The notes beneath the pieces were generated by a model. It saw nothing but the letters and a program-made list of their open reading frames with translations. It was not told the DNA's origin and ran no database searches. Positions 1-64,000 of a stretch of DNA of 64,000 nt are shown here, piece after piece; within the stretch, counting starts at the first letter, position 1, and the number at the start of each line of letters is the position of its first letter. The translations under genes were made by a program, and so were the position numbers. This stretch comes from Methanosarcina thermophila TM-1 (GTDB taxonomy: Archaea; Halobacteriota; Methanosarcinia; Methanosarcinales; Methanosarcinaceae): contig NZ_CP009501.1 in the NCBI RefSeq assembly GCF_000969885.1, positions 434,001 to 498,000 of the forward strand, in the 5' to 3' direction.

Positions 1-1172
1 AAGAAAGCTTTAAGTTCTCTCTGCTTGAGAGATGCACGAGCTAGATCAAGTGCTACAAGGCTGTCTTTTCCGCCGCTGAAAGATACATAGACAGGCAGGT
101 TTCGGTATTCTTTCCTGGAGATAATCCCGCGGATAGTGTTGATCGCATTTTTTCCAAGCACCTGGAGGTGCTTTTTATTGGCTTCTATGCATGCATCTAG
201 ATCCGGGGTTTCAGGATGAAGCGTGATCTCGCTGCCGTCAATCTTCTTTATCCTGAGAATTTTTGTCCCGGCTCCGGTTGAAGATTCCAGTTTATTCCTG
301 TTCTTGGTTTCAGGCAGGGTTGTGTAATCCGAAAAGTCATTTCCATCGATTAAAGAAACCCCGTATCCTGTCAGGCTACCTGCGGTAATAAGGACGAAAT
401 CCCCTGCTTTTATATTGCTGTCAAAGGCTTCAATAGATTCCGAGGATACGCTTTTTCCACTAAGATGCCTGTTTGTTTTCTTAAGTTCTACTTTCCTGCC
501 TTCAGCGTGTTTCAGGAGAATTTTTGTTCCCTGCAGGGTAGGTTCAAAGCTGTAATCCATTTTCGAGAGGTCAAACCTGAGAATTCCAAACACAAAGCCA
601 TCTACGATCACTTCATCGGTTTTATCCTCACCAGGGATCTTGTTAAGGAGAATTAGCCTCTTTCCCAGGGGATTGCAGCCAAAGGCTAAATAAAGCTCCC
701 TATCCAGGACTTCCCTCTCATAAGGAGAACAAAAACGGACATCTGCAGGCTGTGAGAGCTGAAGGCTTTTCCCCCTACCTCCACATCTTCCACATTCCTC
801 ACCTATCAGGGGCAGGTTGCATTTTTTACACCAGAAAATCTGATCGTCTTCATACTCGAAACGATGGGAGCTCTTTTTCTGGTTAGCTATATCCGGACTT
901 TTCTCAGAGCCACGGCTCTTGCTGAAAGCTTGCTTCCTCTCCGAAGCTCCTCTTTTAAAACCTGTTGACTTGTTTTCTGATTTGCCCTTCGGGGTTTGAG
1001 AACTCTTTTTATCAGGACTTCGAGAGGCTTTTTTGTCCGGATATCGAGAAACCTTATTACCTGAATTTCGAGATATTTTATTATCTGAAATCTGAAAACC
1101 TTTTCTATCCTGATTATTTCTCTCTGGTTCCAGCGAACCCGAAGCCTGGAATTTTTCTTTTTTCTGCTGCAT
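1..1172 (-). CDS. PAPS-reductase-like PP-loop protein with N-terminal zinc ribbon (partial)
   Basis: The reading frame runs off the left edge, and about 390 codons are visible. The first 80 or so residues are a charged Ser/Lys/Asp linker with repeated SRxPDKK-like units. A zinc ribbon follows near residues 113-130 (WCKKCNLPLIGEECGRCG), then a region resembling a PUA-type RNA-binding fold, and finally the PP-loop SFSGGKDS near residue 362, which marks the ATP-pyrophosphatase core of the PAPS reductase / N-type ATPase superfamily. The catalytic domain continues outside the window. In methanogens such zinc-ribbon plus PP-loop proteins are annotated as phosphoadenosine phosphosulfate reductases, but the true substrate is uncertain; sulfur transfer or RNA thiolation is equally possible. 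The start is the first ATG of the frame. The low-complexity N-terminus looks like a flexible, fast-evolving linker. Confidence 0.85.
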   Translation of the reverse strand, partial: MQQKKEKFQASGSLEPERNNQDRKGFQISDNKISRNSGNKVSRYPDKKASRSPDKKSSQTPKGKSENKSTGFKRGASERKQAFSKSRGSEKSPDIANQKKSSHRFEYEDDQIFWCKKCNLPLIGEECGRCGGRGKSLQLSQPADVRFCSPYEREVLDRELYLAFGCNPLGKRLILLNKIPGEDKTDEVIVDGFVFGILRFDLSKMDYSFEPTLQGTKILLKHAEGRKVELKKTNRHLSGKSVSSESIEAFDSNIKAGDFVLITAGSLTGYGVSLIDGNDFSDYTTLPETKNRNKLESSTGAGTKILRIKKIDGSEITLHPETPDLDACIEANKKHLQVLGKNAINTIRGIISRKEYRNLPVYVSFSGGKDSLVALDLARASLKQRELKAF

Positions 1173-1574
1173 AGAAACCCTGATTATTAGTTCGAGGAAA
1201 TCGTTAAGTATTTGATTTTAGTTTATAGTTCAGTTTCACAAGGAATGCGTTTATCAATATATTAAAATTGTGAAGTTGAAAAACTCTATCTAAAATTTCG
1301 CCTGGAACATGTTGCGGTATAAAGGGACAAAGACAGGCGAACTTAAAAACTCAATAAAGAATCACCTGATTAATAATGAGAATCTCATCGAAAATCGTTA
1401 TCTAAACGATAAAGGGTTATGCCGATAATTAAAATCCTGATCAGTAAAATTTACTTCTTCAGTACAAATATAACTTTATCTATATATTAAACTATTGATT
1501 TTAATTATACTTATGAATTATGGATATATTAAGCTTCCTGTTATGGCAAGGCTTACTCTCAAAGGTAATGTGTT
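1173..1574. promoter_or_regulatory. Divergent promoter region with TATA box and leader ORF
   Basis: This is the intergenic space between the minus-strand PP-loop gene and the plus-strand geranylgeranyl reductase. It is AT-rich. A strong TATA-like element lies at about 1475-1489 (TTTATCTATATATTAA). A start site some 25-28 bases downstream would fall close to position 1512, immediately before a 21-codon ORF. No other gene is seen. Confidence 0.55.
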
Positions 1575-1578
1575 ATGA
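1513..1578 (+). CDS. Possible 21-residue leader peptide upstream of geranylgeranyl reductase
   Basis: This short ORF begins MNYGYIKLPVMARLTL and ends in a TGA that overlaps the ATG of the next gene (ATGA overlap). A TATA box ends about 25 bases before its ATG, so the message could be leaderless for this ORF. The downstream gene has its own AAGGT ribosome-binding site inside the ORF. The arrangement fits translational coupling or a leader peptide, but chance cannot be excluded at this length. Confidence 0.3.
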   Translation: MNYGYIKLPVMARLTLKGNVL

Positions 1579-2825
1579 ATTATGATGTTATTGTGGTCGG
1601 AGCCGGGCCTGTGGGATCCACTGCAGCTCGCTATGCAGCCCTGAACGGGGCAAAGGTTCTGCTGCTCGAAGAACATGCTTCCATAGGGTCGCCCGTTAGC
1701 TGTACCGGGCTTTTGAGCACCAGAGCGGTTGCAGAATGCGAACTCAAGCCTTCTGACGAGTTTGTGCTCAATTCCGTACGCGGGGCGATGGTGTACGCTC
1801 CTGACGGGCAGTGCCTGCCGATCGATGGAAAGCAAACAAAGGCATATGTGGTGTCGCGGAAAAACTTTGACCGCGCCCTTGCAGTGATGGCTGTGGAAGA
1901 AGGCGTAGAACTTTCACTCAGGACAAGGGCAGTGGGACTTGAGAAAACCAGTCCAGAGACCGGTAAGGGAGGAAATGAAGGCTCTCAGGTAAAACTAAGA
2001 GTAATCAGGAACGGAAAGCCAGAGACTATATGCACATCTGTCGTCATAGGGGCTGACGGCGTAAAAAGCCAGATAGCCAGCTATGTAGGGCTTAAAAAAC
2101 CTGCCCGTGTGCTTCCGGGAATCCAGATTGAAGCTTCATATGTTTCTGACGACATCGATTTTGTGGAACTTTTCCCTGGCTCTTCTGCTCCCGGTTTTTT
2201 TGCCTGGACCGTACCTGTTAACGAAAAAATCTCAAGAATCGGGCTTGCCCTTGAACCCGGACTTGCCTGGAAAAACGGTCAGGAAGAAAATTCTCCCCTC
2301 GTTTACCTTGAGAAATTCCTCAGCTCCAATCCTCACGTAAAATCAAGATACTCAGGGGGCATGCTTGATTTTGTAGTCGGAGGAATCCCTATAGGTCCCC
2401 CAGAAAGAACAGTTACGGACGGGATTCTGCTTGCAGGTGATGCGGCAGGACAGACTAAACCGACTTCAGGAGGTGGAGTTTATACCGGAGCTTATGCAGC
2501 AAAAATCGCTGGAAAGGTTGCAGCTAAGGCTGCGCTTGAGGGGGATACATCGGCAGGGCGGCTCTCGGAATATGATGAGCTCTGGCGAAAGGCTCTTGGA
2601 AGAGAGCTTGAGATAGGCATGAAAATCCATGACTACATGGGAAAGCTGGAAGACAGACAGTTAAACGACCTTATAGGTTCGCTAAATACCCCTTCTATAC
2701 TCAACACCATTACTGAATACGGCGATATGGATCATCCTTCTGTCCTTGTGAGAAAGCTAATGTTTTCAGGAAATTCCTTTAGACTTATGAAAGCTTTTGG
2801 GGCGTTCTTAAGAACCCTTTTTTAA
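1575..2825 (+). CDS. Geranylgeranyl reductase family FAD-dependent oxidoreductase
   Basis: This enzyme probably saturates the isoprenoid chains of archaeal glycerophospholipids (digeranylgeranylglycerophospholipid reductase family), acting at the membrane surface. The 416-residue length is normal for the family. The N-terminus carries the FAD dinucleotide fold VVGAGPVGSTAARYA, followed by the family's CTGLLS segment with a conserved cysteine. The PGFFAWTVP segment resembles the family's substrate-channel motif, and GDAAGQTKPTSGGG near residue 290 is the second FAD-binding motif. The ATG is preceded by AAGGT with 8-base spacing and overlaps the stop of a short leader ORF. Members of this family also reduce other polyprenyl compounds, so the exact substrate is inferred. 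Glutamate dehydrogenase follows after a 93-base gap and has its own ribosome-binding site. Confidence 0.9.
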   Translation: MNYDVIVVGAGPVGSTAARYAALNGAKVLLLEEHASIGSPVSCTGLLSTRAVAECELKPSDEFVLNSVRGAMVYAPDGQCLPIDGKQTKAYVVSRKNFDRALAVMAVEEGVELSLRTRAVGLEKTSPETGKGGNEGSQVKLRVIRNGKPETICTSVVIGADGVKSQIASYVGLKKPARVLPGIQIEASYVSDDIDFVELFPGSSAPGFFAWTVPVNEKISRIGLALEPGLAWKNGQEENSPLVYLEKFLSSNPHVKSRYSGGMLDFVVGGIPIGPPERTVTDGILLAGDAAGQTKPTSGGGVYTGAYAAKIAGKVAAKAALEGDTSAGRLSEYDELWRKALGRELEIGMKIHDYMGKLEDRQLNDLIGSLNTPSILNTITEYGDMDHPSVLVRKLMFSGNSFRLMKAFGAFLRTLF

Positions 2826-2918
2826 ATGCTGTTTTCTAATGGATTTAGTGAGTGTAAAGGGCAGGCTTCCAGCAGATATTTAAGCTCTGGAAACCCATTA
2901 TTTAAAGGGGGAAGAACT

Positions 2919-4172
2919 ATGGGTTCTCGTCGTTCCAAGCTTCTTGAAGATGTTAAGCAGCATCTGTGCACATGTGCAGAGGGTCTTAAGCTCACGCCTG
3001 AGATGGAAGCATTCCTGGAAATGCCTATGAGAGAACTCTATGTTTCCCTGCCAGTCCACATGGATGACGGTTCTATAAAGGTCTTTAGAGGCTTTCGGGT
3101 GCAGTACAATGAGGCTCTGGGTCCCACGAAAGGAGGCGTACGTTTTCATCCAGAGGATACCATAGAGACAACGAGAGCCCTTGCAGCCCTTATGACATGG
3201 AAATGTGCCCTTCATAAGCTGCCTCTGGGAGGGGCAAAAGGTGGGGTTATTTGCAACCCAAAAGAACTCTCACATAGGGAAATCGAGCGTCTGAGCAGGG
3301 CATATATCCGCGGAATTTACCAGATAATAGGTCCTGACAGGGATATTCCTGCCCCTGATGTTTATACAAATCCACAAGTCATGGCCTGGATGATGGATGA
3401 GTACTCAAAACTGGCAGGTAAGAACGTATTTGGTGCCATTACAGGCAAGCCGACAATCCTGGGAGGTTCGGCAGGCAGGTACGATGCCACAGCACGAGGC
3501 GGCTTATATACAGTCCGGGAAGCCGCAAAAAAACTTGGAATAAACCTGAAAACCGCAAGGGTTGCAGTCCATGGGTTCGGAAATGTGGGGTATCATGCTG
3601 CTTACCTGGCAAAGAAGATGTTCGGCTGTAAAGTCGTGGCTGTAAGCGACAGCAAAGGTGCGATCTTCTCAGCTGACGGGCTTGACCCTGAGGATGTTTC
3701 AGGGCATAAGCATTCAACTGGTTCGGTACTGAACTACCCGGGAGCAAAAACCCTTACCAATGAGGAATTGCTTGAGCTGGATGTCGAGATCTTGATTCCA
3801 GCTTCGCTTGAGAATGTTATAACCAAAGAGAATGCAGGAAAGGTCAAAGCCAGGATTCTTGCCGAGATGGCTAACGGCCCAACCACTATAGAAGGAGAAG
3901 CGATCCTCAATTCTAAAGGGGTTCACATCATCCCAGATATCCTCTGTAACGGAGGTGGAGTCATTGTTTCATATTTTGAGATGGTGCAGAACTATTCAGG
4001 CATGCAATGGGGAGAAGAAGAGATCAGGAGCCGTCTTGAGAGAAAGATGAAAGAAGCGTATCATTCTGTGTACAACTTTGCATCAAAAAACAATGTCACG
4101 ATGCGGCAGGCTGCATATACCCTTGCTGTCGGTAGGGTGGTTGAAGCAATGCAGCTCAGGGGCTGGATATGA
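2919..4172 (+). CDS. gdhA: Glu/Leu/Phe/Val-type glutamate dehydrogenase
   Basis: This enzyme interconverts glutamate with 2-oxoglutarate and ammonia using NAD(P), in cytoplasmic nitrogen metabolism. The sequence shows the substrate-binding stretch GPTKGGVRFHP and the catalytic region KLPLGGAKGGV, with the lysine at about residue 107. It also has the nucleotide-binding motif VHGFGNVG and the family C-terminal CNGGGVIVSYFEM. With the start chosen here the protein is 417 residues, typical for the hexameric family. The frame is open back to 2826, but AAAGGGGGAAG stands just before the ATG at 2919 and homology begins soon after, so this start is preferred. A rubredoxin gene follows about 120 bases downstream. 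Confidence 0.93.
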   Translation: MGSRRSKLLEDVKQHLCTCAEGLKLTPEMEAFLEMPMRELYVSLPVHMDDGSIKVFRGFRVQYNEALGPTKGGVRFHPEDTIETTRALAALMTWKCALHKLPLGGAKGGVICNPKELSHREIERLSRAYIRGIYQIIGPDRDIPAPDVYTNPQVMAWMMDEYSKLAGKNVFGAITGKPTILGGSAGRYDATARGGLYTVREAAKKLGINLKTARVAVHGFGNVGYHAAYLAKKMFGCKVVAVSDSKGAIFSADGLDPEDVSGHKHSTGSVLNYPGAKTLTNEELLELDVEILIPASLENVITKENAGKVKARILAEMANGPTTIEGEAILNSKGVHIIPDILCNGGGVIVSYFEMVQNYSGMQWGEEEIRSRLERKMKEAYHSVYNFASKNNVTMRQAAYTLAVGRVVEAMQLRGWI

Positions 4173-4270
4173 AAACTGAAAATATTAACAAAGAAGGTCC
4201 TAAATTAAGTGGATTTAACATGAATGGCAGAAACATAAAAATTTTGAAGCTAACTGAAGCCTATCAGTGA
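4169..4270 (+). CDS. Possible 33-residue ORF coupled to gdhA
   Basis: The ATG overlaps the gdhA stop codon (ATGA) and has AGGGG six bases upstream. The product would be a small charged peptide (MKTENINKEGPKLSGFNM and onward) with no recognisable domain. It ends shortly before the rubredoxin gene. The placement suggests coupling, but there is no independent support that it is translated. Confidence 0.22.
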   Translation: MKTENINKEGPKLSGFNMNGRNIKILKLTEAYQ

Positions 4271-4292
4271 TTTATCAAAAAGGGTGGTTCGA

Positions 4293-4445
4293 ATGTACAG
4301 ATGCAGCACCTGCGGATATCTCTACAATCCCAATCGCGGGGATTCCTCACAATCTATCCCTCCCAATACACCTTTTCAAAACCTCCCAAAATCATGGAAA
4401 TGCCCCAGATGTGGAGCTCCCAAAGAAAAATTTAAAGAAGTCTGA
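4293..4445 (+). CDS. Rubredoxin-type small iron protein
   Basis: This 50-residue protein has both rubredoxin knuckles: MYRCSTCGYLYNPNRGD at the N-terminus and WKCPRCGAPKEKFKEV at the C-terminus. These supply the four cysteines for one Fe(SCys)4 centre. Rubredoxins carry single electrons and in methanogens often serve oxygen or peroxide detoxification and redox repair. The ATG is preceded by AGGGTGG with a short spacer. The spacing between knuckles is shorter and more polar than usual. A longer overlapping frame at 4267-4476 is a shadow of this gene. The partner is unknown; the nearby genes are glutamate dehydrogenase upstream and a short hypothetical ORF on the other strand. Confidence 0.88.
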   Translation: MYRCSTCGYLYNPNRGDSSQSIPPNTPFQNLPKSWKCPRCGAPKEKFKEV

Positions 4446-4484
4446 CAAAGGAAACCTGACACGATCTGTTAGATAAAATCATTG

Positions 4485-4690
4485 CGCTGCACCCTTTTAC
4501 GAAAAGTCTTGACCGCAAACTTTTTAGAAAAAAGTTTGATCACAAGCCTTTTTAAAAAAGGCTTGAGCGAAAACAATGCTTTAACCAAAACAGCGTGGTC
4601 GGCGTAGTTAAGCGGCGCAACAGTTGTGCTTGAGCGTAAACTTTCTTCAAAAGGCTTGTGATCCAAACTTTATCCTAAGAAGTTTATAGG
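4485..4690. repeat. Hairpin-rich element with 22-bp inverted arms
   Basis: A compact non-coding element follows the rubredoxin gene. Two local palindromes are visible: AAACTTTTT-AG-AAAAAAGTTT at 4517-4537 and AAGCCTTTTT with GGCTT at 4544-4564. In addition, the stretch at 4531-4552 (AAAGTTTGATCACAAGCC and on) reappears inverted with one inserted base at 4649-4671. The whole could fold into a long hairpin. It resembles a MITE-like or terminator-derived dispersed repeat. Confidence 0.55.
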
Positions 4691-4700
4691 CTAGATTTTT

Positions 4701-4877
4701 TCAAGCTTCTTCTGCGTTTATCCTGTTTCTTTCAAGGTTCAGGATTCTTCTGATGATTAATTTTTTAGATCCGATCCCGATATCTTCATTTTCAGGGTAA
4801 TTCTCCTTTACGTACTCATAAAGCTCATTTACGCTCATCTCATCAAGTTTTCTCTTGAGTAGATTAAGATCCTTCAC
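4701..4877 (-). CDS. Small conserved hypothetical protein, possible Rho-N/SAP-like fold
   Basis: This charged protein of 58 residues has the core LKRKLDEMSVNELYEY, then KKLIIRRILNL. The pattern of two helices around an extended loop, ending in a K-K-L-I-x-x-I-L helix, resembles SAP or Rho-N-terminal nucleic-acid binding modules; this is a weak structural resemblance, not a confident assignment. Two GTG starts are possible. The one at 4877 has GGAAGGTG at proper spacing and is preferred over the GTG nine bases upstream. No operon partner is seen. Confidence 0.6.
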   Translation of the reverse strand: MKDLNLLKRKLDEMSVNELYEYVKENYPENEDIGIGSKKLIIRRILNLERNRINAEEA

Positions 4878-5337
4878 AAAAAACACCTTCCTTGCATTTC
4901 AGGTTTTAATCCTGATCTCAATACTAGTTTTTATAATATTTGGATACACGTATGCCAATATTTTAATTTGAACATTTTTATTCAATTGTTTATATTGAAC
5001 GTTTTATTTGTATACCCAAAAGTCGAAAATCCTTAAGAAGCAATCTTAGAATTCGCCGGAGTTGGCAAATTCCTCAATTTCAGGGTTTTTATTAATATAT
5101 GCGGCTAATTATTCAGAAAGACAGAAATACACTGAAAAACTTATATAATTTATTTCGGATAAATTAACAGAATGTTAATATGTTAAAAGAATTTAATGAT
5201 AACAGCTAACTAATGCTTAAAAAATTGACCTGAGTTCAGAACTCGAGCATAAATAATCTGTAAGCTTGAAAAGCAGCCTACTAAAAACGAAGAGGTAAGG
5301 ATAGGATGGGGGCTCTGGAATAAATCGGAAAGATAGT
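4878..5337. other. AT-rich intergenic region
   Basis: This space separates the divergent small hypothetical gene and the histidine kinase. It is very AT-rich with TATA-like stretches (for example near 5145-5160). No ORF, hairpin or repeat of note was seen. Confidence 0.5.
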
Positions 5338-8016
5338 ATGGGTGCGGAAACTGAAGAAAACTGGATGAAATATTTTTTTATAAATAGCCCTGATCCTATT
5401 CTGAGAGTAGGAAAAGACGGAAGAATTCTTTATTCAAATAAGGCAGGAAAAATTTTACTTGAAACTCTTAAAAGCCAGGTTGGAGAAATAGCTCCTGCTG
5501 AAATTTTGAAGGCTGCCCGCCAGGTAGCACTTCGACAGACACCTGCACAAACTGAATTAAAAGCAGGCGAAAGAACTTATTCAATTACCCTTACTCCCAT
5601 ATTTCCCTGCGAAGGCACGATTATCTCAGCAACTGAGATTACTTCCCTTAAAAAAGCTGAAGAGGGAGCACTTTTAAGAAAAAGAGAACATGCAGTGCTT
5701 TCCAGAATTTACGAGCTTTCTCTCTCAATCCCCGATTTTCAAGCTCTGCTCAATCAGGTTCTGCCTCTAGTTTCAGATGCACTTGGCGTAGAATACTGCG
5801 GCGTCCTGAAACTCCTGCCTGATGGGAATTTTTTGTTTGAGGCAGGAGTTGGCTGGAACTCGAAAAATATAGGCAAGATAATTAAAAGAGACTCAGCCTC
5901 ACGCGCAGGCTATACCGTACTCTCGAGCCAGCCTATCCTGCTAGAAGAACTGGATAGAAAAAATTCCATCAGGACAATGGGCCTTGAAGAAAACCAGGGC
6001 ATAATTAGCGGGATAAGTGTGCTCATAGGAAGCATTGAAAAACCCTATGGGGTGTTGACAGCACACAGCATGAGGAAAGAGAAATTTACTGAAGAAGATG
6101 CTCGTTTCATAAAAGCGGTTGTAGTAATCCTCTCTTTTACAATTCAACAGAGAGAGACGGAAATCGCACTCAGAGACAAGGTATATTTCCTGGAAACATT
6201 GCTGGATACTATTCCGGCTCCTGTATTTTACAAGAACCGTGAGGGTGTTTATGAGGGCTGCAATGAGCTCTTTGCAAATATAATACTCGGGAGTTCAAAA
6301 GAAAAAGTGATCGGGCACACCATAGATGAGCTTTTTGATTCAATTCCTCCAGAATTCGGAGAGGTTTATAAGCAAATGGACAGACAGCTGTTCCAGAAAG
6401 GAGGAAGCCAGGTTTACGAGTCTAAAGTAATGTGCTCTGATGGGCTCAAAAGGGACTTTATTTTCAATAAAGCCGTGTACAAAAGCTCCTGCGGGAATAT
6501 AGAAGGGATTATAGGAGTTATGCTTGATATCACAGGGCGAAAGAAAATGGAAGAGAGGCTGCGAAAAAGTGAAGAGCGATACCGCATTATTGCAGAACAA
6601 ACAGGGCAGCTGATATATGATATTGACCTGAGAAACGGTCATGTTGAATGGGCAGGGGCAATAACTGAACTTACAGGCTACAGTAATAAAGAAATTCAGA
6701 ACCTGGATTTTTACGGCTGGCTTGATCACATTCACCCTGAAGATTACAGAAGAGTTCAGCAATCATTGAAGAACTGCTGGAATACAGGCGGAAAAATTAA
6801 TGAAGAATTCAGGTTCAAGCGGAAGGATGGAAGCTATTTTTATGTGAGAAATAAAGGGGTGTATTTGAGAGATGAAGATGGCTGTATATGCCGGGTTCTT
6901 GGGGTAATGGAAGACGTTACCGAGATTAAGAAGTCTTCAGAGAAATTGAAGGAAAGCGAAGAACTTTACAGGTCGTTCCTGCAAAATTTCAAAGGAATCT
7001 CTTTTAAGCTTGACAGGAACTTCAATCCTCTTTTTCTTGAGGGAGCTGTTGAAGAAATAACCGGGTATACGGAGAAAGATCTTTTTTCAGGCAAAATAGG
7101 ATTCTTTGACCTTGTTGTCCAGGAAGACGTGCCGTTTCTCAAACGGAGTCGGGAAAAAATGATTTCTTCCCCGAACTCCATTATGGAGTACGAGTACAGG
7201 ATCAGGCGGAAAGATGGAAACGTAAGATGGGTTCATGAGCTAATTCACAATGTCTGCGACGCCTCTGGAGAGACCATCTTTATCCAGGGGTATGCCTATG
7301 ACATTACTCAGAGAAAAAAAGCCGAGGAAACCCTTGAAAAGGCAGAAAAAATAGGTATGAGAGAAATTCATCACCGGATCAAGAATAACCTTCAGATAGT
7401 TTCATCCCTTCTCAGTCTTCAGGCTGAAAAGTTCGAGGACAAAAAGGTTATTGAAGCCTTCAGGGAAAGTGAGAACCGTGTAGTTTCTATGTCCATAATC
7501 CATGAAGAGCTCTACAAATCAGAGGACGCGGCAAGCGTTGATTTTGCAGCATACCTCAGAAAATTGACTTCGGACATCCTTCACTCTTACAGGATAGGAA
7601 ATGAAAAAATAAGGCTTATTCTCGAGGTTGAGAATACACCTCTTGGAATCGATACAGCAATTCCCCTGGGAATTGTGATTAATGAACTTTTCTCAAACTC
7701 TCTTAAATATGCATTTCCTAAAGGTACAGAAGGAAAGATCAGGATTTCCCTTTCCCGAGATGAACCTGAAAGGGGAAAGACAGGAGACGCTGAGGGAAAG
7801 AAACCTCCAGAGGAGCCTTCAAGGTTTACCCTCACCTATTCTGACAATGGAGCTCGTTTTCCGGAATATATCGATTTCAAGAAGCCCAAGACTTTGGGCT
7901 TGCAGCTTGTAAACGCCCTGGTTGATCAGATTAACGGAACAATAGAGCTCGAAAGAGGAAACGAGACAAAATTCACGATCAGGTTTGAAGATCGGGGATC
8001 AGCTTCAAAAATGTAA
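5338..8016 (+). CDS. Soluble multi-PAS/GAF sensor histidine kinase (HisKA_2 type)
   Basis: This 892-residue cytoplasmic kinase has no membrane segment. In order it shows PAS (about 10-110), GAF (130-275), three further PAS domains (285-405, 410-535, 540-665), a HisKA_2 dimerisation domain with MREIHHRIKNNLQ (candidate phospho-histidines 678/679), and an HATPase_c domain with N-box INELFSNSLKY near 781 and a G-box around DNGARFPEY. The REIHHRIKNNLQ signature is shared with the many soluble PAS kinases of Methanosarcina. The absence of membrane anchors implies sensing of an internal cue such as redox state or a small ligand. No response regulator is adjacent; a single-domain receiver lies 30 kb away at 37.8 kb. 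The ribosome-binding site is weak. Confidence 0.9.
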   Translation: MGAETEENWMKYFFINSPDPILRVGKDGRILYSNKAGKILLETLKSQVGEIAPAEILKAARQVALRQTPAQTELKAGERTYSITLTPIFPCEGTIISATEITSLKKAEEGALLRKREHAVLSRIYELSLSIPDFQALLNQVLPLVSDALGVEYCGVLKLLPDGNFLFEAGVGWNSKNIGKIIKRDSASRAGYTVLSSQPILLEELDRKNSIRTMGLEENQGIISGISVLIGSIEKPYGVLTAHSMRKEKFTEEDARFIKAVVVILSFTIQQRETEIALRDKVYFLETLLDTIPAPVFYKNREGVYEGCNELFANIILGSSKEKVIGHTIDELFDSIPPEFGEVYKQMDRQLFQKGGSQVYESKVMCSDGLKRDFIFNKAVYKSSCGNIEGIIGVMLDITGRKKMEERLRKSEERYRIIAEQTGQLIYDIDLRNGHVEWAGAITELTGYSNKEIQNLDFYGWLDHIHPEDYRRVQQSLKNCWNTGGKINEEFRFKRKDGSYFYVRNKGVYLRDEDGCICRVLGVMEDVTEIKKSSEKLKESEELYRSFLQNFKGISFKLDRNFNPLFLEGAVEEITGYTEKDLFSGKIGFFDLVVQEDVPFLKRSREKMISSPNSIMEYEYRIRRKDGNVRWVHELIHNVCDASGETIFIQGYAYDITQRKKAEETLEKAEKIGMREIHHRIKNNLQIVSSLLSLQAEKFEDKKVIEAFRESENRVVSMSIIHEELYKSEDAASVDFAAYLRKLTSDILHSYRIGNEKIRLILEVENTPLGIDTAIPLGIVINELFSNSLKYAFPKGTEGKIRISLSRDEPERGKTGDAEGKKPPEEPSRFTLTYSDNGARFPEYIDFKKPKTLGLQLVNALVDQINGTIELERGNETKFTIRFEDRGSASKM

Positions 8017-8424
8017 AAACGGCTGTATAAATGTAAAAGGAGCTGTATCTTCCCACCCGGTTAGCCCCACTTTCAAAACATGAAATATAGACAGTTTTCT
8101 TAACCAGACTGTCTTTCCACTTAATCCTGAGAGCAAATTTTTTGCATGAATGGGTCTTTTTAATTCAGAATCTTTTTGTCATATAAGCTTAAAAATACTG
8201 TCCTTGTACCCCAAAGGTACAGTAGAAGCAAATCACACAGGCTTCTATTAAGAACTCATCTGAAACTTGACATTTTAAATTTGATATAAATGGTATATAC
8301 GATTGGTATATCAATGGTATATGACTGGCATATGACTGGTATACGAGCAGCATATGACCAATATTTATGACAATAAGAAAAAATAAAAGAATTGATACAT
8401 AGAGCGAGGATAGGCGAATTGTGA
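8017..8424 (+). promoter_or_regulatory. Intergenic region with inverted repeat and phased 11-bp repeats
   Basis: The region upstream of the hydantoinase-like gene contains a perfect inverted repeat, TGTACC-N5-GGTACA, at 8205-8221. It also contains an array of seven units related to TGGTATATGAC at 8291-8371. The five central units (8304-8358) are exactly 11 bp each, about one helical turn, and the flanking units are 13 bp. The array ends about 54 bases before the start codon and could place a regulator repeatedly on one face of the helix. Confidence 0.6.
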
Positions 8425-10137
8425 ATGCTAATAGGAATTGATGTCGGAGGCACTACTACGGATGCAGTGCTTATCCGGAATGGAGAAGTATGCAGTACTG
8501 CCAAGGTTCCCACTGAACCAGGGAGACTTCTGAATTCTCTGCTTGAAGCCTTTGATGCGGTCAGCAGAGGTGTTCCTCCTGAGCAGCTGGAAAGGGTTGT
8601 ATTTAGTACGACGGTGATAACAAATCTAATTGCTGAAGGCAAAACTGATCGTGTAGCCCTGGTGCTGATTCCGGGACCGGGTGTTAATCCGAAAAGTTAC
8701 AGCTTCCCTGACAGCTTTTATCTTAAAGGAGCTATGGATTACAGGGGAAGGGAAATCCAGCCTCTCGATGAGGCTGAAATCAGGAAAACCGTGGAATTGA
8801 TCCGGGAATCAGGATTTACAAGAGCAGCCATTATAAGCAAATTTGGGCAAAGAAACCCTTCCCATGAACTGATGATAGAAAAAATCTTCAGGGAAATCTA
8901 TCCCGGCTGCAAACTGGAACTCGGGCATAAGGTTTCAGGAAAACTGAATTTCCCGAGAAGGGTAGCTACTACCATGCTCACTTCTGCCACCAGGGAGTAC
9001 TATCAGGAGTTTGTCGAGAAGATCATGAAAGCTCTTGAGGAGAGAAGAATTCGGGCTCCCGTATTTATCCTGAAAGCTGATGGAGGGACTCTCCCGGTTG
9101 AAAAATCAATAGAATTCCCTGTAGAAACTATATTTTCGGGTCCTGCAGCGAGTACGATTGGAGCTCTTGCCCTTACCCCGCAGGATCAGACTTCAGTTGT
9201 AGTGGACATAGGAGGGACTACGACAGATCTTGCACTAATTCTTTCAGGCAAGCCGCTTCTGGCTTCTAAAGGCGCAAAACTCGGAGGTTTCCTCACACAC
9301 GTTCGGGCTTTTGCTGTCCGTTCAATAGCTGTAGGAGGAGACAGCGTCGTAAGGGTAAGGGAGTCGGATACAGGTGAAAAAATATTAACGATTGGTCCTG
9401 ACAGGGCAGGTCCTGCTTGCTGCATGGGAGGAGAAGAGACCACCCCGACTGATGCTCTGAACGTACTTGGGCTTATCAATGTAGGAAACCCCGAACTTTC
9501 AAGCAAAGCTATTAAAGCCACAGCTTCTGAACTGGGAAAATCCGAAGCTGAAACTGCAGCTCTGATAGTGGATAAAGCTGCACAGATGATTGCTGATGCA
9601 GTCAATGAGATGTTTCTTGAGTGGGAACAGGAGCCTGCCTACAGGGTATGGGAAGTCCTGCAGGAGAAAAAGGCGAGACCTGAGAACGTGGTTGGAATAG
9701 GAGGAGGAGCAAAAGGTCTCATTGCCGGGATTGCGAAAAAACTCTCTGCCAAACCTGTCACCCCAGAGTATGCTGAAGTAGGAAATGCGATAGGGGCAGC
9801 TATTGCAAGGCCCACGCTTACCATAAACCTGCACATTGATACTGAGCAGCAGATATATTCAGTAGCTGAGGAAGGGGAGATAGTCAGTCTGAGTGCAGCA
9901 AACCTTGGGAATTTCAATAAAATACACCTCGAAGAAGCTGAAGCCTTTGCTGCACAGCTCCTTAGGAAACGTGCAGAAGAATTTGGAATTTCCGAGTATG
10001 CGGATGAAGCCGAGATTGTTAATAGTGAAGTTTTCAATGTCGTCAAGGGCTGGTATACCACAGGGCGGCTTTTTGACGTGAGTATGCAGATTCCTGCGGG
10101 CTTAATCCCGGGATGGAAAAGGAGGGAAAAAGCATGA
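8425..10137 (+). CDS. Hydantoinase/oxoprolinase family protein (HyuA-like)
   Basis: This 570-residue member of the actin-fold hydantoinase A / 5-oxoprolinase family hydrolyses or activates cyclic amides or related ligands with ATP. The N-terminus MLIGIDVGGTTTDAVLI is the phosphate-1 loop; the second nucleotide motif VVVDIGGTTTDLALI lies near residue 255, and VGIGGGAKGL near 417 is the adenosine motif. It carries the HyuA half only, and no HyuB partner is adjacent, so the reaction is unknown. The gene overlaps the histone-deacetylase-like gene by four bases (ATGA), indicating one operon. It is preceded by an unusual 11-bp repeat array that may regulate the pair. Confidence 0.88.
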   Translation: MLIGIDVGGTTTDAVLIRNGEVCSTAKVPTEPGRLLNSLLEAFDAVSRGVPPEQLERVVFSTTVITNLIAEGKTDRVALVLIPGPGVNPKSYSFPDSFYLKGAMDYRGREIQPLDEAEIRKTVELIRESGFTRAAIISKFGQRNPSHELMIEKIFREIYPGCKLELGHKVSGKLNFPRRVATTMLTSATREYYQEFVEKIMKALEERRIRAPVFILKADGGTLPVEKSIEFPVETIFSGPAASTIGALALTPQDQTSVVVDIGGTTTDLALILSGKPLLASKGAKLGGFLTHVRAFAVRSIAVGGDSVVRVRESDTGEKILTIGPDRAGPACCMGGEETTPTDALNVLGLINVGNPELSSKAIKATASELGKSEAETAALIVDKAAQMIADAVNEMFLEWEQEPAYRVWEVLQEKKARPENVVGIGGGAKGLIAGIAKKLSAKPVTPEYAEVGNAIGAAIARPTLTINLHIDTEQQIYSVAEEGEIVSLSAANLGNFNKIHLEEAEAFAAQLLRKRAEEFGISEYADEAEIVNSEVFNVVKGWYTTGRLFDVSMQIPAGLIPGWKRREKA

Positions 10138-11711
10138 AACTGGGGCTTGGAAAAATCAGGGATGTACTGAAAACTGGCTCTGGCGCAGGTATGCAGCAAG
10201 AGAAAAAAGAGCATGCAGAAGGAAGAAGCAAGGCAGAGAAAGAAGAAACCCGGATAATAGAGAGTGAAGAAAATAAGCCTGAGACAAATGAGGGAAATTT
10301 AATGGAATCCAAAAAGACAGGACAGGAGACAAAACAAGAATCTCTATCCCCGGCAGACCGTTCCAGAGCCAAAAAGACAGGTCTGGTTTTCTTCCCGGCT
10401 TTTGACTGGGCTATTTCGCCGACCCATCCGGAAAGAGAAGAACGCCTCCTCTATACCAGGGACCAGATCTTTGAAGAAGGCCTGATGGATCTGCCGGAAA
10501 TAGCCGAATATAAACCCCGTCTTGCTGAGTACAGGGATATAGCCAGAGTCCACTTCTGTGTGCCTGACATAAAAACCCAGGCTACAGTTCCCCATCTTAT
10601 CGCAGCAGGGAGCTGCCTTGTGCTCGGGGATGCCTTGATGAGAGGGGAAGTTAAGAATGCTTTTGCGCTTGTCCGCCCACCCGGTCACCATGCAATGACA
10701 GTAGCACACGGAAACAGAGGGTTCTGCAATATAAATAACGAAGCTATTCTTGTAGAATACCTGAGAAAAAAATATGGAATCCGCAAGATTGCAATCGTGG
10801 ATACTGATGTGCATCACGGGGATGGAACTCAGGAAATCTTCTATAATGATCCGGATGTGCTTTTTATTTCTTTCCACCAGGACGGAAGGACTCTTTACCC
10901 CGGATCGGGCTTCATAAGCGAGCTTGGGGGTCCAAAAGCGCGTGGCATGACAATTAATATTCCCCTGCCGCCTGGAACCCCTGATGAGGGCATACTTTAT
11001 GTGCTCGATTCTCTCGTACTTCCCATTATAAAAGATTTCAAGCCTGAACTGGTTCTGAACTCTGCTGGACAGGATAACCATTATACCGATCCACTTGCGA
11101 ATATGCGCTTTTCCGCACAGGGATATGCAAAATTGAATGAGAAACTTGCCCCTGATATGGCTGTGCTTGAGGGCGGCTACGCAATCCAGACGGCACTGCC
11201 TTATGTAAACACAGGCATAATCCTTGCAATGGCAGGGCTTGATTATTCCTGCGTAAGGGAACCTGACTTCAAGCCAGGGATGTTTGTCCAGGCCTCAAGG
11301 GATAGAAAGATACTGGAAGAGACCGTTGCAGCCCAGCTCGAAAACTGGAAAAACCGGGACAGGCTTGTAGAAGCCGAAGTAGCAAAATACGGAGAATTCT
11401 ACAGCCGGAGAAAGCAGATCTTTTACGACACAGATATGATTCAGGAGTTCCAGGAAGAAAGAATCCGGATGTGCCCTGACTGCCAGGGCTACAAGACCAT
11501 AGATTCCCACGCTCACAGGAGCGTATACGATACCAGGATTTTTGGGGTCTCGGTTCCGATTTATGCCTGTGAGAACTGCCAGGCTGAAGCCAGGGAAGAG
11601 TACAGAAAAAGGCTTGATGATATGAAATATGACCAGATCTACCTGCAGGATAAAAAAGGGGATGAATACAGGGCATATAATACGAGAACAAAGCAAGAAA
11701 CGGTTTATTGA
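10134..11711 (+). CDS. Histone deacetylase family zinc amidohydrolase with C-terminal CxxC pair
   Basis: This member of the arginase/deacetylase fold family removes acyl groups from lysine, polyamines or other amines. The core shows RPPGHHAM, the metal-binding DTDVHHGDGTQ, and SAGQDNHYTDPL. Two additions are notable. About 80 highly charged Lys/Glu residues precede the catalytic domain. After it, CPDCQGYKTIDSHAHRS and YACENCQ form a putative zinc finger of two CxxC pairs. The frame opens at 10113, but the ATG at 10134 is preceded by GGAGGG and overlaps the upstream stop, so it is preferred (525 residues). Co-transcription with the hydantoinase-like gene hints at an amide-processing pathway; this is inference. 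Confidence 0.88.
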   Translation: MKLGLGKIRDVLKTGSGAGMQQEKKEHAEGRSKAEKEETRIIESEENKPETNEGNLMESKKTGQETKQESLSPADRSRAKKTGLVFFPAFDWAISPTHPEREERLLYTRDQIFEEGLMDLPEIAEYKPRLAEYRDIARVHFCVPDIKTQATVPHLIAAGSCLVLGDALMRGEVKNAFALVRPPGHHAMTVAHGNRGFCNINNEAILVEYLRKKYGIRKIAIVDTDVHHGDGTQEIFYNDPDVLFISFHQDGRTLYPGSGFISELGGPKARGMTINIPLPPGTPDEGILYVLDSLVLPIIKDFKPELVLNSAGQDNHYTDPLANMRFSAQGYAKLNEKLAPDMAVLEGGYAIQTALPYVNTGIILAMAGLDYSCVREPDFKPGMFVQASRDRKILEETVAAQLENWKNRDRLVEAEVAKYGEFYSRRKQIFYDTDMIQEFQEERIRMCPDCQGYKTIDSHAHRSVYDTRIFGVSVPIYACENCQAEAREEYRKRLDDMKYDQIYLQDKKGDEYRAYNTRTKQETVY

Positions 11712-12599
11712 GATGGGGAAAGAATTTGTTAAGCAGGAATAAATTTATTAAATGTTATAAGGTTTTTTCTTTTCATCCTGCTTATTTCCCTTTGTTTTTT
11801 CTAGCCCTTTAATTTTGTAATCTCTTATTTTTCTGTAATCTCTATTTTTCTGTAATCTCTATTTTTCTGTAATCTCTATTTTTCTGTAATCTCTATTTTT
11901 CTGTAATCTCTATTTTTCTGTAATCTCTATTTTTCTGTAATCTCCGAAATCTTTTTTGTTTTTCATCCAGCATATTATCGACCTGAAGCAAGTTTTTCCA
12001 GTTTCCTGCTATTTTAAAAGATTGTGGGACGTTGAGTGAACTATTTTCAGATTTTTATGTTCAAACTTTTTTATGTTCAAATTTTTTTATATTCAAATTT
12101 TTGATTCATTTTTATCAGTATCCTTTTTAAGAAGTATATGAAAAGCTGTGCATCTTCTTTAAGAAATAATTTGTGAAAAAAGCATCATTTTATAGGGAAA
12201 CTTACTAAATATATTAATTTTATCCTTCAAAATCAAATAATCATGCTGTTCGCAGGTTTGTAGATAAATTAAAACCGGGATTGGATGACTGCGGGGAAGT
12301 TGAAATATTCTGATAAACGCTATCAACAGGCAGGTAAAGATAAAAAAAAGTTAAGATGTTGTCAGCGTTAACTTATTTTCAGTTTGTTATAATCGAAAAA
12401 GATGGTGGAGACTAAACGAGAAAGAAGTAGTAAGAGAATTCCAGCAAGCTGAGACGTTATTTTACGATTTTGTGTTTTTTAATAGTACCAGAAGTATATT
12501 GATAGAAACCGTTATGTTTATATTCTAGTCACGATTATTTTCTAATTAATTTAAGGGAGTGATATTTATAATTACTTTTATCTGTATGGAGGAATTAGC
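11712..12599. other. Long AT-rich intergenic region with 17-bp tandem repeat
   Basis: No gene was found in these 888 bases. A tandem array of TTTTCTGTAATCTCTAT occupies 11829-11944. T-rich stretches near 11761 could end the deacetylase transcript. The rest is AT-rich promoter-like DNA in front of the first surface-protein gene. Confidence 0.6.
11829..11944. repeat. 17-bp tandem repeat, six perfect copies plus a partial
   Basis: The unit TTTTCTGTAATCTCTAT is repeated exactly from 11829 to 11930, with a partial seventh copy to 11944 and a degenerate copy just upstream. There are no spacers, so it is not a CRISPR array. It lies after the deacetylase gene and is probably a slipped-strand minisatellite. 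Confidence 0.9.
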
Positions 12600-15500
12600 A
12601 TAAATAGATTAAAGTTTTTACTACTAGCATCTTTTATTTTCACACTAAGTTCCTTTATCGGAGCAGCTGCGACATATACTGTGGCCGCTGACGGTACGGG
12701 AAACTATGCGACAATACAGGCTGCAGTGGATAATGCGAATTCTGGTGATACAATTATCGTATCCCCGGGAACCTATTATGAGAACATCATTATAAATAAA
12801 ATCGGACTAAAGGATCTGGAGCTGAGGTCTGCATCCGGTGATCCTGCGAATACAATAATAGCCAACTCTACAGGCAGTCATGTAATCTCTATGAGTTATG
12901 GAGATAATTTAACAATTAAAGGATTTACGATCAGTGGAGCTGGAACCGGAAATGCAGGCATCAACATGGTTGGAAGTCACCATTGTACAATTGAAAATAA
13001 TATATTTTCGAATAATGCCCTTGGAGTACAGCTGACTTCAAGCTCCACTTACAACACAATTCGCAACAACATATTTTCTAAAGAAACTGCTGCTGGCACA
13101 GCAATTAATATTGCGAGATCTGGATCTAACGAAATCTCGGGGAATACAATCTCAAACCACAGTTCTGGAATTCTTATTGGTGGATCTGATGGGAACAAGC
13201 TCTCAAGTAATATTGTAAGCCAGAGTATTGAAGACGGTATACTTTTGCAAGCAAATTCAAAAAATAATATTCTTGAAAACAATCTCGTAAGTACCAGCGG
13301 AAGATATGGAATCTATTGTGCAAATTCAGTCGATAATAAACTGATTAGCAATATGGTGTCCAATGGTACCAATGGGATTAATCTTGTATTTTCCCCTGGA
13401 AGCACAATCTCAGGCAATGACGTATCATTTGCCCGTGACCATGCTATCTTTCTGGATAACTCCAGTAATACTAACGTGGAAAACAATAGTGTTTCAAGCA
13501 GTCCCTACGGAATAGCTCTGAGATATTCTAACAATAGTAACGTAGTTAACAATTATGCTTACAACAATACCAGAGGCATTTATATTACCCTGTGGTCAAA
13601 CAACAACATGCTTTCAGGCAATAAGGCATATTCAAATAATAACGGTATTGTTCTTGTATACAGTGCCAATAATAATATTATCGAAAACAATGAAGTAAAT
13701 TCAAATAACAATTACGGCATCGTACTAGGGAATGTATTCGAAAATAAAGTGTTAAATAACAAAATATCGCAAAATGACAGGGGAATTTCCCTCGATGATT
13801 CATCCGTAAAAAATACACTCTCAGGCAATATTGTGAACTCAAATAGAGGTTATGGTATTCGTCTGGATAACTCTGACTACAATAATATTACCAGCAACAT
13901 TGTCCAGTCAAATAAGAACGGAATTTACCTGGTGAATTCTAATAACAGTTACCTTATTAATAATACCGTGCCTGACAGTGAGAGAGCTATCCAACTGTGG
14001 AGCTCAAGTAATGACAAGCTTATTAACAATATTCTCTCAAATAACCGCAATTATGGAATTCTTCTGGATAATTCCAGCAATAATGAACTTTCCGGAAATA
14101 CGGCTTTTAACAGCACTGTAGGCATTTCCCTGAGCTCGTCAGTAGATAACAATGTTTCAGGTAATACTATCAGTTGGAATAGCAATCATGGTATTTTCCT
14201 GTGTGCCAGAAGCCTCAATAACCTTATCTATAACAATAATTTTAACAACGCCGTAAACACCAACGTTAGAAATGATAAGTGCACCTGGAATGTAGCAAAT
14301 ACCAGTGGTAGAAACATTATGGGTGGTCCATACCTTGGCGGCAACTACTGGGCAAAACCTGATGGTACAGGCCATTCACAGATCACACCTGATGAAAACA
14401 ATGACGGATTTGCAGATGAGCCATTTATTACGAGCAACGTTACAGACAACTTACCCCTTATAGATGTTCCTGACCCGATTGCTCCGATTGCAGATTTCAG
14501 TGCCAATCCAACTAAGGGAATTGTCCCGCTCACGGTTGAGTTTAAGGATCTCTCAAAATATGCAACCTCGATAAGCTGGGACGTTAATGGTGACGGAAAA
14601 TCAGACGGTAATAATAGTACTCTTGTTTATGTGTACGATACCCCAGGGGACTATTCTGCCACTCTGACAGCGACAAATGAAAACGGCACGAGTACAAAAT
14701 CTATAACAATAAATGCAGAGGAGTTTATAGTTTATCCTGTCGCCGACTTCAGTGCCAATCCCATGAGCGGTTATACTCCTCTTTCAGTCCAGTTCACTGA
14801 CCTCTCACAGAATGCAATCTCAAGGAACTGGGATATTGGCATTGATGGAACTATTGAGTCTACAAATGCCAGCTTTACCTATGTGTTCTCAGTGCCTGGA
14901 AGTTATCCTGTCAGATTAACCGCCATTAATGAGAACGGCACTTCCTCAAAGGATTTGACAATAACTGCGACAAAGAAGAATTCAGGTGGTGGTGGCAGCC
15001 GTGGCGGCGGTGGCGGTGGGGGTGGTTCCCCAGAGCCTGCAAGAAATGTGGATGTAAAGGAACTTTCACAGGTACGCGTTGTAAGCGGAAATTCTGTGAA
15101 ATTTGATTTCCCGAAGAATGCCACCTGTGTTGTTTATGTGAGTTTTGATGCAAAGAAGACCGCAGGCAAGACCACAACCATTGCCGAGCAGCTCAAAGCA
15201 AAATCAACCCTGACTTCAAATCTGTCCTCAGGTGAGGTTTATAAATACTTCAACCTCTGGGTCGGAAATGCAGGGTTTGCAACGGAAAAGAATATTGAAA
15301 ACCCTGTAGTGTGCTTCAAGGTTGAAAAATCCTGGCTTGAGGATAAGAACATAGACCAGAATTCAATCACGCTTAACAGGTACAGCGATAAAAAATGGTC
15401 TGAACTGCCCGTAAAGCTGTTGAGAGAAGATAGCAAATATCTGTACTTCAAGGCAGACACCCCAGGCTTCACCCACTTTGCAATAACAGGGAATACCATA

Positions 15501-15698
15501 GAGAAACCCACGGCTGATACAAAGCCTGCGGCTGAAACTTCAGAGCCTGAGGAGAAAAACACAACAGTAAATGAAACCAAAAAGGAACAGAATTCTCAGC
15601 AGGGAACCGGGAAGGATAAAGTTACAAGCATACCCGGATTTGAAGGACTTTGTGTTGTAGCCTGCCTTATTACATTATTCCTGCATAAGAAAAAATAA
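12600..15698 (+). CDS. Secreted beta-helix/PKD surface protein with PGF-CTERM anchor, apparent AUA start
   Basis: This cell-surface protein is about 1032 residues. In order it has a signal peptide (NRLKFLLLASFIFTLSS), a long right-handed parallel beta-helix of NosD/PbH1 repeats (about 30-600), two PKD domains (about 630-790), a Gly-rich hinge, a PGF-pre-PGF domain (about 810-965), and a C-terminal SIPGFEGL plus hydrophobic segment plus HKKK tail typical of archaeosortase substrates. The only codon properly spaced after GGAGG is ATA at 12600. No ATG, GTG or TTG occurs between the upstream in-frame TAA near 12551 and GTG 12681, and GTG 12681 would delete the signal peptide. It is the first of three tandem paralogs. 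Its terminal domain is nearly identical in DNA to that of the third. Confidence 0.85.
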   Translation: MNRLKFLLLASFIFTLSSFIGAAATYTVAADGTGNYATIQAAVDNANSGDTIIVSPGTYYENIIINKIGLKDLELRSASGDPANTIIANSTGSHVISMSYGDNLTIKGFTISGAGTGNAGINMVGSHHCTIENNIFSNNALGVQLTSSSTYNTIRNNIFSKETAAGTAINIARSGSNEISGNTISNHSSGILIGGSDGNKLSSNIVSQSIEDGILLQANSKNNILENNLVSTSGRYGIYCANSVDNKLISNMVSNGTNGINLVFSPGSTISGNDVSFARDHAIFLDNSSNTNVENNSVSSSPYGIALRYSNNSNVVNNYAYNNTRGIYITLWSNNNMLSGNKAYSNNNGIVLVYSANNNIIENNEVNSNNNYGIVLGNVFENKVLNNKISQNDRGISLDDSSVKNTLSGNIVNSNRGYGIRLDNSDYNNITSNIVQSNKNGIYLVNSNNSYLINNTVPDSERAIQLWSSSNDKLINNILSNNRNYGILLDNSSNNELSGNTAFNSTVGISLSSSVDNNVSGNTISWNSNHGIFLCARSLNNLIYNNNFNNAVNTNVRNDKCTWNVANTSGRNIMGGPYLGGNYWAKPDGTGHSQITPDENNDGFADEPFITSNVTDNLPLIDVPDPIAPIADFSANPTKGIVPLTVEFKDLSKYATSISWDVNGDGKSDGNNSTLVYVYDTPGDYSATLTATNENGTSTKSITINAEEFIVYPVADFSANPMSGYTPLSVQFTDLSQNAISRNWDIGIDGTIESTNASFTYVFSVPGSYPVRLTAINENGTSSKDLTITATKKNSGGGGSRGGGGGGGGSPEPARNVDVKELSQVRVVSGNSVKFDFPKNATCVVYVSFDAKKTAGKTTTIAEQLKAKSTLTSNLSSGEVYKYFNLWVGNAGFATEKNIENPVVCFKVEKSWLEDKNIDQNSITLNRYSDKKWSELPVKLLREDSKYLYFKADTPGFTHFAITGNTIEKPTADTKPAAETSEPEEKNTTVNETKKEQNSQQGTGKDKVTSIPGFEGLCVVACLITLFLHKKK

Positions 15699-15883
15699 CA
15701 GCCAAAAAGAAAAAATAGAAACAAAGATGGGAGTAAAATCAGAAAGAGAAAGCGAAAATAAGGAAAAAATGATTAAAAAAGAAAATAGAAGACAAGAATT
15801 CGATAAGCAGAAAAGAAAATAAAATAAAAGATAAGAATTCGATAAACAGAAAATAAAATAAAAGATAGAAATTCAATAAAAAG

Positions 15884-15936
15884 GGCAGGATAAAGATATC
15901 AAATCTTTTCTTTATCTTGCCTTCTTTTTCTTTTTG
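15884..15936 (+). terminator. Hairpin terminator after first surface-protein gene
   Basis: The arms GGCAGGATAAAGA (15884-15896) and TCTTTATCTTGCC (15909-15921) pair with one G-U mismatch around a 12-base loop and are followed by a T-rich tract to 15936. Upstream, 15795-15870 holds two to three imperfect copies of an A-rich unit containing AAGATAAGAATTCGATAA. Confidence 0.65.
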
Positions 15937-16452
15937 ATTTTTCTTATTTTTGTGACTTTTTATGATTCTCCCTCTTTATAATAACCTTTAATTGTTTCAC
16001 CAGTTTTTTCCTGGATTTTCCGTTTTTATGAACTGCTCTCACGCTTTCCAGTATGTTATCCTTCCCAGAATATTTTATAGGAACGATATTGGGATGAACT
16101 TTTTAATGTGCAGCCGATTTTTATGCAGTCAGTTCTGGTTTATTTAGCCAGAATCCTCTTTTTCACGCTTGAGGGTTTTATTGAGCCAGAACAGTCTTTT
16201 TTACGTTTGAGGGTTAAGTTTTATTAGGACGCAGGCAGCCTGTCATGTTATAATGAAAGTTGATTCGGGACATAAGAAAAGAAGACTATCTGGTTATTTT
16301 GCTGAGTTTGCAATTGGTTGCTTCTTATCTGGATTTTTATCTCTTTATTTTGATATTATTCTGATTCAATAAATTTATATTATTTAATGTTTAAAATCTG
16401 ATTTATCAATAGAAAATTAAATAATAATTTAAATAAAGCGTGGGGGATTTTA
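15937..16452. other. Intergenic region between surface-protein genes
   Basis: No gene is seen. Two diverged copies of a unit of about 45 bp (TTTAGCCAGAATCCTCTTTTT then CACGCTTGAGGG, and a related copy) occupy roughly 16138-16215. A TATA-like stretch near 16371-16385 precedes the second paralog. Confidence 0.5.
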
Positions 16453-18594
16453 ATAAACAGGTTTGTTACTCTAGCGATAGCTATATTCACTTTTATGTTT
16501 TGTTCGAGTATAGGTACAGCGGTTGAACTAACGGTCCAGCCAGGGGAGTCAATTCAGTCTGCAGTTGATAATGCAAGTTCCGGAGATGAAATAGTCATAA
16601 GTCCCGGAAACTATAGTGAGAATATCATTATAACAAAGGACAATATTGTATTAAGATCCAGCTCTGGAAATCCCGAAGACACCATAATTACAGCAAATAA
16701 TAATGCTTCAAATGTATTGTCTATAGACGCGGATAATGTAACTATTATGGGACTAACCATTACAGGAGCTGGACTTGACAGGTCGGGAATCCAACTCTCC
16801 TCATCCAATTATTGTATTATAGAAAATAACAAGCTCGTTAACAATGCTCTCGGAATATACTTACAGTATTCAATGAACAACAGTATCATTAACAATACAG
16901 TGGAACAGGGCAAGAGAGCAGTTAACATTGAGAGGTCAAATTATAACACAATAATGAACAACAAGGTTTCAGGTCAGCGGTTTGGAATTTATCTCAGTGC
17001 TTCCGAAGGAAATAAACTCTCAGAAAACGAAGCAAATATGAACTCCAACCATGGTATTGTCCTGGAAAATTGTATAAATAACAGTCTCGAAAACAACACC
17101 GCGAATGCAAACGGCGGATATGGTATCCATATAGTGTTTTCAACCGGTAATGACCTGTTCGGAAACATTGCGGACTCAAACACGAATTATGGCATATCTT
17201 TTGTCGATTCCCTTAACAACAGGATTGTAAACAACACCGCGGTCAATAATGCCAGAGGTATTTTCCTGCAAAGATCCAGTGAGAGCGAGATCCTTGACAA
17301 TCTGGCTTTGAACAACAATTACGGTATCCGTCTTTTCTCAGGGATGAACTGCAGTATCTCAGGAAACGAAGTCTCGAACTGTAATGCTTCAGGGATTTCT
17401 TTACTGAGCTCTGCTGACTGTTCCATCAGTGAGAATTCACTGTCAAATAACAGTCTCGGAATAGACCTGGAATTATCCAATAATACTGTAATTCTTAACA
17501 ATACCATCCAGAAAGGCGGAAGGGGAATTAGCCTGCGGGATTCGAGTTATAACCTGGTGTCAAATAACATGGCTTTAAACAACAGATACGGATTTTATAT
17601 ATCTCGCTCTCACTGGACTACACTAATTAACAACACGGCAAGTACGAGCGTTAACCACGGAATTGTGCTGTTAAATTCCACCAATAATAACTTTACAGGC
17701 AATACTCTGAATTCAAATGGAGGGCATGGTGTTTATCTGACAAATTCGAGCACCAATACCCTGGATAGTAATACGGCTTCTGATAACAGTAGAGGCATTT
17801 ACCTGATATCTTCCAGCGGGAACAATATCATAAACAATGCGGTGCTGGGTAACAGGGAATTCGGAATCCTGCTATCGTACTCCATAGACAATAACATCTC
17901 AGGAAATGAAGTTTCTAACGGCGGACGTGGAATCCACCTGAGCACCTCCCAGAGCAATACCATTTCAAGAAATATTATCGCTAGGAACAGTATCTCAGGC
18001 ATTTTCATGAGCTCTACAAGCAATGATAATATCTTCTTTGATAATTATCTGAACAATGTCTTTAACTCAGACGTTAAGGACGGAAGCGCAGGAAATGTCT
18101 GGAATGTCACAAAAACTGCTGGAACCAATATTGTTGGCGGACCATTCATAGCAGGTAACTTCTGGGCAAAACCTGATGGTACCGGATTTTCCCAGACCGC
18201 AACCGATGGGGATGGAGACGGGATTGCTGATACAGCATATAAACTTCCGGGCAACAATTATTCGGACTTCCTGCCTCTGGTAGGGGGCTCTGAGCCTGAG
18301 CTATCTGTATCGCCTCCTGTAGATGTTACGATTCCCGCCTCCGGAGCAGGCATCGATGAAACGGAAATAACGACAAATGAAACTGCTGTCAACAGAACGG
18401 AAACAAATAAGATGGAAAGTGAAAATGAATTAAATAATACAGGTAATAAAACGATAGCAAATACAACAGATACAAACAAAACCAAAGTACCTGTCAACGG
18501 AAATGAAACGCAAACCAATAAAACAAAAACGGATGATGACAGCAAGGTAGAAATGGACATCGATGAGATGGAAGACGATATGAAACTTGATTGA
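16453..18594 (+). CDS. Secreted beta-helix repeat protein, apparent AUA start
   Basis: This is the second tandem paralog, about 713 residues. The signal peptide NRFVTLAIAIFTFMFCSS is followed by VELTVQPGESIQSAVDNA and a parallel beta-helix of NosD-type repeats to about residue 600. An acidic Thr/Asn/Glu-rich tail ends in MKLD. Unlike its neighbours it has no PKD, PGF-pre-PGF or C-terminal membrane anchor, so it may be released or held by other means. As in the first paralog, the codon after the ribosome-binding site (GGGGG, six-base spacing) is ATA, encoding a start of the form ATA-AAY-AGR. The in-frame ATG at 16495 lies inside the hydrophobic core of the signal peptide and has no ribosome-binding site. 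The in-frame stop upstream is at 16399-16401. Confidence 0.82.
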   Translation: MNRFVTLAIAIFTFMFCSSIGTAVELTVQPGESIQSAVDNASSGDEIVISPGNYSENIIITKDNIVLRSSSGNPEDTIITANNNASNVLSIDADNVTIMGLTITGAGLDRSGIQLSSSNYCIIENNKLVNNALGIYLQYSMNNSIINNTVEQGKRAVNIERSNYNTIMNNKVSGQRFGIYLSASEGNKLSENEANMNSNHGIVLENCINNSLENNTANANGGYGIHIVFSTGNDLFGNIADSNTNYGISFVDSLNNRIVNNTAVNNARGIFLQRSSESEILDNLALNNNYGIRLFSGMNCSISGNEVSNCNASGISLLSSADCSISENSLSNNSLGIDLELSNNTVILNNTIQKGGRGISLRDSSYNLVSNNMALNNRYGFYISRSHWTTLINNTASTSVNHGIVLLNSTNNNFTGNTLNSNGGHGVYLTNSSTNTLDSNTASDNSRGIYLISSSGNNIINNAVLGNREFGILLSYSIDNNISGNEVSNGGRGIHLSTSQSNTISRNIIARNSISGIFMSSTSNDNIFFDNYLNNVFNSDVKDGSAGNVWNVTKTAGTNIVGGPFIAGNFWAKPDGTGFSQTATDGDGDGIADTAYKLPGNNYSDFLPLVGGSEPELSVSPPVDVTIPASGAGIDETEITTNETAVNRTETNKMESENELNNTGNKTIANTTDTNKTKVPVNGNETQTNKTKTDDDSKVEMDIDEMEDDMKLD

Positions 18595-18640
18595 AACAGC
18601 CTGAGCAGCCCAGAGGATTAAGCAACAGTCCAAAACTCAG

Positions 18641-18675
18641 GGATAAAGGTTTATCCTTTAACCCATTTTTCCTAT
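18641..18675 (+). terminator. Hairpin terminator after second surface-protein gene
   Basis: A perfect seven-base stem, GGATAAA and TTTATCC, with a two-base loop (18641-18656) is followed by T-rich sequence. It lies 46 bases after the stop codon. Confidence 0.55.
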
Positions 18676-18820
18676 TTTTGCTTTATCAGGCATACAGGTG
18701 TTTTTAGAGTCACCATTCTTTTTCAAAATTATATTACGGAGACAGGTAGTAATTGGGGCTGTATTTATGCTACTCAGATCTTAGTTTAAATAAGATAAAC
18801 AGAATCAATAATAAAATAAA

Positions 18821-18915
18821 GCAATAATAAACTGAAGCAATAGTAAACTGAGGCAATAGTAAACTGAGGCAATAGTAAACTAAATCAATAATAATTGAAG
18901 CAATGCAAAATGAAT
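18821..18915. repeat. 16-bp tandem repeat upstream of third surface-protein gene
   Basis: Units related to GCAATAGTAAACTGAG repeat six times. Two of them (18837-18868) are identical, and the flanking ones are diverged or one base short. The array ends directly before a TATA-like element (18918-18931) about 70 bases from the ATG at 19001, so it sits in the promoter-proximal region. Confidence 0.8.
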
Positions 18916-19000
18916 CAATATATTTATATTGTTCGAACTGATTCCCTAATTTATTAAAAGAAGTTTTAATAGAATTTTACTTTTATATTGGGGAATCAAA

Positions 19001-19591
19001 ATGAAGAAATTAATTGTCCTTCTAACAACCATGCTTATTTTTGCATTAGTCTCTGGAATCGGGGCGGCTAAGGAGATTCCTGTTAATGCGACGAATTCTA
19101 TACAGGCTGCTATAAATAACGCAGCCTCAGGCGATGTAATAATTGTCAAACCCGGGATATATACCGAGAATATTAGAATCACTAAACCAGATCTCGTAAT
19201 AAGGTCTGAGTCAGGGAACCCTGAAGACACTATAGTCAAAGCTAACTCAAACACAAGTGTTTTCAGCATGTCAGCAGTTAACACGACGATTAGCGGGTTT
19301 AAAATAGAATCCGCTGAGACCGGAATTTATATGGCTAACTGCATTAACTGCACGGTTACAAATAACTATCTTTCGGAAAATAAGGTGGGAATAACTCTAT
19401 TTGGTTCGAATTATAATGAAATTTCGGAAAATAGAGTAAACTCAAACAGACAGCATGGGATTCAAATCTTATACTCTGAAGGAAACAAACTCTTAAATAA
19501 CAGTGTAAATTGGAATGATAGAGGAATTAATCATTTATACTCAAACAAAAGCGTGATCTCAGGCAATAATGTCTCTAATAACATGAACTAA
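19001..19591 (+). CDS. 5' part of split surface protein: signal peptide and beta-helix start
   Basis: The 196 residues start with MKKLIVLLTTMLIFALVSG, a clear signal peptide, and continue into NosD-type beta-helix repeats. GGGGAATC stands before the ATG. On its own the product would be a secreted half-helix without an anchor. It stops at the TAA that splits the gene. Confidence 0.6.
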   Translation: MKKLIVLLTTMLIFALVSGIGAAKEIPVNATNSIQAAINNAASGDVIIVKPGIYTENIRITKPDLVIRSESGNPEDTIVKANSNTSVFSMSAVNTTISGFKIESAETGIYMANCINCTVTNNYLSENKVGITLFGSNYNEISENRVNSNRQHGIQILYSEGNKLLNNSVNWNDRGINHLYSNKSVISGNNVSNNMN

Positions 19592-19594
19592 GGA

Positions 19595-22576
19595 ATGTGG
19601 ATTTCTCACTCTAACTTTAATACAATCTCCGGAAACATAGCTAACGAAACCAGCAGGGGTATCTCTCTGGATTCCTCTGCTGATAACAATTTTTCTGGAA
19701 ATATTGTTGCTTTTAATAGCGTATCAGGCTTTTATGAATGTCGTGCCTGCCGCAGAAATCTCATTTTCAATAATTACGCCAATAATAGCCTTAATGCAGA
19801 TATCAACACTGTGGACACCACCTGGAATATAGAAAAAACTCCAGGCACCAATATCGTCGGCGGACCTTTTTTAGGAGGCAATTTCTGGGCAAAACCTAGA
19901 GGCAATGGATTTTCACAGACTGCAACTGACAGAGACAAAGACGGGATTGCTGATTCTGCGTATACTGGCGACTTACAGAACGTTACAGATTATCTGCCTC
20001 TTGTATCAGTTTCCAACCCTGAAAAGCCAATCCCAATTCTACCTGTTGCAAACTTCAGTACCAATGTGACAGGTGGCTATGCTCCTCTTTCTGTCCAGTT
20101 CACTGATCTGTCGCAAAATGCAATTTCCTGGAGATGGGATTTTGAGAGTGACGGAAACATAGATTCAACTGACCAAAATCCGGTTCACACATATACGATC
20201 CAGGGAAACCATACCGTTAACCTAATCGCAGGCAATGAGAATGTCACAGACTCAAAAACTCAGGAGATTATCGTTCAGGAAGCACAGAACGAAGAAAAAA
20301 TCCTTCCCTTTGTAGACTTCAGTGCCAATCCCATGAGTGGTTATGCTCCTCTTTCTGTCCAGTTCACTGATCTCTCAAAGAATGCAACCTCAAGGAACTG
20401 GGACTTTGGAGACGGAACAAATTCAACAGAGCAAAACCCGATGCATACTTATTCTGCACCAGGAACCTATACCGTTAACCTGACCGTCAGCAATGCAAAT
20501 GACTCCACATCAAAACTGAGCACAATAAATGTTCTACAACCTTCTGTTTATGCTTATATTACTAACATGGGCAGCAACAGTGTCTCTGTAATTGACACAT
20601 CTACAAACACTGTTACCGCTACTATAAATGCAGGACATTATCCATTGGGAGTTGTAATTGCCCCTGATGGAACAAAGGCATATGTGGCTAACGCGGAGGG
20701 AACCGTCTCTATAATTGATACATCCATAAACAATGTTATAGGGACGGTGGAAGTAGGAGGTTATCCTTATGGAATTGCAATAAGTCCGGATGGGAAAAAG
20801 GTATATGTGGCGTGTGACGAAGGAAGCAATAACGGATATATCTATGTAATTGACACCTCAACCAATACGGTTACAGCCGCTGTGCCTGTAGGAGATACTC
20901 ATTTAGGAGTTGCAGTGACCCCTAATGGAACAAAGGTATATGTGACAAACTATTTCAGCGACAATATTTCTATAATTGACACTGCAACAAATAATGTTAT
21001 AGGTACGGTAAATATAGGAGACTTTCCTGTTGCAGTTGCGGTGAATCCTGATGGGAAAAATGTATACGTGGCAAATACAAATTATCCACTCGAGGGAGGT
21101 GGAAGATTTACAGGCACCGTTTCTGTAATTGATACAACTACAAACAATGTTACAGCGGTAGTGGAGGTTGGAGCCTCTCCTTCAGGCATTGCGGTCAACC
21201 CGACAGGAACAAAAGTATACGTGGCGAACTATGTTAGCAATAACATCAGTGTAATTAACACAGCAACAAACAATGTTACAGCTTCTGTTAATTTAGGAAT
21301 TCGCCCTTACGGAGTTGCAGTAAGTCCTGATGGATCAAAGGTATATGTAACTAATCAGGGCAGCAACAATGTCTCTGTAATTGATACTGCTACAAACAAT
21401 GTTATAGATACAGTGAATGTAGGAAACAGTCCTGTAGCTTTTGGGCAATTTATAGGAGAAAAATCAGTAGCTCCGGTTTCAAACTTCAGCGGCAATATTA
21501 TGCAGGTAGTACCAGAACTGACTGAAGCTGACAATGGGAGAAGAGTAAATTTCAAATATGGAGAGATTTTTTACCTGATTCTTCGGGAGAAACCGGGTAC
21601 ATCCTATGCTTTGCAACTCAAACTGAGCAATGGTCTCACCATTCTAAGTGAAAAATCAGTACTTATAAATCCTCCGGCATATTTTGAAGTTCCCGGAGGC
21701 GTTATGGGAGTGGATCATATATGGAAAATAAAAGCTAATTCGGAAGGCAACAAGCAGATTAAAGGAACTTACATACAACCTTTAACGAGAAATGTAGCAG
21801 AAACTTATACTGTTTACCTTAAGATAGGCGACGGTGGAAGTAGTGGTGGACGCGGTGGTGGTGGCAGTGGTGGCGGTTCTACTGAACCTGCAAGAAATGT
21901 GGATGTAAAGGAACTTTCACAAGTACGCGTTGTAAGCGGAAATCCAGTTAAATTTGATTTCCCGAAGAATGCCACCTGTGTTGTTTATGTGAGTTTTGAT
22001 GCAAAGAAGACCGCAGGCAAGACCACAACCATTGCCGAGCAGCTCAAAGCAAAATCAACCCTGACTTCAAATCTGTCCTCAGGTGAGGTTTATAAATACT
22101 TCAACCTCTGGGTTGGAAATGCAGGTTTCGCAACAGAAAAGAACATTGAGAACCCTGTAGTGTGCTTCAAGGTCGAAAAATCCTGGCTTGAGGATAAGAA
22201 CATAGACCAGAATTCAATCACGCTTAACAGGTACAGCGATAAAAAATGGTCTGAACTGCCCATAAAGCTGTTGAGAGAAGATAGCAAATATCTGTATTTT
22301 ACGGCTGATACCCCAGGATTCACTTACTTTGCAATAACAGGGAAACCAGTTGAAAATGAAGCCGGAATTGAAATGAAACCTGAAACCAGCACTGCGGAGC
22401 TTGATCAGAATATAACGACATCAGAAATTGAGCAGAGCCAGAAACCTGAACAGGGGAATCTAACAGGCTCACACGAATCTAAAGAGGGGAACCTGACAAG
22501 CATGCCGGAATTCAAAACACTATATGCTATAATCTGTCTTTTTATTGCATACGCCGGCAGGAAGAGGAAAAATTAA
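19595..22576 (+). CDS. 3' part of split surface protein: PKD, YVTN propeller, chagasin-like and PGF domains
   Basis: These 993 residues are in frame with the upstream part. They show the remaining beta-helix (to about 110), two PKD domains (about 150-310), and seven YVTN blades (for example VYVTNYFSDNISIID) from about 312 to 615. Next comes a segment with GEIFYLILREKPGTSY, GVMGVDHIW and YIQPL that matches the layout of I42/chagasin protease inhibitors. After a Gly-rich hinge come the PGF-pre-PGF domain (about 760-915) and a C-terminal MPEF plus hydrophobic stretch plus RKRKN. It lacks a signal peptide, and the only start near the stop (ATG 19595) has no spaced ribosome-binding site, so independent secretion is unlikely. 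Confidence 0.6.
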   Translation: MWISHSNFNTISGNIANETSRGISLDSSADNNFSGNIVAFNSVSGFYECRACRRNLIFNNYANNSLNADINTVDTTWNIEKTPGTNIVGGPFLGGNFWAKPRGNGFSQTATDRDKDGIADSAYTGDLQNVTDYLPLVSVSNPEKPIPILPVANFSTNVTGGYAPLSVQFTDLSQNAISWRWDFESDGNIDSTDQNPVHTYTIQGNHTVNLIAGNENVTDSKTQEIIVQEAQNEEKILPFVDFSANPMSGYAPLSVQFTDLSKNATSRNWDFGDGTNSTEQNPMHTYSAPGTYTVNLTVSNANDSTSKLSTINVLQPSVYAYITNMGSNSVSVIDTSTNTVTATINAGHYPLGVVIAPDGTKAYVANAEGTVSIIDTSINNVIGTVEVGGYPYGIAISPDGKKVYVACDEGSNNGYIYVIDTSTNTVTAAVPVGDTHLGVAVTPNGTKVYVTNYFSDNISIIDTATNNVIGTVNIGDFPVAVAVNPDGKNVYVANTNYPLEGGGRFTGTVSVIDTTTNNVTAVVEVGASPSGIAVNPTGTKVYVANYVSNNISVINTATNNVTASVNLGIRPYGVAVSPDGSKVYVTNQGSNNVSVIDTATNNVIDTVNVGNSPVAFGQFIGEKSVAPVSNFSGNIMQVVPELTEADNGRRVNFKYGEIFYLILREKPGTSYALQLKLSNGLTILSEKSVLINPPAYFEVPGGVMGVDHIWKIKANSEGNKQIKGTYIQPLTRNVAETYTVYLKIGDGGSSGGRGGGGSGGGSTEPARNVDVKELSQVRVVSGNPVKFDFPKNATCVVYVSFDAKKTAGKTTTIAEQLKAKSTLTSNLSSGEVYKYFNLWVGNAGFATEKNIENPVVCFKVEKSWLEDKNIDQNSITLNRYSDKKWSELPIKLLREDSKYLYFTADTPGFTYFAITGKPVENEAGIEMKPETSTAELDQNITTSEIEQSQKPEQGNLTGSHESKEGNLTSMPEFKTLYAIICLFIAYAGRKRKN

Positions 22577-22621
22577 ATCAATCAGGAAAAACCAGAAGAT
22601 AAGTACGGGAGTGGGGGTTCA

Positions 22622-23266
22622 ATGGGGTCATGGAAGATTTTTGACAGGTATGCAGAGGAATATGACGCCTGGTATGAGAGTAATGAATTCGAATACAGGT
22701 CGGAACTGCTTGCCCTGAGAACTTTCCTCCCAGAAAATCTGAAGAAATTGAAAGCACTTGAAATCGGAGCCGGTACAGGCAGGTTCTCTTCAGTTCTGGG
22801 GGTCGGACTCGGGCTTGAACCATCAAGGGCTATGGCAAGACTTGCAAAGCAGCGAAGCTTGGAGGTCGTGCTTGGAGTTGCAGAGTTCCTGCCCTTTAAA
22901 AAAGAAAAATTTGATCTGGTTTTGATTATTACCTCACTTGCTTTTTTCGAGAATCCTGATCAAGCGTTCAGAGAGATCCTGAGAATTTTGAAGCCAGGTG
23001 GACAAATTATAGCCGGAATTCTTGACAGAGACAGCCCACAGGGGTGCTATATCGAATCAAAGAGCAAAAAAGGCAGGTTTTTTTCTGAGGCACACTTCTT
23101 TTCGGCAGAAGAGATCTCGGAATATCTTACAGCACTCGGGTTTGAAAGTCTTGAAACCTGCCAGACAATCTTTAAACAGCCTGAACAAATTAAAGAAATT
23201 GAGACTCCGGAAAAAGGGCATGGAAGGGGATGGTTTGCAGTACTTTCAGCCAGAAAGCCTCTTTAA
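22622..23266 (+). CDS. Class I SAM-dependent methyltransferase
   Basis: This 214-residue cytoplasmic methyltransferase has the SAM-binding motif I LEIGAGTGRFSSVLG near residue 41, an acidic motif II region (GLGLEPSRAM), and motif IV FDLVLIITSLAFFENP, in the order of the UbiE/Type-11 subfamily. The substrate cannot be told; family members act on quinones, lipids, arsenite, tRNA or small molecules. The ATG follows GGGAGTGGGGGTTCA, a strong ribosome-binding site. The gene lies alone between the surface-protein cluster and a convergent small hypothetical gene. Confidence 0.88.
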   Translation: MGSWKIFDRYAEEYDAWYESNEFEYRSELLALRTFLPENLKKLKALEIGAGTGRFSSVLGVGLGLEPSRAMARLAKQRSLEVVLGVAEFLPFKKEKFDLVLIITSLAFFENPDQAFREILRILKPGGQIIAGILDRDSPQGCYIESKSKKGRFFSEAHFFSAEEISEYLTALGFESLETCQTIFKQPEQIKEIETPEKGHGRGWFAVLSARKPL

Positions 23267-23298
23267 AGAAGTCTTTTTAAGCTCTGTGGGCTAAAGGT

Positions 23299-23586
23299 TT
23301 AAAAAGAATTACGATTCCGAATTTCTCTGAGCCTTTTTTTTCCTGCATCAATAATGGACATGAGTTCGGAATAGGCACATTCTGAGAGTTCGTTTCCCTG
23401 AGCGAGTGAAAAGAGAGTTTTTCCATCCGAATAAAGAAGAATTCCGTTCCATTCTGCGAAGTGAATGCCTGAAAGATACTCACAGGGCAGTTCCCATCGG
23501 GAATCTACATTTTCAAAACCTTCAAAACGGTAGAAAACAGCCCCATTTTTCAAGACTTTTGTAAATCTTAGGAGTTTACTGACCAT
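23299..23586 (-). CDS. Small conserved hypothetical protein
   Basis: This protein of 95 residues (MVSKLLRFTKVLKNGAVFYR and on) is rich in aromatic residues and has no recognised domain. The pattern of short beta strands followed by a C-terminal helix (SELMSIIDAGKKRLREI) suggests a small alpha/beta fold. It is convergent with the methyltransferase and separated from the fwd-type operon downstream of it. The ribosome-binding site is weak (GGATG, about nine bases upstream). Confidence 0.6.
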   Translation of the reverse strand: MVSKLLRFTKVLKNGAVFYRFEGFENVDSRWELPCEYLSGIHFAEWNGILLYSDGKTLFSLAQGNELSECAYSELMSIIDAGKKRLREIRNRNSF

Positions 23587-23739
23587 ATTTTTTCATCCAG
23601 GTTGTGTTACCATAAAAAAGAAACAAAATGATTTCTACCATTTTTAAAGGAAATTATTAAGGGAATTTTAAAGGCTCAATGATCTTCTAAGGAAATCAGT
23701 CAGCTCTAACAAGAAAAAGAATTAAGTCAGTAGAAAAAA

Positions 23740-24138
23740 TTAAACCATGAGCTCAGTTATTTTTTCCCCTTTTGCATTGGTAACGGTTACGGATATTTCT
23801 TTAAACTTCGGAACTCCTGTGCCGCCAGTTTCATCCGAAACAAGCATATTTGACCAGGGGCTTTTAGGCATATATGCAATGCCCCTGTGAGGAGTTTCAT
23901 ATCCAGATTCCTCAGCTCTGACAACAACCCGTCCAAATTCGTTTTTTAGGATGACAGTATCGCCTTTTTTTACGTTCAGCTGTTTCAAGTCTGCAGGATC
24001 CAGCTTTATGACGGCAGAAAGGTTTTTGTACTCTTCCCCAAAACGGTTTTCACGCATAGCCTTATCCTGAAAGATATCCCGATAAGTTATGATTTTAACT
24101 TTTATTTCAGGAGCCAAAAGAAAAGATCCGAAATCCAT
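23740..24138 (-). CDS. fwdD: Formylmethanofuran dehydrogenase subunit D-like
   Basis: This 132-residue molybdopterin-dinucleotide-binding beta-barrel protein corresponds to FwdD/FmdD. Together with the B subunit it holds the tungsten- or molybdenum-pterin cofactor that reduces CO2 on methanofuran or oxidises the formyl group. Typical stretches are VIKLDPADLKQLNVKKGD and HRGIAYMPKSPWSN. The start overlaps the stop of the B subunit (TAATG) and has GGAGG seven bases upstream, so translation is coupled. Tungsten versus molybdenum use cannot be read from the sequence. Confidence 0.88.
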   Translation of the reverse strand: MDFGSFLLAPEIKVKIITYRDIFQDKAMRENRFGEEYKNLSAVIKLDPADLKQLNVKKGDTVILKNEFGRVVVRAEESGYETPHRGIAYMPKSPWSNMLVSDETGGTGVPKFKEISVTVTNAKGEKITELMV

Positions 24139-25382
24139 TACAGTGCCTCCATTATTTTCTTTAGGATTACTTCCTCAGATGGGTGATCTGTCTTAATTAC
24201 AGGTTCAAAACTGACTTTAACCCCATCCATGCGTGTAGCACTTCCTCCTGACTCTACGCCACTTATTGTGGTATTGATGTAAACTTTTGCATGCTTTGAA
24301 GTAAGGGTTTCACAATGGTCTATTGAGATAACAGGAATCTCAAGCAGGTTTTTCACAATGGAGTGGGGAAGGATTGAAAACGGATCAGTGCCAATAATAA
24401 GGGCTGCATCCACTGTTTTCGCTTTAAGAGATTCAACAATTGAATACTCTGGCCCATGTTTTACAGTACCGTCCTCAAACTTCACGCTATTTACATACCC
24501 TGTTTCTGCAAAGAGCTTCTCGTTAAAGCCCACTATGTTACAGCTACTTACCATTGGGATCAGGTGGAAGTTGGCTTTTTCGTTAAGGACTTTCATAAGC
24601 TTGAAAAGCGGCTCAAGGTCATCAATCGAGTAGATTAGCCCGCGTCCTACGAAAATTACCCCGAACTTTGCCCCTTTAAGGATATTTGCAAGCTCAAGGA
24701 TTCTCTTTGGAGGGAAATTGTAAGAGGTTTTGGGAATCTTTCCAGAAAGCCCTGCAATCAGGGCATCGATAAACTCTGCATCTCCTTTTGGAGGAATCTG
24801 GAAGAAATAATTCCCGCAGATCTTTGCAGTATGAGACTTCCGAACATCTATTGCAATTGCTGTTCTTTCTTCTTCCCAGCCCCGTTGCTTTTCGCTTCCT
24901 CTGGGGAAATAGGAATGCTTTGAAAGAAGGCGAGGATGAGAGTCCGATGGGTCTGTTCCCCAGTATATAATTACATCAGCTTTATTCCTCACGTCGTCAA
25001 GAGTGCAGGTCTTAAGCTTATTTTGAATGATAGCCTCTGACAGAGGACCCAGACAGAAGGAGGATGTATCATCAAGCGTTGCGTTGATTTTTTTTGCAAG
25101 CTCGATTGCCAGTTTCTGAGTTTCATCTGTAGAATTCCCGAGCCCGAAGATCAGGGGATTTTTTGCATTCTTGAGAATTGATACTGCCTCATTGATTGCA
25201 GTTGCCTCATCAACAGGTGTGTTATCAACACGGAAACCTACTTCGCCCCTGGTTTCCTTCATGTGGGCTACACCTACTCTGCAGGCTGTGTAAACTTTAT
25301 TTACTACGTTTTTCTCGGATTCAACCTCTATATCATCGCAAAGGAGTCCACAGCCTGTGCACACATAATAGTTTTTCTCCAT
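24138..25382 (-). CDS. fwdB: Formylmethanofuran dehydrogenase subunit B-like
   Basis: This catalytic B subunit is of the DMSO-reductase fold. The N-terminal MEKNYYVCTGCGLLCDDIE binds a [4Fe-4S] cluster, with a later cysteine in VYTACRVG. Cys in SSFCLGPLSEAI near residue 110 matches the position of the metal-ligand cysteine (selenocysteine in some species). The frame opens at a GTG at 25397, but the ATG at 25382 is placed after GAGG and begins just before the cluster motif, so it is preferred (414 residues). It lies between an upstream ferredoxin-like gene and the D subunit. The A and C subunits of the full enzyme are absent from the window, so this set probably exchanges subunits with another locus or forms a reduced complex. 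Confidence 0.9.
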   Translation of the reverse strand: MEKNYYVCTGCGLLCDDIEVESEKNVVNKVYTACRVGVAHMKETRGEVGFRVDNTPVDEATAINEAVSILKNAKNPLIFGLGNSTDETQKLAIELAKKINATLDDTSSFCLGPLSEAIIQNKLKTCTLDDVRNKADVIIYWGTDPSDSHPRLLSKHSYFPRGSEKQRGWEEERTAIAIDVRKSHTAKICGNYFFQIPPKGDAEFIDALIAGLSGKIPKTSYNFPPKRILELANILKGAKFGVIFVGRGLIYSIDDLEPLFKLMKVLNEKANFHLIPMVSSCNIVGFNEKLFAETGYVNSVKFEDGTVKHGPEYSIVESLKAKTVDAALIIGTDPFSILPHSIVKNLLEIPVISIDHCETLTSKHAKVYINTTISGVESGGSATRMDGVKVSFEPVIKTDHPSEEVILKKIMEAL

Positions 25383-25393
25383 ATCCACATTCC

Positions 25394-25858
25394 TCACACA
25401 AACTCAATTGCTTCTACAGGGCAGGTTACTATACAGCCATTACAGAGAATTTTATTTTTTCCGAAGCGGCGACATTCCCCTAAGTTCTGGGCTCTTACAA
25501 TGCCGTCTTCTACGGTCAGAACCAGCTTATTAGCATTCCTGGGGGCGTTTCCTGAGCCAACTCCATAAGGATCATTTGCTACATTAGGAGGGCAGGCAAC
25601 CACGCAATTTCCACAACCGAAGCACAAATCTTCATGCACAATGAGCCCGGTTTCGGTTGCTTCTTCGGATGGTTTGAAAATTTCACGTATTTTTTCATAG
25701 TTTTCTTTGTATTTTGGTTCTTCTTTAAGGGGCGGGCAGTCCTCGGGTGTGAGCTCGCGTGCCATAAGGGCTACTGCAAAAGCCATACATGAGGTTTTTC
25801 CGCACTTTTTGCAGTTGGTTTTTGGAAGCAGCTGATAGAGTTCCATTGCATTTGTCAT
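25394..25858 (-). CDS. Ferredoxin-like subunit with Fe-S domain of the CODH/ACS gamma type (FwdG-like)
   Basis: The protein is 154 residues. The N-terminal segment NCKKCGKTSCMAFAVALM with CPPL is the four-cysteine Fe-S domain seen in corrinoid/CdhE-type proteins. The C-terminal half is a two-cluster ferredoxin with CFGCGNCVVACPP and CNGCIVTCPVEAIEFV. It probably passes electrons to or from the B/D subunits encoded immediately downstream. GGGTGACC precedes the ATG. The three genes read G-B-D as one minus-strand operon whose promoter should lie in 25859-26240. Confidence 0.82.
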   Translation of the reverse strand: MTNAMELYQLLPKTNCKKCGKTSCMAFAVALMARELTPEDCPPLKEEPKYKENYEKIREIFKPSEEATETGLIVHEDLCFGCGNCVVACPPNVANDPYGVGSGNAPRNANKLVLTVEDGIVRAQNLGECRRFGKNKILCNGCIVTCPVEAIEFV

Positions 25859-26240
25859 TCCAGGTCACCCTTGAGTCAAGTTTTTAGAAGTAAATTTTTA
25901 ATATAAGTTCTCCTTAGAGGGAATGAATAACAAAATTACGATTAAAAAGTAAAATTAAGCTTGCCACTGAAAACGCAGGTTAAAGAACCTTTAATTAAAT
26001 ATATGTAAGTACTCTTCCTTAAACTCTCGCTTTTTTATTTTCAGTGTTACTTTCAGCTTGAGGAGGGAATATCCGGCAAACTTCTGCGAATAAATTGAGA
26101 TCTTCAAATTTTGATGCCCTTAGGTACGCAGGCTTCTATTTCTGGGATCTTTGAGGTCAAAGGCTTTTCAAATTAATTTTCCTGGTCACAGAAATAATTG
26201 ATAAGCCTCTTTACAGGCAAATGAATCCAGTGAACCCAAT
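25859..26240. other. Intergenic region upstream of fwd-type operon
   Basis: This region contains the promoter for the minus-strand G-B-D genes and the end of the ferredoxin-thioredoxin reductase gene. No gene, repeat or clear operator was seen; AT-rich stretches near 26000 could hold the TATA box. Confidence 0.45.
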
Positions 26241-26522
26241 TTAATTCGCTTTAAAGAAAAGTTCGCAGTGGCAGCTTCCATCCCTTTCGACTTCTTCTTT
26301 ATGATATATGCAGGGACATACGATCTTTCTATCTTCTTTTTCATCTCCCGTAACTATTCTGCAGGGGCAGTAGCGCTTTCCGAATTTCTCAAGCTTTAAT
26401 GTAAGCCCGTCAAGCACATAATCAAGAGCTTCTTTATCCGGGTTAAGCCTGTAACCTGCTTTCTCCGCATACTTCTGAGTCCATTCATACATTTTTTCCT
26501 TTAATTCATTGTGTTCAGTCAT
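26241..26522 (-). CDS. Ferredoxin-thioredoxin/disulfide reductase catalytic subunit
   Basis: This 93-residue protein has the family's three paired-cysteine motifs CPCR, CPCI and CHCEL. These bind a [4Fe-4S] cluster next to a redox-active disulfide and use ferredoxin electrons to reduce thioredoxin-like partners. The spacings differ slightly from the plant enzyme, as is usual for methanogen members. AGGAG precedes the ATG. The gene stands alone, with a long intergenic region upstream that contains an imperfect inverted repeat around GGTACTAATTA...TTAATTGGTACC (26618-26648). Confidence 0.92.
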   Translation of the reverse strand: MTEHNELKEKMYEWTQKYAEKAGYRLNPDKEALDYVLDGLTLKLEKFGKRYCPCRIVTGDEKEDRKIVCPCIYHKEEVERDGSCHCELFFKAN

Positions 26523-27660
26523 ACAAAAAAACTCCTGACCCTTTAAACCGAAACAGTCCTGAACCTTTATGAGAAGAATATGTGAGTACAGTTTGAGTCA
26601 TTTATAAAATGGTAGTATTAAGGTACTAATTATCCTTAATTGGTACCAAGATGTATGGCAACAATTCAGGATTTTAACATCAACTCCAGTTTGTAACGTT
26701 ATAGCTCTATTTTTATTCAAGTTATTTATAGAAATACCTTATCCCTCAGGAATTATTTAATTCCTCCCATACTACCAGTTTCATCTCACTTATATCTGTA
26801 TCCAATCCTGTCTCACTTATGCCCATATAACCATTTTCTGTTAAATTTTTATTGAGTCGCCCGTTTGAGACTGGTTCCTAAATTAGGAATTAAGTTCTCA
26901 AACTATAAATCAATTGGTAAGACTTTGGTGGTAAGGTAGAAGTAATGATGCTAAGGTTCTGTCCAATACTTTTCTCATATACCAGCCAAACTGCGTATCA
27001 GTCAAAGTGAATTGTCAGTCTGGAGTTCAGGTTTAAATATAAACCCGGTTAACTGGTTGGCTCAAGACAAATAAGAAAGTTAATATACCTAAAATATAAA
27101 TTCTATTATATAAATAAATTCTGTTATATAAATAAACTGTTAAGCTGTATATAATAAATGGTCAAATCTGTTACAGAAGATAAACTATAGAAGAACATAG
27201 CAAAAAATAATAAAACTTAGAGTAAAAACTTAGAGTATTGGAACTTATCTAAAATAGTCTGAGATTTAAAATAATAAATTAACATTAAATAAATTTGGAA
27301 ACACCATATAAAATAAAGGTTTTGATTTTATACAAAATCCTTATGCTTTTATTCAGTTTAAATGAAAAAGTATAGGGATATGTAAAGGCTACTATCTATC
27401 ATTAGATTATCAGTTCAATACAAATAGCAAATTGTTAATTAAACAATAACACAATAAAAAATTGTAAATGTGAAAGAATAACAATTTCATATGAAGATGA
27501 ACAATATAAAAGTAACAAATCCATGAATTTGGAATTTTAATTGTTCTCAACAAATTTGAAATCTAAAAATTCTTTAGTGAGCAGCTGTACCGGATCTGGT
27601 TTTTCTGTATGGCAAAATGCTCTTGCACGTGGTTCTGAATTATGGTCAGGAATCATAACT

Positions 27661-27800
27661 TTCAGTATGTAAACCTTTCAGGTTATATGCAAATCTTTCA
27701 GGTTATATGCAAATCTTTCAGATTATATACAAGTCTTTCAGGTTGTATGTAAATCTTTCAGCTTGTATGTAAATCTTTCAGGTTACATGTAAATATTAGA
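27661..27800. repeat. 20-bp tandem repeat array upstream of hdrA
   Basis: Seven consecutive 20-bp units follow the consensus GGTTATATGCAAATCTTTCA. Two are identical (27681-27720) and the rest differ at one to five positions. Unit length is constant with no spacers. Each unit contains a TATA-like core. The array ends about 62 bases before the preferred hdrA start. Confidence 0.9.
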
Positions 27801-27813
27801 AGCTATAGCTTGA

Positions 27814-27830
27814 CGAATCGTTAAGATTCG
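27814..27830. promoter_or_regulatory. Candidate operator: CGAATC-N5-GATTCG inverted repeat
   Basis: A perfect six-base inverted repeat with a five-base centre lies between the 20-bp array and the hdrA start. Its symmetry and placement fit a dimeric repressor or activator site, but no factor can be named. Confidence 0.4.
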
Positions 27831-27862
27831 GCATTAAACACAGGTATATGGAGTCACCAATT

Positions 27863-30259
27863 ATGCGAATCGGAGTCTATATTTGCCACTGCGGGTTGAA
27901 TATTGCGGGAGTAATAGATGTACTGGCTCTGCAGGAAATGGCAGCTGAACTGGAAGATGTGGTGCTCGCCCGGGAAGTACAGTTTCTGTGTTCCGATTCC
28001 GGACAGGAAGGCATCATAAAGGATATAAAAGAAAATAAAATCGATAGGGTCGTAATAGCTGCATGCTCCCCGAGGCTGCACGAAAAGACCTTCAGGCACG
28101 TGATGGAAAAAGCCGGGCTAAACCCCTACCTAATGGAGATGGTAAATATAAGGGAGCAGTGCTCCTGGGTGCATGCCGATGACCCCCAGATGGCGACCCA
28201 GAAAGCTTTTGACCTTATAAGGATGGGAGTTGCAAAGGCAAAGTTCCTTAAGGAGCTGAGTGCAACAAATTCCAAAGCAAGCCGAAATGTGCTTATCATA
28301 GGAGGAGGAGTTGCCGGAATTGAGGCAGCCCTGAATCTTGCTGACGCCGGTTTTCCGGTCACGATGGTAGAAAAGGAATCCACTATAGGAGGCAAAATGG
28401 CTCTGATGAATGAGGTCTTCCCCACTAATGACTGCTCCATCTGTGTACTTGCCCCTAAAATGACAGAAGTCCAGAACCATCCTAATATTACTCTTTACAC
28501 ATATTCCGAAGTCACTGATATTTCAGGGTCAGTCGGCAAATTCCATGTAAAAGTCAAACGCAAACCGAGATTCATACTTGAAGATAAATGCAAAGGCTGT
28601 GTCGATCTCTGCGCAGAGGTCTGTCCTGTAGAAATCGAGAATCCCATGAATTACGGAATCGGAAAGACCAGAGCCATATATATGCCAATTCCTCAGGCTG
28701 TTCCGCAGGTGGTGCTTATAGATCCCGACCACTGTGTAGGCTGTGGATTATGTTCACAGGCATGCCCTGCCGATGCCGTAGACTACGAACAAAAACCTGA
28801 AGAGATTGAGTTTGAAGCCGGGGCAGTAATCGTTTCAACGGGGTACCAGCTCTTTGATGCATCTAGGAAAAAGGAGTACGGGTTCGGGAAATACCCTGAT
28901 GTTATAACAAACATGCAGCTTGAGCGCATGCTTAACTCGGCAGGGCCTACAGGCGGACGGGTTATTGTGCCTTCCACAGGCAAGCCCCCGAAAAGCGTGG
29001 CTTTCATCCAGTGCGTCGGGTCAAGGGATAAAACCGTTGGGAATGAGTACTGCTCAAGGGTTTGCTGCATGGCTGCACTCAAAAATGCCCAGATGATTAA
29101 GGAACGCTACCCTGATACCGAGATCACGATCCATTACATTGACATCCGGGCTGCAGGGGAGATGTATGAAGAATACTACGCAAGGACGCAGGCTATGGGT
29201 GTTGATTTCATTCGGGGAAAGGTTGCGGAAATTTATGCAGGCGAAGACGGCAGGCCCGTACTCAGGTATGAAAACACCCTGGAGTGCCGGGTCGAAGAAG
29301 AAGCCTGCGACCTTGTAGTGCTCTCTACGGGTTACGAGCCCACCGAAGCGGCAGAAAATATAGGCAGAATGCTGAATCTTGCCCGACGGCCAGACAGGTT
29401 CTTTGCAAGCGCCCACCCAAAGATGCGCCCTGTAGATGCCCCTGTCAGCGGGGTTTTCCTTGCAGGCTGCGCCTCAGGACCCAAAGAAATTCAGGTCTCA
29501 ATTGCCCAGGGCAGTGCATGTGCATCCAAGGTAATGCAGCTTCTCGGAACAGGCGAGCTTGAAGCCGATCCTATGGGAGCTCATGTTGATCCTGAAAAAT
29601 GCATAGGATGCAGAACCTGTCTTGAGGTCTGCAAATTCGGGAAAATCACTATGGAAAATAAGAAAGCTTTAGTAGACGAGGTTTCATGTTATGGCTGTGG
29701 AGACTGCAGTGCAGCCTGCCCTGCTGGAGCAATCCAGATGAAGAATTTCGAAAACGAACAGATTCTAGCCCAGGTCCGGGCTGCAACTGCGTACAAATCC
29801 CAGAGTCCTTTCATAGTGGCTTTCCTCTGCAACTGGTGCAGTTATGCCTGTGCAGACCTTACCGGAATGTCGCGGCTTCATTATCCGACAAATATCCGAG
29901 TTGTGCGTACGATGTGCTCTGCAAGGGTAAGCCCCGAATTCGTACTTGAGGCTTTAAAAGGTGGAGCTGATGGAGTGCTTGTTGCAGGCTGCAGGATGGA
30001 CGAGTGCCATTATATACATGGGAATTATGATGCAAAACGAAGAATGGACGTTTTAAAGGAAGTCATAAGCGATATTGGACTCGATCCCCGACGGCTGAGA
30101 ACCCTGTGGATCTCTGCTGCTGAAGGAGAACGTTTCTCAAATACTATTACTGAGTTTGTAAAGGAGCTTGAAGAGATTGGCCCAATAGGCACCGAGCTCA
30201 AGATTAAGGAGACGGGAATTGGAGATACTGGAAACGAACTAGGGGAGGTGGCACAGTGA
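27863..30259 (+). CDS. hdrA: Heterodisulfide reductase subunit A fused to an MvhD-like domain
   Basis: This flavoprotein hub of electron bifurcation has about 798 residues. The N-terminal MRIGVYICHCGLNIAG is typical of HdrA. The FAD fold VLIIGGGVAGIEAAL follows near 143, then NDCSICVLAPKM near the buried cluster, two ferredoxin motifs (CKGCVDLCAEVCP; CVGCGLCSQACPADAV), two more in the C-terminal third (CIGCRTCLEVC; CYGCGDCSAACPAGAI), and finally an MvhD-like domain (FLCNWCSYACADLTG; GCRMDECHYIHGNYDAK). The fused HdrA2 type of Methanosarcina is described as working with F420H2, ferredoxin and the CoM-CoB disulfide. The ATG at 27848 is also possible, but GGAG fits the ATG at 27863. It overlaps the polyferredoxin gene. 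Confidence 0.93.
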   Translation: MRIGVYICHCGLNIAGVIDVLALQEMAAELEDVVLAREVQFLCSDSGQEGIIKDIKENKIDRVVIAACSPRLHEKTFRHVMEKAGLNPYLMEMVNIREQCSWVHADDPQMATQKAFDLIRMGVAKAKFLKELSATNSKASRNVLIIGGGVAGIEAALNLADAGFPVTMVEKESTIGGKMALMNEVFPTNDCSICVLAPKMTEVQNHPNITLYTYSEVTDISGSVGKFHVKVKRKPRFILEDKCKGCVDLCAEVCPVEIENPMNYGIGKTRAIYMPIPQAVPQVVLIDPDHCVGCGLCSQACPADAVDYEQKPEEIEFEAGAVIVSTGYQLFDASRKKEYGFGKYPDVITNMQLERMLNSAGPTGGRVIVPSTGKPPKSVAFIQCVGSRDKTVGNEYCSRVCCMAALKNAQMIKERYPDTEITIHYIDIRAAGEMYEEYYARTQAMGVDFIRGKVAEIYAGEDGRPVLRYENTLECRVEEEACDLVVLSTGYEPTEAAENIGRMLNLARRPDRFFASAHPKMRPVDAPVSGVFLAGCASGPKEIQVSIAQGSACASKVMQLLGTGELEADPMGAHVDPEKCIGCRTCLEVCKFGKITMENKKALVDEVSCYGCGDCSAACPAGAIQMKNFENEQILAQVRAATAYKSQSPFIVAFLCNWCSYACADLTGMSRLHYPTNIRVVRTMCSARVSPEFVLEALKGGADGVLVAGCRMDECHYIHGNYDAKRRMDVLKEVISDIGLDPRRLRTLWISAAEGERFSNTITEFVKELEEIGPIGTELKIKETGIGDTGNELGEVAQ

Positions 30260-31707
30260 GCGAGGAGTACACAGAACGGGAAGTTCATTTATGCAGGGGA
30301 TGCTGCGAAGCCGGAGAAAACGAAGTTATAGAGGCTGAAACTGAGGAGTTCGAAACCGAAGATCTCGAAGCTGAAGCACCCGAGACTGCTGAGGAAGAAT
30401 CCCAGGAAAGGATTACGGTTACAACCAGCATGGATCTCCAGGGTTCCCATTTTATCTATACCCAGGCAACCGAGAAGTCTATCAAAACCCTGGATTATGA
30501 CTACAAGCGCTGTAATGGCTGTGGGATCTGTGCTGAAATCTGCCCAACAAAAGCCCTTGAAATGGGTCCAATTCATGAGATTGCAACCGGGCTTGATGCA
30601 CCTGCGGTAATCATGGATCTTGAGAAGTGTACTTTCTGCAGAATGTGCTCAAACCTTTGCCCTATGCATGCCATCACCTTTGAAGCTGTGGGAGAGGTTC
30701 CTGATGAGAATCAGTACCCCAAGTATGATACTTATGTTAAGATAAACGAGAAGTGCCTCCCCTGTGCGCTCTGTGAGGGAGCCTGCCCTCAGGATGCAAT
30801 CGAAGTTGAGTTCACCTTCCCGAAAAAAGAAGAAATTGCGCCTTTTAAGGAAGGGGCAGAGGGAGAAATTGCAATTGACACTGAGAAATGCAATTTCTGT
30901 GGAATCTGCGCCCGGTTCTGTGACGCTTTCATCCTGCTCGAGCGCGAACCCACTCCTGAAAATCCCGTGCCTTTCGAGCAGTTGCTTGTAGATGAGGATA
31001 AATGCGATTACTGTGTGCTCTGCCAGGATATCTGCCCCGAGGAAGCAATAAAAGTTAAAGGAGAACGTCCCTGCGAGGCTCCAAAGGTCGAGGGGAAAGT
31101 CACGGTAGACGAACTGAAGTGTACGCAGTGTGCCCGCTGTAAAGCGGTCTGCCCGTATGAAGCCGTAGACCTGCAAAAGCCTATGGAAGGGCAGCTGAGC
31201 CTTATAGATAAGAATCTGAAGGAGTGTGATCCGCAGGGCTGCCGCGGCTGTTTCAACGTTTGTCCCTCGGAACTGTGGTATGTGCCTACCGATCCTGAAG
31301 ACCCGCGGAAAATTGCTTTTAAAGAGGATTTCTGTATGTACTGTGGAGCCTGTGTGAAAGCCTGCCATCTTGACGCCATTAAAGTGGATAGGACAGAAAT
31401 TCACCATACCGAGATTCCTGATACTCCCTGGGCTGCGCAGTGGAGGGATGCAATTGAGTCCCTGAAGACAGGAGTAAGGAAAGGCGTCGACCGTGCCGTT
31501 CCCAGGGAAACCGAGACCCTTAAAGCCCAGAAGTTCATGGGCGTTGAGCCTCCTGGAGTTGATGAAGAACTTCTTGCAGCCGTGCAGGCAAAGCTCGAAG
31601 CCCTTATGCCAGCTCTCAGGAGCGCTAAAATCAGGAAACTCTGGGAAACCGACTCTCCGAAAAATGTAGTCGCAGCCGTGAAAAAGAAAATCGAAATCGA
31701 AAGCTGA
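30256..31707 (+). CDS. Polyferredoxin with about eight 4Fe-4S motifs
   Basis: This 483-residue electron wire is co-transcribed with hdrA (GTGA overlap, GGGGAGGTGG before the GTG start). After an acidic N-terminus with HLCRGCCEAG there are eight cysteine clusters, for example CNGCGICAEICP, CTFCRMCSNLCP, CLPCALCEGACP, CNFCGICARFC, CDYCVLCQDICP, CTQCARCKAVCP, GCRGCFNVCP and CMYCGACVKAC. Some motifs lack the usual last proline or change spacing, which may tune potentials. It likely connects HdrA-MvhD with a ferredoxin-dependent partner. The C-terminal 100 residues are helical without cysteines. Confidence 0.9.
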   Translation: MSEEYTEREVHLCRGCCEAGENEVIEAETEEFETEDLEAEAPETAEEESQERITVTTSMDLQGSHFIYTQATEKSIKTLDYDYKRCNGCGICAEICPTKALEMGPIHEIATGLDAPAVIMDLEKCTFCRMCSNLCPMHAITFEAVGEVPDENQYPKYDTYVKINEKCLPCALCEGACPQDAIEVEFTFPKKEEIAPFKEGAEGEIAIDTEKCNFCGICARFCDAFILLEREPTPENPVPFEQLLVDEDKCDYCVLCQDICPEEAIKVKGERPCEAPKVEGKVTVDELKCTQCARCKAVCPYEAVDLQKPMEGQLSLIDKNLKECDPQGCRGCFNVCPSELWYVPTDPEDPRKIAFKEDFCMYCGACVKACHLDAIKVDRTEIHHTEIPDTPWAAQWRDAIESLKTGVRKGVDRAVPRETETLKAQKFMGVEPPGVDEELLAAVQAKLEALMPALRSAKIRKLWETDSPKNVVAAVKKKIEIES

Positions 31708-31903
31708 GGGCTATAAAAAGAGGAAATCGGACCTTAAATCCTCAAATTAGCTCTGAAGAAAACTGAGATAAGCTGAGAGTAAGCTGTGAAAATTCAGAGA
31801 TGAGATTAAGATATAAGAATAAGATATAAAGCTCCATACATAGGGAAAGTTGCAAGCATGAAGAGAGCTTTAAGGCTTCGATTCATAGCCTGCCGTTCCC
31901 CTC

Positions 31904-32353
31904 TCAGGAGTCACATTTCTCTTTTACGACCATTACAGGAACTTTTGAGTGCCGTATCACTTTTTCTGCGACGCTGCCCAGGATCAGCCTGTCAAGACCT
32001 GTTCTTCCAATCATGCCCATAACAATGATATCCATTTTTTCTTCCTCTGCAAACCTGATCAGTTCATCGGCAGGATGACCTTCAAGCAGGACGGTCTCCA
32101 CATTAACATTTTTCAGTTCTCCTATCTCATTTATGTAGCTTACAGCTTTGCATCCCTCCTTTCTCAGAGCTTCATACATCCGCTCGCGGTCAAAATCCAC
32201 AGCCATGGAAGAAAAGTACTCTGTGGATACTACATAAACCGCGTAAACTGTTCCTCCGCTCAACCTGGCAAGTTCTATCCCTCTACTGGCAGCAATCCTT
32301 GAGCAGACCGAACCGTCAGTTGCAATCATTATTTTCTTAAAAGTAACGTCACT
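31904..32353 (-). CDS. Universal stress protein (UspA family)
   Basis: This small cytoplasmic ATP-binding stress protein starts as MTLLFKKIMIATDGSVCSR. The ATP-binding G-2x-G-9x-G(S/T) signature is present at the C-terminus as GMIGRTGLDRLILGSVAEKV. A GTG at 32353 gives the complete first beta strand and 149 residues with GGTGA upstream; the internal ATG at 32329 would remove most of that strand. The gene is convergent with the polyferredoxin gene. Confidence 0.88.
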   Translation of the reverse strand, partial: SDVTFKKIMIATDGSVCSRIAASRGIELARLSGGTVYAVYVVSTEYFSSMAVDFDRERMYEALRKEGCKAVSYINEIGELKNVNVETVLLEGHPADELIRFAEEEKMDIIVMGMIGRTGLDRLILGSVAEKVIRHSKVPVMVVKEKCDS

Positions 32354-32543
32354 TATGAAAAATCACCATTTACCTATTAACCTGCACGAAATATAACAGC
32401 ATCGGAGATCTAAAAGTGAAAAGCCAGGTTAACTTTTTCATGTTAGCCTGAGATGTCGATTTATACTACTGTATTATTTCCATAGTGGTTGCACCGGTTC
32501 AAAGCTATAATTCTATATATGGGAAAAAAATTATTGTATAAGC

Positions 32544-32708
32544 ATGGCAGATCCTATTGGAAATTTTCTCTCAACTGTAAAGCAGAACATTCCATATCTA
32601 AAGGATCATGAGGTGACTCATGAGGTAGCTCTCGGAATAGTGATGCACTTATTTATTTTCATCTGTTTTATCACTCTGTTTTCCTTGTTAGTAATCAAGT
32701 TCATTTAA
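32544..32708 (+). CDS. Small single-pass membrane protein (54 aa)
   Basis: The ORF encodes MADPIGNFLSTVKQNIPYLK and then a hydrophobic segment (VMHLFIFICFITLFSLLV) near the C-terminus. A TATA-like TCTATATAT precedes it at about 32511-32519, so the transcript leader would be very short. There is no clear ribosome-binding site. The function is unknown; the amphipathic N-terminus plus one membrane span is typical of small regulatory or complex-associated proteins. Confidence 0.55.
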   Translation: MADPIGNFLSTVKQNIPYLKDHEVTHEVALGIVMHLFIFICFITLFSLLVIKFI

Positions 32709-33066
32709 CTCTAATAGATCGCGACTGATACTTAATAGACCGCGACTGATACAGCCCGGCTTTAGACTTACAGCATCCTGGTCAACTGGCAGCCGATCAG
32801 GAAGGCTGACACAATTCATAGATTTGTAAGATAATTTTCATGACTGAAAACTCTGAAATAAAAAAAAGAATGAAAGGGGTGAATATCAGGATATATCGTC
32901 GTTATTTAAACAATACAAATCCTGATTATCTCAGATGTATGTTATAAGCACATGACCCATGTCATAAGCACATAATGCGTGCTATAGGCGTGAGACATCT
33001 GTGATAAAATATATGCTATTATAAACACACTCAACGCTGCAAAGGCGTACATCACCCTCTAAAACT
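32709..33066. other. Intergenic region with short direct repeats
   Basis: A direct repeat AATAGACCGCGACTGATAC (with near copy ATAGATCGCGACTGATAC) lies at about 32714-32752, and a repeated CATAAGCACAT motif near 32944-32971. No gene was seen. Confidence 0.5.
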
Positions 33067-34554
33067 TCACGAACTTTCTATCATATCGAAAATTCTTTTG
33101 GCTTCGCTGATTATATAATGTGCATCTTCGCTTTCTATCCTGCCTTCTGCTTCCATGATTAAAACGCATTCAATGTAAAAGCCAAGCTTAACCATGGCTG
33201 TATCAGTGTCCCCGGCTTCAAGAGACTTGATCGTATACCTGAGCTTTGCATTGAGCAAATTCTTTGCAGAGGGCTCCATGTCAAGAGAATTCACATGTGC
33301 TTTGAGTTTTTTCAGCTCTTCTACGGAATTCATCTTAGACAGTTCTTTTTTATCAGTTTTTTCCTCTCCAGTTTCTTTTTTGTCAGTTTTCTCCTTTACA
33401 GCCTCTTTCTTAGCAGCTTTTTCTTCTACAGTCTCTTTCTTGACAGTTTTCTCCTCTACAGTTTCTTTTTTAGCAGCTTTTTCTTCTATAGTTTCTCCAG
33501 AAGCCCGGAGAGTGAACATGTAAATATCGTTATTTCCGTTGCGGTTATCGGTCCATACAATCCTGTCGCCGAAGATGTCATCCGCCCACTGCTCAGATTC
33601 GTTTGTCGTTATCTGCATTTCTTCGGAAGTGGAGAGGTTGTACATATAAATGTCAGGATTATCCCATCCGTTACCATTGCGATAATCCGTCCAGATTATC
33701 CTGTCTTCATAGAGAGCAGGGCGCCACTGTTCTGATTCATTGTCGGTTATCTGAACCTCGGTGGAGTTTACAAGGTCGTACATATAGATATCGGAGTTTC
33801 GATTGCGGTCATCTTCCCAGACTATTCTGTCCTTATAAATGTCAGGCCTGGCATCGGAAGAAACACCTGAGACGAGCCTGGTTTCCTGCGCTGTTGAGAG
33901 GTCATACATGTAGAGATCCCCATCAACGATCTGGTGCGAGTATAGAGGCTCGCCGTTCCGCCCGTCTACCCAGATGATTTTATCTTCATAGATTGCTGGG
34001 AAAGTCTTCCATGATTCGTTCTTGGTAATCCGGATTCCTGTGGAGGTGGAAAGGTTGTACATGAAAACATCCCAGTTTCCTTCAGGCCAGTGGTCAGCAT
34101 CCAGACTTCCTCCTCCGTGGCGCCCATCCAGCCAGACCAGTTTGTCTTCATAGAGGGAAGGCGCATATTGGTCGAACTCATTTCGAGTGATCCGCGTCTC
34201 CGTGGATGTTGAAAGGTTGTAAACGTAAATATCCCAGTTCCCATTGCGGTTATCTTCCCATGCTATTATGTCTCCGTAAATGACAGGCGAGTACTTCAGG
34301 GATGTATTGTTGGTTATTCTCATTTCTTTACCAGTGGAAAGGTCGTAAGCATAGATATCTGTAGACTCGTAGCCGTCAGCATTGCGATAATCTTCCCAGA
34401 CTATAATGTTCCCGAATGCCGCAGAGTTGCTCTGATCGGCTTCATTGGCGGTAATCCGAGTCTCATTTCCTTCGGCTACCGCTGCAGCTGCTATTCCTGT
34501 AAATATTAATAAAAAAATAAAAAGGCAAATTATTAACATATATTTTATTTTCAT
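33067..34554 (-). CDS. Secreted TolB-like beta-propeller protein with K/E-rich repeat linker
   Basis: This is a surface or exported protein of 495 residues. A signal peptide (MLIICLFIFLLIFTGIAAA) is followed by about seven repeats of the type ITxNESxQWxPxIYxDxIVWxD and DIYMYNLST, a TolB/WD-like propeller (about 30-340). Next comes a tandem Lys/Glu linker (KAAKKETVEEKTVKKETVEE type units, about 345-405) and a helical C-terminal domain with no anchor. GGGGGG sits before the ATG. Related propeller proteins with the DxxIVWxDxRNGN pattern are abundant in Methanosarcina envelopes. The repetitive linker at 33340-33500 is prone to length change. Confidence 0.85.
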   Translation of the reverse strand: MKIKYMLIICLFIFLLIFTGIAAAAVAEGNETRITANEADQSNSAAFGNIIVWEDYRNADGYESTDIYAYDLSTGKEMRITNNTSLKYSPVIYGDIIAWEDNRNGNWDIYVYNLSTSTETRITRNEFDQYAPSLYEDKLVWLDGRHGGGSLDADHWPEGNWDVFMYNLSTSTGIRITKNESWKTFPAIYEDKIIWVDGRNGEPLYSHQIVDGDLYMYDLSTAQETRLVSGVSSDARPDIYKDRIVWEDDRNRNSDIYMYDLVNSTEVQITDNESEQWRPALYEDRIIWTDYRNGNGWDNPDIYMYNLSTSEEMQITTNESEQWADDIFGDRIVWTDNRNGNNDIYMFTLRASGETIEEKAAKKETVEEKTVKKETVEEKAAKKEAVKEKTDKKETGEEKTDKKELSKMNSVEELKKLKAHVNSLDMEPSAKNLLNAKLRYTIKSLEAGDTDTAMVKLGFYIECVLIMEAEGRIESEDAHYIISEAKRIFDMIESS

Positions 34555-35465
34555 GTCATCCCCCCAAAAATAAAGATGTCTGGAAATTACTCTTCCAGAC
34601 TTTAATATTTACTTTAGTATATATCAAGGAATATGAAATTCATATAAGAATTTAAGAAATTGTATTAGTAAACGTAAATTTTTGTTCTAAATCGTGTATT
34701 AAAATGAGAATTTGCCCGCTTAATTTTGTTAAATTAATATGTGTGAACGTTGCGGTGTCGAATTTACATCCGTAAGAGCTAAAATTTGAGCAGCTGGGAC
34801 ATGTTATATCTCCAGCTTATAGTTTCATCCAAAATGCAGTTAATAAGAATTTTTCATCTCTGAAACATAAGTTCTCGAAGGATTGCGTTTATGACTGGCT
34901 CTTGATGAAATCTACAGATCGAGATGTAAAAGAGTGAAGGCTAGAGAAATGTATGCTCCTAAATTAGATTCAAACAGAAGTTAAGATGGGGAATAAAGAT
35001 CTTTACTCATTCTATTCTTTAGTAAGATATTATTTAACCTGTCAATAAGATAGCTTCACTCTTATATATAGAGATACCTTTATACCTTCTATCATACCTT
35101 TTACATTCAATTCCTTACCCAGTGATTATCAATAACAATTGACAATTAACAGTACAGCACCTAAAAGACTAAGAGAGGAATCGAGCGCAAAAAAGTTTAA
35201 AGATAAGAGAGGAAGTAACGAGCCAAGGATTTAATACTGAAGGAGAGCAAAAGGACGCAATTTAAAGGATAGGATTTAAAAGAAAATTAGAAAGGGCTGA
35301 AGGGAATATTAAAGAGAATTTAAAGAAAAACTAAAGAAATTCAGCTCGTATTCGAGGAAATTTAGTTAGTATTCAGGGAAATTCAGTAGTATTCAAAGAA
35401 ATTGATAAGATTTTATGGGAGTTAAGGAGAATTAAGGCGCTTCCTGCTTAGATTCGGGTGAAAAT
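34555..35465. other. 0.9-kb AT-rich intergenic region
   Basis: No full gene was found. A 16-codon ORF at 34739-34789 (MCERCGVEFTSVRAKI) looks like a zinc-knuckle fragment and may be a gene remnant. Purine-rich sequence and three to four copies of a unit of about 21 bp (GTATTCAAGGAAATTCAGTT-like) lie at 35336-35405 in front of gatE. Confidence 0.45.
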
Positions 35466-37367
35466 ATGGAAAAATACGATTACAGTGAACTTGGGCTGAA
35501 AGCCGGGCTTGAGATCCACCAGCAGCTGGACTCGAAGGAGAAGCTGTTCTGCAGGTGTCCAACCGTTTTAAGGGATGTAAGGGATTCAAACTTTGAGTTT
35601 TTCAGGTATCTCAGGGCTACGGAAAGTGAGATGGGAGAAATGGACAGGGCTGCGGTGGAGCAGACCAAGATCAGGAGGAAGTATATCTATAAGGCTTATG
35701 ATACGACCTGCCTTGTAGAAAATGATGAGGAGCCTCCAAGAGAACTTAATAAGGAAGCCCTGGAAATTTCCCTCGAGATTGCAAAACTCTTCAACATGAA
35801 ACCTGTGGATCAGATGCACGTTATGAGAAAAATCGTGGTAGATGGGTCGAATACAAGCGGGTTTCAGAGAACGGCTTTTCTTGCAAGCAACGGGTATATT
35901 GAAACCTCCGAGGGGCGTTGCGGAATTGACAGCCTCTGCGTGGAAGAAGAAGCTGCCCAGAAAATTGAGGAAATCGGAGACTCAATCGTTTATTCCCTTG
36001 ACAGGCTGGGAATCCCGCTTGTAGAACTCGCCACTGCACCGGATATAAAGTCCCCTCGTCATGCCCGAGAGGTTGCCGAACAGATAGGAATGTTCCTCAG
36101 ATCCACAGGGAAAGTAAAGCGCGGGCTTGGAACAATCAGGCAGGATGTGAATATCTCAATTTCCGAGGGCGCAAGAGTTGAAATAAAAGGTGTACAGGCG
36201 CTTGACCTCATAGAAGATATCGTTCGCAGGGAAGTAAAAAGGCAGTTGAATCTTCTTTTTATCCGACAGGAACTCATGGAAAGAAAAGCCTTCGTCTGCG
36301 AAGAGATTTACGACGTAACAGGGCTTTTCATAGATACAAAGTCCAAAGTCCTGCAAAAAGGCGTGAAAAAAGGCGCAGTTCTTGCCGCCCTTCTCAGGAA
36401 ATTCGGCGGACTTGTAGGCAAAGAAGTGCAGCCAGGAAGAAGGCTCGGAACCGAGTTTTCGGACAGGGCAAAGACTGCTGGTGTAGGAGGGATTTTCCAT
36501 ACCGATGAACTTCCCAACTACGGGATTACCGATAAGGAAGTTCAGGCTGTCAGGGACGCCGTAGGTGCACATCCTGAGGATGCCGTAATAATGGTTGCAG
36601 ACGAACCCGAAAAAGCCAGGCTTGCAATCGAAGCGGTTATTGCAAGGGCAAAAGAGGCAATTAAAGGAGTTCCTGAAGAAACCCGAAGAGCCCTTCCCGA
36701 TGGAAATACTGCTTATATGCGCCCCCTTCCGGGAGCAGCAAGGATGTACCCTGAAACTGATGTGCCTCCGATAGAAATTTCACAGGAATACTTCGACTCA
36801 ATCGAGATCCCTGAACTTCTGACCGAACGGGCGAAGCGTTTTATCTCCGAAAACGGCTTAAATAAAGAGCTTGCCGAAAAAATAGCCTATTCAAAGTATC
36901 TTCCTCTCTTTGAGAGCCTGGTCGGAACTTATAGAAAAGATGCAAACGTAAACCCAACCCTGATCGCCAGAACGCTTGTAGGAATTGTTCCGGAAATCAG
37001 GAGAAACGGGGTCGAGACCGAAAATCTTACGGATGAGCATTTCAAAGGGCTTTTTGCAGCCATCTCAAATCAGGAAATTGCAAAAGAAGCTATCCAGGAT
37101 CTTCTGACAGCTCTTGCAAAAGAACCGGAGCTGAGTGTTCCTGAAGCGATTTCAAAGCTTGGGCTCAGTGCCTTTGACCCTCAGGAGGTCGAGAATTTCA
37201 TCAAGAAAACAGTCAGGGAGAGAGGAGACTTTATCAAGGAAAAAGGTCCAGCAGCTCTTGGTCCCCTTATGGGCATTGTCATGAAGGAATACAGAGGCGT
37301 GGTTGATGGAAAAATCCTTAGCCAGATGCTGAAAAAAGAACTGGATGATTTTATTAACCAGGTTTAA
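35466..37367 (+). CDS. gatE: Glutamyl-tRNA(Gln) amidotransferase subunit E
   Basis: This is the tRNA-binding and kinase subunit of the archaeal GatDE complex, which converts Glu-tRNA(Gln) to Gln-tRNA(Gln). The 633-residue length and [23 protein letters not shown]-terminal stretch are typical. The GatB-like cradle contains [10 protein letters not shown] and [11 protein letters not shown]. The insert of the bacterial AspRS type lies around 270-400, and the C-terminal third is the helical/YqeY-like tail. The GatD partner is not in the window. A ribosome-binding GGGTG is placed before the ATG. Confidence 0.95.
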
Positions 37368-37776
37368 ATTACCCTTTTTCTTTTTTTATATTTTCTAATT
37401 TATTCATTTTTCTTCTTTATTACATTCTCTAATCTTTATTCATTTTTTTCATCCATTTTCCTTTCCATTTGTTTTCTTTTTCGTTCATTTTCTTTTTCAC
37501 TCATTTTCATTTCTTACTCATTTTCATTTCTCATTCATTTTCATTTTTTCATTCATTCTTACTTTTCATTCTTATTTTTGGAGTACAAAGAATTTCATTT
37601 CTATGATACAAAAACTCCCGTTATATAGTACAGAAGTTAACTTTTTATATTAATTAAGACATTTATACTAATAATAAACGAGGTTGAGATTTTGTTACTT
37701 CTTACCAGAAGATGGTAAGTGGTAACTGATCCACAGGAAGGTTACAGAAAAAAATAACCTCAGGAGAAGACCCCCC
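37368..37776. other. T-rich intergenic region
   Basis: The 200 bases after gatE are almost entirely T, C and A, with degenerate TTCATTTTC repeats. They may act as a poly-T archaeal terminator. No gene was seen. A TATA-like element near 37645 could serve the response regulator gene. Confidence 0.5.
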
Positions 37777-38157
37777 GTGAAAGTACTGCTCGTAGACGAT
37801 GACCCCCTATTTCTAGAGCTATCAAAGACATTTCTTGAGCTTTTCCATAATATAAAATCGGACACTGTAAACTCTGCACAGGAAGCCCTTGAGAGACTGG
37901 AAAATGAGTCTTATGATGTGGTAGTCTCCGACTATGACATGCCTATTATGGACGGCATTACATTTTTGAAAACTATCCGTGACAGAAGTATTGACATCCC
38001 CTTCATAATGTTCACTGGAGTGAGCAAGGAAGATGTCATACATAAGGCAATTGAAAATGGCGTGAATTCATTTATCCAGAAGATAGGGGATCCAAAGGCT
38101 CAGTATTCCGAATTGTCAAAAAAGATCTGGCAGGCTGTCAACAGCGGTGCAGGTTGA
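37777..38157 (+). CDS. Single-domain response regulator (CheY-like)
   Basis: This 126-residue receiver domain has the acidic pair in LLVDDDPLF (residues 8-10), phospho-acceptor Asp52 in VVSDYDMPIMDG, Thr80 and Lys102 in IQKIGDP. No output domain is present, so it likely signals by protein contact with a PAS histidine kinase, the class to which the kinase at 5.3 kb belongs. The start is GTG with AGGAG about ten bases before it. Confidence 0.9.
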   Translation: MKVLLVDDDPLFLELSKTFLELFHNIKSDTVNSAQEALERLENESYDVVVSDYDMPIMDGITFLKTIRDRSIDIPFIMFTGVSKEDVIHKAIENGVNSFIQKIGDPKAQYSELSKKIWQAVNSGAG

Positions 38158-38403
38158 TAATAAGAGCTGAAGACCTGAGACCTTGCAGAGGCTTTCAACC
38201 AGATCCAGAGTGTGTGGTTTAGAGTGTTCATACATCAATAGCTTTTGCTAATCCTGCTTCCGTACCTTTTTTCCTTAACAGGTTTTTACGAAACCTGATC
38301 GAATTTTTACTTGACCTGTGCAATAGAAAGTTGAGCTGCCCGTGGGCAAAAATTTATGGAATATATTTATCTTCTTTTATACTGATATTTTCGAAGGGAT
38401 TGT

Positions 38404-39885
38404 ATGGTTCAGGAATACAAGCTGTTTATTGGGGGAGAGTTTAAAGACTCGTCAACAGGAGAGGTTTTTGAAGATATAAACCCGGCTACTCTGGAAAGCG
38501 TTGCCATGATACAGGTAGCTGGAGCTGAAGATGTGGATAGGGCGGTTGAGGCTGCCGAGTCAGGTTTTAAAATATGGAGCAGAATTCCGGCTCCAAGAAG
38601 AGCTGAAATACTTTTCAGGGCAGTCCGGATTTTGCAGGAAAGAAAGGAAGAACTTGCTGTCCTTATGACACAAGAGATGGGAAAGATCCTGCCTGAAACA
38701 GGGGGGGACGTACAGGAAGCCATTGATATAACAAATTATGCTGCAGGAGAAGGGAGGCGGATGTTCGGGGAGACAACGCCCTCCGAACTCAAGCAAAAGT
38801 TTTGCATGACCGTACTGAGACCGATAGGAGTTGTTGGCGTGATTACGCCCTGGAACTTCCCTCTTGCGATTCCTGCCTGGAAGATTATGCCAGCCCTTAT
38901 AGCTGGAAATGTAATCGTATTCAAACCTGCAAGTGATGCGCCCCTGCTTGCCTTCAAGCTGATAGAGGTGCTTATAGAAGCTGGTCTGCCTCCGGGAGTA
39001 ATAAACCTTGTTACAGGGCCAGGAGGAACTGTCGGGAAAGCCATAGTCCAGCACCCTCGCATAAATGCCATTTCCTTTACAGGCAGCCTTGATACAGGAA
39101 AATGGATAATGGAAGAATGTTCAAAAACCATGAAACGGGTTTCTCTGGAGCTCGGAGGCAAAAACCCGGTAATTGTTATGGATGATGCTGACCTTGAACT
39201 TGCACTTGAAGGTGTGTTGTGGGGAGCTTTCGGGACGACGGGACAGCGCTGCACGGCTACGAGCAGATTGATTCTACATGAGAAAGTGAAGGATGAATTC
39301 ACCAGACGGCTGATTGCGAAAGTTAAAGCTCTCAGGCTCGGCAACGGACTCCTGCCTGAAACGGATATTGGGCCTTTGATAAGTAAAGCCCAGCTTGAGA
39401 AAACGGAAAAGTATGTGAGCATAGGGATAGAAGAAGGCGCAACCCTGCTTACAGGGGGAAACCGAATAGACCCTGGGCTTCCAGGATATTTCTTCGAGCC
39501 CACAGTGTTTACGGATGTCAGGCCTGAGATGAGGATAGCACAGGAAGAGATCTTCGGGCCTGTACTCGGGATTATTACGGTTTCTGACCTGGAAGAGACA
39601 ATTGAGGTTGCCAACAATACTAAGTACGGGCTTTCTTCGGCAATCTACACCGGAAATATAGGTAATGCTTTTAAAGCGATCGAGAGAATCGAAGCCGGAA
39701 TTACATATATTAATGCCCCTACTATAGGAGCCGAAGTCCATCTTCCTTTCGGGGGTGTGAAAGGGACAGGGAACGGCTTCCGGGAAGCTGGGACAGATGC
39801 TATAAGGGAGTTCTCCGAGGTAAAAGCCGTATATATAGACTATAGCGGCAGGCTGCAAAAAGCTCAGATCGATCTGCCGGAATGA
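38404..39885 (+). CDS. NAD(P)-dependent aldehyde dehydrogenase
   Basis: This 493-residue member of the ALDH superfamily is closest in pattern to succinate-semialdehyde or betaine-aldehyde-type enzymes. Cofactor motif TPWNFPLAIPAWK, catalytic Glu249 in ELGGKNP and nucleophile Cys283 in GQRCTATSR are intact. The substrate is inferred only from the neighbour: an aminotransferase starts 20-40 bases downstream, so the pair could oxidise the semialdehyde made from a diamine or omega-amino acid such as GABA. Confidence 0.92.
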   Translation: MVQEYKLFIGGEFKDSSTGEVFEDINPATLESVAMIQVAGAEDVDRAVEAAESGFKIWSRIPAPRRAEILFRAVRILQERKEELAVLMTQEMGKILPETGGDVQEAIDITNYAAGEGRRMFGETTPSELKQKFCMTVLRPIGVVGVITPWNFPLAIPAWKIMPALIAGNVIVFKPASDAPLLAFKLIEVLIEAGLPPGVINLVTGPGGTVGKAIVQHPRINAISFTGSLDTGKWIMEECSKTMKRVSLELGGKNPVIVMDDADLELALEGVLWGAFGTTGQRCTATSRLILHEKVKDEFTRRLIAKVKALRLGNGLLPETDIGPLISKAQLEKTEKYVSIGIEEGATLLTGGNRIDPGLPGYFFEPTVFTDVRPEMRIAQEEIFGPVLGIITVSDLEETIEVANNTKYGLSSAIYTGNIGNAFKAIERIEAGITYINAPTIGAEVHLPFGGVKGTGNGFREAGTDAIREFSEVKAVYIDYSGRLQKAQIDLPE

Positions 39886-39921
39886 GATTCTGAAAGTATT
39901 GGGAAAATGGGAGGAATAATT

Positions 39922-41325
39922 TTGGATCAGGAGAAAATTGGGGATTTTGGAGAGGTACTGGGCATGGAAAAGCCTGAGAAGATTAAGGCGCAGGTTTCGA
40001 AGCAGGGTACTGATCTTGATGAGGAAAAAATCGGACTGCTTGATTTTGTTGGCCCAAAAGCCAGGGAGATTATCGAGCAGGACTGCAATATAATGTCAGC
40101 CTGTGCAGCTCGACCCTATCCTCTTGTTGTGGACAGTGCAAAGGGCTCAATAATAAGGGATATCGATGGAAATGAGTATATTGACCTGGTTGCCGGGATT
40201 GCTGTTATGAATGCAGGTCATTCCAATCCTGAGGTTGAGGCTGCAATCTCAGCCCAGCTTAAGAAAATGACTCACTGCGGATACGGGGACTTTTTTGCCG
40301 AGCCTCCGCTGAAGCTTGCAAAAAAGTTAGAAAAGCTTTCAGGTTATTCAAAGGTCTTCTTCTGCAATAGCGGAACTGAAGCCGTGGAAGCAGCAATCAA
40401 GCTTGCCTTCTGGAAAACAAAACGTCAGGGTCTTATCTCTTTTTATAATGCTTTTCATGGTCGCACTCTGGGTTCTCTCTCCCTGACATGCTCAAAAGTC
40501 AGGCAAAAGGAACATTTTCCTGCGTTTCGCACAGCCCATTCCCACTATGCCTATTGTTACCGCTGTCCGCTTAAACTCGAGTATCCCTCGTGCGGGATCG
40601 AATGTGCAAAAGAGCTAGAAAATCTTATTTTCAGGCGGGATTTGAGCCCGGAGGATACTGCTGCCGTTTTCGTGGAACCGGTCCAGGGAGAAGGCGGATA
40701 TATCGTTCCTCCTCCTGAGTTTCATGAGGAAGTAAGGCAGATCTGTACTGACAATGATGTTCTTCTTGTATCTGACGAGGTTCAGACTGGCTGTTTCAGG
40801 ACAGGTCCCTTCCTTGCCCTGGAAAACTTTGGGGTCAGAGCTGAGATTTCCTGCCTTGCAAAAGCTCTCGGAGCAGGTCTCCCTATGGGCGCAATGCTTG
40901 CAGATCGCGAGCTTATGGACTGGCCTCCAGGCGTCCATTCAAATACCTTCGGAGGAAATCTTCTTTCTTCAGCCGCATCTCTTGCTTCTCTTGAATTTCT
41001 GGAAAGGGAAAACATGGAAACTCGGGTAAAAGAACTTGGTTCCTATATGAAGCAACGCCTGTGGGAGCTTCAGGATAACTTCCCTTGCATAGGGGATGTA
41101 CGCGGTCTCGGTCTTATGATCGGCTTAGAGATTGTAAAACCCGATAAATCCATAGACCCCTTGACACGGGATAAAATTATCAATGAAGCCTTTAAAGAGA
41201 AAATTCTGCTCCTTCCCTGTGGGGATTCGGTAATCCGCTTCTCTCCGCCTCTGGTAATTACAAACGAAGAGATTGACCTCGGGCTTGAGAGGTTTGAAAG
41301 GGCTTTGAAGAAAGCAACAGCTTGA
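39922..41325 (+). CDS. Class III PLP aminotransferase (GABA/ornithine type)
   Basis: This omega-aminotransferase has about 467 residues. Signature stretches are FFCNSGTEAVEAAIKLA (cofactor phosphate binding), VFVEPVQGEGGY, the Asp of SDEVQTGCFRTG that contacts PLP, and the Schiff-base lysine in CLAKALGAGLPMGA (about residue 314). A start at TTG 39922 has GGAGG with seven-base spacing; ATG 39907 overlaps that site and ATG 39964 is also possible. An extra N-terminal extension of about 40 residues precedes the catalytic fold. It forms an operon with the preceding aldehyde dehydrogenase. Confidence 0.9.
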   Translation: MDQEKIGDFGEVLGMEKPEKIKAQVSKQGTDLDEEKIGLLDFVGPKAREIIEQDCNIMSACAARPYPLVVDSAKGSIIRDIDGNEYIDLVAGIAVMNAGHSNPEVEAAISAQLKKMTHCGYGDFFAEPPLKLAKKLEKLSGYSKVFFCNSGTEAVEAAIKLAFWKTKRQGLISFYNAFHGRTLGSLSLTCSKVRQKEHFPAFRTAHSHYAYCYRCPLKLEYPSCGIECAKELENLIFRRDLSPEDTAAVFVEPVQGEGGYIVPPPEFHEEVRQICTDNDVLLVSDEVQTGCFRTGPFLALENFGVRAEISCLAKALGAGLPMGAMLADRELMDWPPGVHSNTFGGNLLSSAASLASLEFLERENMETRVKELGSYMKQRLWELQDNFPCIGDVRGLGLMIGLEIVKPDKSIDPLTRDKIINEAFKEKILLLPCGDSVIRFSPPLVITNEEIDLGLERFERALKKATA

Positions 41326-41416
41326 GTTATTGAAGAAAATTCCAGAGATTTAATATAAAATTTAAATAGTCTTCAAATAAATTACATGAAAAACGATTTC
41401 TTTTGAAAAACGATTA

Positions 41417-41535
41417 CTTTTTTCATTAAATAAGAACAATTTTTTTCGTTAAGTAAGAATATTTTTTTCATTAAGTAAGAGAGCTTTTCTCATCAAGTAA
41501 GATAATGTTTCCACTAAGCAAGAATAGCATTATCT
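41417..41535. repeat. Imperfect 21-22-bp tandem repeat
   Basis: Five diverged units of the type TTTTTTCATTAAGTAAGAAT follow each other after the aminotransferase gene. The T-rich half of each unit could also work as a poly-T terminator. The rest of 41326-41599 holds no gene. Confidence 0.6.
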
Positions 41536-41599
41536 GGAAACTAAGATGAAATAAAATAGTTAAATAGAGAATAGTTTCCCTATTCTCATAATTCTCTCC

Positions 41600-42100
41600 T
41601 TATTCCCTATCCTTCTCGTTTTCCTTCAGCCCGCCTTCGACCTGCCTGAGCGTTGCAAACCTGCTTACAAGAGGAGCAATAGGAAGATCTGCGCTGAGCG
41701 TACGAATTCCTGCTTCTATCAGCGTTTTTCCGGACAGGTCTGGCAGGATCTCAAGCCCTTTTCCTGCAGGTATCTTCAGAGTTTCGAATATGGACTCAGG
41801 AAGAGGAGCAGAACTGATTCCTGTACAGGAATTAGAAACAAGTCTCGGAAGAGGTTCAGGACTCAGACGGAGATGGCAGGAAGAAGAAAGTCCCAGATTC
41901 CTGTTAGGAGAGAGTCGATTATTGAGATCAGGCATAATGCCCATGAACTGGTCGAGCACCGGGCTTGAAAAAGCGACAGACTCGTAAATAGGAGTAATCT
42001 GTCGGACAAGACCTTTTTCATGGGCTACAAGGTCAGTTAGATAAGAAGGTAAAGCTGAGTTTTCGGATTTGCTGCTGTTCATAGCAATAAGGATTGTCAC
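41600..42100 (-). CDS. Hypothetical protein
   Basis: This protein of about 160 residues has no recognised domain. The N-terminal part (LTDLVAHEKGLVRQITPIY and a following MPDLNN) faintly recalls the first segment of YcaO-type proteins, but the rest does not continue that family. This could therefore be a degenerate fragment or an unrelated lineage-specific protein. Start alternatives are GTG 42100 and ATG 42082; neither has a good ribosome-binding site. Leu/Ser/Pro-rich composition in the middle lowers confidence that it is translated. Confidence 0.45.
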   Translation of the reverse strand: MTILIAMNSSKSENSALPSYLTDLVAHEKGLVRQITPIYESVAFSSPVLDQFMGIMPDLNNRLSPNRNLGLSSSCHLRLSPEPLPRLVSNSCTGISSAPLPESIFETLKIPAGKGLEILPDLSGKTLIEAGIRTLSADLPIAPLVSRFATLRQVEGGLKENEKDRE

Positions 42101-42258
42101 GCTGGTATATCAATTATACGAGGGCAAATAATTATATGAGGGTATATCAATTCATGCGAGGGCTTTTCCTGTTTTACTCATTGCAGTTAAAAACGTAGTA
42201 GAGAGGGCTCTTGGGCACGATCTATTAAATAATGCCATGAGATTTCCTTCCAAAGAAA

Positions 42259-43176
42259 TCAGGGTCTGGAACCTTCATTGGCTTTAGCGAGCAAATCAAC
42301 AATCTCGTTGAACCCCATTTCTGCTGCGATATCAAGAGCAGTATTGTTATTATGATCCTGAATGGTAAGGTCGGCACCAGCTTTAATAAGTAATTCAACT
42401 ACATCCTTATACCCTGACTGTGCTGAAAGCATCAAAGCAGTAAGCCCGCTTTCATCCCGGATATTGAGATCGGTACCACCTTCAACAAGTATCTCTACAA
42501 TATCCCTGTATCCTCGCTCTGCGGCATAAATCAGAGGCGTTTTACCGCTTTTGTCCTGAATATCAGGATCTGAGCCGGCACTAACAAGTAACTCAACAAT
42601 ACCCTTATGCCCGATTTTAGCTGCTGCATTCAAAGCTGTATTATGGTTTTTGTCCTGAATATTGAGGTCTGCACCGGCTTTAACGAGCTGTTCGACAAGG
42701 TCTTTATGTCCCCCGTTTGCAGCAGAAATCAAAGCAGTTTCGCCGTTCCTGTCTTGGATATTGAGATTGGCACCACTCTCGATAAGCTGCCCGGCAATCT
42801 GCCTGAACCCTACTTTTACTGCAAACTTCAGAGCAGTTTCACCGTTTCCATCCTGAATATCAAGATCGGCACCAGCTTTAATTAGCGGGTCAAGAATATC
42901 CCCTCGTTCTATCTTTGCCGCAGAAATTAGAGCAGTATCGCCATTCTCATCCTGGATATTAAGATCGGCACCGTTTTCAATAAAGAATTGTACAAGGTCT
43001 CGGTGTCCGTTGTTTGCCGCATAAATAAGCCCGGTTCTACCATATGCATCCTGGAAGTTAACCCCAATTTTTCCGCTCTTCAAGAGTTTCTCTACATTTT
43101 TTGTCTGCCCATGTTTGCAAGCTTCCAAAAAGCTCTGAGTCTTATCTTTGCCGAGTAAATTCGATATAAAGCCCAT
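42259..43176 (-). CDS. Ankyrin-repeat protein
   Basis: This cytoplasmic protein has about 305 residues. After a 25-residue capping segment there are eight to nine ankyrin units of 33 residues, each with the [15 protein letters not shown] pattern. There is no signal peptide, membrane span or catalytic domain, so it is a pure protein-interaction scaffold. The frame opens at 43203, but GGAG is placed correctly for the ATG at 43176. The high similarity between repeats suggests recent expansion. Confidence 0.88.
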
Positions 43177-43332
43177 CAATGCTTTCTCCTGAATTAAAGA
43201 CAATATTACTATAAAGGATCTTAAATATTTAAAGTCAGGTGAAATGAATAAAATGCAGGATTAAATTACGATTAAATTCTGATCGAATCTGAATCTTCGT
43301 AGCTTAAAACAGGCTGCTTGACAATTCTTCCT

Positions 43333-44187
43333 TTAACACCCATTAATTTTCGCTTCACAAAATTCTTTTCCCCTGCTGGCAGCTTCGTTTCCAGGGCTGA
43401 GCTTCAGGGCGCGTACATAGCATCTGAGAGCCTCATCGTATTCCTCAAATTTACAAAGCAAGTCTCCTCCTGTGAGGAGCGAGTCGAGGTGGTCAGGATC
43501 GCTCTCAAGAGCCATCTTGAAGGCGTTAAGGGCTTTTTCATTTTCTCCAAGTTCGAGAAATACCTTGCCTTTCCAGTACCAAGCTCCGGCATTATCAGGC
43601 TTCATAATGGGAGCTTTATTCCGGGAAAAGAAACTGAACCTGGGAATTTTGCAAGCCCAATCCGACGCTTTTTTGGGTTCGGCTGCAAGAGCACAATCGA
43701 AAGTATCAAGAGCCTTTTCCAATAGTCCCATCCTGAAATACACTATACCCATACTGGTAAGGATTTTAGGAGATTCGGGATCAAGTACAAGCGCCCTGTT
43801 AAAAGCTTCCAGGGCTTCTTCATTTCTGTTCAGGGCTGATAGCACAAAACCCCGATTGGACCACTCAACAGGGCTTTCAGGCTTAAGCTCAAGTGCAGCA
43901 TCAACAATTCCCAGGGCTTCCTCGTACCTTTCAAGCTTGAAAAGCGCCATTCCGTAACACGACCTTGCATCCCAGGCTTTCTCAAGAAACGCTTTTCCGC
44001 TAGCTTTTTTCCCTATTTCGAATGATATGCTTGCTGCCCTGTTCCAGGCATCAGCCGCTTCGTTATAATCAGTAAGCGCCTCTTCAAACCTGCCTATTTG
44101 AAAAGAAATCCTGCCCTTTTTGTAAGCTTCCCCTGCCGACCTGTCGAGCTCTTTAAGTACATTTGCCATTTTTGCCATTTTTGCCAT
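43333..44187 (-). CDS. TPR-repeat protein
   Basis: The 284 residues are made of tetratricopeptide repeats, for example YEEALGIVDAALELKPESP and NEEALEAFNRALVLDPESP. One unit is broken by a basic aromatic insert (KIPRFSFFSRNKAP, near residue 187). It acts as a protein-interaction platform; the partner is unknown. The start has three in-frame ATGs within MAKMAKMAN; the first has GAGG with seven-base spacing. It lies 130 bases upstream of the ankyrin gene on the same strand, so the two may be co-transcribed. Confidence 0.88.
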   Translation of the reverse strand: MAKMAKMANVLKELDRSAGEAYKKGRISFQIGRFEEALTDYNEAADAWNRAASISFEIGKKASGKAFLEKAWDARSCYGMALFKLERYEEALGIVDAALELKPESPVEWSNRGFVLSALNRNEEALEAFNRALVLDPESPKILTSMGIVYFRMGLLEKALDTFDCALAAEPKKASDWACKIPRFSFFSRNKAPIMKPDNAGAWYWKGKVFLELGENEKALNAFKMALESDPDHLDSLLTGGDLLCKFEEYDEALRCYVRALKLSPGNEAASRGKEFCEAKINGC

Positions 44188-44916
44188 TTTTCTGCCTCAG
44201 ATGTAGGTAAGTAATTAAAAACTATATTCTCAAAATTTAAACGCCATAATTCGCATTCTGGATTGGTTTATAAAAGTAGTCTGCTCTCAATCTGAAGAAT
44301 TACTCTGATAAAAGATTGGCATTCTATTAATATTAAACTCCTGTGAGCATGCCTCCCGAGTACTAATTCAATAAAGAAAAAAGGTAAAAAAGTAAAGGAG
44401 GAGAATAAAAGTAAAGGAAAAACCAGGAAATAAAAGTAAAGGAAAAACCAGGAAAATAAAATCAAAAATAAAAATTCCGAGCCATAAATTTGGCATAAAT
44501 GCACATGGTTTTATGATCTAAAAGTATGAAATTGGGCTTCAATTAACATAAGGAAATATTACAATTTAGTATCATTTTAAGAAATTATTGTGTTTCGGTG
44601 GTTCACTTAAGTAAACCAATATTTTTCATCAATTATTCGAGATTTTTACATTAAAAATTTTATTTTTCATTGCCCTACCCTAATAATTGTATCCCTAACA
44701 ATTGTATTTCTCATGGCATGAACAAACTCTATTTTGTGTGCCTGATATGCTGGAGTAAAACCTTATTTTGCAGTATAAAGGGCGGTTTTCCGCGGGGGAT
44801 ATTTAATTGAAAAATTTATATATTAAAAAACTGAAAAAATATGGAAAATCCAGGAATGAGGAAATTCATCGTAACACTTATACATGTCTTATGACATTTA
44901 CTCGCAGGTTCAGATG
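44188..44916 (+). promoter_or_regulatory. Intergenic region and carAB promoter
   Basis: No gene was seen. A 23-bp direct repeat containing AAAGTAAAGGAAAAACCAGG lies near 44409-44455. Upstream of carA a GCGG-TTTT-CCGC inverted repeat (44782-44793) sits about 20 bases before a TATA box AATTTATATATTAA (44813-44826), a plausible operator for carAB. Confidence 0.5.
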
Positions 44917-46023
44917 ATGAAAGCAGTACTAGGCTTAGAAGACGGAACAGTTATTAAGGGCACCGGTTTTGGTGCCGAAGGCACAGCTTGCGGCGAACTT
45001 GTTTTTACCACTCAATTCACAGGATATGAGGAGGCTCTAACAGATCCTTCCTACAAGGGCCAGATTTTAATGTTTACTTATCCCCTTATCGGAAACTATG
45101 GTGTCAGCGGAGAGCGCGTCCAATCCGATAATATCCATGCAGAAGGGCTTGTTGTAAGGGAGGCCTGCAAAAAGCCTTATCATTACAAATCCACCCGTTC
45201 TATCCACAAATTTTTGGAGGATGAAGGAAAGCCAGGAATTGAAGGTGTGGATACCCGGATGCTCACCATTAAAATGAGAGAACGCGGAACCATGCGGGCA
45301 GCCCTTATTACTGGCAGTGACGATGGGGAAGAAGCTGTCAATATTGCAAGAAACCTTCCACAGATCACGGATGAGGAACTTATTTCCCTTGTGACCTGCA
45401 AAGAGCCTCGTTTCATACCCGGAGCTGAAGGCGCCTGGAAAGGCATAAGCAAACGTAAACATGCGGTTGTGGTTGACCTCGGGATAAAGCGCAGCATTAT
45501 AAATAGCCTGCACAGCCGGGGAATTGACCTTACACTGGTTCCTGCAACTACAAAACCCGCAGAAATTGCAAGCTATGAACCAGATATCCTTATAATCTCA
45601 AACGGACCAGGCAACCCTGAAAAAGCAAAGGATGCGATTAACGCCGTAAAGGCTTTTGCAGGCACGATTCCGGTCTGCGGAATCTGTTTTGGGCACCAGA
45701 TTATCTCGCTTGCTATGGGAGCGAGGACTTATAAATTGAAATTCGGGCACAGGGGAGGAAACCAGCCTGTAAAGGACCTTGTTGAAAACAGGATTTTCAT
45801 AACTTCCCAGAACCACGGGTATGCAGTTGATGCAGATTCACTTGATGGGACAGGGCTCGATATAAAATACCTGAACGTAAACGACAAAACCGTAGAAGGG
45901 GTTACCCATAAAAACCTGGACATTTTCAGCGTGCAGTTCCACCCTGAAGCCCAGGCAGGACCATTGGATACTGAGGGAACGTTCTTTGGTAAGGTTGTGA
46001 AGGTTCTTGGAGGTGAAGTTTAA
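44917..46023 (+). CDS. carA: Carbamoyl-phosphate synthase small subunit
   Basis: This glutaminase subunit releases ammonia from glutamine for carbamoyl-phosphate synthesis, feeding arginine and pyrimidine pathways. The class I amidotransferase triad is visible: Cys in [11 protein letters not shown], and His and Glu in [12 protein letters not shown]. The N-terminal CarA domain is complete. The frame opens at ATG 44884, but the second of the tandem ATGs (44917) has AGGT at seven bases and gives the usual [10 protein letters not shown] start (368 residues). The stop overlaps the carB start (TAATG). Confidence 0.95.
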
Positions 46024-49000
46024 TGCCTAAGCGCGAGGACATTAAGAAGGTTCTGCTTATAGGCTCAGGGCCAATTACTATAGGGCAGGCTGCAGAATTC
46101 GATTTCTCAGGCAGCCAGGCATGCAGATCCTTGAAAGAAGAAGGGATAAAGGTTGTACTTGTAAACTCAAACCCTGCAACCATAATGACCGACCCTGAAA
46201 TGGCGGATTCGGTCTATATTGAGCCCCTTGATGCAAGGATAATAGAAAAGATTATAGAAAAAGAACGTCCTGACGGGATTATTGCAGGTATTGGAGGACA
46301 AACTGGCCTCAATATTACCAGTGAACTTGCAGAAATGGGTGTTCTTGAGAAATATGGAGTTAAAATTCTCGGAACCCCTATCGAAGCTATTAAAAACACG
46401 GAAGATAGGGAACTCTTCAAAGAGACCATGCTCAGGATAGGGGAAAAAGTACCCTTGAGCAGAGCAGTCCACTCCTTAAAAGAAGCTGAAGAAGTTGTTG
46501 AAGAACTCGGTCTTCCGCTCATTGTCCGCCCGGCTTATACCCTCGGCGGTGCAGGAGGCGGAATTGCCCGCACAAAAGAGGAACTGCTTGAGATTACGGA
46601 ACGCGGGCTCAGACGCAGCCGGATTTCGCAGGTGCTTATTGAAGAAAGCGTGCTTGGCTGGGCAGAGATCGAGTACGAGGTCATGCGAGATGCGAACGAT
46701 ACCTGTATCGTAATCTGTAACATGGAAAACATTGACCCTATGGGTGTTCACACAGGCGAATCGGCAGTTGTTGCTCCTTCCCAAACCCTGAGCGATGCCG
46801 AGCACCAGATGCTCAGGAGCGCCTCAATCAAGATTATCCGTGCCCTCAAGATCGAAGGTGGGTGCAATATCCAGTATGCCTTAAAAAACGGCGATTACCG
46901 TGTTGTTGAGGTAAATCCCAGGGTGTCAAGGTCATCAGCCCTTGCATCAAAGGCAACAGGCTACCCGATTGCCCGCGTGACCGCAAAAATCGCAATCGGA
47001 ATGACACTTGACGAAATCATAAATAACGTTACCAAGAGCACTCCTGCTTCTTTTGAGCCGGCTCTGGACTACGTAATCACAAAGATTCCCAGGTGGCCTT
47101 TTGATAAGTTCAAAACTGCAGACAAGACCCTGACAACAGCCATGAAAAGTACGGGTGAAGTCATGGCAATCGGCAGGACAATTGAGGAGTCCCTGCTGAA
47201 GGCTTTCAACTCTCTCGATATTGACTCTCAGTTGGGAACAAAACAATGGGAGGAGCCTGAGATCAAAACCCTTCTCAAGACCCCCACAAGCGAACGTCTT
47301 TTTGTTATCTACCATGCGCTTGAGCGGGGTATGTCGGTAAAGGAAATTGCCGAACTTTCGAGCATCAATCCTTTCTTCATCTCGAAAATGAAAGGGATCG
47401 TGGAAATGGAAAAGCGCATCAGGAAGGAAGAACTTACACCTGAACTCCTGCGCGAAGCAAAAAGAATGGGTTTCTCGGATACCCGTCTTGCTGAGCTGAC
47501 CGGCAGAACAAGAGAGGAAATCAGTGACCTCAGGCATGAAGCAGGAATTCTGGCTACTTTCAAGATGGTGGATACCTGTGCAGCCGAATTCGAGGCAGCT
47601 ACCCCATATTACTACTCTACTTATGAGGATACCTGCGAGGCAAACCCGACAGACAGGAAGAAAATTCTTATTCTCGGAGCAGGCCCTATCAGGATAGGAC
47701 AGGGAATCGAATTCGACTACTGTACCGTCCATGCTGTCACTGCGCTTAGGGAAGAAGGCATAGAAACTCTTATCATCAACAACAATCCCGAAACTGTATC
47801 TACAGACTTCGATACCTCGGACAAGCTCTTTTTTGAGCCGCTGACTCTGGAACATGTAATGAACGTCATCGAGCGTGAAAGACCTGATGGAGTGCTTGTG
47901 CAGTTCGGAGGACAGACCTCGGTGAACCTTGCACTGCCCCTCAAGCAGGAGTTAAAGCGCAGGACAGACCTTAATACCGTAATTCTGGGCACTGATCCTG
48001 AGGACATGGATCTTGCCGAAGACAGGGAAAAGTTCTATCTCCTTATGCAGAAGCTCGGCATTCCGCAGCCTGAAGGCGGCTATGCAACTTCCCAGGAAGA
48101 GGCAATTGAGGTTGCAAAGCGGATCGGTTTCCCTGTGCTTGTGCGCCCATCTTACGTACTGGGTGGGCGGGCAATGGAAATCGTGTATGATGAGATAGAC
48201 CTTGAACGCTATATGAGAGAGGCAGTAAGGGTCTCGCCCGAACACCCGATCCTTATTGACGATTTCCTTGAGGCAGCCAGCGAAATCGACGTCGATGCTG
48301 TCTGCGACCAGGAAGATGTACTTATTGGTGCAATCATGGAGCACATTGAAGAGGCAGGCGTACATTCCGGAGATTCTGCTTGTGTAATTCCTCCCCAGAC
48401 CCTCTCTCCTGAGGTGCTTGCCCAGGTCAGGGATTATACACGCAAAATAGCTCTTGGTCTCAAGGTCAAAGGCCTGATCAATATCCAGATGGCAGAAAAA
48501 GACGGGAAGGTTTTTGTACTTGAAGCAAATCCCCGCTCAAGCAGGACAATTCCCTTTGTCTCAAAAGCCGTGGGAATTCCGCTTGCAAAGATCGCAGCCA
48601 AAGTTATTATAGGGCACAGCTTAAAGAGCCTGGGATACACTGACGAGCCAAAACCCAAACATGTCTCGATTAAAGAAGTCCTTCTTCCTTTCGATAAATT
48701 GCCAGGCGCAGACCCTATTCTCGGGCCAGAAATGAAAAGTACTGGCGAGGTCATGGGTATTGACTATGACTTCGGAAGGGCATACTATAAGGCTGAACTT
48801 GCAGCTGACAACCTGCTGCCCCTTACTGGAAAAGTTTTCCTATCCATAAGGAATGCTGATAAAACCGAACTCGTAGGTGTTGCAAGGAAACTGCAAGAAG
48901 CAGGGCTTGAACTTATGGGCACGGAAGGAACTGTTAATCATCTTGCAAAGCACGGGATCTTCATGGATGTGGTAAAAAAAGTCCACGACGGAAGCCCGAA

Positions 49001-49295
49001 TGTTATAGATATGATGCGCAGGGACGAGGTTGACCTTATCATCAATACTCCGACAAGCAGACAGTCCCGGAAAGACGGCTCAAGAATCAGGCGGGCAGCT
49101 GTGGATTTCAAGGTTCCATACATCACCACAATGCAGGCAGCTATTGCTGCAGCCGATGCCATCGAGACCATGAAGAAAGGACGGGAGCTTACGATTAAAT
49201 CCATTAACGAGTACCACAGCGAGATGGGACAGGCTAAAAAATCCGAACTAAATCTTGTTCAGGAAAAAGAAGCTGAATCGGCAAAGATCGAGTAA
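46023..49295 (+). CDS. carB: Carbamoyl-phosphate synthase large subunit
   Basis: This 1090-residue synthetase has two homologous ATP-grasp halves. Each begins with the [14 protein letters not shown] / [14 protein letters not shown] motif (near residues 14 and 548) and contains the [11 protein letters not shown]-type ATP-binding loop. The C-terminal MGS-like allosteric domain (about 930-1060) includes [13 protein letters not shown]. The length and both active sites are intact. It is translationally coupled to carA. Confidence 0.96.
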
Positions 49296-49395
49296 AACTG
49301 GTGAAAGCCAGAAAGAATAGTGTAAAAGCTGTCAAGAACAAAAATAATTAGGAAAATTTCCGAACCAAAGTTCTACGTAACTGCTCTGAACCAGA

Positions 49396-49427
49396 AAAGA
49401 TGGCTGTCAGCCATCTTTATATATTTT
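49396..49427 (+). promoter_or_regulatory. Perfect 23-bp palindrome overlapping the argG TATA box
   Basis: The arms AAAGATGGCTG (49396-49406) and CAGCCATCTTT (49408-49418) are perfect inverted copies around a single T. The right arm runs directly into TTTATATATTTT (49416-49427), a TATA box. The site could be a repressor operator for argG or, as RNA, a terminator hairpin for carAB; the TATA overlap favours the operator. The remainder of 49296-49573 holds no gene. Confidence 0.55.
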
Positions 49428-49573
49428 GTTTTGACTACAGATTTATTGAATCATTGAATCTTATTCAATCTTATTAGCTCCTACTCAATTTCATTAGATC
49501 TGTTTCAGGTCGTTCATCACTCAAAGTCACTCATCACTCTTATTTGTCTAATCCATAAAGGGGTAGTAAAAGC

Positions 49574-50758
49574 ATGGCAAAAAAAGTTGCACTTGCATAT
49601 TCAGGAGGGCTTGACACCTCGGTGTGCATCCCCATCCTCAAGGAAAAGTACGGGTACGATGAAGTAATTACAGTCTCGGTAGATGTAGGGCAGCCTGAAG
49701 AGGAAATCAAAAGGGCGAATGCAAAAGCCGAGAAGATAAGCGACAAACATTACACAGTAGATGCAAAGGAAGAGTTCATAAGAGACTACATCTTCCCCTT
49801 AATCAAAGCCAACGGAAGCTACGAAGGCTATGTTATGGGCACATCGGTTGCCCGACCCCTGATTGCGAAAAAAGTAGTAGAAATTGCCAGAAAAGAAGGT
49901 GCAGTTGCCCTTGCGCATGGCTGCACGGGAAAAGGCAATGATCAGCTCCGCTTCGAAGCCGTTTTCCGCCAGACCGATATGGAAGTCATCGCCCCAATGC
50001 GGGATATGAACCTGACCCGCGAGTGGGAAATCGAGTACGCAAAAGAGCACGGAATCCCGGTGGAAGCCACAAAATCCAAACCCTGGAGCGTTGACGAAAA
50101 TATCTGGAGCCGCAGCATCGAAGGCGGCAGGCTTGAAGACCCCTCCTTTGTCCCGCCAGAGGAAATCTACGAGTGGACAACCTCTCCTGAAAAAGCCCCT
50201 GACCAGCCCAGGATTATTGAGATCGGCTTTGAAGCCGGCGTTCCAGTCTCCCTTGACGGCGAAAAACTCAGCGGCTACGACCTTATAAAGAAACTGAACG
50301 CCATCGCAGGCGAAAACGGCGTCGGCAGAACCGATATGATTGAAGACCGCGTGCTGGGCTTAAAAGCCCGCGAAAACTACGAACACCCCGCTGCAACCGT
50401 CCTTCTCGCAGCCCACGCCGACCTCGAAAAACTCGTCCTGACCCGCAGCGAACTAAAATTCAAGAAGATCGTCGACGACCAGTGGTCCGAAATGGCATAC
50501 GCCGGCCTTGTGGACGACCCCCTTTTTGCCGACCTCAACGCCTTTATCGACAAATCCCAGGAAAGGGTCACAGGCACAGTAAAAGTGAAGCTCTACAAAG
50601 GCGCCCTCACAATCCTTGCCCGCAGTTCGCCAAATGCCCTGTATTCCGAGGATCTGGTTTCGTTTGACAGCAAGACCATTGACCAGAAGGATGCAGAAGG
50701 GTTTGCGAAGTATCACGGGTTCCAGGCGAGGATGTACAGGAAAGTGATGGATAGGTAA
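49574..50758 (+). CDS. argG: Argininosuccinate synthase
   Basis: This enzyme condenses citrulline and aspartate with ATP in arginine synthesis. The 394-residue length is normal. The PP-loop [13 protein letters not shown] is at the N-terminus. The [14 protein letters not shown] segment (about 115) and [17 protein letters not shown] are the family's substrate and ATP contacts. GGGGTAG stands before the ATG. Codons in the second half are distinctly richer in C at the third position than in neighbouring genes, which may reflect high expression or a different history. Confidence 0.96.
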
Positions 50759-51079
50759 ATTTAGGTTTTGTCTGTTCCTTTTAGAGGAATGGACTACTCT
50801 TTTTTATTGAGTTTTTATTATCTCCAATCGTTGTTTCTTATCTTGACTGTTCGGAGAGCGCACAGTTTGATTTGCTTAATAGATAGATAACCTTTTTTTG
50901 AATCGGATTTTAGACCCCGAGTTCTCAACGGTCGACGAAGGAGACCGGCCTTTCCTGAAATAAGTTTTAAAGTTGCTAGTCTAAGGATGAAGAAACAAAA
51001 GAGAATGAACAATTTCAATAAGAATTTATATTTTTAAAAGAAAGAACATGTAAAATTCTCAAATTTCTGGTGTAAAACA
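50759..51079. other. Intergenic region at the left edge of the accessory segment
   Basis: No convincing gene was found. A 66-codon minus-strand frame at 50818-51018 is basic and lacks support. A TATA-like AATTTATATTTTTAAAAG at about 51022-51039 serves the following HEAT-like gene. From here the base composition becomes more AT-rich. Confidence 0.45.
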
Positions 51080-53881
51080 TTGAAAAACTTGAAAACTATT
51101 TATATACAAGCACAAGACAGAAGGCGGCGAGAGAAACTTATTAAAATTGTAGATAAGCTTAATAACAAAGATAAATCGGACAGTGATCTCCAAAACATTT
51201 GGAGGCAGTATATCGAATTAATAGCTGGTGGTAATGATACAGCTACATCATTTGCAATACTTATACTAAAGACAGTAATTTCACGTATTCCTGATAAATA
51301 TCAAGCTTGGGAAGACCTTCTCAGAGTGGTCTCGAGAGCAAATAAATTTCCTATAGAATTGTCAGAACCCATTTTCTATCATATTTTTGAATATCTTCCA
51401 AATAAACAAATAGCCTGGGAAGATTTGTACAAGTTAACGAGTAATAATAAAATAAATGTGAGATTAATTGCAGCATTTGTATTAGGTGACTTATTTTCAC
51501 TCGTTCCTGATAAGCAAAAAGCATGGAAAGATCTGCACAACTTAGCGTGTAGTGAAGATATTTATATTCGAAAAGGAATCGCTAAATCTATAGGTACTGT
51601 GTTCCCAAATATCTTGAATAAACAGGAAGCATGGACTGATCTTCAGAAATTGGTTTGTGATCAAAATGCTTCTGTGAGGATAAGTGCAATACATTCAGTT
51701 GATTCTGTATTTCCTTATGTTCCAGATAAACAGAAAGCGTGGGAAGATTTACAGGGATTCATAACTGATACAAATGTCCACATAAGATTTATTGCAATAG
51801 GTCTCTTAGATTCAAAGTTAATTGCTTCAAATTTTACTTATGCTCATAATAGTGAGCAAACGTGGAAAAATTTACTGAAAATAGCAACTGAAGAAGAAGA
51901 AAAAGATTGGCTAATAAAGTTTAGTGAGTCGAAAGCGCTTGCTACATTATATCTGTATATTCCAAATAAAGAACGTGCTTGGGAAGATTTACATAAGTTA
52001 GTGAACAACAAAAGTGAGCATTTAAGAGAATGTGCTGCAAAATGTACTGGTATTGCTTTTCAGTACCTTAAGGATAAAGCACAAGTTTGGGAAGATTTGT
52101 ACAGATTAGTCAATGACGAAGATAGTTCTGTAAGAAGTGGTGCAGCGGCTTCTTTTGGAATTGCTTTTCAATATATTGAGAATAAGACACACGCTTGGGA
52201 AGAGCTACATAGATTAGCTAATGATGAAGATAGTTCTGTAAGAAGCAGTGCAGCAAATTCTATCGGGACTGCTTTTCAATATATTGAGAATAAAGTACAA
52301 GCGTGGGAAGATTTGCATAGATTAGTTGATGACGAAAATGATTCAGTAAGGAGTGCCGTGGCAAGTTCTTTAAGTTCTGTTTTCCGAAATATTGGAGATA
52401 CGAGGCAGGCTTGGGAGGACTTACATAAGCTAGCAAACGATAAAAATGAATCTGTAAGAATAAATGCGGCAAATTCTATTGAAACTGCTTTAAAGTATAT
52501 CGAAAATAAAAAACAAGCTTGTGAGACATTACATAATCTATTAGAAGATAAAAGTAAGAGGGTTAGGTTTGCTGCATTATTTACGACAGTTTTCTCTTTT
52601 TCCAATATCGCAGATCAAATTCAAGCTTGGAATGATTTGCTAAAACTCACAAATGATCAAGATTATCTTATTCGTGCTAGTGTAGCATCTTTACTTTACC
52701 TTGCTTATAATGATATGAAGGAAGATAAATCCAAGTGGGAAGACTTACACAGGTTAACATATCACCATGACATGCATGTTAGAGGAGGAACAACAAGATC
52801 AATTTGCTTTCTTTTTCCAAACCTTATCGATAAACAACAAGCTTGGGAAGATCTTCATAGACTTGTTAAAGATGAATCTAGTCTTGTTCGGGAATGGGTT
52901 GCTGAATCTTTAGAAGGTTCTTTCTCTTATTTGCCTGATCAGAAACTAGCATACGAGGATTTAATGAAACTTGCTAACGATGAAGATGCTGATGTAAGGA
53001 TAAACGCAAATCATTCTCTTGGAAAAATATCTATCTTTAAGGCTTCAGAAGCAGAAACTGAAGAAAAGTATAGAGAAGAGCTAGAAAATGCGATTGAGTT
53101 CTTTGATAAATCGTCTAAAGAATCTGTTTTCCACAAAACATCACCATCTAAATTTTGTCTACCATTTTACCGCTCATTTCACACAATAATTTTTGAAAAA
53201 TCAAGTGCCGACGAAGAAGTTGAGAGATATCTAACTGAGGCTAGGAAAGCAATAGAAAGATCTAAAATAAAGGAATTACTTTTTGAAGCTATTGAAAACC
53301 TCGCTAAAACTTTAAGAGAAGTTCAAGAATCTAAAAAACATGATCAAAAATTCAATAGAAGTGAAATTGATTATTATAGAAGATACTTTGATCGTGTAGA
53401 GAAGCTCATGAGAGATGCCGAAGAGTTAGCACCATTTGCTACAAAAACTGTAATAAAAGGTCTTCCCATTTTTGATCGAAAGTTAAACTCCCTTCTCGAA
53501 GAAATTCGGGAAAAAGCAAAAACTGCGTGTAGGGAATCAAAAGGTACTGATACAGAAGAAATTGCATGCGCTGTCAGTAGAGAGGTCCAGAAATGGGAAA
53601 TTGGTAGTCAGGAAGAAATGAATTTGTATGTGGAAAACCTCGTTCTGGTTTTGAAATCTAAAATTCCTCATACTCCTGAAAACAGAGAAATTCTTGAGAG
53701 AATTGAGTTATTGAAAGATGAGAAAAACCTTACAAAACAATATAGTATTCTGCCTACTATTATTGGATTGATACCAACTGTAAATGTGATCCCAGAGGAA
53801 GCAGTTACTAACAGGTTTGATGACCTAAAAAGAGACATCAGTAATTTCAACGAGAAACTTGATCAAGTAATTATATCTTAA
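51080..53881 (+). CDS. HEAT-like repeat protein (open to an in-frame TAA)
   Basis: This large protein of 933 residues has about 16 repeats of roughly 37 residues with the consensus PDKQxAWEDLHRLxxDE, then VRxxAAxSLG. These form a HEAT-type alpha solenoid from residue 70 to 660. A charged coiled-coil-like C-terminal region follows (about 665-930). The TTG start has GGTG with seven-base spacing. The same repeat family begins at 63.5 kb. The frame continues in phase for 80 more codons after the TAA at 53879-53881 (to 54124), so the gene may be truncated by a nonsense change. The function is unknown; lineage-specific repeat proteins of this kind can be sensors in conflict systems, but that is inference. 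Confidence 0.8.
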   Translation: MKNLKTIYIQAQDRRRREKLIKIVDKLNNKDKSDSDLQNIWRQYIELIAGGNDTATSFAILILKTVISRIPDKYQAWEDLLRVVSRANKFPIELSEPIFYHIFEYLPNKQIAWEDLYKLTSNNKINVRLIAAFVLGDLFSLVPDKQKAWKDLHNLACSEDIYIRKGIAKSIGTVFPNILNKQEAWTDLQKLVCDQNASVRISAIHSVDSVFPYVPDKQKAWEDLQGFITDTNVHIRFIAIGLLDSKLIASNFTYAHNSEQTWKNLLKIATEEEEKDWLIKFSESKALATLYLYIPNKERAWEDLHKLVNNKSEHLRECAAKCTGIAFQYLKDKAQVWEDLYRLVNDEDSSVRSGAAASFGIAFQYIENKTHAWEELHRLANDEDSSVRSSAANSIGTAFQYIENKVQAWEDLHRLVDDENDSVRSAVASSLSSVFRNIGDTRQAWEDLHKLANDKNESVRINAANSIETALKYIENKKQACETLHNLLEDKSKRVRFAALFTTVFSFSNIADQIQAWNDLLKLTNDQDYLIRASVASLLYLAYNDMKEDKSKWEDLHRLTYHHDMHVRGGTTRSICFLFPNLIDKQQAWEDLHRLVKDESSLVREWVAESLEGSFSYLPDQKLAYEDLMKLANDEDADVRINANHSLGKISIFKASEAETEEKYREELENAIEFFDKSSKESVFHKTSPSKFCLPFYRSFHTIIFEKSSADEEVERYLTEARKAIERSKIKELLFEAIENLAKTLREVQESKKHDQKFNRSEIDYYRRYFDRVEKLMRDAEELAPFATKTVIKGLPIFDRKLNSLLEEIREKAKTACRESKGTDTEEIACAVSREVQKWEIGSQEEMNLYVENLVLVLKSKIPHTPENREILERIELLKDEKNLTKQYSILPTIIGLIPTVNVIPEEAVTNRFDDLKRDISNFNEKLDQVIIS

Positions 53882-54124
53882 AAATCGGGAATTAGTCAGG
53901 AACTTGTTATTACTGCTGGAGGGCCGATTCCACACTTTAGTATCGATCATGTCGTTACCATTTCATTACAAGAAATATCATATCCTGAACTTGAAGAAGA
54001 TCTGGAGAAAATAAAAGGAGAAACAATAGATAAACTGTCCAAACTTCCAAAAAGGTTAGGTGAAAAGATAGAAGAACATCTAATTCAAAACAGAATGTAC
54101 GATGTTCTCAAAAAACTGATCTAA
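53882..54124 (+). other. In-frame C-terminal extension of the HEAT-like protein beyond the TAA
   Basis: After TAA the same frame reads KSGISQELVITAGGPIPHF and continues to KLPKRLGEKIEEHLIQ and a final DVLKKLI before the next stop. The composition is protein-like (alternating charged helices), and an 80-codon open stretch is unlikely by chance in DNA this AT-rich. It has no plausible start of its own. It is best read as the original C-terminus of the upstream gene. Confidence 0.5.
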
Positions 54125-54215
54125 AATAACATATTATATTAATTATTAATGAATATATATAGAAATTACTTATAAAGTGCTACTAATTTATATACTATTT
54201 AGTGTACTTGTTTTT

Positions 54216-55442
54216 ATGAAATTACTGTTGAATTATCACGTGCCTGGTTTGGGGAAATTAAGTGCACAATTATATGAAAATTCAAGCGCTACTTATTTGT
54301 TACTAAATTCTAATGATCACATTAAGAGAATGAGGAATATAGAACAACTCGGAGTGATCCATAATGTTTATGAAGGAGTTCATCACTCTCGTTGGGAGTA
54401 TGTAATGACCCAATTGGGTCTTTTACACAGGTTATATCCTTCCGACAAAAAAGCGGGTGGGAGACCGCTAGAAGGTTGGGGTTTAAACTCAGACATCGAA
54501 TTTTTAGATACAAGATTTTCAGGTACAGAAGTGATCCAAATATGGATACTTCTATCAAATGCAGGGCATCTACCAGGTACTTTTTCAAGTGAAAAAGCTC
54601 TTATGAAATACATAATTAAAGATTCTCGTATAAAGGAAATTTTAAGAAATTCATTAAAAGATGATAATGTAAAGTTGTATTTTGATTACATTTTGGAAAC
54701 AGAAGATATTTATAATTTTAACAAAGTTTTATCTTTCTTTTTTTTAGAGCATTATCGAGATCAAGATCCAGAATTAGTCGATTTACTAATTGAGGTACTT
54801 AAATTCTATTGTATCGGATGTGATTCTCTTAAAAAAGAAGTAACTCCTGAAAAAATGATAAGTCTAGATAAAAAAAGATCTAATTTTTTGTTAATATTTA
54901 ATAGACTGAGACAAATTTCTTATTTATATCTTGATTCTTTATATGGACCAGTGCCATTTGATTTTGATTTGCCTTCAATTTTAGTAAACTTACCAGATCA
55001 TATAAACGATTTGTTTATTGGTGATGGAGATCTAGTTCAAACTCTTAACTCCTTTGATTCATTTCTTTCTAATACGATATATCAATCCGAAAAATCTTTA
55101 CAGGCTCATGGCTATCATATAAAGAATGTCACGAGCAAAATAAAAAATAAATCAAAAAAAGTAAATACCGAAAAAGAATTGTATGAGTTTTTAATAGATA
55201 ATTCAAACTTTGAGCCCCAATATACAAATTTACAAAAATACCAAACAATTAGATTTTTATTAGATATTATTCCAGGTTACTCAAAAATATATAAAAAGAT
55301 ATTTAATTTTGAGACAGAAGACTCTTTAAACAAAAAATACGGGAGTACTAAGTGTATATTTACATTAGAACCTAATATAAAAAAAGATACTTATATGATG
55401 TCTCTTTCTTTCTCTGAAAGTGTACAGATAATCAATCGTTAG
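54216..55442 (+). CDS. Degenerate HD-domain-like protein, gene 1 of a two-gene nuclease unit
   Basis: This protein of 408 residues has a helical pattern resembling HD phosphohydrolases: VHHSRWEYVMTQLGLLH near residue 55 aligns with the first metal-binding histidine region, and WILLSNAGHLPGTFSSEKAL near 110 aligns with the LLHDIGH motif. The catalytic His-Asp is replaced by Ser-Asn, so it may bind rather than hydrolyse nucleotides. The remainder is helical and Lys/Asn-rich. A GTG at 54177 would add 13 hydrophobic residues. A TATA-like element at about 54187-54198 would place the transcript start near ATG 54216 (leaderless). The nuclease-like gene follows 17 bases later. Strong AT bias suggests horizontal transfer. 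Confidence 0.72.
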   Translation: MKLLLNYHVPGLGKLSAQLYENSSATYLLLNSNDHIKRMRNIEQLGVIHNVYEGVHHSRWEYVMTQLGLLHRLYPSDKKAGGRPLEGWGLNSDIEFLDTRFSGTEVIQIWILLSNAGHLPGTFSSEKALMKYIIKDSRIKEILRNSLKDDNVKLYFDYILETEDIYNFNKVLSFFFLEHYRDQDPELVDLLIEVLKFYCIGCDSLKKEVTPEKMISLDKKRSNFLLIFNRLRQISYLYLDSLYGPVPFDFDLPSILVNLPDHINDLFIGDGDLVQTLNSFDSFLSNTIYQSEKSLQAHGYHIKNVTSKIKNKSKKVNTEKELYEFLIDNSNFEPQYTNLQKYQTIRFLLDIIPGYSKIYKKIFNFETEDSLNKKYGSTKCIFTLEPNIKKDTYMMSLSFSESVQIINR

Positions 55443-55459
55443 TCGTTCTTGGTAAATTT

Positions 55460-56089
55460 ATGAAGGATTTAATTGAACTAAAACAAACATTTACAAAAGA
55501 AAATCCTTTTGTTACTCTTAAACCTAATATATTTAATTTATATATAGAATCCATGTTTGATAAAATATTTTCACAGCTAATACTATTTTTCTTAAAGCAA
55601 ATTATCGATAGTGATTATATATATAAATATGATAATTACGACTCGTCAAAGATATCTTGCATTGGTACTTTAGGATCGAAAAATGCAGCCATTCTATTGG
55701 AAAATTACTGCGAAAATCATGAGAATATTTCGGAATCTAGGCTTCATGAAATAAAGTCAATGGTACAAGTACTCAGTTCAATAGGCTATAAAGGGAATAT
55801 CATTGTTACATGTGATAGAATAAAGATACTTGATATGGATAGAAAAATGGTAACTGATTTAGATGGATTAGCTGTAGGTTTCTCAAAGAATAAATTTTCA
55901 GTTTTATTGATAGAAGCAAAGAACCAACGAAAAAGAGGTCAGAGTGCTTCAATAAAGCAACTAAAAAGAAACATTGACAAATTAAATCTTAATACCACAA
56001 TCGAGTCTAGTATCAGTTGTGTAGAAAACTATTGTGCATACTCATTTACGCAGATAGACGGGAACAAATACAGTAAAATACATAGATAA
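55460..56089 (+). CDS. Putative PD-(D/E)xK nuclease, gene 2 of the unit
   Basis: These 209 residues end in a restriction-endonuclease-like core: TDLDGLAVGF (Asp135) followed by FSVLLIEAKNQRKRG (Glu152, Lys154). This is the spaced D...ExK metal site on two beta strands, then the Gln/Lys-rich helix expected after it. The N-terminal 110 residues are helical with no known motif. It is 17 bases from the HD-like gene and shares its AT bias, so the two probably act together. The expected role is DNA or RNA cleavage; the trigger and target are unknown. Confidence 0.68.
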   Translation: MKDLIELKQTFTKENPFVTLKPNIFNLYIESMFDKIFSQLILFFLKQIIDSDYIYKYDNYDSSKISCIGTLGSKNAAILLENYCENHENISESRLHEIKSMVQVLSSIGYKGNIIVTCDRIKILDMDRKMVTDLDGLAVGFSKNKFSVLLIEAKNQRKRGQSASIKQLKRNIDKLNLNTTIESSISCVENYCAYSFTQIDGNKYSKIHR

Positions 56090-56673
56090 TTATCTAGAGA
56101 AAGTCACCACTAAAGCGAAGTATATTTCCCATTAAGAGACTAATTATCAAATAGTCTACAAGGCTAAACTAAATATTGCGCAGCCCTGTAAAGTCCCCTT
56201 ATAATGCTGCGAAAATCATGGGTTTTTGGTTCTCTTTTCTTAACATTCTCTTCACAAACGTGTTCGGGGAAAATTTCAGCAGACCGCCGGCAGGAAAAAT
56301 ATATTTCAACTGAACTGGAAACAGGAAGATTTCTCATTTCTTATTCGGCGGTCCAGTTTTGACAGCTTTTCTTGATCCATAATTCACTTGAAAAATATAA
56401 CTTTAATCAGAAAAACCCTCCCCAAAGGAAAATATCACCTCGATCTAAAAAAGCCCTGCAAAGGGCTCCTTCTAAAGCTGCAAAATCACAGCTTTTTAAT
56501 CTCACTTTGATTTAAGAACATATTCCGGGGAAATTCAAGCAGACTGCTGGCAGGAGAAATATATTAAACTGAATTGGACGTGAAAAAGATTTCACCTTTC
56601 CTTAGTAATTATAAATACTACAACCACAGAATACTATAACATATCAAAAAGAGATTAAACAGAGCCTGAAAAA
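56090..56673 (+). repeat. Two direct copies of a dispersed repeat of about 180 bp
   Basis: Copy a (about 56180-56325) and copy b (about 56406-56590) share ordered blocks. These are AGCCCTGCAAAGTGCCCCTT, a GCTGCAAAATCA-like block, AACGTGTTCGGGGAAA, CAGCAGACCGCCGGCAGG and a terminal AAATATATTAAACTGAA that looks like a TATA element. Copy b lies just upstream of the MntA/HepT pair and could supply its promoter. No gene is present. Confidence 0.75.
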
Positions 56674-56976
56674 ATGCCGGAAAACCGAGAAGCTGAAATC
56701 TATATCCGGAAACTCCATGAAATGCTCCCTGAGCTTAAAGAAAAATATCATGTCAGTTACCTTGGGATTTTTGGGTCTTACATAAGAGGAGAACAGAAAC
56801 CTGGAAGTGATCTGGATATACTTGTTGAGTTCAGCAAAACTCCTACAATTTTTAAATTTGTCAACCTTGAAAACTATCTTTCGGAAGCTCTGGGAATCAA
56901 AGTAGATCTGGTTATGAAAGACGCTTTAAAGCCGAACATAGGCAAACACATCCTGAGTGAAGTTGAAGCTGTTTGA
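56674..56976 (+). CDS. MntA-type nucleotidyltransferase antitoxin
   Basis: This minimal nucleotidyltransferase has 100 residues and the signature GIFGSYIRGEQKPGSDLDIL (Gly34-Ser35, Asp46, Asp48). Antitoxins of this type AMPylate a tyrosine of the partner HEPN RNase and silence it. The ATG follows a repeat copy with a TATA-like end. The stop codon is in the same frame as the downstream HEPN gene and only 12 bases before its likely start. Confidence 0.88.
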   Translation: MPENREAEIYIRKLHEMLPELKEKYHVSYLGIFGSYIRGEQKPGSDLDILVEFSKTPTIFKFVNLENYLSEALGIKVDLVMKDALKPNIGKHILSEVEAV

Positions 56977-56988
56977 AGAGGGATCGAT

Positions 56989-57324
56989 ATTCGCGAAGCA
57001 AAGGACTATATTCAGGATATTTATGACGCAATGGAAGCAGCAGAAGAATTTGTTAGTGGCTGGACATTTGAAGAGTTTACCGAAGACCGCAAAACACAGT
57101 TTGCAGTAATCAGAGCTCTGGAAATCATTGGCGAAGCGGCAAAGAATATCCCATATGATGTGCGTGAAAAATATCCTTTTGTTCCGTGGAAAGACCTGGC
57201 AGGGATACGAGACAAACTGATTCACGCTTATTTTGGAGTAAATCTGAAGGTAGTCTGGTTATCCGTTAAAGAGGGTATTCCAGAAGCAAAACCTTATATC
57301 AAACGCATATTGGATGAAATATGA
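56989..57324 (+). CDS. HepT-type HEPN toxin (DUF86), apparent non-canonical start
   Basis: This HEPN-domain RNase toxin has the active-site R-x4-H-x-Y in GIRDKLIHAYFGV (Arg74, His79) and LEIIGEAAKNIP of the DUF86 family. The first helix is encoded from ATCGATATTCGCGAAGC onward (IDIREAKDYIQDIYDAMEAAEE), but no ATG, GTG or TTG exists between the MntA stop and ATG 57031, which would remove most of helix 1. GAGGG is six bases before the ATT at 56989, so AUU (or AUC 56983) is the best-placed start. Alternatively the original start codon has been lost and the toxin is truncated. Confidence 0.8.
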   Translation: MREAKDYIQDIYDAMEAAEEFVSGWTFEEFTEDRKTQFAVIRALEIIGEAAKNIPYDVREKYPFVPWKDLAGIRDKLIHAYFGVNLKVVWLSVKEGIPEAKPYIKRILDEI

Positions 57325-57330
57325 TTTAGA

Positions 57331-57510
57331 AAAATTCCTCTCAAGAGGAAAAAGAATCGCTTAATCTAAAGAAGCCCTGCAAAGTGCCCCTTATAAAGAT
57401 ACAAATCAGGGTTTTTCAATTTCTCTTTTCGTAACTTTATCTTAACAAGCGTATTCGAGGAAGATTTAAGCAGGCCGCTGGCAGGAAAATATATATTAAA
57501 ACTGAACAGG
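57331..57510 (+). repeat. Third copy of the 180-bp dispersed repeat
   Basis: This is the same block order as the copies at 56.2 and 56.4 kb: AAGCCCTGCAAAGTGCCCC, AACAAGCGTATTCGAGGAAG, CAGGCCGCTGGCAGG and AATATATATTAAAACTGAA at the end. It separates the HepT gene from the convergent TumE gene. The rest of 57325-57614 has no gene. Confidence 0.75.
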
Positions 57511-57614
57511 TAAAATTAGTGGAATTGCTCACAAGGAAGATCAAAAAGAGGTAACTTAGACCTAGACTTTTCTAAAATAGATTTCAAATGTACACTAATG
57601 AAAAATGATGAGAA

Positions 57615-57989
57615 TCATGGATTCGAACTCAGTAGTTTCTTCACCTCACGGAGAACATCTTCTATAAATACTTCGGGAGATTCTCTGGGTTCTGCTTCAT
57701 TTCCTTTATGGATATGATAAGGGAACGTTTTTAAATTTTTCCAGTGTGGAGAATTATCCCAACGCTTTATCATTGCATCCTCTTTTTGCAGGTGATAAGA
57801 ATATCGTCTGAAATCGGGTCCCACACTCTCACTAATCTCCAATAGGTAGCCATCTTTGAGAGTTGCTCTTGCTTTTAAAACCTGGACAGGAGGTTCAACT
57901 ATTGCTTTGAGAACTTTTAATTCAAGTACAATCTCACTGGATGAAAGAGCAGAAACAATTTTGCTTATAGTCATAAGAACTTTTCCCAA
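57615..57989 (-). CDS. TumE-type toxin (DUF6516 family)
   Basis: This protein of 124 residues shows the family pattern: DGYLLEISESVGPDFRRYSY, an aromatic histidine segment YSYHLQKED, RWDNSPHWKNLKTFPYHIH and a C-terminal amphipathic helix (FIEDVLREVKKLL). TumE proteins act as RNase-type toxins paired with a TumA antitoxin. The start overlaps the end of the antitoxin gene by 19 bases; a later start at an ATG for MTISKIVSAL is also possible. The order is antitoxin first, then toxin. Confidence 0.78.
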   Translation of the reverse strand: MGKVLMTISKIVSALSSSEIVLELKVLKAIVEPPVQVLKARATLKDGYLLEISESVGPDFRRYSYHLQKEDAMIKRWDNSPHWKNLKTFPYHIHKGNEAEPRESPEVFIEDVLREVKKLLSSNP

Positions 57990-58291
57990 TATCGTAATGC
58001 TGTAACATAGCTTTCCCAGATTATGAAATCATCCCACTCTTCAAAGTTTTCTTCCTCTACTCTCGATTGGATTCTTTTTTCAAAAGCAGAAAAGTCCATA
58101 CCGTACTTCTTCTCCATTTCAGCTACCTTTTTACCATAGTAATCGATCTTTTGTTCAGCTTGGTCATGCACAAGTTGCTTTAATGCCTCCTGTTCGTCTT
58201 TATATAGACCTACTTTCACCATGTCACTTATAGGTTCAAAGATTTTACGAGGAATTTTTACGTACTCAATAGCTTCTCCCAATAGTATCAC
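57971..58291 (-). CDS. TumA-type antitoxin
   Basis: This 106-residue helical protein lies directly upstream of and overlaps the toxin gene. EYVKIPRKIFEPISDMVKVG resembles a ribbon-helix-like DNA-binding start, followed by KDEQEALKQLVHDQAEQKI and a long charged helix that likely clamps the toxin. The C-terminal WDDFIIWESYVTALRYWEKF is typical of antitoxin tails. Confidence 0.72.
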   Translation of the reverse strand: MILLGEAIEYVKIPRKIFEPISDMVKVGLYKDEQEALKQLVHDQAEQKIDYYGKKVAEMEKKYGMDFSAFEKRIQSRVEEENFEEWDDFIIWESYVTALRYWEKFL

Positions 58292-58375
58292 CTAACTAGC
58301 ATTTTGTCTCTCCAATCTTAAATGTATTTGTATACTCATAGAATTTGTCTTTTCCACCACATTTGCAAAAATAGT

Positions 58376-58630
58376 TTTAAGAGATTAAAGCAAACCTTCA
58401 GTTGGAGAAATATATTAAAACTTAGTTGAACGTGAAGAGAAATTCACTTCCAATCAGAAAAACCCTCCCCAAAGGAAAAGATCACTTCGAGCAAAAAAAA
58501 AGCCCTGCAAAGTGCCCCTTCTAAATCTGCAAAAATCACGGGTTTTCAATTTCACTTTTTTAACTTTATTTTAACAAACGTGTTCGGGGTAAATTCCAGC
58601 AGACCGCCGGCAAGAAAAAATACTTTGAGC
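58376..58630 (+). repeat. Fourth and partial fifth copies of the 180-bp dispersed repeat
   Basis: A tail fragment (58376-58445, with GGAGAAATATATTAAAACTT) is followed by a nearly complete copy (58446-58630) with AGAAAAACCCTCCCCAAAGG, AAGCCCTGCAAAGTGCCCC, AACGTGTTCGGGG and CAGACCGCCGGCAAG. All copies in this region point the same way. No gene lies in 58292-58717. Confidence 0.75.
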
Positions 58631-58717
58631 TTTCCCAACACCAATCTTTATCCTCTGGACAATTGCGCCAAATCAGTATTTAACGTGGTTATTGTGCTGA
58701 TTAACTTTGTTTTAATT

Positions 58718-59851
58718 TTAGTCTGCGGCTTTTATTTGTTTATTTTGATCCGCAAAAACATCCATTTCTGCCTGACTCCATATCTGCCACCGTCGGTATC
58801 TGTCATATAGAGTGACATTCAGGGTCAGGAGTAGGATGAAGAATGAAGCATCAAGAAGGTTGATCGAACCATCGAACCTTGTTATCAGGAAGTCATAGGC
58901 AAGCACGATCCCAAAGTTTACGACAGACATTACTATGAACTCCTGAATTATTGATTTCCAGTGAGTTCCTCGCCTGGCAAACCACTGACTGAGTTCGGTA
59001 TTTATTATAATAAGAATCGATAAGCCGATTGCAACCTGAAAACTGCTTGCACGGACTTCTGGAAGGATCTGAGCAAAAATTGTGCTTAACAGGGAAACAA
59101 GTACAATTTTTTCGATCAACTCATAATGCAGGAAGTCATCGAAAAATCTTTGGCTTGTATAATTGTCCCTAATGTTCCTTGCATGCAGGCTGTAAAACGG
59201 GAAATGCTTGTAACTGGCTGCAATTATTAAGCCGGGCCGCATAGGGGGCAAGTCTCGTAAAAGCCACCAGCCCAGGAAGATAAGGAGAGCAGCCCAGGCG
59301 ATCAGGACTATTACATTTGAGGGGTTTGCCCGAATCCAGTCAGTCGTGTCCATCTGAGCAATGTGAATCCAGTATTCCTGAGGCAATTTGGCGAAGACCC
59401 AGATAAAAGCCGTAGCGGTGATCAACCTGTCTTTTGTAAGTACCTTAGGGTCCCATTTCAGGCGGACAAGCTCATAGAAAATGAAGAAATATTCAAAGAC
59501 ATTGGAAAAAATAAGCAATAGCAGACGCAGGTGTGTTATCTCAAAAATGGCTACGCCTATCAGCCTGTAGTAAAAAAGGAAACGCCCTGCTTCAAAGGCA
59601 AAGAAGTTTGACCAGTTTCTAAGAGTTGAAAGATAGGTAATTGCAAGATAATAAATATCCAGAGCCTTGTCATATTCCTGGTAATCTACCAGAGGCAGGT
59701 TAGTAAACTCCTGAAACAATGTCTGGTCTACCATGTCAAGGACTAAGGAAAGTATAATGCCTGGAAGCGGATAGCTGGGAATGGTAAGCGGTATCAAAAA
59801 ACGAGCCGCGACTACAGCCCAGAATATAAACAGATCCGATGTCTCCGGCAT
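58718..59851 (-). CDS. Multi-spanning membrane protein, paralog 1
   Basis: An integral membrane protein of about 377 residues with eight to nine hydrophobic segments, for example LFIFWAVVAARFLIPLTIP, ILLRLLLLIF-type stretches and IIIINTELSQWFA. Conserved polar patches between spans (PQEYWIHIAQMDTTDWIRAN and RGTHWKSIIQEF) are almost identical in the next gene, so they probably form the functional core. No known family was recognised. The ATG at 59851 has GGAGG about ten bases before it; an upstream TTG at 59881 adds ten residues. It follows the repeat array and is transcribed towards it. Confidence 0.8.
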   Translation of the reverse strand: MPETSDLFIFWAVVAARFLIPLTIPSYPLPGIILSLVLDMVDQTLFQEFTNLPLVDYQEYDKALDIYYLAITYLSTLRNWSNFFAFEAGRFLFYYRLIGVAIFEITHLRLLLLIFSNVFEYFFIFYELVRLKWDPKVLTKDRLITATAFIWVFAKLPQEYWIHIAQMDTTDWIRANPSNVIVLIAWAALLIFLGWWLLRDLPPMRPGLIIAASYKHFPFYSLHARNIRDNYTSQRFFDDFLHYELIEKIVLVSLLSTIFAQILPEVRASSFQVAIGLSILIIINTELSQWFARRGTHWKSIIQEFIVMSVVNFGIVLAYDFLITRFDGSINLLDASFFILLLTLNVTLYDRYRRWQIWSQAEMDVFADQNKQIKAAD

Positions 59852-60201
59852 TATGAGTCTTCCTCCTTTCCCGGCACTCAACCGGATCAGATATAATCAC
59901 ATCTTATCCGGCTTGAAAACCTACTTTCAAAATATACCTGAGAACTGTTACCCAATTTATATCATTCGGTATCTGTAGGAAAAGCGTAAAATCCTGAATC
60001 TTTAGCTCAGTAATGCGGAGCTGGTAAATCTTAGCTTAGCGGTAGTTCACATTTCTCATTTCTGATAGCTCTCATTTCTGATAGCTCTCATTTCTATTTC
60101 TCACTCTATTTCTCACTCTATTTCTCACTCTATTTCTCACTCTATTTCTCACTCTATTTCTCACTCTATTTCTCACTCTATTTCTCACGAAACCTCTCAA
60201 A
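59852..60201. other. Spacer between membrane paralogs with tandem repeats
   Basis: No gene was seen. Two copies of TTTCTGATAGCTCTCA (60057-60092 region) run into eight perfect copies of a 12-bp unit at 60093-60188. Confidence 0.6.
60093..60188. repeat. 12-bp tandem repeat, eight perfect copies
   Basis: TCTATTTCTCAC is repeated eight times without variation or spacers, ending just before the stop codon of the second membrane paralog. Perfect identity implies recent expansion. Because it is transcribed downstream of that gene, its strongly biased strand (pyrimidine on plus, purine on minus) might affect termination. Confidence 0.93.
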
Positions 60202-61311
60202 TTATTTTACTTTTCCTGAATCAACTGCTTCCTGGCTCCTTACATGCATTGTTCGATACCTGTCATAGAGCGTCACATTAAGTGTCAGGAGGAGGACGAA
60301 AAAGAGTGTGCTAAAAAGGTTGATTGAACCGTCGTATCTGGGCAGCAGGAAATCGAATAAAAGAATTATGCCGAGGTTCACCATGGACATGACTACAAAT
60401 TCCTGGATAATAGACTTCCAGTGAGTTCCATGCTTTGCAAGCCAGTGGCTTAGTGCCGTGTTTATTACTATCAGGATGGCCATACCTATCGCAAGCTGAA
60501 GATTTGTTGACCTCACCCCGGGAAGTATTTGGGCAAAAATTATGCTGAGGAGTGATACCAGCATTATTTTCTCAAACAGAGCATTATCAAAGAATTTTTT
60601 TGAGGAATTAACCGCTGGAAAACTGATTTTTATTCCCTGTTCAGACCTTTCCCTCTGGATTACAGGAACAGGATCGGCTGCAAATGAGAGCCCTGATTTC
60701 ATGGGAGGCAGGTCTCGCAGCAGCCACCATGCCATGCCAAGCAAGAATAAAGCCCATCCAAGAAGAATTAATGCGTTTGAGGGGTTTGCCCGAATCCAGT
60801 CCGTCGTATCCAGCTGAGCGATATGGATCCAGTATTCCTGCGGCAGTTTGATAAAGATCCAGATAAGTGCCGTAGCAGTGATCAGTTTATTTTTTGTAAG
60901 CACCATCGGATTCCATTTCAGACGAATTGCCTCGTAGAAGATAAAGAAGTATTCGAAAGTGTTTGGGAAGATAAATAATAGCTCCCGCAAATGCGTCAGC
61001 TCGAAAAGAGCTGCACCAACCAGCCTGTAATAGAAAAGGAAACGGCTTATCTTAAAAGCGAAGAGATTTGACCAGTTTCGCAGGGTTGAAAGGTAGGTTA
61101 TAGCCAGGTAATAATTGTCAAGAGCCTTATCATAGCTCTGGTAGCCTTCAAGGGGCAGGCTAGTGAAAAGCTGGAAGATCGTCTGGTCTACCATATCAAG
61201 AATAAGGCAAGATATTACTGCTGGAAGAGGGTATATTGGAATAAAGAGCGGAATAAAGAAACGCAGCATAACTACAGACCAGAAAATCAACATATCCGAA
61301 GTATCCGGCAT
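60202..61311 (-). CDS. Multi-spanning membrane protein, paralog 2
   Basis: This 369-residue tandem paralog of the preceding membrane protein keeps the same layout of eight to nine spans and the same inter-span blocks (PQEYWIHIAQLDTTDWIRAN, HGTHWKSIIQEF). The main difference is the loop after WWLLRDLPPM, which is unrelated between the two copies, so specificity may lie there. GGGGGT precedes the ATG. The function is unknown. Transcription probably starts near 61312-61400 and may read through both genes. Confidence 0.8.
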   Translation of the reverse strand: MPDTSDMLIFWSVVMLRFFIPLFIPIYPLPAVISCLILDMVDQTIFQLFTSLPLEGYQSYDKALDNYYLAITYLSTLRNWSNLFAFKISRFLFYYRLVGAALFELTHLRELLFIFPNTFEYFFIFYEAIRLKWNPMVLTKNKLITATALIWIFIKLPQEYWIHIAQLDTTDWIRANPSNALILLGWALFLLGMAWWLLRDLPPMKSGLSFAADPVPVIQRERSEQGIKISFPAVNSSKKFFDNALFEKIMLVSLLSIIFAQILPGVRSTNLQLAIGMAILIVINTALSHWLAKHGTHWKSIIQEFVVMSMVNLGIILLFDFLLPRYDGSINLFSTLFFVLLLTLNVTLYDRYRTMHVRSQEAVDSGKVK

Positions 61312-61893
61312 CCTGAATTTACCCCCTGCCCCTCAGATTTATTTTGCCAGGTTTCCTACCTGAAAAAGCTTACGATTATAACTGCCAGGCTGGAATCATT
61401 TTTACAGGCTAAAACTAATACTTAACAGGCTAAAACTAATACTTAACAGGCTAAAACTAATACTTATATTATGTATTCTTAGTTAAGCTGAGATTAATGC
61501 TCAATATTATATGCCCTTCTTTATTGTATTGATGTTATTAATGTTAGAGTTTTCGACTGCTTCAACCCTTATTTTTATATTGAATCTAATTCTCTTATTT
61601 CAAACTTTATATATGATTAGTTTTTATATATGACAGGTTTATAAATACCTATTATTATAAATTAAAAAAGGAAATTAAAAATGAAAAATTAGCTGCAAGC
61701 CATCCGGTCTGCAGCCTGGTCATTAAAGCTTAAGGGGATACATTGCAGATACGTGGGGTATTCTGCTAAAAAGATATCTATTGCAAAAATGAACAGGCAG
61801 GCTCTTTGTATTATACTGCATTGGGCAGCCGGAATTGTTTTTGATTTTGAATATGTAAAGGGCAGAAACTGTTAAAACATGGGGGAAATAGTA
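61312..61893. other. Divergent intergenic region with 21-bp tandem repeat
   Basis: Three perfect copies of ACAGGCTAAAACTAATACTT plus A (21 bp) fill 61404-61466. Several TATA-like stretches (61600-61660) precede the ferritin-like gene. No gene was seen. Confidence 0.6.
61404..61466. repeat. 21-bp tandem repeat, three perfect copies
   Basis: Three identical 21-bp units, two helical turns each, lie in the divergent promoter region between the membrane paralogs and the ferritin-like gene. Confidence 0.92.
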
Positions 61894-63153
61894 ATGGCAC
61901 AATTTAGACCTTTTGAGATGGATAGTATTCCAATAGAAGAGCAGTTCATGAACTGGAAGGAAATAGTTCAACCTTCTTATGATAAGAAATCGGTCGATGC
62001 GTACACCCGAACCCGGGTAATTCTAATGAATGGGATTGAGAGTGCTTCAATCCTTATGTCTCATGCGATGGAGCGCATGATTGAAGAGCCGGAAATTAAA
62101 CGCAAGATGGCAGCAATTAGGCGTGTTGACTCCATGCAGCAGCAGACGGTTGACTGGTTAAATCCGGCTAATCAGAGTGTTATAGAGACTACACTTGGCT
62201 ATGAACAGGTAGCCGTTGATCTTACTGCAAACCTTGCTAAAAACGAGCCTGATCCATATGTAAAGCAAACTCTGGACTTCGCCCTGCTTGAAGACTTCGA
62301 CCATCTTTACCGCTACAGCTGCCTTTATGATTATCTGGAAGGCGGCGACCCTGAGTTTATTGTTCAGGGCAAGACCGAGGTAAAACCTGGAAGACCGACA
62401 GTTGGTCACCACCGCCATCCTGACGACAACATGCGCAAGCATTATGACAAAGACACAGCCGACATTAAAACCAAAATGAATTATCTCACCATAGTTGCAG
62501 GCGAGCAGCAGACCGAGCTTTTCTATAAAACTCACGGGAACATGTATTCAGATGAACTCGCAAGGCAGCTTTACTCCGAGATTGCCGATGTTGAAGAAGA
62601 GCATGTGACCCAGTACGGGCTGCTTGGAGACCCACGAGAAACAATGCTCGAGAAAGCTGCACTCATGCAGCTCTGTGAAGCCTATATTTATTTCTCCTGC
62701 GCACAGACTGAAACCGATCCAAGGATAAAAGCTATCTGGGAAAATTTTGCAAAAATGGAAATTGCACACTTTGAAGGCTGCGCTCACCTCATTGAAAAGT
62801 ACGAGGGCAGAGATATCAGGGATGTTGTAAAGGCTGATGTTATCGAACCTCTGGTCGTTTTCGAGCCGAATAAAGAATACGTAAACAAGGTAATTGATGA
62901 ACAGCTTGACATCATGCCAGATGGCATGGAATACAAGCGGCTCAGCGAAATGGCTGATACCTGGTCCAGCTTTAAGTTCCAGTGGAAGGTGAACAGCGCT
63001 GGCGTACCGAGCGAAGAAGTAGTCGGCAAAGCAAGCAGCGAACTGGCTCAGCGGGATCAGGCAAAAAATATCCAGCAGTTTAAGAATCAGCTATCTGAGC
63101 GCACAGAGAGCATAATGTCTTCACAAAGAGGAAGGGCGATGCCACCTCTCTGA
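61894..63153 (+). CDS. Ferritin-like di-iron domain protein
   Basis: This helical protein has about 419 residues. Metal-ligand patterns of ferritin-like bundles are visible: LLEDFDHLYRYSCLYDY near 130, YSEIADVEEEHVTQYG near 230 and FAKMEIAHFEGCAHLIEKY near 290, each supplying Glu and His in the ExxH spacing. A His-rich segment GHHRHPDDNMRKHY lies between. No signal peptide is present. The frame opens at 61879, but the ATG at 61894 has GGGGG eight bases before it. A role in metal storage or oxygen/peroxide defence is plausible but not proven. It is followed by a terminator hairpin. Confidence 0.8.
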   Translation: MAQFRPFEMDSIPIEEQFMNWKEIVQPSYDKKSVDAYTRTRVILMNGIESASILMSHAMERMIEEPEIKRKMAAIRRVDSMQQQTVDWLNPANQSVIETTLGYEQVAVDLTANLAKNEPDPYVKQTLDFALLEDFDHLYRYSCLYDYLEGGDPEFIVQGKTEVKPGRPTVGHHRHPDDNMRKHYDKDTADIKTKMNYLTIVAGEQQTELFYKTHGNMYSDELARQLYSEIADVEEEHVTQYGLLGDPRETMLEKAALMQLCEAYIYFSCAQTETDPRIKAIWENFAKMEIAHFEGCAHLIEKYEGRDIRDVVKADVIEPLVVFEPNKEYVNKVIDEQLDIMPDGMEYKRLSEMADTWSSFKFQWKVNSAGVPSEEVVGKASSELAQRDQAKNIQQFKNQLSERTESIMSSQRGRAMPPL

Positions 63154-63472
63154 TATAATCTTTCAGGGTGTTTTGTAAGACGTTTTTAATTTCAGATACA
63201 GGAAAGCCGTTTTTTCTGGAATAAAGGGCGTTATTCTACGCCCATTCTTTAATTTAAATTAATTAAAGCATATATTTTTCAATTTAAGTGATTATTTAAC
63301 CTTTTATAACTTAGTTTACTTAATAAAATATTCTGAGACTATTTCTGCCTAATAACTTTCAAATTTATACATTCCTGTTTTAAAGCAAAATAATCTGCGT
63401 TATCTATTCTCGCAAAACAAAAAGAAAGTTTTTTAAATAGCGGTTTTTATAGAATTTTGTGGCGTTTGGCAG
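63154..63472. other. Terminator and promoter region before the edge HEAT-like gene
   Basis: A hairpin lies at 63226-63243. The rest is AT-rich, with a TATA-like TTTTTTAAATA near 63429-63438 about 35 bases before the possible TTG start of the last gene. No other gene was seen. Confidence 0.5.
63226..63252 (+). terminator. Hairpin terminator after the ferritin-like gene
   Basis: GGGCGT (63226-63231) and ACGCCC (63238-63243) pair perfectly around a six-base loop and are followed by T-rich sequence. Confidence 0.6.
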
Positions 63473-64000
63473 TTGGTCGACCAAGAGAAAATTCACAATC
63501 AATGTCTAAGCAAGGATCCAAAAGAGCGCATACATGCGTTAGAGCAGTTAGAGAATTTTTTCTCATTGATACCAGATAAGCAACAGGCATGGGATGATTT
63601 ACATAGACTGACTAGCGATGAAGACAGTGATGTGAGATTCAGTGCTGCTAAAGCTCTTGGTTCTGCTTTTTCTCAAGTGCCAGATAAGCAACAGGCATGG
63701 GAGGATTTACATAGACTGACTAGTGATGAAGACACTCTTGTAAGGCGTTGGGCTGCTGAAGCTCTTGGTTCTGCCTTTTCTCATGTGCCAGATAAGCAGC
63801 AGGCATGGGATGATTTACATAGATTGACTAGTGATGAAGACAGTGATGTGAGATCCTACTCAAATTATTCTCTTGCGAGAGTTTCAATATTTATGGCATC
63901 ACAGGCAGAAACAGATGAAGATTACAAGAAAGAATTAGAAAAGGCAATCGAATTTTTCGAAATTGCAGCAAAGGAAGCATATTACTTCTATAATCCTGCT
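63473..64000 (+). CDS. HEAT-like repeat protein (partial, right edge)
   Basis: The frame runs off the window. Three repeats of PDKQQAWEDLHRLTSDED plus VRxxAAxALGSAF are followed by SIFMASQAETDEDYKKELEKAIEFFE, matching the C-terminal transition of the larger paralog at 51.1 kb. The visible protein is much shorter on the repeat side (three units against about 16). The start is uncertain: TTG 63473 lacks a good ribosome-binding site, an in-frame ATA lies at 63449, and no ATG is available in frame. Confidence 0.72.
   Translation, partial: MVDQEKIHNQCLSKDPKERIHALEQLENFFSLIPDKQQAWDDLHRLTSDEDSDVRFSAAKALGSAFSQVPDKQQAWEDLHRLTSDEDTLVRRWAAEALGSAFSHVPDKQQAWDDLHRLTSDEDSDVRSYSNYSLARVSIFMASQAETDEDYKKELEKAIEFFEIAAKEAYYFYNPA

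Follow-up and report, generated by a model that had tools for sequence, protein, structure and literature searches.

A 64,000-nucleotide stretch of the Methanosarcina thermophila TM-1 genome (contig NZ_CP009501.1, positions 434,001 to 498,000; here called the window) carries two tandem surface-protein genes, genes 1 and 2, for which a first-pass annotation had proposed initiation at AUA. The locus raises the question of whether AUA is truly their start codon. Our analysis indicates that it very probably is, through the normal initiator tRNA reading a near-cognate codon held by a strong Shine-Dalgarno (SD) sequence, with low or regulated output. Each ATA is correctly spaced after a strong SD sequence and preserves an intact signal peptide, as the annotation had stated: gene 1 has GGAGG, a 7-nt spacer and ATA AAT AGA, and gene 2 has GGGGG, a 6-nt spacer and ATA AAC AGG (Table 1). 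SD duplex energies were calculated with an assumed anti-SD sequence rather than one taken from the genome. From both ATAs the frame is uninterrupted to the stop, over 1,032 and 713 codons, respectively. A search of in-frame codons also bore out the claim that no ATG, GTG or TTG precedes GTG 12681 in gene 1 or ATG 16495 in gene 2. The former is codon 28, beyond most of the signal peptide, and the latter is codon 15, within it. The open codons 5′ of ATA (15 in gene 1 and 17 in gene 2) contain no ATG, GTG or TTG, and neither window gene has a usable canonical start that would keep the signal peptide. A MAFFT alignment of 19 orthologous upstream regions placed a TATA-like element about 80 nt 5′ of the gene-1 ATA; the conserved SD and the apparent leader between this element and ATA argue against a leaderless mRNA.

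Table 1. Features of the AUA-start locus (window coordinates)
Feature	Position	Strand	Description
TATA-like promoter element TTTATAT	12517..12523	+	conserved alignment block in 19 ortholog upstream regions; putative function
Gene 1 Shine-Dalgarno core GGAGG	12588..12592	+	duplex energy -9.3 kcal/mol
Gene 1 start codon ATA	12600..12602	+	ATA in 18/19, ATT in 1/19 orthologs
Gene 1	12600..15698	+	1,032 aa; signal peptide (by inspection), NosD/PbH1 beta-helix, two PKD domains, PGF-pre-PGF domain
Gene 2 Shine-Dalgarno core GGGGG	16442..16446	+	duplex energy -8.4 kcal/mol
Gene 2 start codon ATA	16453..16455	+	ATA in 18/18 orthologs; adjacent 5′ stop in 10/18
Gene 2	16453..18594	+	713 aa; signal peptide (by inspection) plus NosD/PbH1 beta-helix
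Third tandem paralog	19001..22576	+	ordinary ATG start (19001) after GGGGAATCAAA; in-frame TAA at 19589

In profile searches, gene 1 matched the PGF-pre-PGF model (TIGR04213) with 202.9 bits against a curated cut-off of 28, and gene 2 gave no match to it. The gene-1 C terminus contains PGFEG, a hydrophobic stretch and KKK; PGF-CTERM models did not match it at an E value of 0.001. The two window genes scored 170.9 and 190.2 bits against the NosD copper maturation protein model (TIGR04247) and did not reach its cut-off of 300. The third tandem paralog, with its ATG start, served as a local control.

Two cases in one genome are weak evidence against chance, and it is the orthologs that settle the question. 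The annotation had suggested comparing the orthologous start codon in other Methanosarcina genomes. The codon homologous to the gene-1 start is ATA in 18 of 19 orthologs and ATT in the other, and the codon homologous to the gene-2 start is ATA in all 18. It is never ATG in either set, which agrees with the earlier argument against random error. The gene-1 rows are the 19 loci whose match extends to codons 1 to 3; loci in which the start was not reached (L042, L043, L051 to L053, L055 and L057 to L059) were excluded, and L044 and L045, which show ATA starts, were left outside the count. No other conserved isoleucine column is ATA throughout (0 of 16 in gene 1, with a top ATA share of 0.84, and 0 of 11 in gene 2, with a top share of 0.94). 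In two gene-1 rows the codon with the strongest SD differs from the aligned ATA, being an ATT 10 codons upstream in L032 and an ATA two codons downstream in L036. A hand count over ortholog and paralog rows found ATA or ATT at this start in 28 of 30 genomes; G022 and G027 show neither, and few or no starts were read in either. Judged from these alignments, the ATA starts of genes 1 and 2 are neither sequencing errors nor local mutations, and the sequence comparison supports AUA initiation in both paralogs. The Asn-Arg pair (AAY-AGR) reported at codons 2 and 3 is present in both window genes and fails as a rule, because orthologs and paralogs are variable at these positions; codon 2, for example, can be GAC, AAA, CAC, CAA or AGC.

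An in-frame ATG lies 2 to 7 codons 5′ of the ATA, in or beside the SD, in 11 of the 19 gene-1 orthologs, and codon −6 is ATG in 9 of 60 further family rows (in a tenth, L360, a stop separates the two). Such a canonical codon could be the start, leaving AUA as an internal isoleucine codon, but we consider this very unlikely. In the window, the ATG within the gene-1 SD (12586) lies in another frame, which ends at TAA after five codons (ATG GAG GAA TTA GCA TAA), and the other eight gene-1 orthologs have no in-frame ATG, GTG or TTG upstream. The spacer between SD and ATA varies by 1 nt between species in the gene-1 alignment, so that the upstream frame is not kept. A stop codon immediately precedes the ATA in 10 of 18 gene-2 orthologs, and an upstream start is therefore impossible there; the gene-1 ortholog L048 likewise has TGA immediately 5′ of ATA. 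Across the family census described below, a canonical codon with an SD energy of −5 or better occurs in only 2 of 101 ATA/ATT rows. An upstream ATG is thus refuted for the window genes, on grounds of frame, and for those gene-2 orthologs in which a stop adjoins the ATA.

Translation might instead start downstream, at GTG 12681 and ATG 16495, or the genes might be decaying, with ATA as a lost ATG. The in-frame TAA of the third paralog does imply some decay in the cluster, and a canonical codon occurs early in the signal peptide of some orthologs: ATG at codon 4 in L041, which is among the eight without an upstream candidate, ATG at codon 8 in L048 and GTG at codon 4 in L076. Both versions are nevertheless highly improbable. 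The downstream starts in the window would truncate or eliminate the signal peptide, which is conserved genus-wide, and 8 of the 10 gene-2 orthologs with an adjacent stop, that is, 8 of 18 overall, also lack ATG, GTG and TTG in the 39 codons that follow ATA, leaving neither an upstream frame nor a canonical codon within the first 40. Independent decay would not yield ATA or ATT at this position in 28 of 30 genomes.

We then took a census of the NosD-like beta-helix family. Among the matches listed for the genus, 118 distinct starts were classed by the codon that the SD positions, which gave 81 ATA, 20 ATT, 9 TTG, 7 ATG and 1 unclear, in rows that are orthologs and paralogs rather than independent events and in which the ATA clade is over-sampled, as the search ranked matches by their similarity to gene 2. 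For this census, 60 rows were taken top-down among the matches listed, and 9 duplicates were dropped. As in the window genes, the AUA or AUU of the census rows stands in the frame of the ORF at a normal distance from the SD. Over the region that reaches from the 5′ stop to 10 codons past the start, 33 of the 101 ATA/ATT rows have no ATG, GTG or TTG and 68 have at least one in frame; a stop lies directly 5′ of the start codon in 17. The median SD energy of these rows was −9.5, versus −6.6 for canonical starts in a 464-kb genome sample. Members L353 and L361 carry ATG at exactly the same place (compare L351, L341 and L343). The ATA/ATT rows cluster in the tree, where one group of 50 rows contained 48 ATA and 2 ATT starts (support, 86/83). 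Within the genome that contains the window, 11 of 13 family members have ordinary starts. Surface proteins of the NosD/parallel beta-helix type that carry PKD and PGF-pre-PGF domains share the domain make-up of the window genes; unlike these, the 23 usable relatives in other Methanosarcinaceae genera start with ATG, GTG or TTG. From sequence, the feature extends beyond the two genes that the annotation had singled out: a near-cognate start, AUU included, appears to mark most Methanosarcina members of the family that lie close to gene 2.

We also searched genome-wide for further genes of this kind. The pattern GGAGG-N(4-9)-ATAAAY matched the genome 27 times versus 20 times for the reversed control, which is near background. 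A start scan of the 464-kb sample (282 genes) flagged 11 but missed the window's own two genes; it is therefore insensitive and yields no frequency. One further candidate emerged from the pattern search, namely L231, a secreted protease of the matrixin type, whose 30 ortholog rows carry ATA (9), ATT (15), ATC (1) or TTA (3), with two unplaced (L293 and L294). Several protease rows have ATG at codon 6, and in L273 and L278 a stop comes one or two codons later.

How could AUA be decoded? Post-transcriptional A-to-I editing, by which AUA would become AUI and be read as AUG, and programmed frameshifting from GTG 16440 are both exceedingly improbable. A GTG in another frame does lie 5′ of the ATA in most gene-2 orthologs, but L061 carries GCG in its place, and frameshifting from this codon was rejected on that ground. 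Editing from A to I could not convert the AUU members (20 of 118) to AUG, and we know of no editing of this kind in archaeal mRNA. Reading of AUA by an initiator tRNA of its own, or by way of a second initiation factor, is equally hard to credit, and we found no supporting evidence for either. The 52 tRNA matches in the genome include three with anticodon CAU, one of them presumably of the initiator type by its anticodon stem, and none with UAU. aIF1 (SUI1) gave a single match above the cut-off in 109 of 111 Methanosarcinaceae genomes, both within Methanosarcina and in other genera, and none in two incomplete genomes. We also rejected a leader hairpin of 7 pairs that would sequester the SD, as no pair showed a compensatory change; folding energies of 8 of the 19 leaders were not unusual relative to shuffled sequences (z, +0.30 to −1.76).

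Near-cognate initiation at AUA would instead use ordinary components. The SD would position the small subunit with AUA in the P site, where the ordinary initiator Met-tRNA (anticodon CAU) would pair with it despite the third-position mismatch, and the AUU of other family members would be read in the same way. The identity of the first residue would not matter after secretion because the signal peptide is removed. A poor start codon and a strong SD may have been kept together by selection; the likeliest advantage would be a low output of these surface proteins, or an output tied to the strictness of initiation, namely, aIF1 activity and growth state. Retention of AUA/AUU across almost all of the genus points to a deliberate way of limiting or regulating these surface proteins.

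The Escherichia coli infC gene starts with AUU. As a near-cognate start under initiation-fidelity control, it is a model for the regulatory use of such a codon, although its product senses the codon whereas the Methanosarcina genes encode surface proteins; their NosD, PKD and PGF-pre-PGF domains include no initiation fidelity factor, which argues against autoregulation of the infC type. The E. coli infC start and IF3 autoregulation are cited in PMC13009471, which describes conserved AUA/AUU starts with an extended SD in Staphylococcus aureus infC, ccpN and cvfC1 and an output from AUA/AUU of about 10% of that from AUG in poor medium. Like the starts described here, these are properly spaced from a strong SD and kept across related species. 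Unlike them, they are bacterial, IF3-controlled and confined to isolated regulatory genes, and reporters showed that AUA/AUU lowers expression; the Methanosarcina starts are predicted from sequence and belong to a set of secreted surface proteins in an archaeon that has aIF1 and no IF3. In Listeria, ATG-to-ATA and ATG-to-ATT changes in rsbW gave the measured order ATG > ATA > ATT (PMC13068326), so that there, too, AUA can initiate weakly, albeit in recently selected mutants rather than as a conserved state. A literature search for AUA starts in archaea or Methanosarcina, with most subscription papers outside its reach, found none, and the accessible main text of a Methanosarcina mazei ribosome-profiling paper (PMC11456600) does not mention AUA. 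Single AUA/AUU starts are known from bacteria; a conserved, family-wide archaeal set looks new.

A start-codon regulon in Methanosarcina is a bolder proposal that we regard as doubtful: dozens of surface beta-helix proteins, and perhaps a secreted metalloprotease and a HepT-like toxin as well, would be switched jointly through their AUA/AUU starts according to the stringency of initiation, an arrangement that would have arisen in an early Methanosarcina and been retained through gene duplication. Gene finders limited to ATG, GTG and TTG cannot place AUA/AUU starts, and secretion signals may consequently be lost in annotation. If translated as we infer, these genes would form a large, natural and conserved AUA/AUU-initiated set in archaea. 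Start-codon selection by archaeal aIF1 and initiator tRNA would then be directly testable in a genus that has genetic tools, and a near-cognate start could be a stable family trait rather than a rare accident.

We found that, as the first-pass annotation had claimed, ATA occupies the codon correctly spaced behind a Shine-Dalgarno (SD) site in both tandem surface-protein genes. The earliest in-frame ATG, GTG or TTG is GTG 12681 (codon 28) in gene 1 and ATG 16495 (codon 15) in gene 2, confirming that no canonical codon comes earlier in either frame in the window. Judged by eye, both proteins have a signal-peptide-like N terminus (a basic residue, a hydrophobic run and small residues); this is followed by a NosD/PbH1 beta-helix and, in the gene 1 protein, additionally by two PKD domains and a PGF-pre-PGF domain. 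The source genome is a single contig of 3,127,379 bases.

Features of the two genes with apparent AUA starts, in window coordinates
Feature	Position	Observation
Gene 1	12600-15698	frame open from ATA through to stop
Gene 2	16453-18594	frame open from ATA through to stop
Gene 1 SD core GGAGG	12588	7 nt 5' of ATA
Gene 2 SD core GGGGG	16442	6 nt 5' of ATA

A third paralog immediately 3' of gene 2 (19001-22576) has an ordinary ATG at comparable spacing from GGGG. Its frame meets a TAA at 19589, after 196 codons, and then stays open for 994 more; it is either a decaying gene or one with a recoded stop. The stretch inspected of a close relative (G006) held no full copy. On the 5' side of gene 1, inspection by eye showed a short array of tctgtaatctctatttt-like tandem repeats at 11820-11950.

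The comparison of orthologous start codons that had been proposed in the first-pass annotation bore out its reading. A genus search of 30 genomes gave 19 gene 1 orthologs reaching the start, of which 18 carry ATA, one (L047) ATT and none ATG, and ATA is present in all 18 gene 2 orthologs, including those of Methanosarcina spelaei MC-15, Methanosarcina sp. MSH10X1, Ant1 and DH2. A TATA-like block, the leader and GGAGG are conserved upstream of gene 1, and the spacing between GGAGG and ATA varies by a single base from one species to another, showing that the upstream reading frame is not kept. An in-frame ATG lies 2 to 7 codons 5' of ATA in 11 of the 19 orthologs; the other eight, the window's copy included, lack an upstream in-frame canonical codon, and among them L048 has TGA immediately 5' of ATA and L041 has ATG at codon 4. 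In the gene 1 leaders (window 12555-12600) a pyrimidine tract 5' of the SD could pair with it; folding energies of the tested leaders were not unusual and supported no leader structure. In 10 of the 18 gene 2 orthologs, TAA or TAG directly precedes ATA, and the next 40 codons contain no ATG, GTG or TTG in eight of these ten, the earliest being codon 27 in the other two. The Asn-Arg pair described after ATA is present in both window paralogs but did not hold up as a conserved feature: codon 2 of the gene 2 orthologs is AAC, AAT, GAC, AAA, CAC or CAA, and thus it is ATA that is conserved.

Other conserved isoleucine columns in the two alignments mix ATA, ATT and ATC. None of the 16 columns in gene 1 or the 11 in gene 2 is all ATA, the highest ATA share in a single column being 0.84 and 0.94, respectively. 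Taken alone, this comparison is moderate evidence that ATA is a start rather than an ordinary isoleucine codon; the case for a predicted ATA start is carried by the adjacent stops and the SD placement. In addition, the family members L353 (GGGGGAATTAGA-ATG) and L361 (GGAGGCATTAGA-ATG) have ATG at the identical position, where the similar members L351, L341 and L343 have ATA, indicating by homology that ATA is the start.

For a wider census of the genus, 60 further family-search starts, 22 and 8 others and the gene 1 and gene 2 rows were combined, giving 118 distinct starts after removal of 9 duplicates, and the codon best placed relative to an SD was called. Among these listed matches, which are ranked by likeness to gene 2 so that the shares apply near gene 2 and not to every NosD-like protein of the genus, we counted 81 ATA, 20 ATT, 9 TTG, 7 ATG and one unclear start. 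Of the 101 ATA/ATT rows among the matches listed, 33 have no canonical codon between the upstream stop and +10 codons and 68 have some, nearly always without an SD; a stop immediately precedes the start codon in 17, and two contain a canonical codon whose SD scores -5 kcal/mol or better. Their median SD energy, again among the matches listed, was -9.5 kcal/mol and that of canonical starts in a genome sample -6.6 (5-95%: -11.2 to -1.5), a comparison that is indicative only, since both medians rest on the same assumed anti-SD sequence and, for every start, on the best codon. By hand count, 28 of the 30 Methanosarcina genomes hold at least one ATA/ATT-start family gene; the remaining two are G022, with only an ATG member examined, and G027, with no start examined. 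Within this surface-protein family, one subfamily (L426, L332, L325, L349 and others) has TTG after CGGGG or TGGGG and an AT-rich spacer.

Of the 13 family N termini in the window's genome, only those of gene 1 and gene 2 have ATA; the other 11 have ATG, GTG or TTG, with an SD of -5 or better in 10 cases. Of 27 loci examined in other Methanosarcinaceae genera, four fall within long proteins and were excluded; among the remaining 23, 21 have a canonical start with an SD of -5 or better and two an ATG without an SD. At L402, L407 and L414, from these genera, ATA or ATT lies beside the canonical start and matches or slightly exceeds it in SD strength, and thus SD energy alone does not select the codon. 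In a tree of 82 chosen family rows, one group of 50 comprises 48 ATA and 2 ATT rows (support 86/83, under the program's starred level), and ATA takes 4 changes versus 25.7 in shuffles. One ATA and one ATT row fall outside this group, close to TTG members (L324, L333), and a single origin therefore cannot be claimed.

A HepT-like RNase gene (Pfam PF01934; window 56977-57321) is a possible case of an AUU-initiated toxin gene: its frame opens only 4 codons before ATT, the SD is -7.6, and the earliest in-frame ATG, GTG or TTG is the ATG at codon 15 counting from ATT. An ATA/ATT start is uncertain for a secreted matrixin-type metalloprotease (L231 1515-2216; G000 1860321-1861022), whose orthologs (L266-L295) have ATA or ATT at the SD-spaced codon in 24 of 30 rows; several have ATG at codon 6, and L273 and L278 have a stop just after the SD-spaced codon. 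A glyoxalase-family gene (L249 15437-15844, minus strand) has ATT after a strong SD (-10.0), and the scanned region around the coding boundary contains no ATG, GTG or TTG.

Among 52 tRNA matches in the genome, three are CAU tRNAs and none has a UAU anticodon; aIF1 is encoded by one gene, as in relatives. In the simplest view, the normal initiator tRNA would start at the near-cognate codon with support from the SD. AUA and AUU starts are already known singly in bacteria, and we found no archaeal report in the open literature, with most subscription papers outside its scope; what looks new is thus that such starts are kept across a genus within a single protein family. S. aureus AUA/AUU starts reach about 10% of the AUG level when the medium is poor, and a single one of them rises to 30% in rich medium (PMC13009471); in Listeria the order is ATG > ATA > ATT (PMC13068326). 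By analogy, low and possibly conditional expression would be expected of the surface proteins with AUA/AUU starts, and we infer that they may be regulated through the start codon.

Follow-up and report, generated by a model that had tools for sequence, protein, structure and literature searches.

Introduction

The closest described systems to the locus considered here are SAMHD1 and the bacterial HD dNTPases, defence systems built on HD proteins, and restriction-type nucleases of the PD-(D/E)xK kind. Fungal SAMHD1 binds its metal through H64, H103, D104 and D192, and its R61, the equivalent of human R164, forms a salt bridge to the dNTP phosphate (PMC12042053). Two further reports describe nucleic-acid binding by SAMHD1 and its aid to end resection (PMC7854603, PMC9640623). 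In Clover, a nucleotide-controlled HD protein whose HD site is active is a known defence effector (PMC12265719).

Here we analyse a 64,000-nucleotide stretch of the Methanosarcina thermophila TM-1 genome (contig NZ_CP009501.1, positions 434,001 to 498,000), referred to as the window, whose own numbering is used below unless another contig is named. We propose, with a probability of roughly 0.6, that one gene of this window is a decayed copy of a rare defence effector combining a dead-HD sensor with a PD-(D/E)xK nuclease and carried as hotspot cargo. The fusion of a dead HD domain with a nuclease domain is a rare, undescribed candidate defence protein, the parts of which are of known kinds.

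Results

Two open reading frames and their fused homologues

As the initial annotation had reported, two AT-rich ORFs separated by a gap of 17 bases lie on the plus strand at 54177-55442 (ORF A, 421 aa counted from a GTG) and 55460-56089 (ORF B, 209 aa), with GC contents of 28.8% and 28.4% compared with 41.3% for the window. The motifs described with them are also present, namely LLSNAGH in ORF A, in which Ser-Asn stands in place of the HD His-Asp, and D135...E152-x-K154 in ORF B at that numbering, where D133 is found as well. Family alignment places the start of ORF A at ATG 54216 (408 aa) and not at GTG 54177.

The description of these ORFs as a two-gene system did not survive comparison with relatives. 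In a congener (Methanosarcina G003) a single 635-aa protein spans the homology of both, ORF A aligning with its N-terminal 420 residues (49%, E 1.5e-115) and ORF B with its C-terminal part (35%, E 2.6e-24), which excludes chance ORFs for the HD part and the nuclease part alike. Frame B already reads open at 55418, ahead of the called ATG 55460, and its codons before that ATG, CTDNQSLVVLGKF, line up with the corresponding part of the fused homologues. Because homology in ORF A ends at SFSES, exactly where CTDNQSLVVLGKF of frame B takes over, the alignment and the side-by-side translation point to a single loss of reading frame near 55419-55423 (-1 relative to ORF A), within a 25-base overlap of the two frames (55418-55442, plus strand). 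Based on these comparisons, we conclude that the window ORFs are halves of one gene, split by a frameshift. Its N-terminal part (54216-55442, plus strand) comprises a predicted SAMHD1-type pseudo-HD domain and a helical linker, as supported by hhalign, PDB profile matches and the residue table; its C-terminal part, in the other frame (55418-56089, plus strand), comprises a PD-(D/E)xK-like nuclease domain, as judged from the homology upstream of ATG 55460, the motif and a structural model. This copy has probably lost its function, or is a two-piece remnant at best.

Nine other homologues are whole or nearly so, and all nine carry both parts in one ORF of about 560-635 aa. They comprise the Methanosarcina protein (G003), a fused gene without an internal stop from another member of the window organism's phylum (Halobacteriota G082), four members from the Bacteroidota-MAG phylum sample, two from the Phycisphaerales-MAG sample, and one on a Peribacillus plasmid; the six members of these two groups are the Bacteroidota MAG locus L042, the Phycisphaerales MAG locus L043, and G568, G604, G549 and G958, found by sampling the phyla of these two MAGs. 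The last of these leaves its contig before the E-x-K motif, and its nuclease half is incomplete. A pair of separate, co-occurring genes was rejected because of these relatives, the two parts being fused in 9/9 other members. Two partial copies were also seen: a broken fragment of the fusion gene in G177 and a nuclease end alone on a Priestia plasmid.

The family is rare, being present in 2/60 related genomes and in no more than about 1% of the genomes sampled, and it spans archaea, Bacteroidota, Planctomycetota and Bacillota. It was absent from the viral contigs (four scans) and the phage records searched. The Bacteroidota MAG member (L042:2517-4367) is 50% identical to the archaeal G082 member, closer than most archaeal pairs, which suggests a recent transfer or a misbinned contig. 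No Pfam, PADLOC or NCBIfam model matches family members at meaningful E-values, nor did ORF A or ORF B of the window give a meaningful match to Pfam, PADLOC (PADLOC-DB 2.0.0) or NCBIfam, and no description of an HD plus PD-(D/E)xK fusion was found in the literature searched, which was a partial collection.

An HD domain stripped of its metal ligands

Profile comparison assigns the N-terminal half to the SAMHD1/dNTPase type of HD domain. The family profile of this half aligned with canonical HD proteins by hhalign at 95.3% probability (E 2.3e-8 over 264 columns), and its best PDB profile matches were fungal SAMHD1 (9mr6, E 4e-4), EF1143 (2o6i, E 1.6e-3) and an Aquifex protein (2hek, E 0.021). 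A full-length model built from a 4-row alignment reached a pLDDT of 48, giving no confident structure for the HD half, and its Foldseek search was uninformative.

The degenerate HD domain proposed by the initial annotation is confirmed by this profile comparison together with the uniform loss of the metal site. In 10/10 members all four metal ligands are replaced and the canonical H...HD...D set is gone: the first His has become Tyr (10/10), the second His is Ser, Leu or Phe, the adjacent Asp is Asn (10/10), and the final Asp is Arg (10/10), the last of these assignments relying on how hhalign aligns the region of the conserved DS. The phosphate-binding Arg of the HxR position (human R164, fungal R61), by contrast with these replaced ligands, is kept in 10/10 members. 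In the window, according to the residue table, the former ligand positions are Tyr62 (54399-54401), Ser114-Asn115 (54555-54560) and Arg232 (54909-54911), and the retained phosphate-type residue is Arg59 (54390-54392), all on the plus strand.

Of the four positions that once held ligands, three fall among the 11 invariant columns of the 283 scored (hypergeometric P 1.7e-4), which argues for selection of an altered pocket rather than random decay. Fixation of such replacements in archaea as well as in Bacteroidota, Planctomycetota and Bacillota implies that the pocket probably remains in use. With its ligands gone, the pseudo-HD site would be non-catalytic and hydrolysis is not expected of it; we infer that the pocket probably serves for binding instead.

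A putative PD-(D/E)xK nuclease domain

A D-x16-18-E-x-K signature is present in the window, in the 7 other members whose sequence covers this region in full, and in the Priestia fragment; in the window D135, E152 and K154 (ORF B numbering of the initial annotation) are encoded at 55862-55864, 55913-55915 and 55919-55921 on the plus strand. The nuclease domain of the window gave one good model out of five (pLDDT 78.6, pTM 0.80), in which a helix, 3-5 strands, a helix and further strands follow one another and the D and E-x-K residues lie on neighbouring strands. Its order of elements, alpha-beta-beta-beta-beta-alpha-beta, may be compared with the alpha-beta-beta-beta-alpha-beta of the restriction-endonuclease fold.

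Database comparisons of this half were negative. A Foldseek search of the model against PDB returned nothing below E 0.017 and no nuclease among the listed matches, hhalign gave no match to two Mrr-type neighbours, and no Pfam nuclease model matched significantly. Of the nuclease assignment made earlier, the D...E-x-K site holds; the order of elements in the model fits it, and the fold search gave no counterpart. On motif and predicted topology, the C-terminal half is likely a PD-(D/E)xK domain, which would make the fusion protein a putative nuclease.

A variable region downstream of argG

The split gene lies downstream of argG (argininosuccinate synthase; 49574-50758, plus strand; Pfam), the 3' end of which borders a variable hotspot in related genomes. 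The argG 3' end recurs in G002 (three copies) and G007, where it borders changing cargo (loci L112 and L115), and G007, G001, G014 and G008 have MNT/HEPN and/or TumE modules downstream of argG, separated from it by differing cargo. The cargo of these relatives includes PDC-S37, SIR2 proteins (one of them PDC-S25), NACHT, Fic and DUF4238 proteins; in G007 it includes a 1588-aa DUF4011-helicase-MTES_1575 protein (L112:3831-8597; PADLOC candidate PDC-S37, 1773 bits). Based on these arrangements, the argG 3' flank appears to be an archaeal defence insertion hotspot.

In the window the cargo of this hotspot consists of the fusion gene and a HEAT gene. The defence setting that had been assumed for the ORFs is upheld. 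Pfam likewise bears out the neighbours named at the outset, a HEAT protein upstream and MNT/HEPN and TumE-type modules downstream. The MNT nucleotidyltransferase/HEPN (HepT-like) toxin-antitoxin module (56674-57324, plus strand; Pfam) is a conserved flank of the hotspot, being found after argG in G007, G001 and G014, where the HEAT-fusion segment is missing or other cargo is present. The TumE-type toxin (57615-57989; Pfam TumE, E 2.1e-21) and its probable partner antitoxin (57971-58291) form a module on the minus strand (57615-58291) that is conserved in G007, G014 and G008.

Around the toxin-antitoxin modules we observed intergenic repeats of about 40-70 nt with the core GCAGACCGCCGGCAGGAAAAATATATT (56230-56298, 56490-56558, 57421-57489 and 58381-58419), as well as a second pair of intergenic repeats (56390-56452 and 58437-58499). 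Farther along, 58718-59881 and 60202-61311 encode tandem, related multi-spanning membrane proteins, the former without a Pfam match.

The HEAT-repeat gene (51080-53881, plus strand; Pfam HEAT_2, E 1.6e-35) belongs to a family common in Methanosarcina. Its ORF is cut short by an in-frame TAA (53879-53881), a position that paralogues read through with Leu (in most) or a similar residue, and is followed in the same frame by an orphaned C-terminal tail of 80 codons (53882-54124, plus strand), which was recognized by tblastn against related loci and is kept in at least 10 HEAT paralogues. The HEAT gene adjoins the fusion gene in the window and in G003, where the orientation differs. It was rejected as a dedicated partner because of this difference and because its family is too widespread, occurring in 29/40 related genomes compared with 2/60 for the fusion family. 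Since G014 likewise has a HEAT gene after argG, the HEAT gene may be an older resident of the hotspot. A second HEAT-family gene lies just past the right end of the window (G000 C1:498151-498705; 41% identity in the C-terminal part).

Neighbourhoods of the other members

By raw count, restriction or HerA-type genes are found in the vicinity of 4 or 5 of the 9 other loci. The L042 fusion gene precedes hsdR by 87 bp in a type I RM locus that also carries an integrase, and that of G549 directly follows a Type ISP enzyme, YhcG and an MNT/HEPN-like pair. The G003 gene is near a methylase-HerA set, the G082 gene adjoins an HSDR_N_2 gene, and the Peribacillus plasmid copy is near an AAA/OLD-like ATPase and an integrase. 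Clear defence neighbours are missing at 3 or 4 of the 9 loci: L043, G568 (near tig-clpP-clpX) and G958 (near type II secretion genes) have mainly housekeeping neighbours, and perhaps G604 should be counted with them, where a short contig shows a Fic gene.

Discussion

A proposed mechanism

We propose as the most likely model that the fusion is a ligand-gated nuclease in one polypeptide, in which the HD pocket would act as the sensor or oligomer switch and the PD-(D/E)xK domain as the effector. The dead pocket may bind a phosphate-bearing ligand, such as a (d)NTP, a signalling nucleotide or a nucleic-acid end, which could be contacted by the retained Arg and by the Arg found in place of the metal-binding Asp. 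Capture or release of this ligand would alter the oligomer and free the attached nuclease, which could then cut invading DNA, host DNA, or both. The initial annotation had envisaged a pseudo-HD protein switching on a nuclease partner; because both parts are fused in relatives, the separate partner falls away and the switching idea becomes an intramolecular model. In the window, the frameshifted fusion gene and its prematurely stopped HEAT neighbour would represent decaying cargo downstream of argG.

A more specific proposal is possible, if doubtful. A new class of single-protein defence effector may use its dead SAMHD1-type HD domain, with the fixed Tyr-Asn-Arg set, as a nucleotide sensor that gates the fused PD-(D/E)xK nuclease, such that, for example, virus-altered dNTP pools would lead to DNA cleavage.

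Alternative explanations

The break in the window copy can be read in other ways. A genuine split, in which two proteins with a coupled start at 55460 act as a complex, as first envisaged, would explain why each half is uninterrupted and keeps its conserved residues and why a start codon lies 17 bases past the stop, and the divergence of the nuclease half relative to its HD half does not clearly exceed that of other pairs (36/50% to G003, compared with 34/40% and 29/38% between other members). All other members are fused, however, and homology covers the codons that lie after the frame break and ahead of the called ATG, and these must therefore once have been coding; by eye, moreover, neither ATG is preceded by an evident ribosome-binding motif, and we regard a true two-protein complex as quite unlikely. 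Programmed frameshifting could unite the halves in vivo and would make use of the 25-base overlap, but a scan of this overlap found no X XXY YYZ heptamer, the sole nearby heptamer (55380) would meet a TGA at 55415, and no other member requires such an event; with the slippery site missing, we rejected this explanation as highly improbable. A sequencing or assembly error, leaving the gene intact in the organism, would fit a sole frame break that amounts to a one-base change in an otherwise open gene. The junction has no long homopolymer, however, and the independent in-frame stop of the HEAT gene is a substitution, a type rarer as a sequencing error. Independent lesions in two adjoining genes favour local decay, and we consider an error in the record rather unlikely.

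A different function for the whole family is also conceivable, namely that of a housekeeping or repair regulator whose dead HD domain binds nucleic acid that the nuclease would trim. Some members do reside amid housekeeping genes (G568 and G958), and such a role would recall the nucleic-acid binding and end resection ascribed to SAMHD1 in the reports cited above. The patchy distribution of the family nevertheless speaks against it, as do the plasmid copy, the RM and HerA neighbours, the location as hotspot cargo and the local decay, which are unlike housekeeping genes. A housekeeping or repair role thus seems unlikely, and we continue to favour a decayed copy of a dead-HD nuclease effector.

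Implications and comparison with known systems

If our proposal is correct, the uniform exchange of metal ligands has converted a dNTP-destroying immunity fold into a sensing or regulatory module that is coupled to a nuclease. Immunity would then have a compact nucleotide-sensing system encoded by a single gene, of which archaea, Bacillales and Bacteroidota offer intact homologues. The interest lies in this family and its fixed pocket replacements rather than in the broken window copy, and the Methanosarcina argG 3' flank would be a place to seek archaeal defence genes.

Two comparisons concern the neighbours. The PADLOC model HEAT_CxxC_PDDEXK matches the window HEAT protein weakly and over the HEAT repeats only, and Methanosarcina HEAT-repeat proteins, which adjoin the fusion gene in two genomes, are yet widespread without it. 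Like the restriction-type PD-(D/E)xK nucleases (Mrr_cat, HSDR_N, YhcG), genes for which neighbour the fusion gene at several loci, the C-terminal half has a D...E-x-K site and a comparable predicted order of elements; it differs from them in showing no significant profile match to Mrr-type neighbours, Pfam models or solved folds.

The dGTPase defence systems and CloA of Clover (PMC12265719) share with the fusion family a SAMHD1-type HD protein in a defence setting. They keep the HD motif and deplete dNTPs, whereas the site of the fusion appears dead and its likely effector is the nuclease. Nor does a CloB-like NTase consistently adjoin the fusion gene; membership in Clover (CloA-CloB) was rejected because the HD ligands are gone and the NTase near the window copy is the MNT of the HEPN module, which also occurs without the fusion gene. 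A further comparison is with SAMHD1 and the bacterial HD dNTPases themselves (9MR6, 2O6I, 2HEK), with which the family shares the QLG...HxRxEx motif, the [GA]H after the HD position, the (R)DS helix and the phosphate-binding Arg, and from which it departs in the replacement of the four ligands and in the attached nuclease domain.
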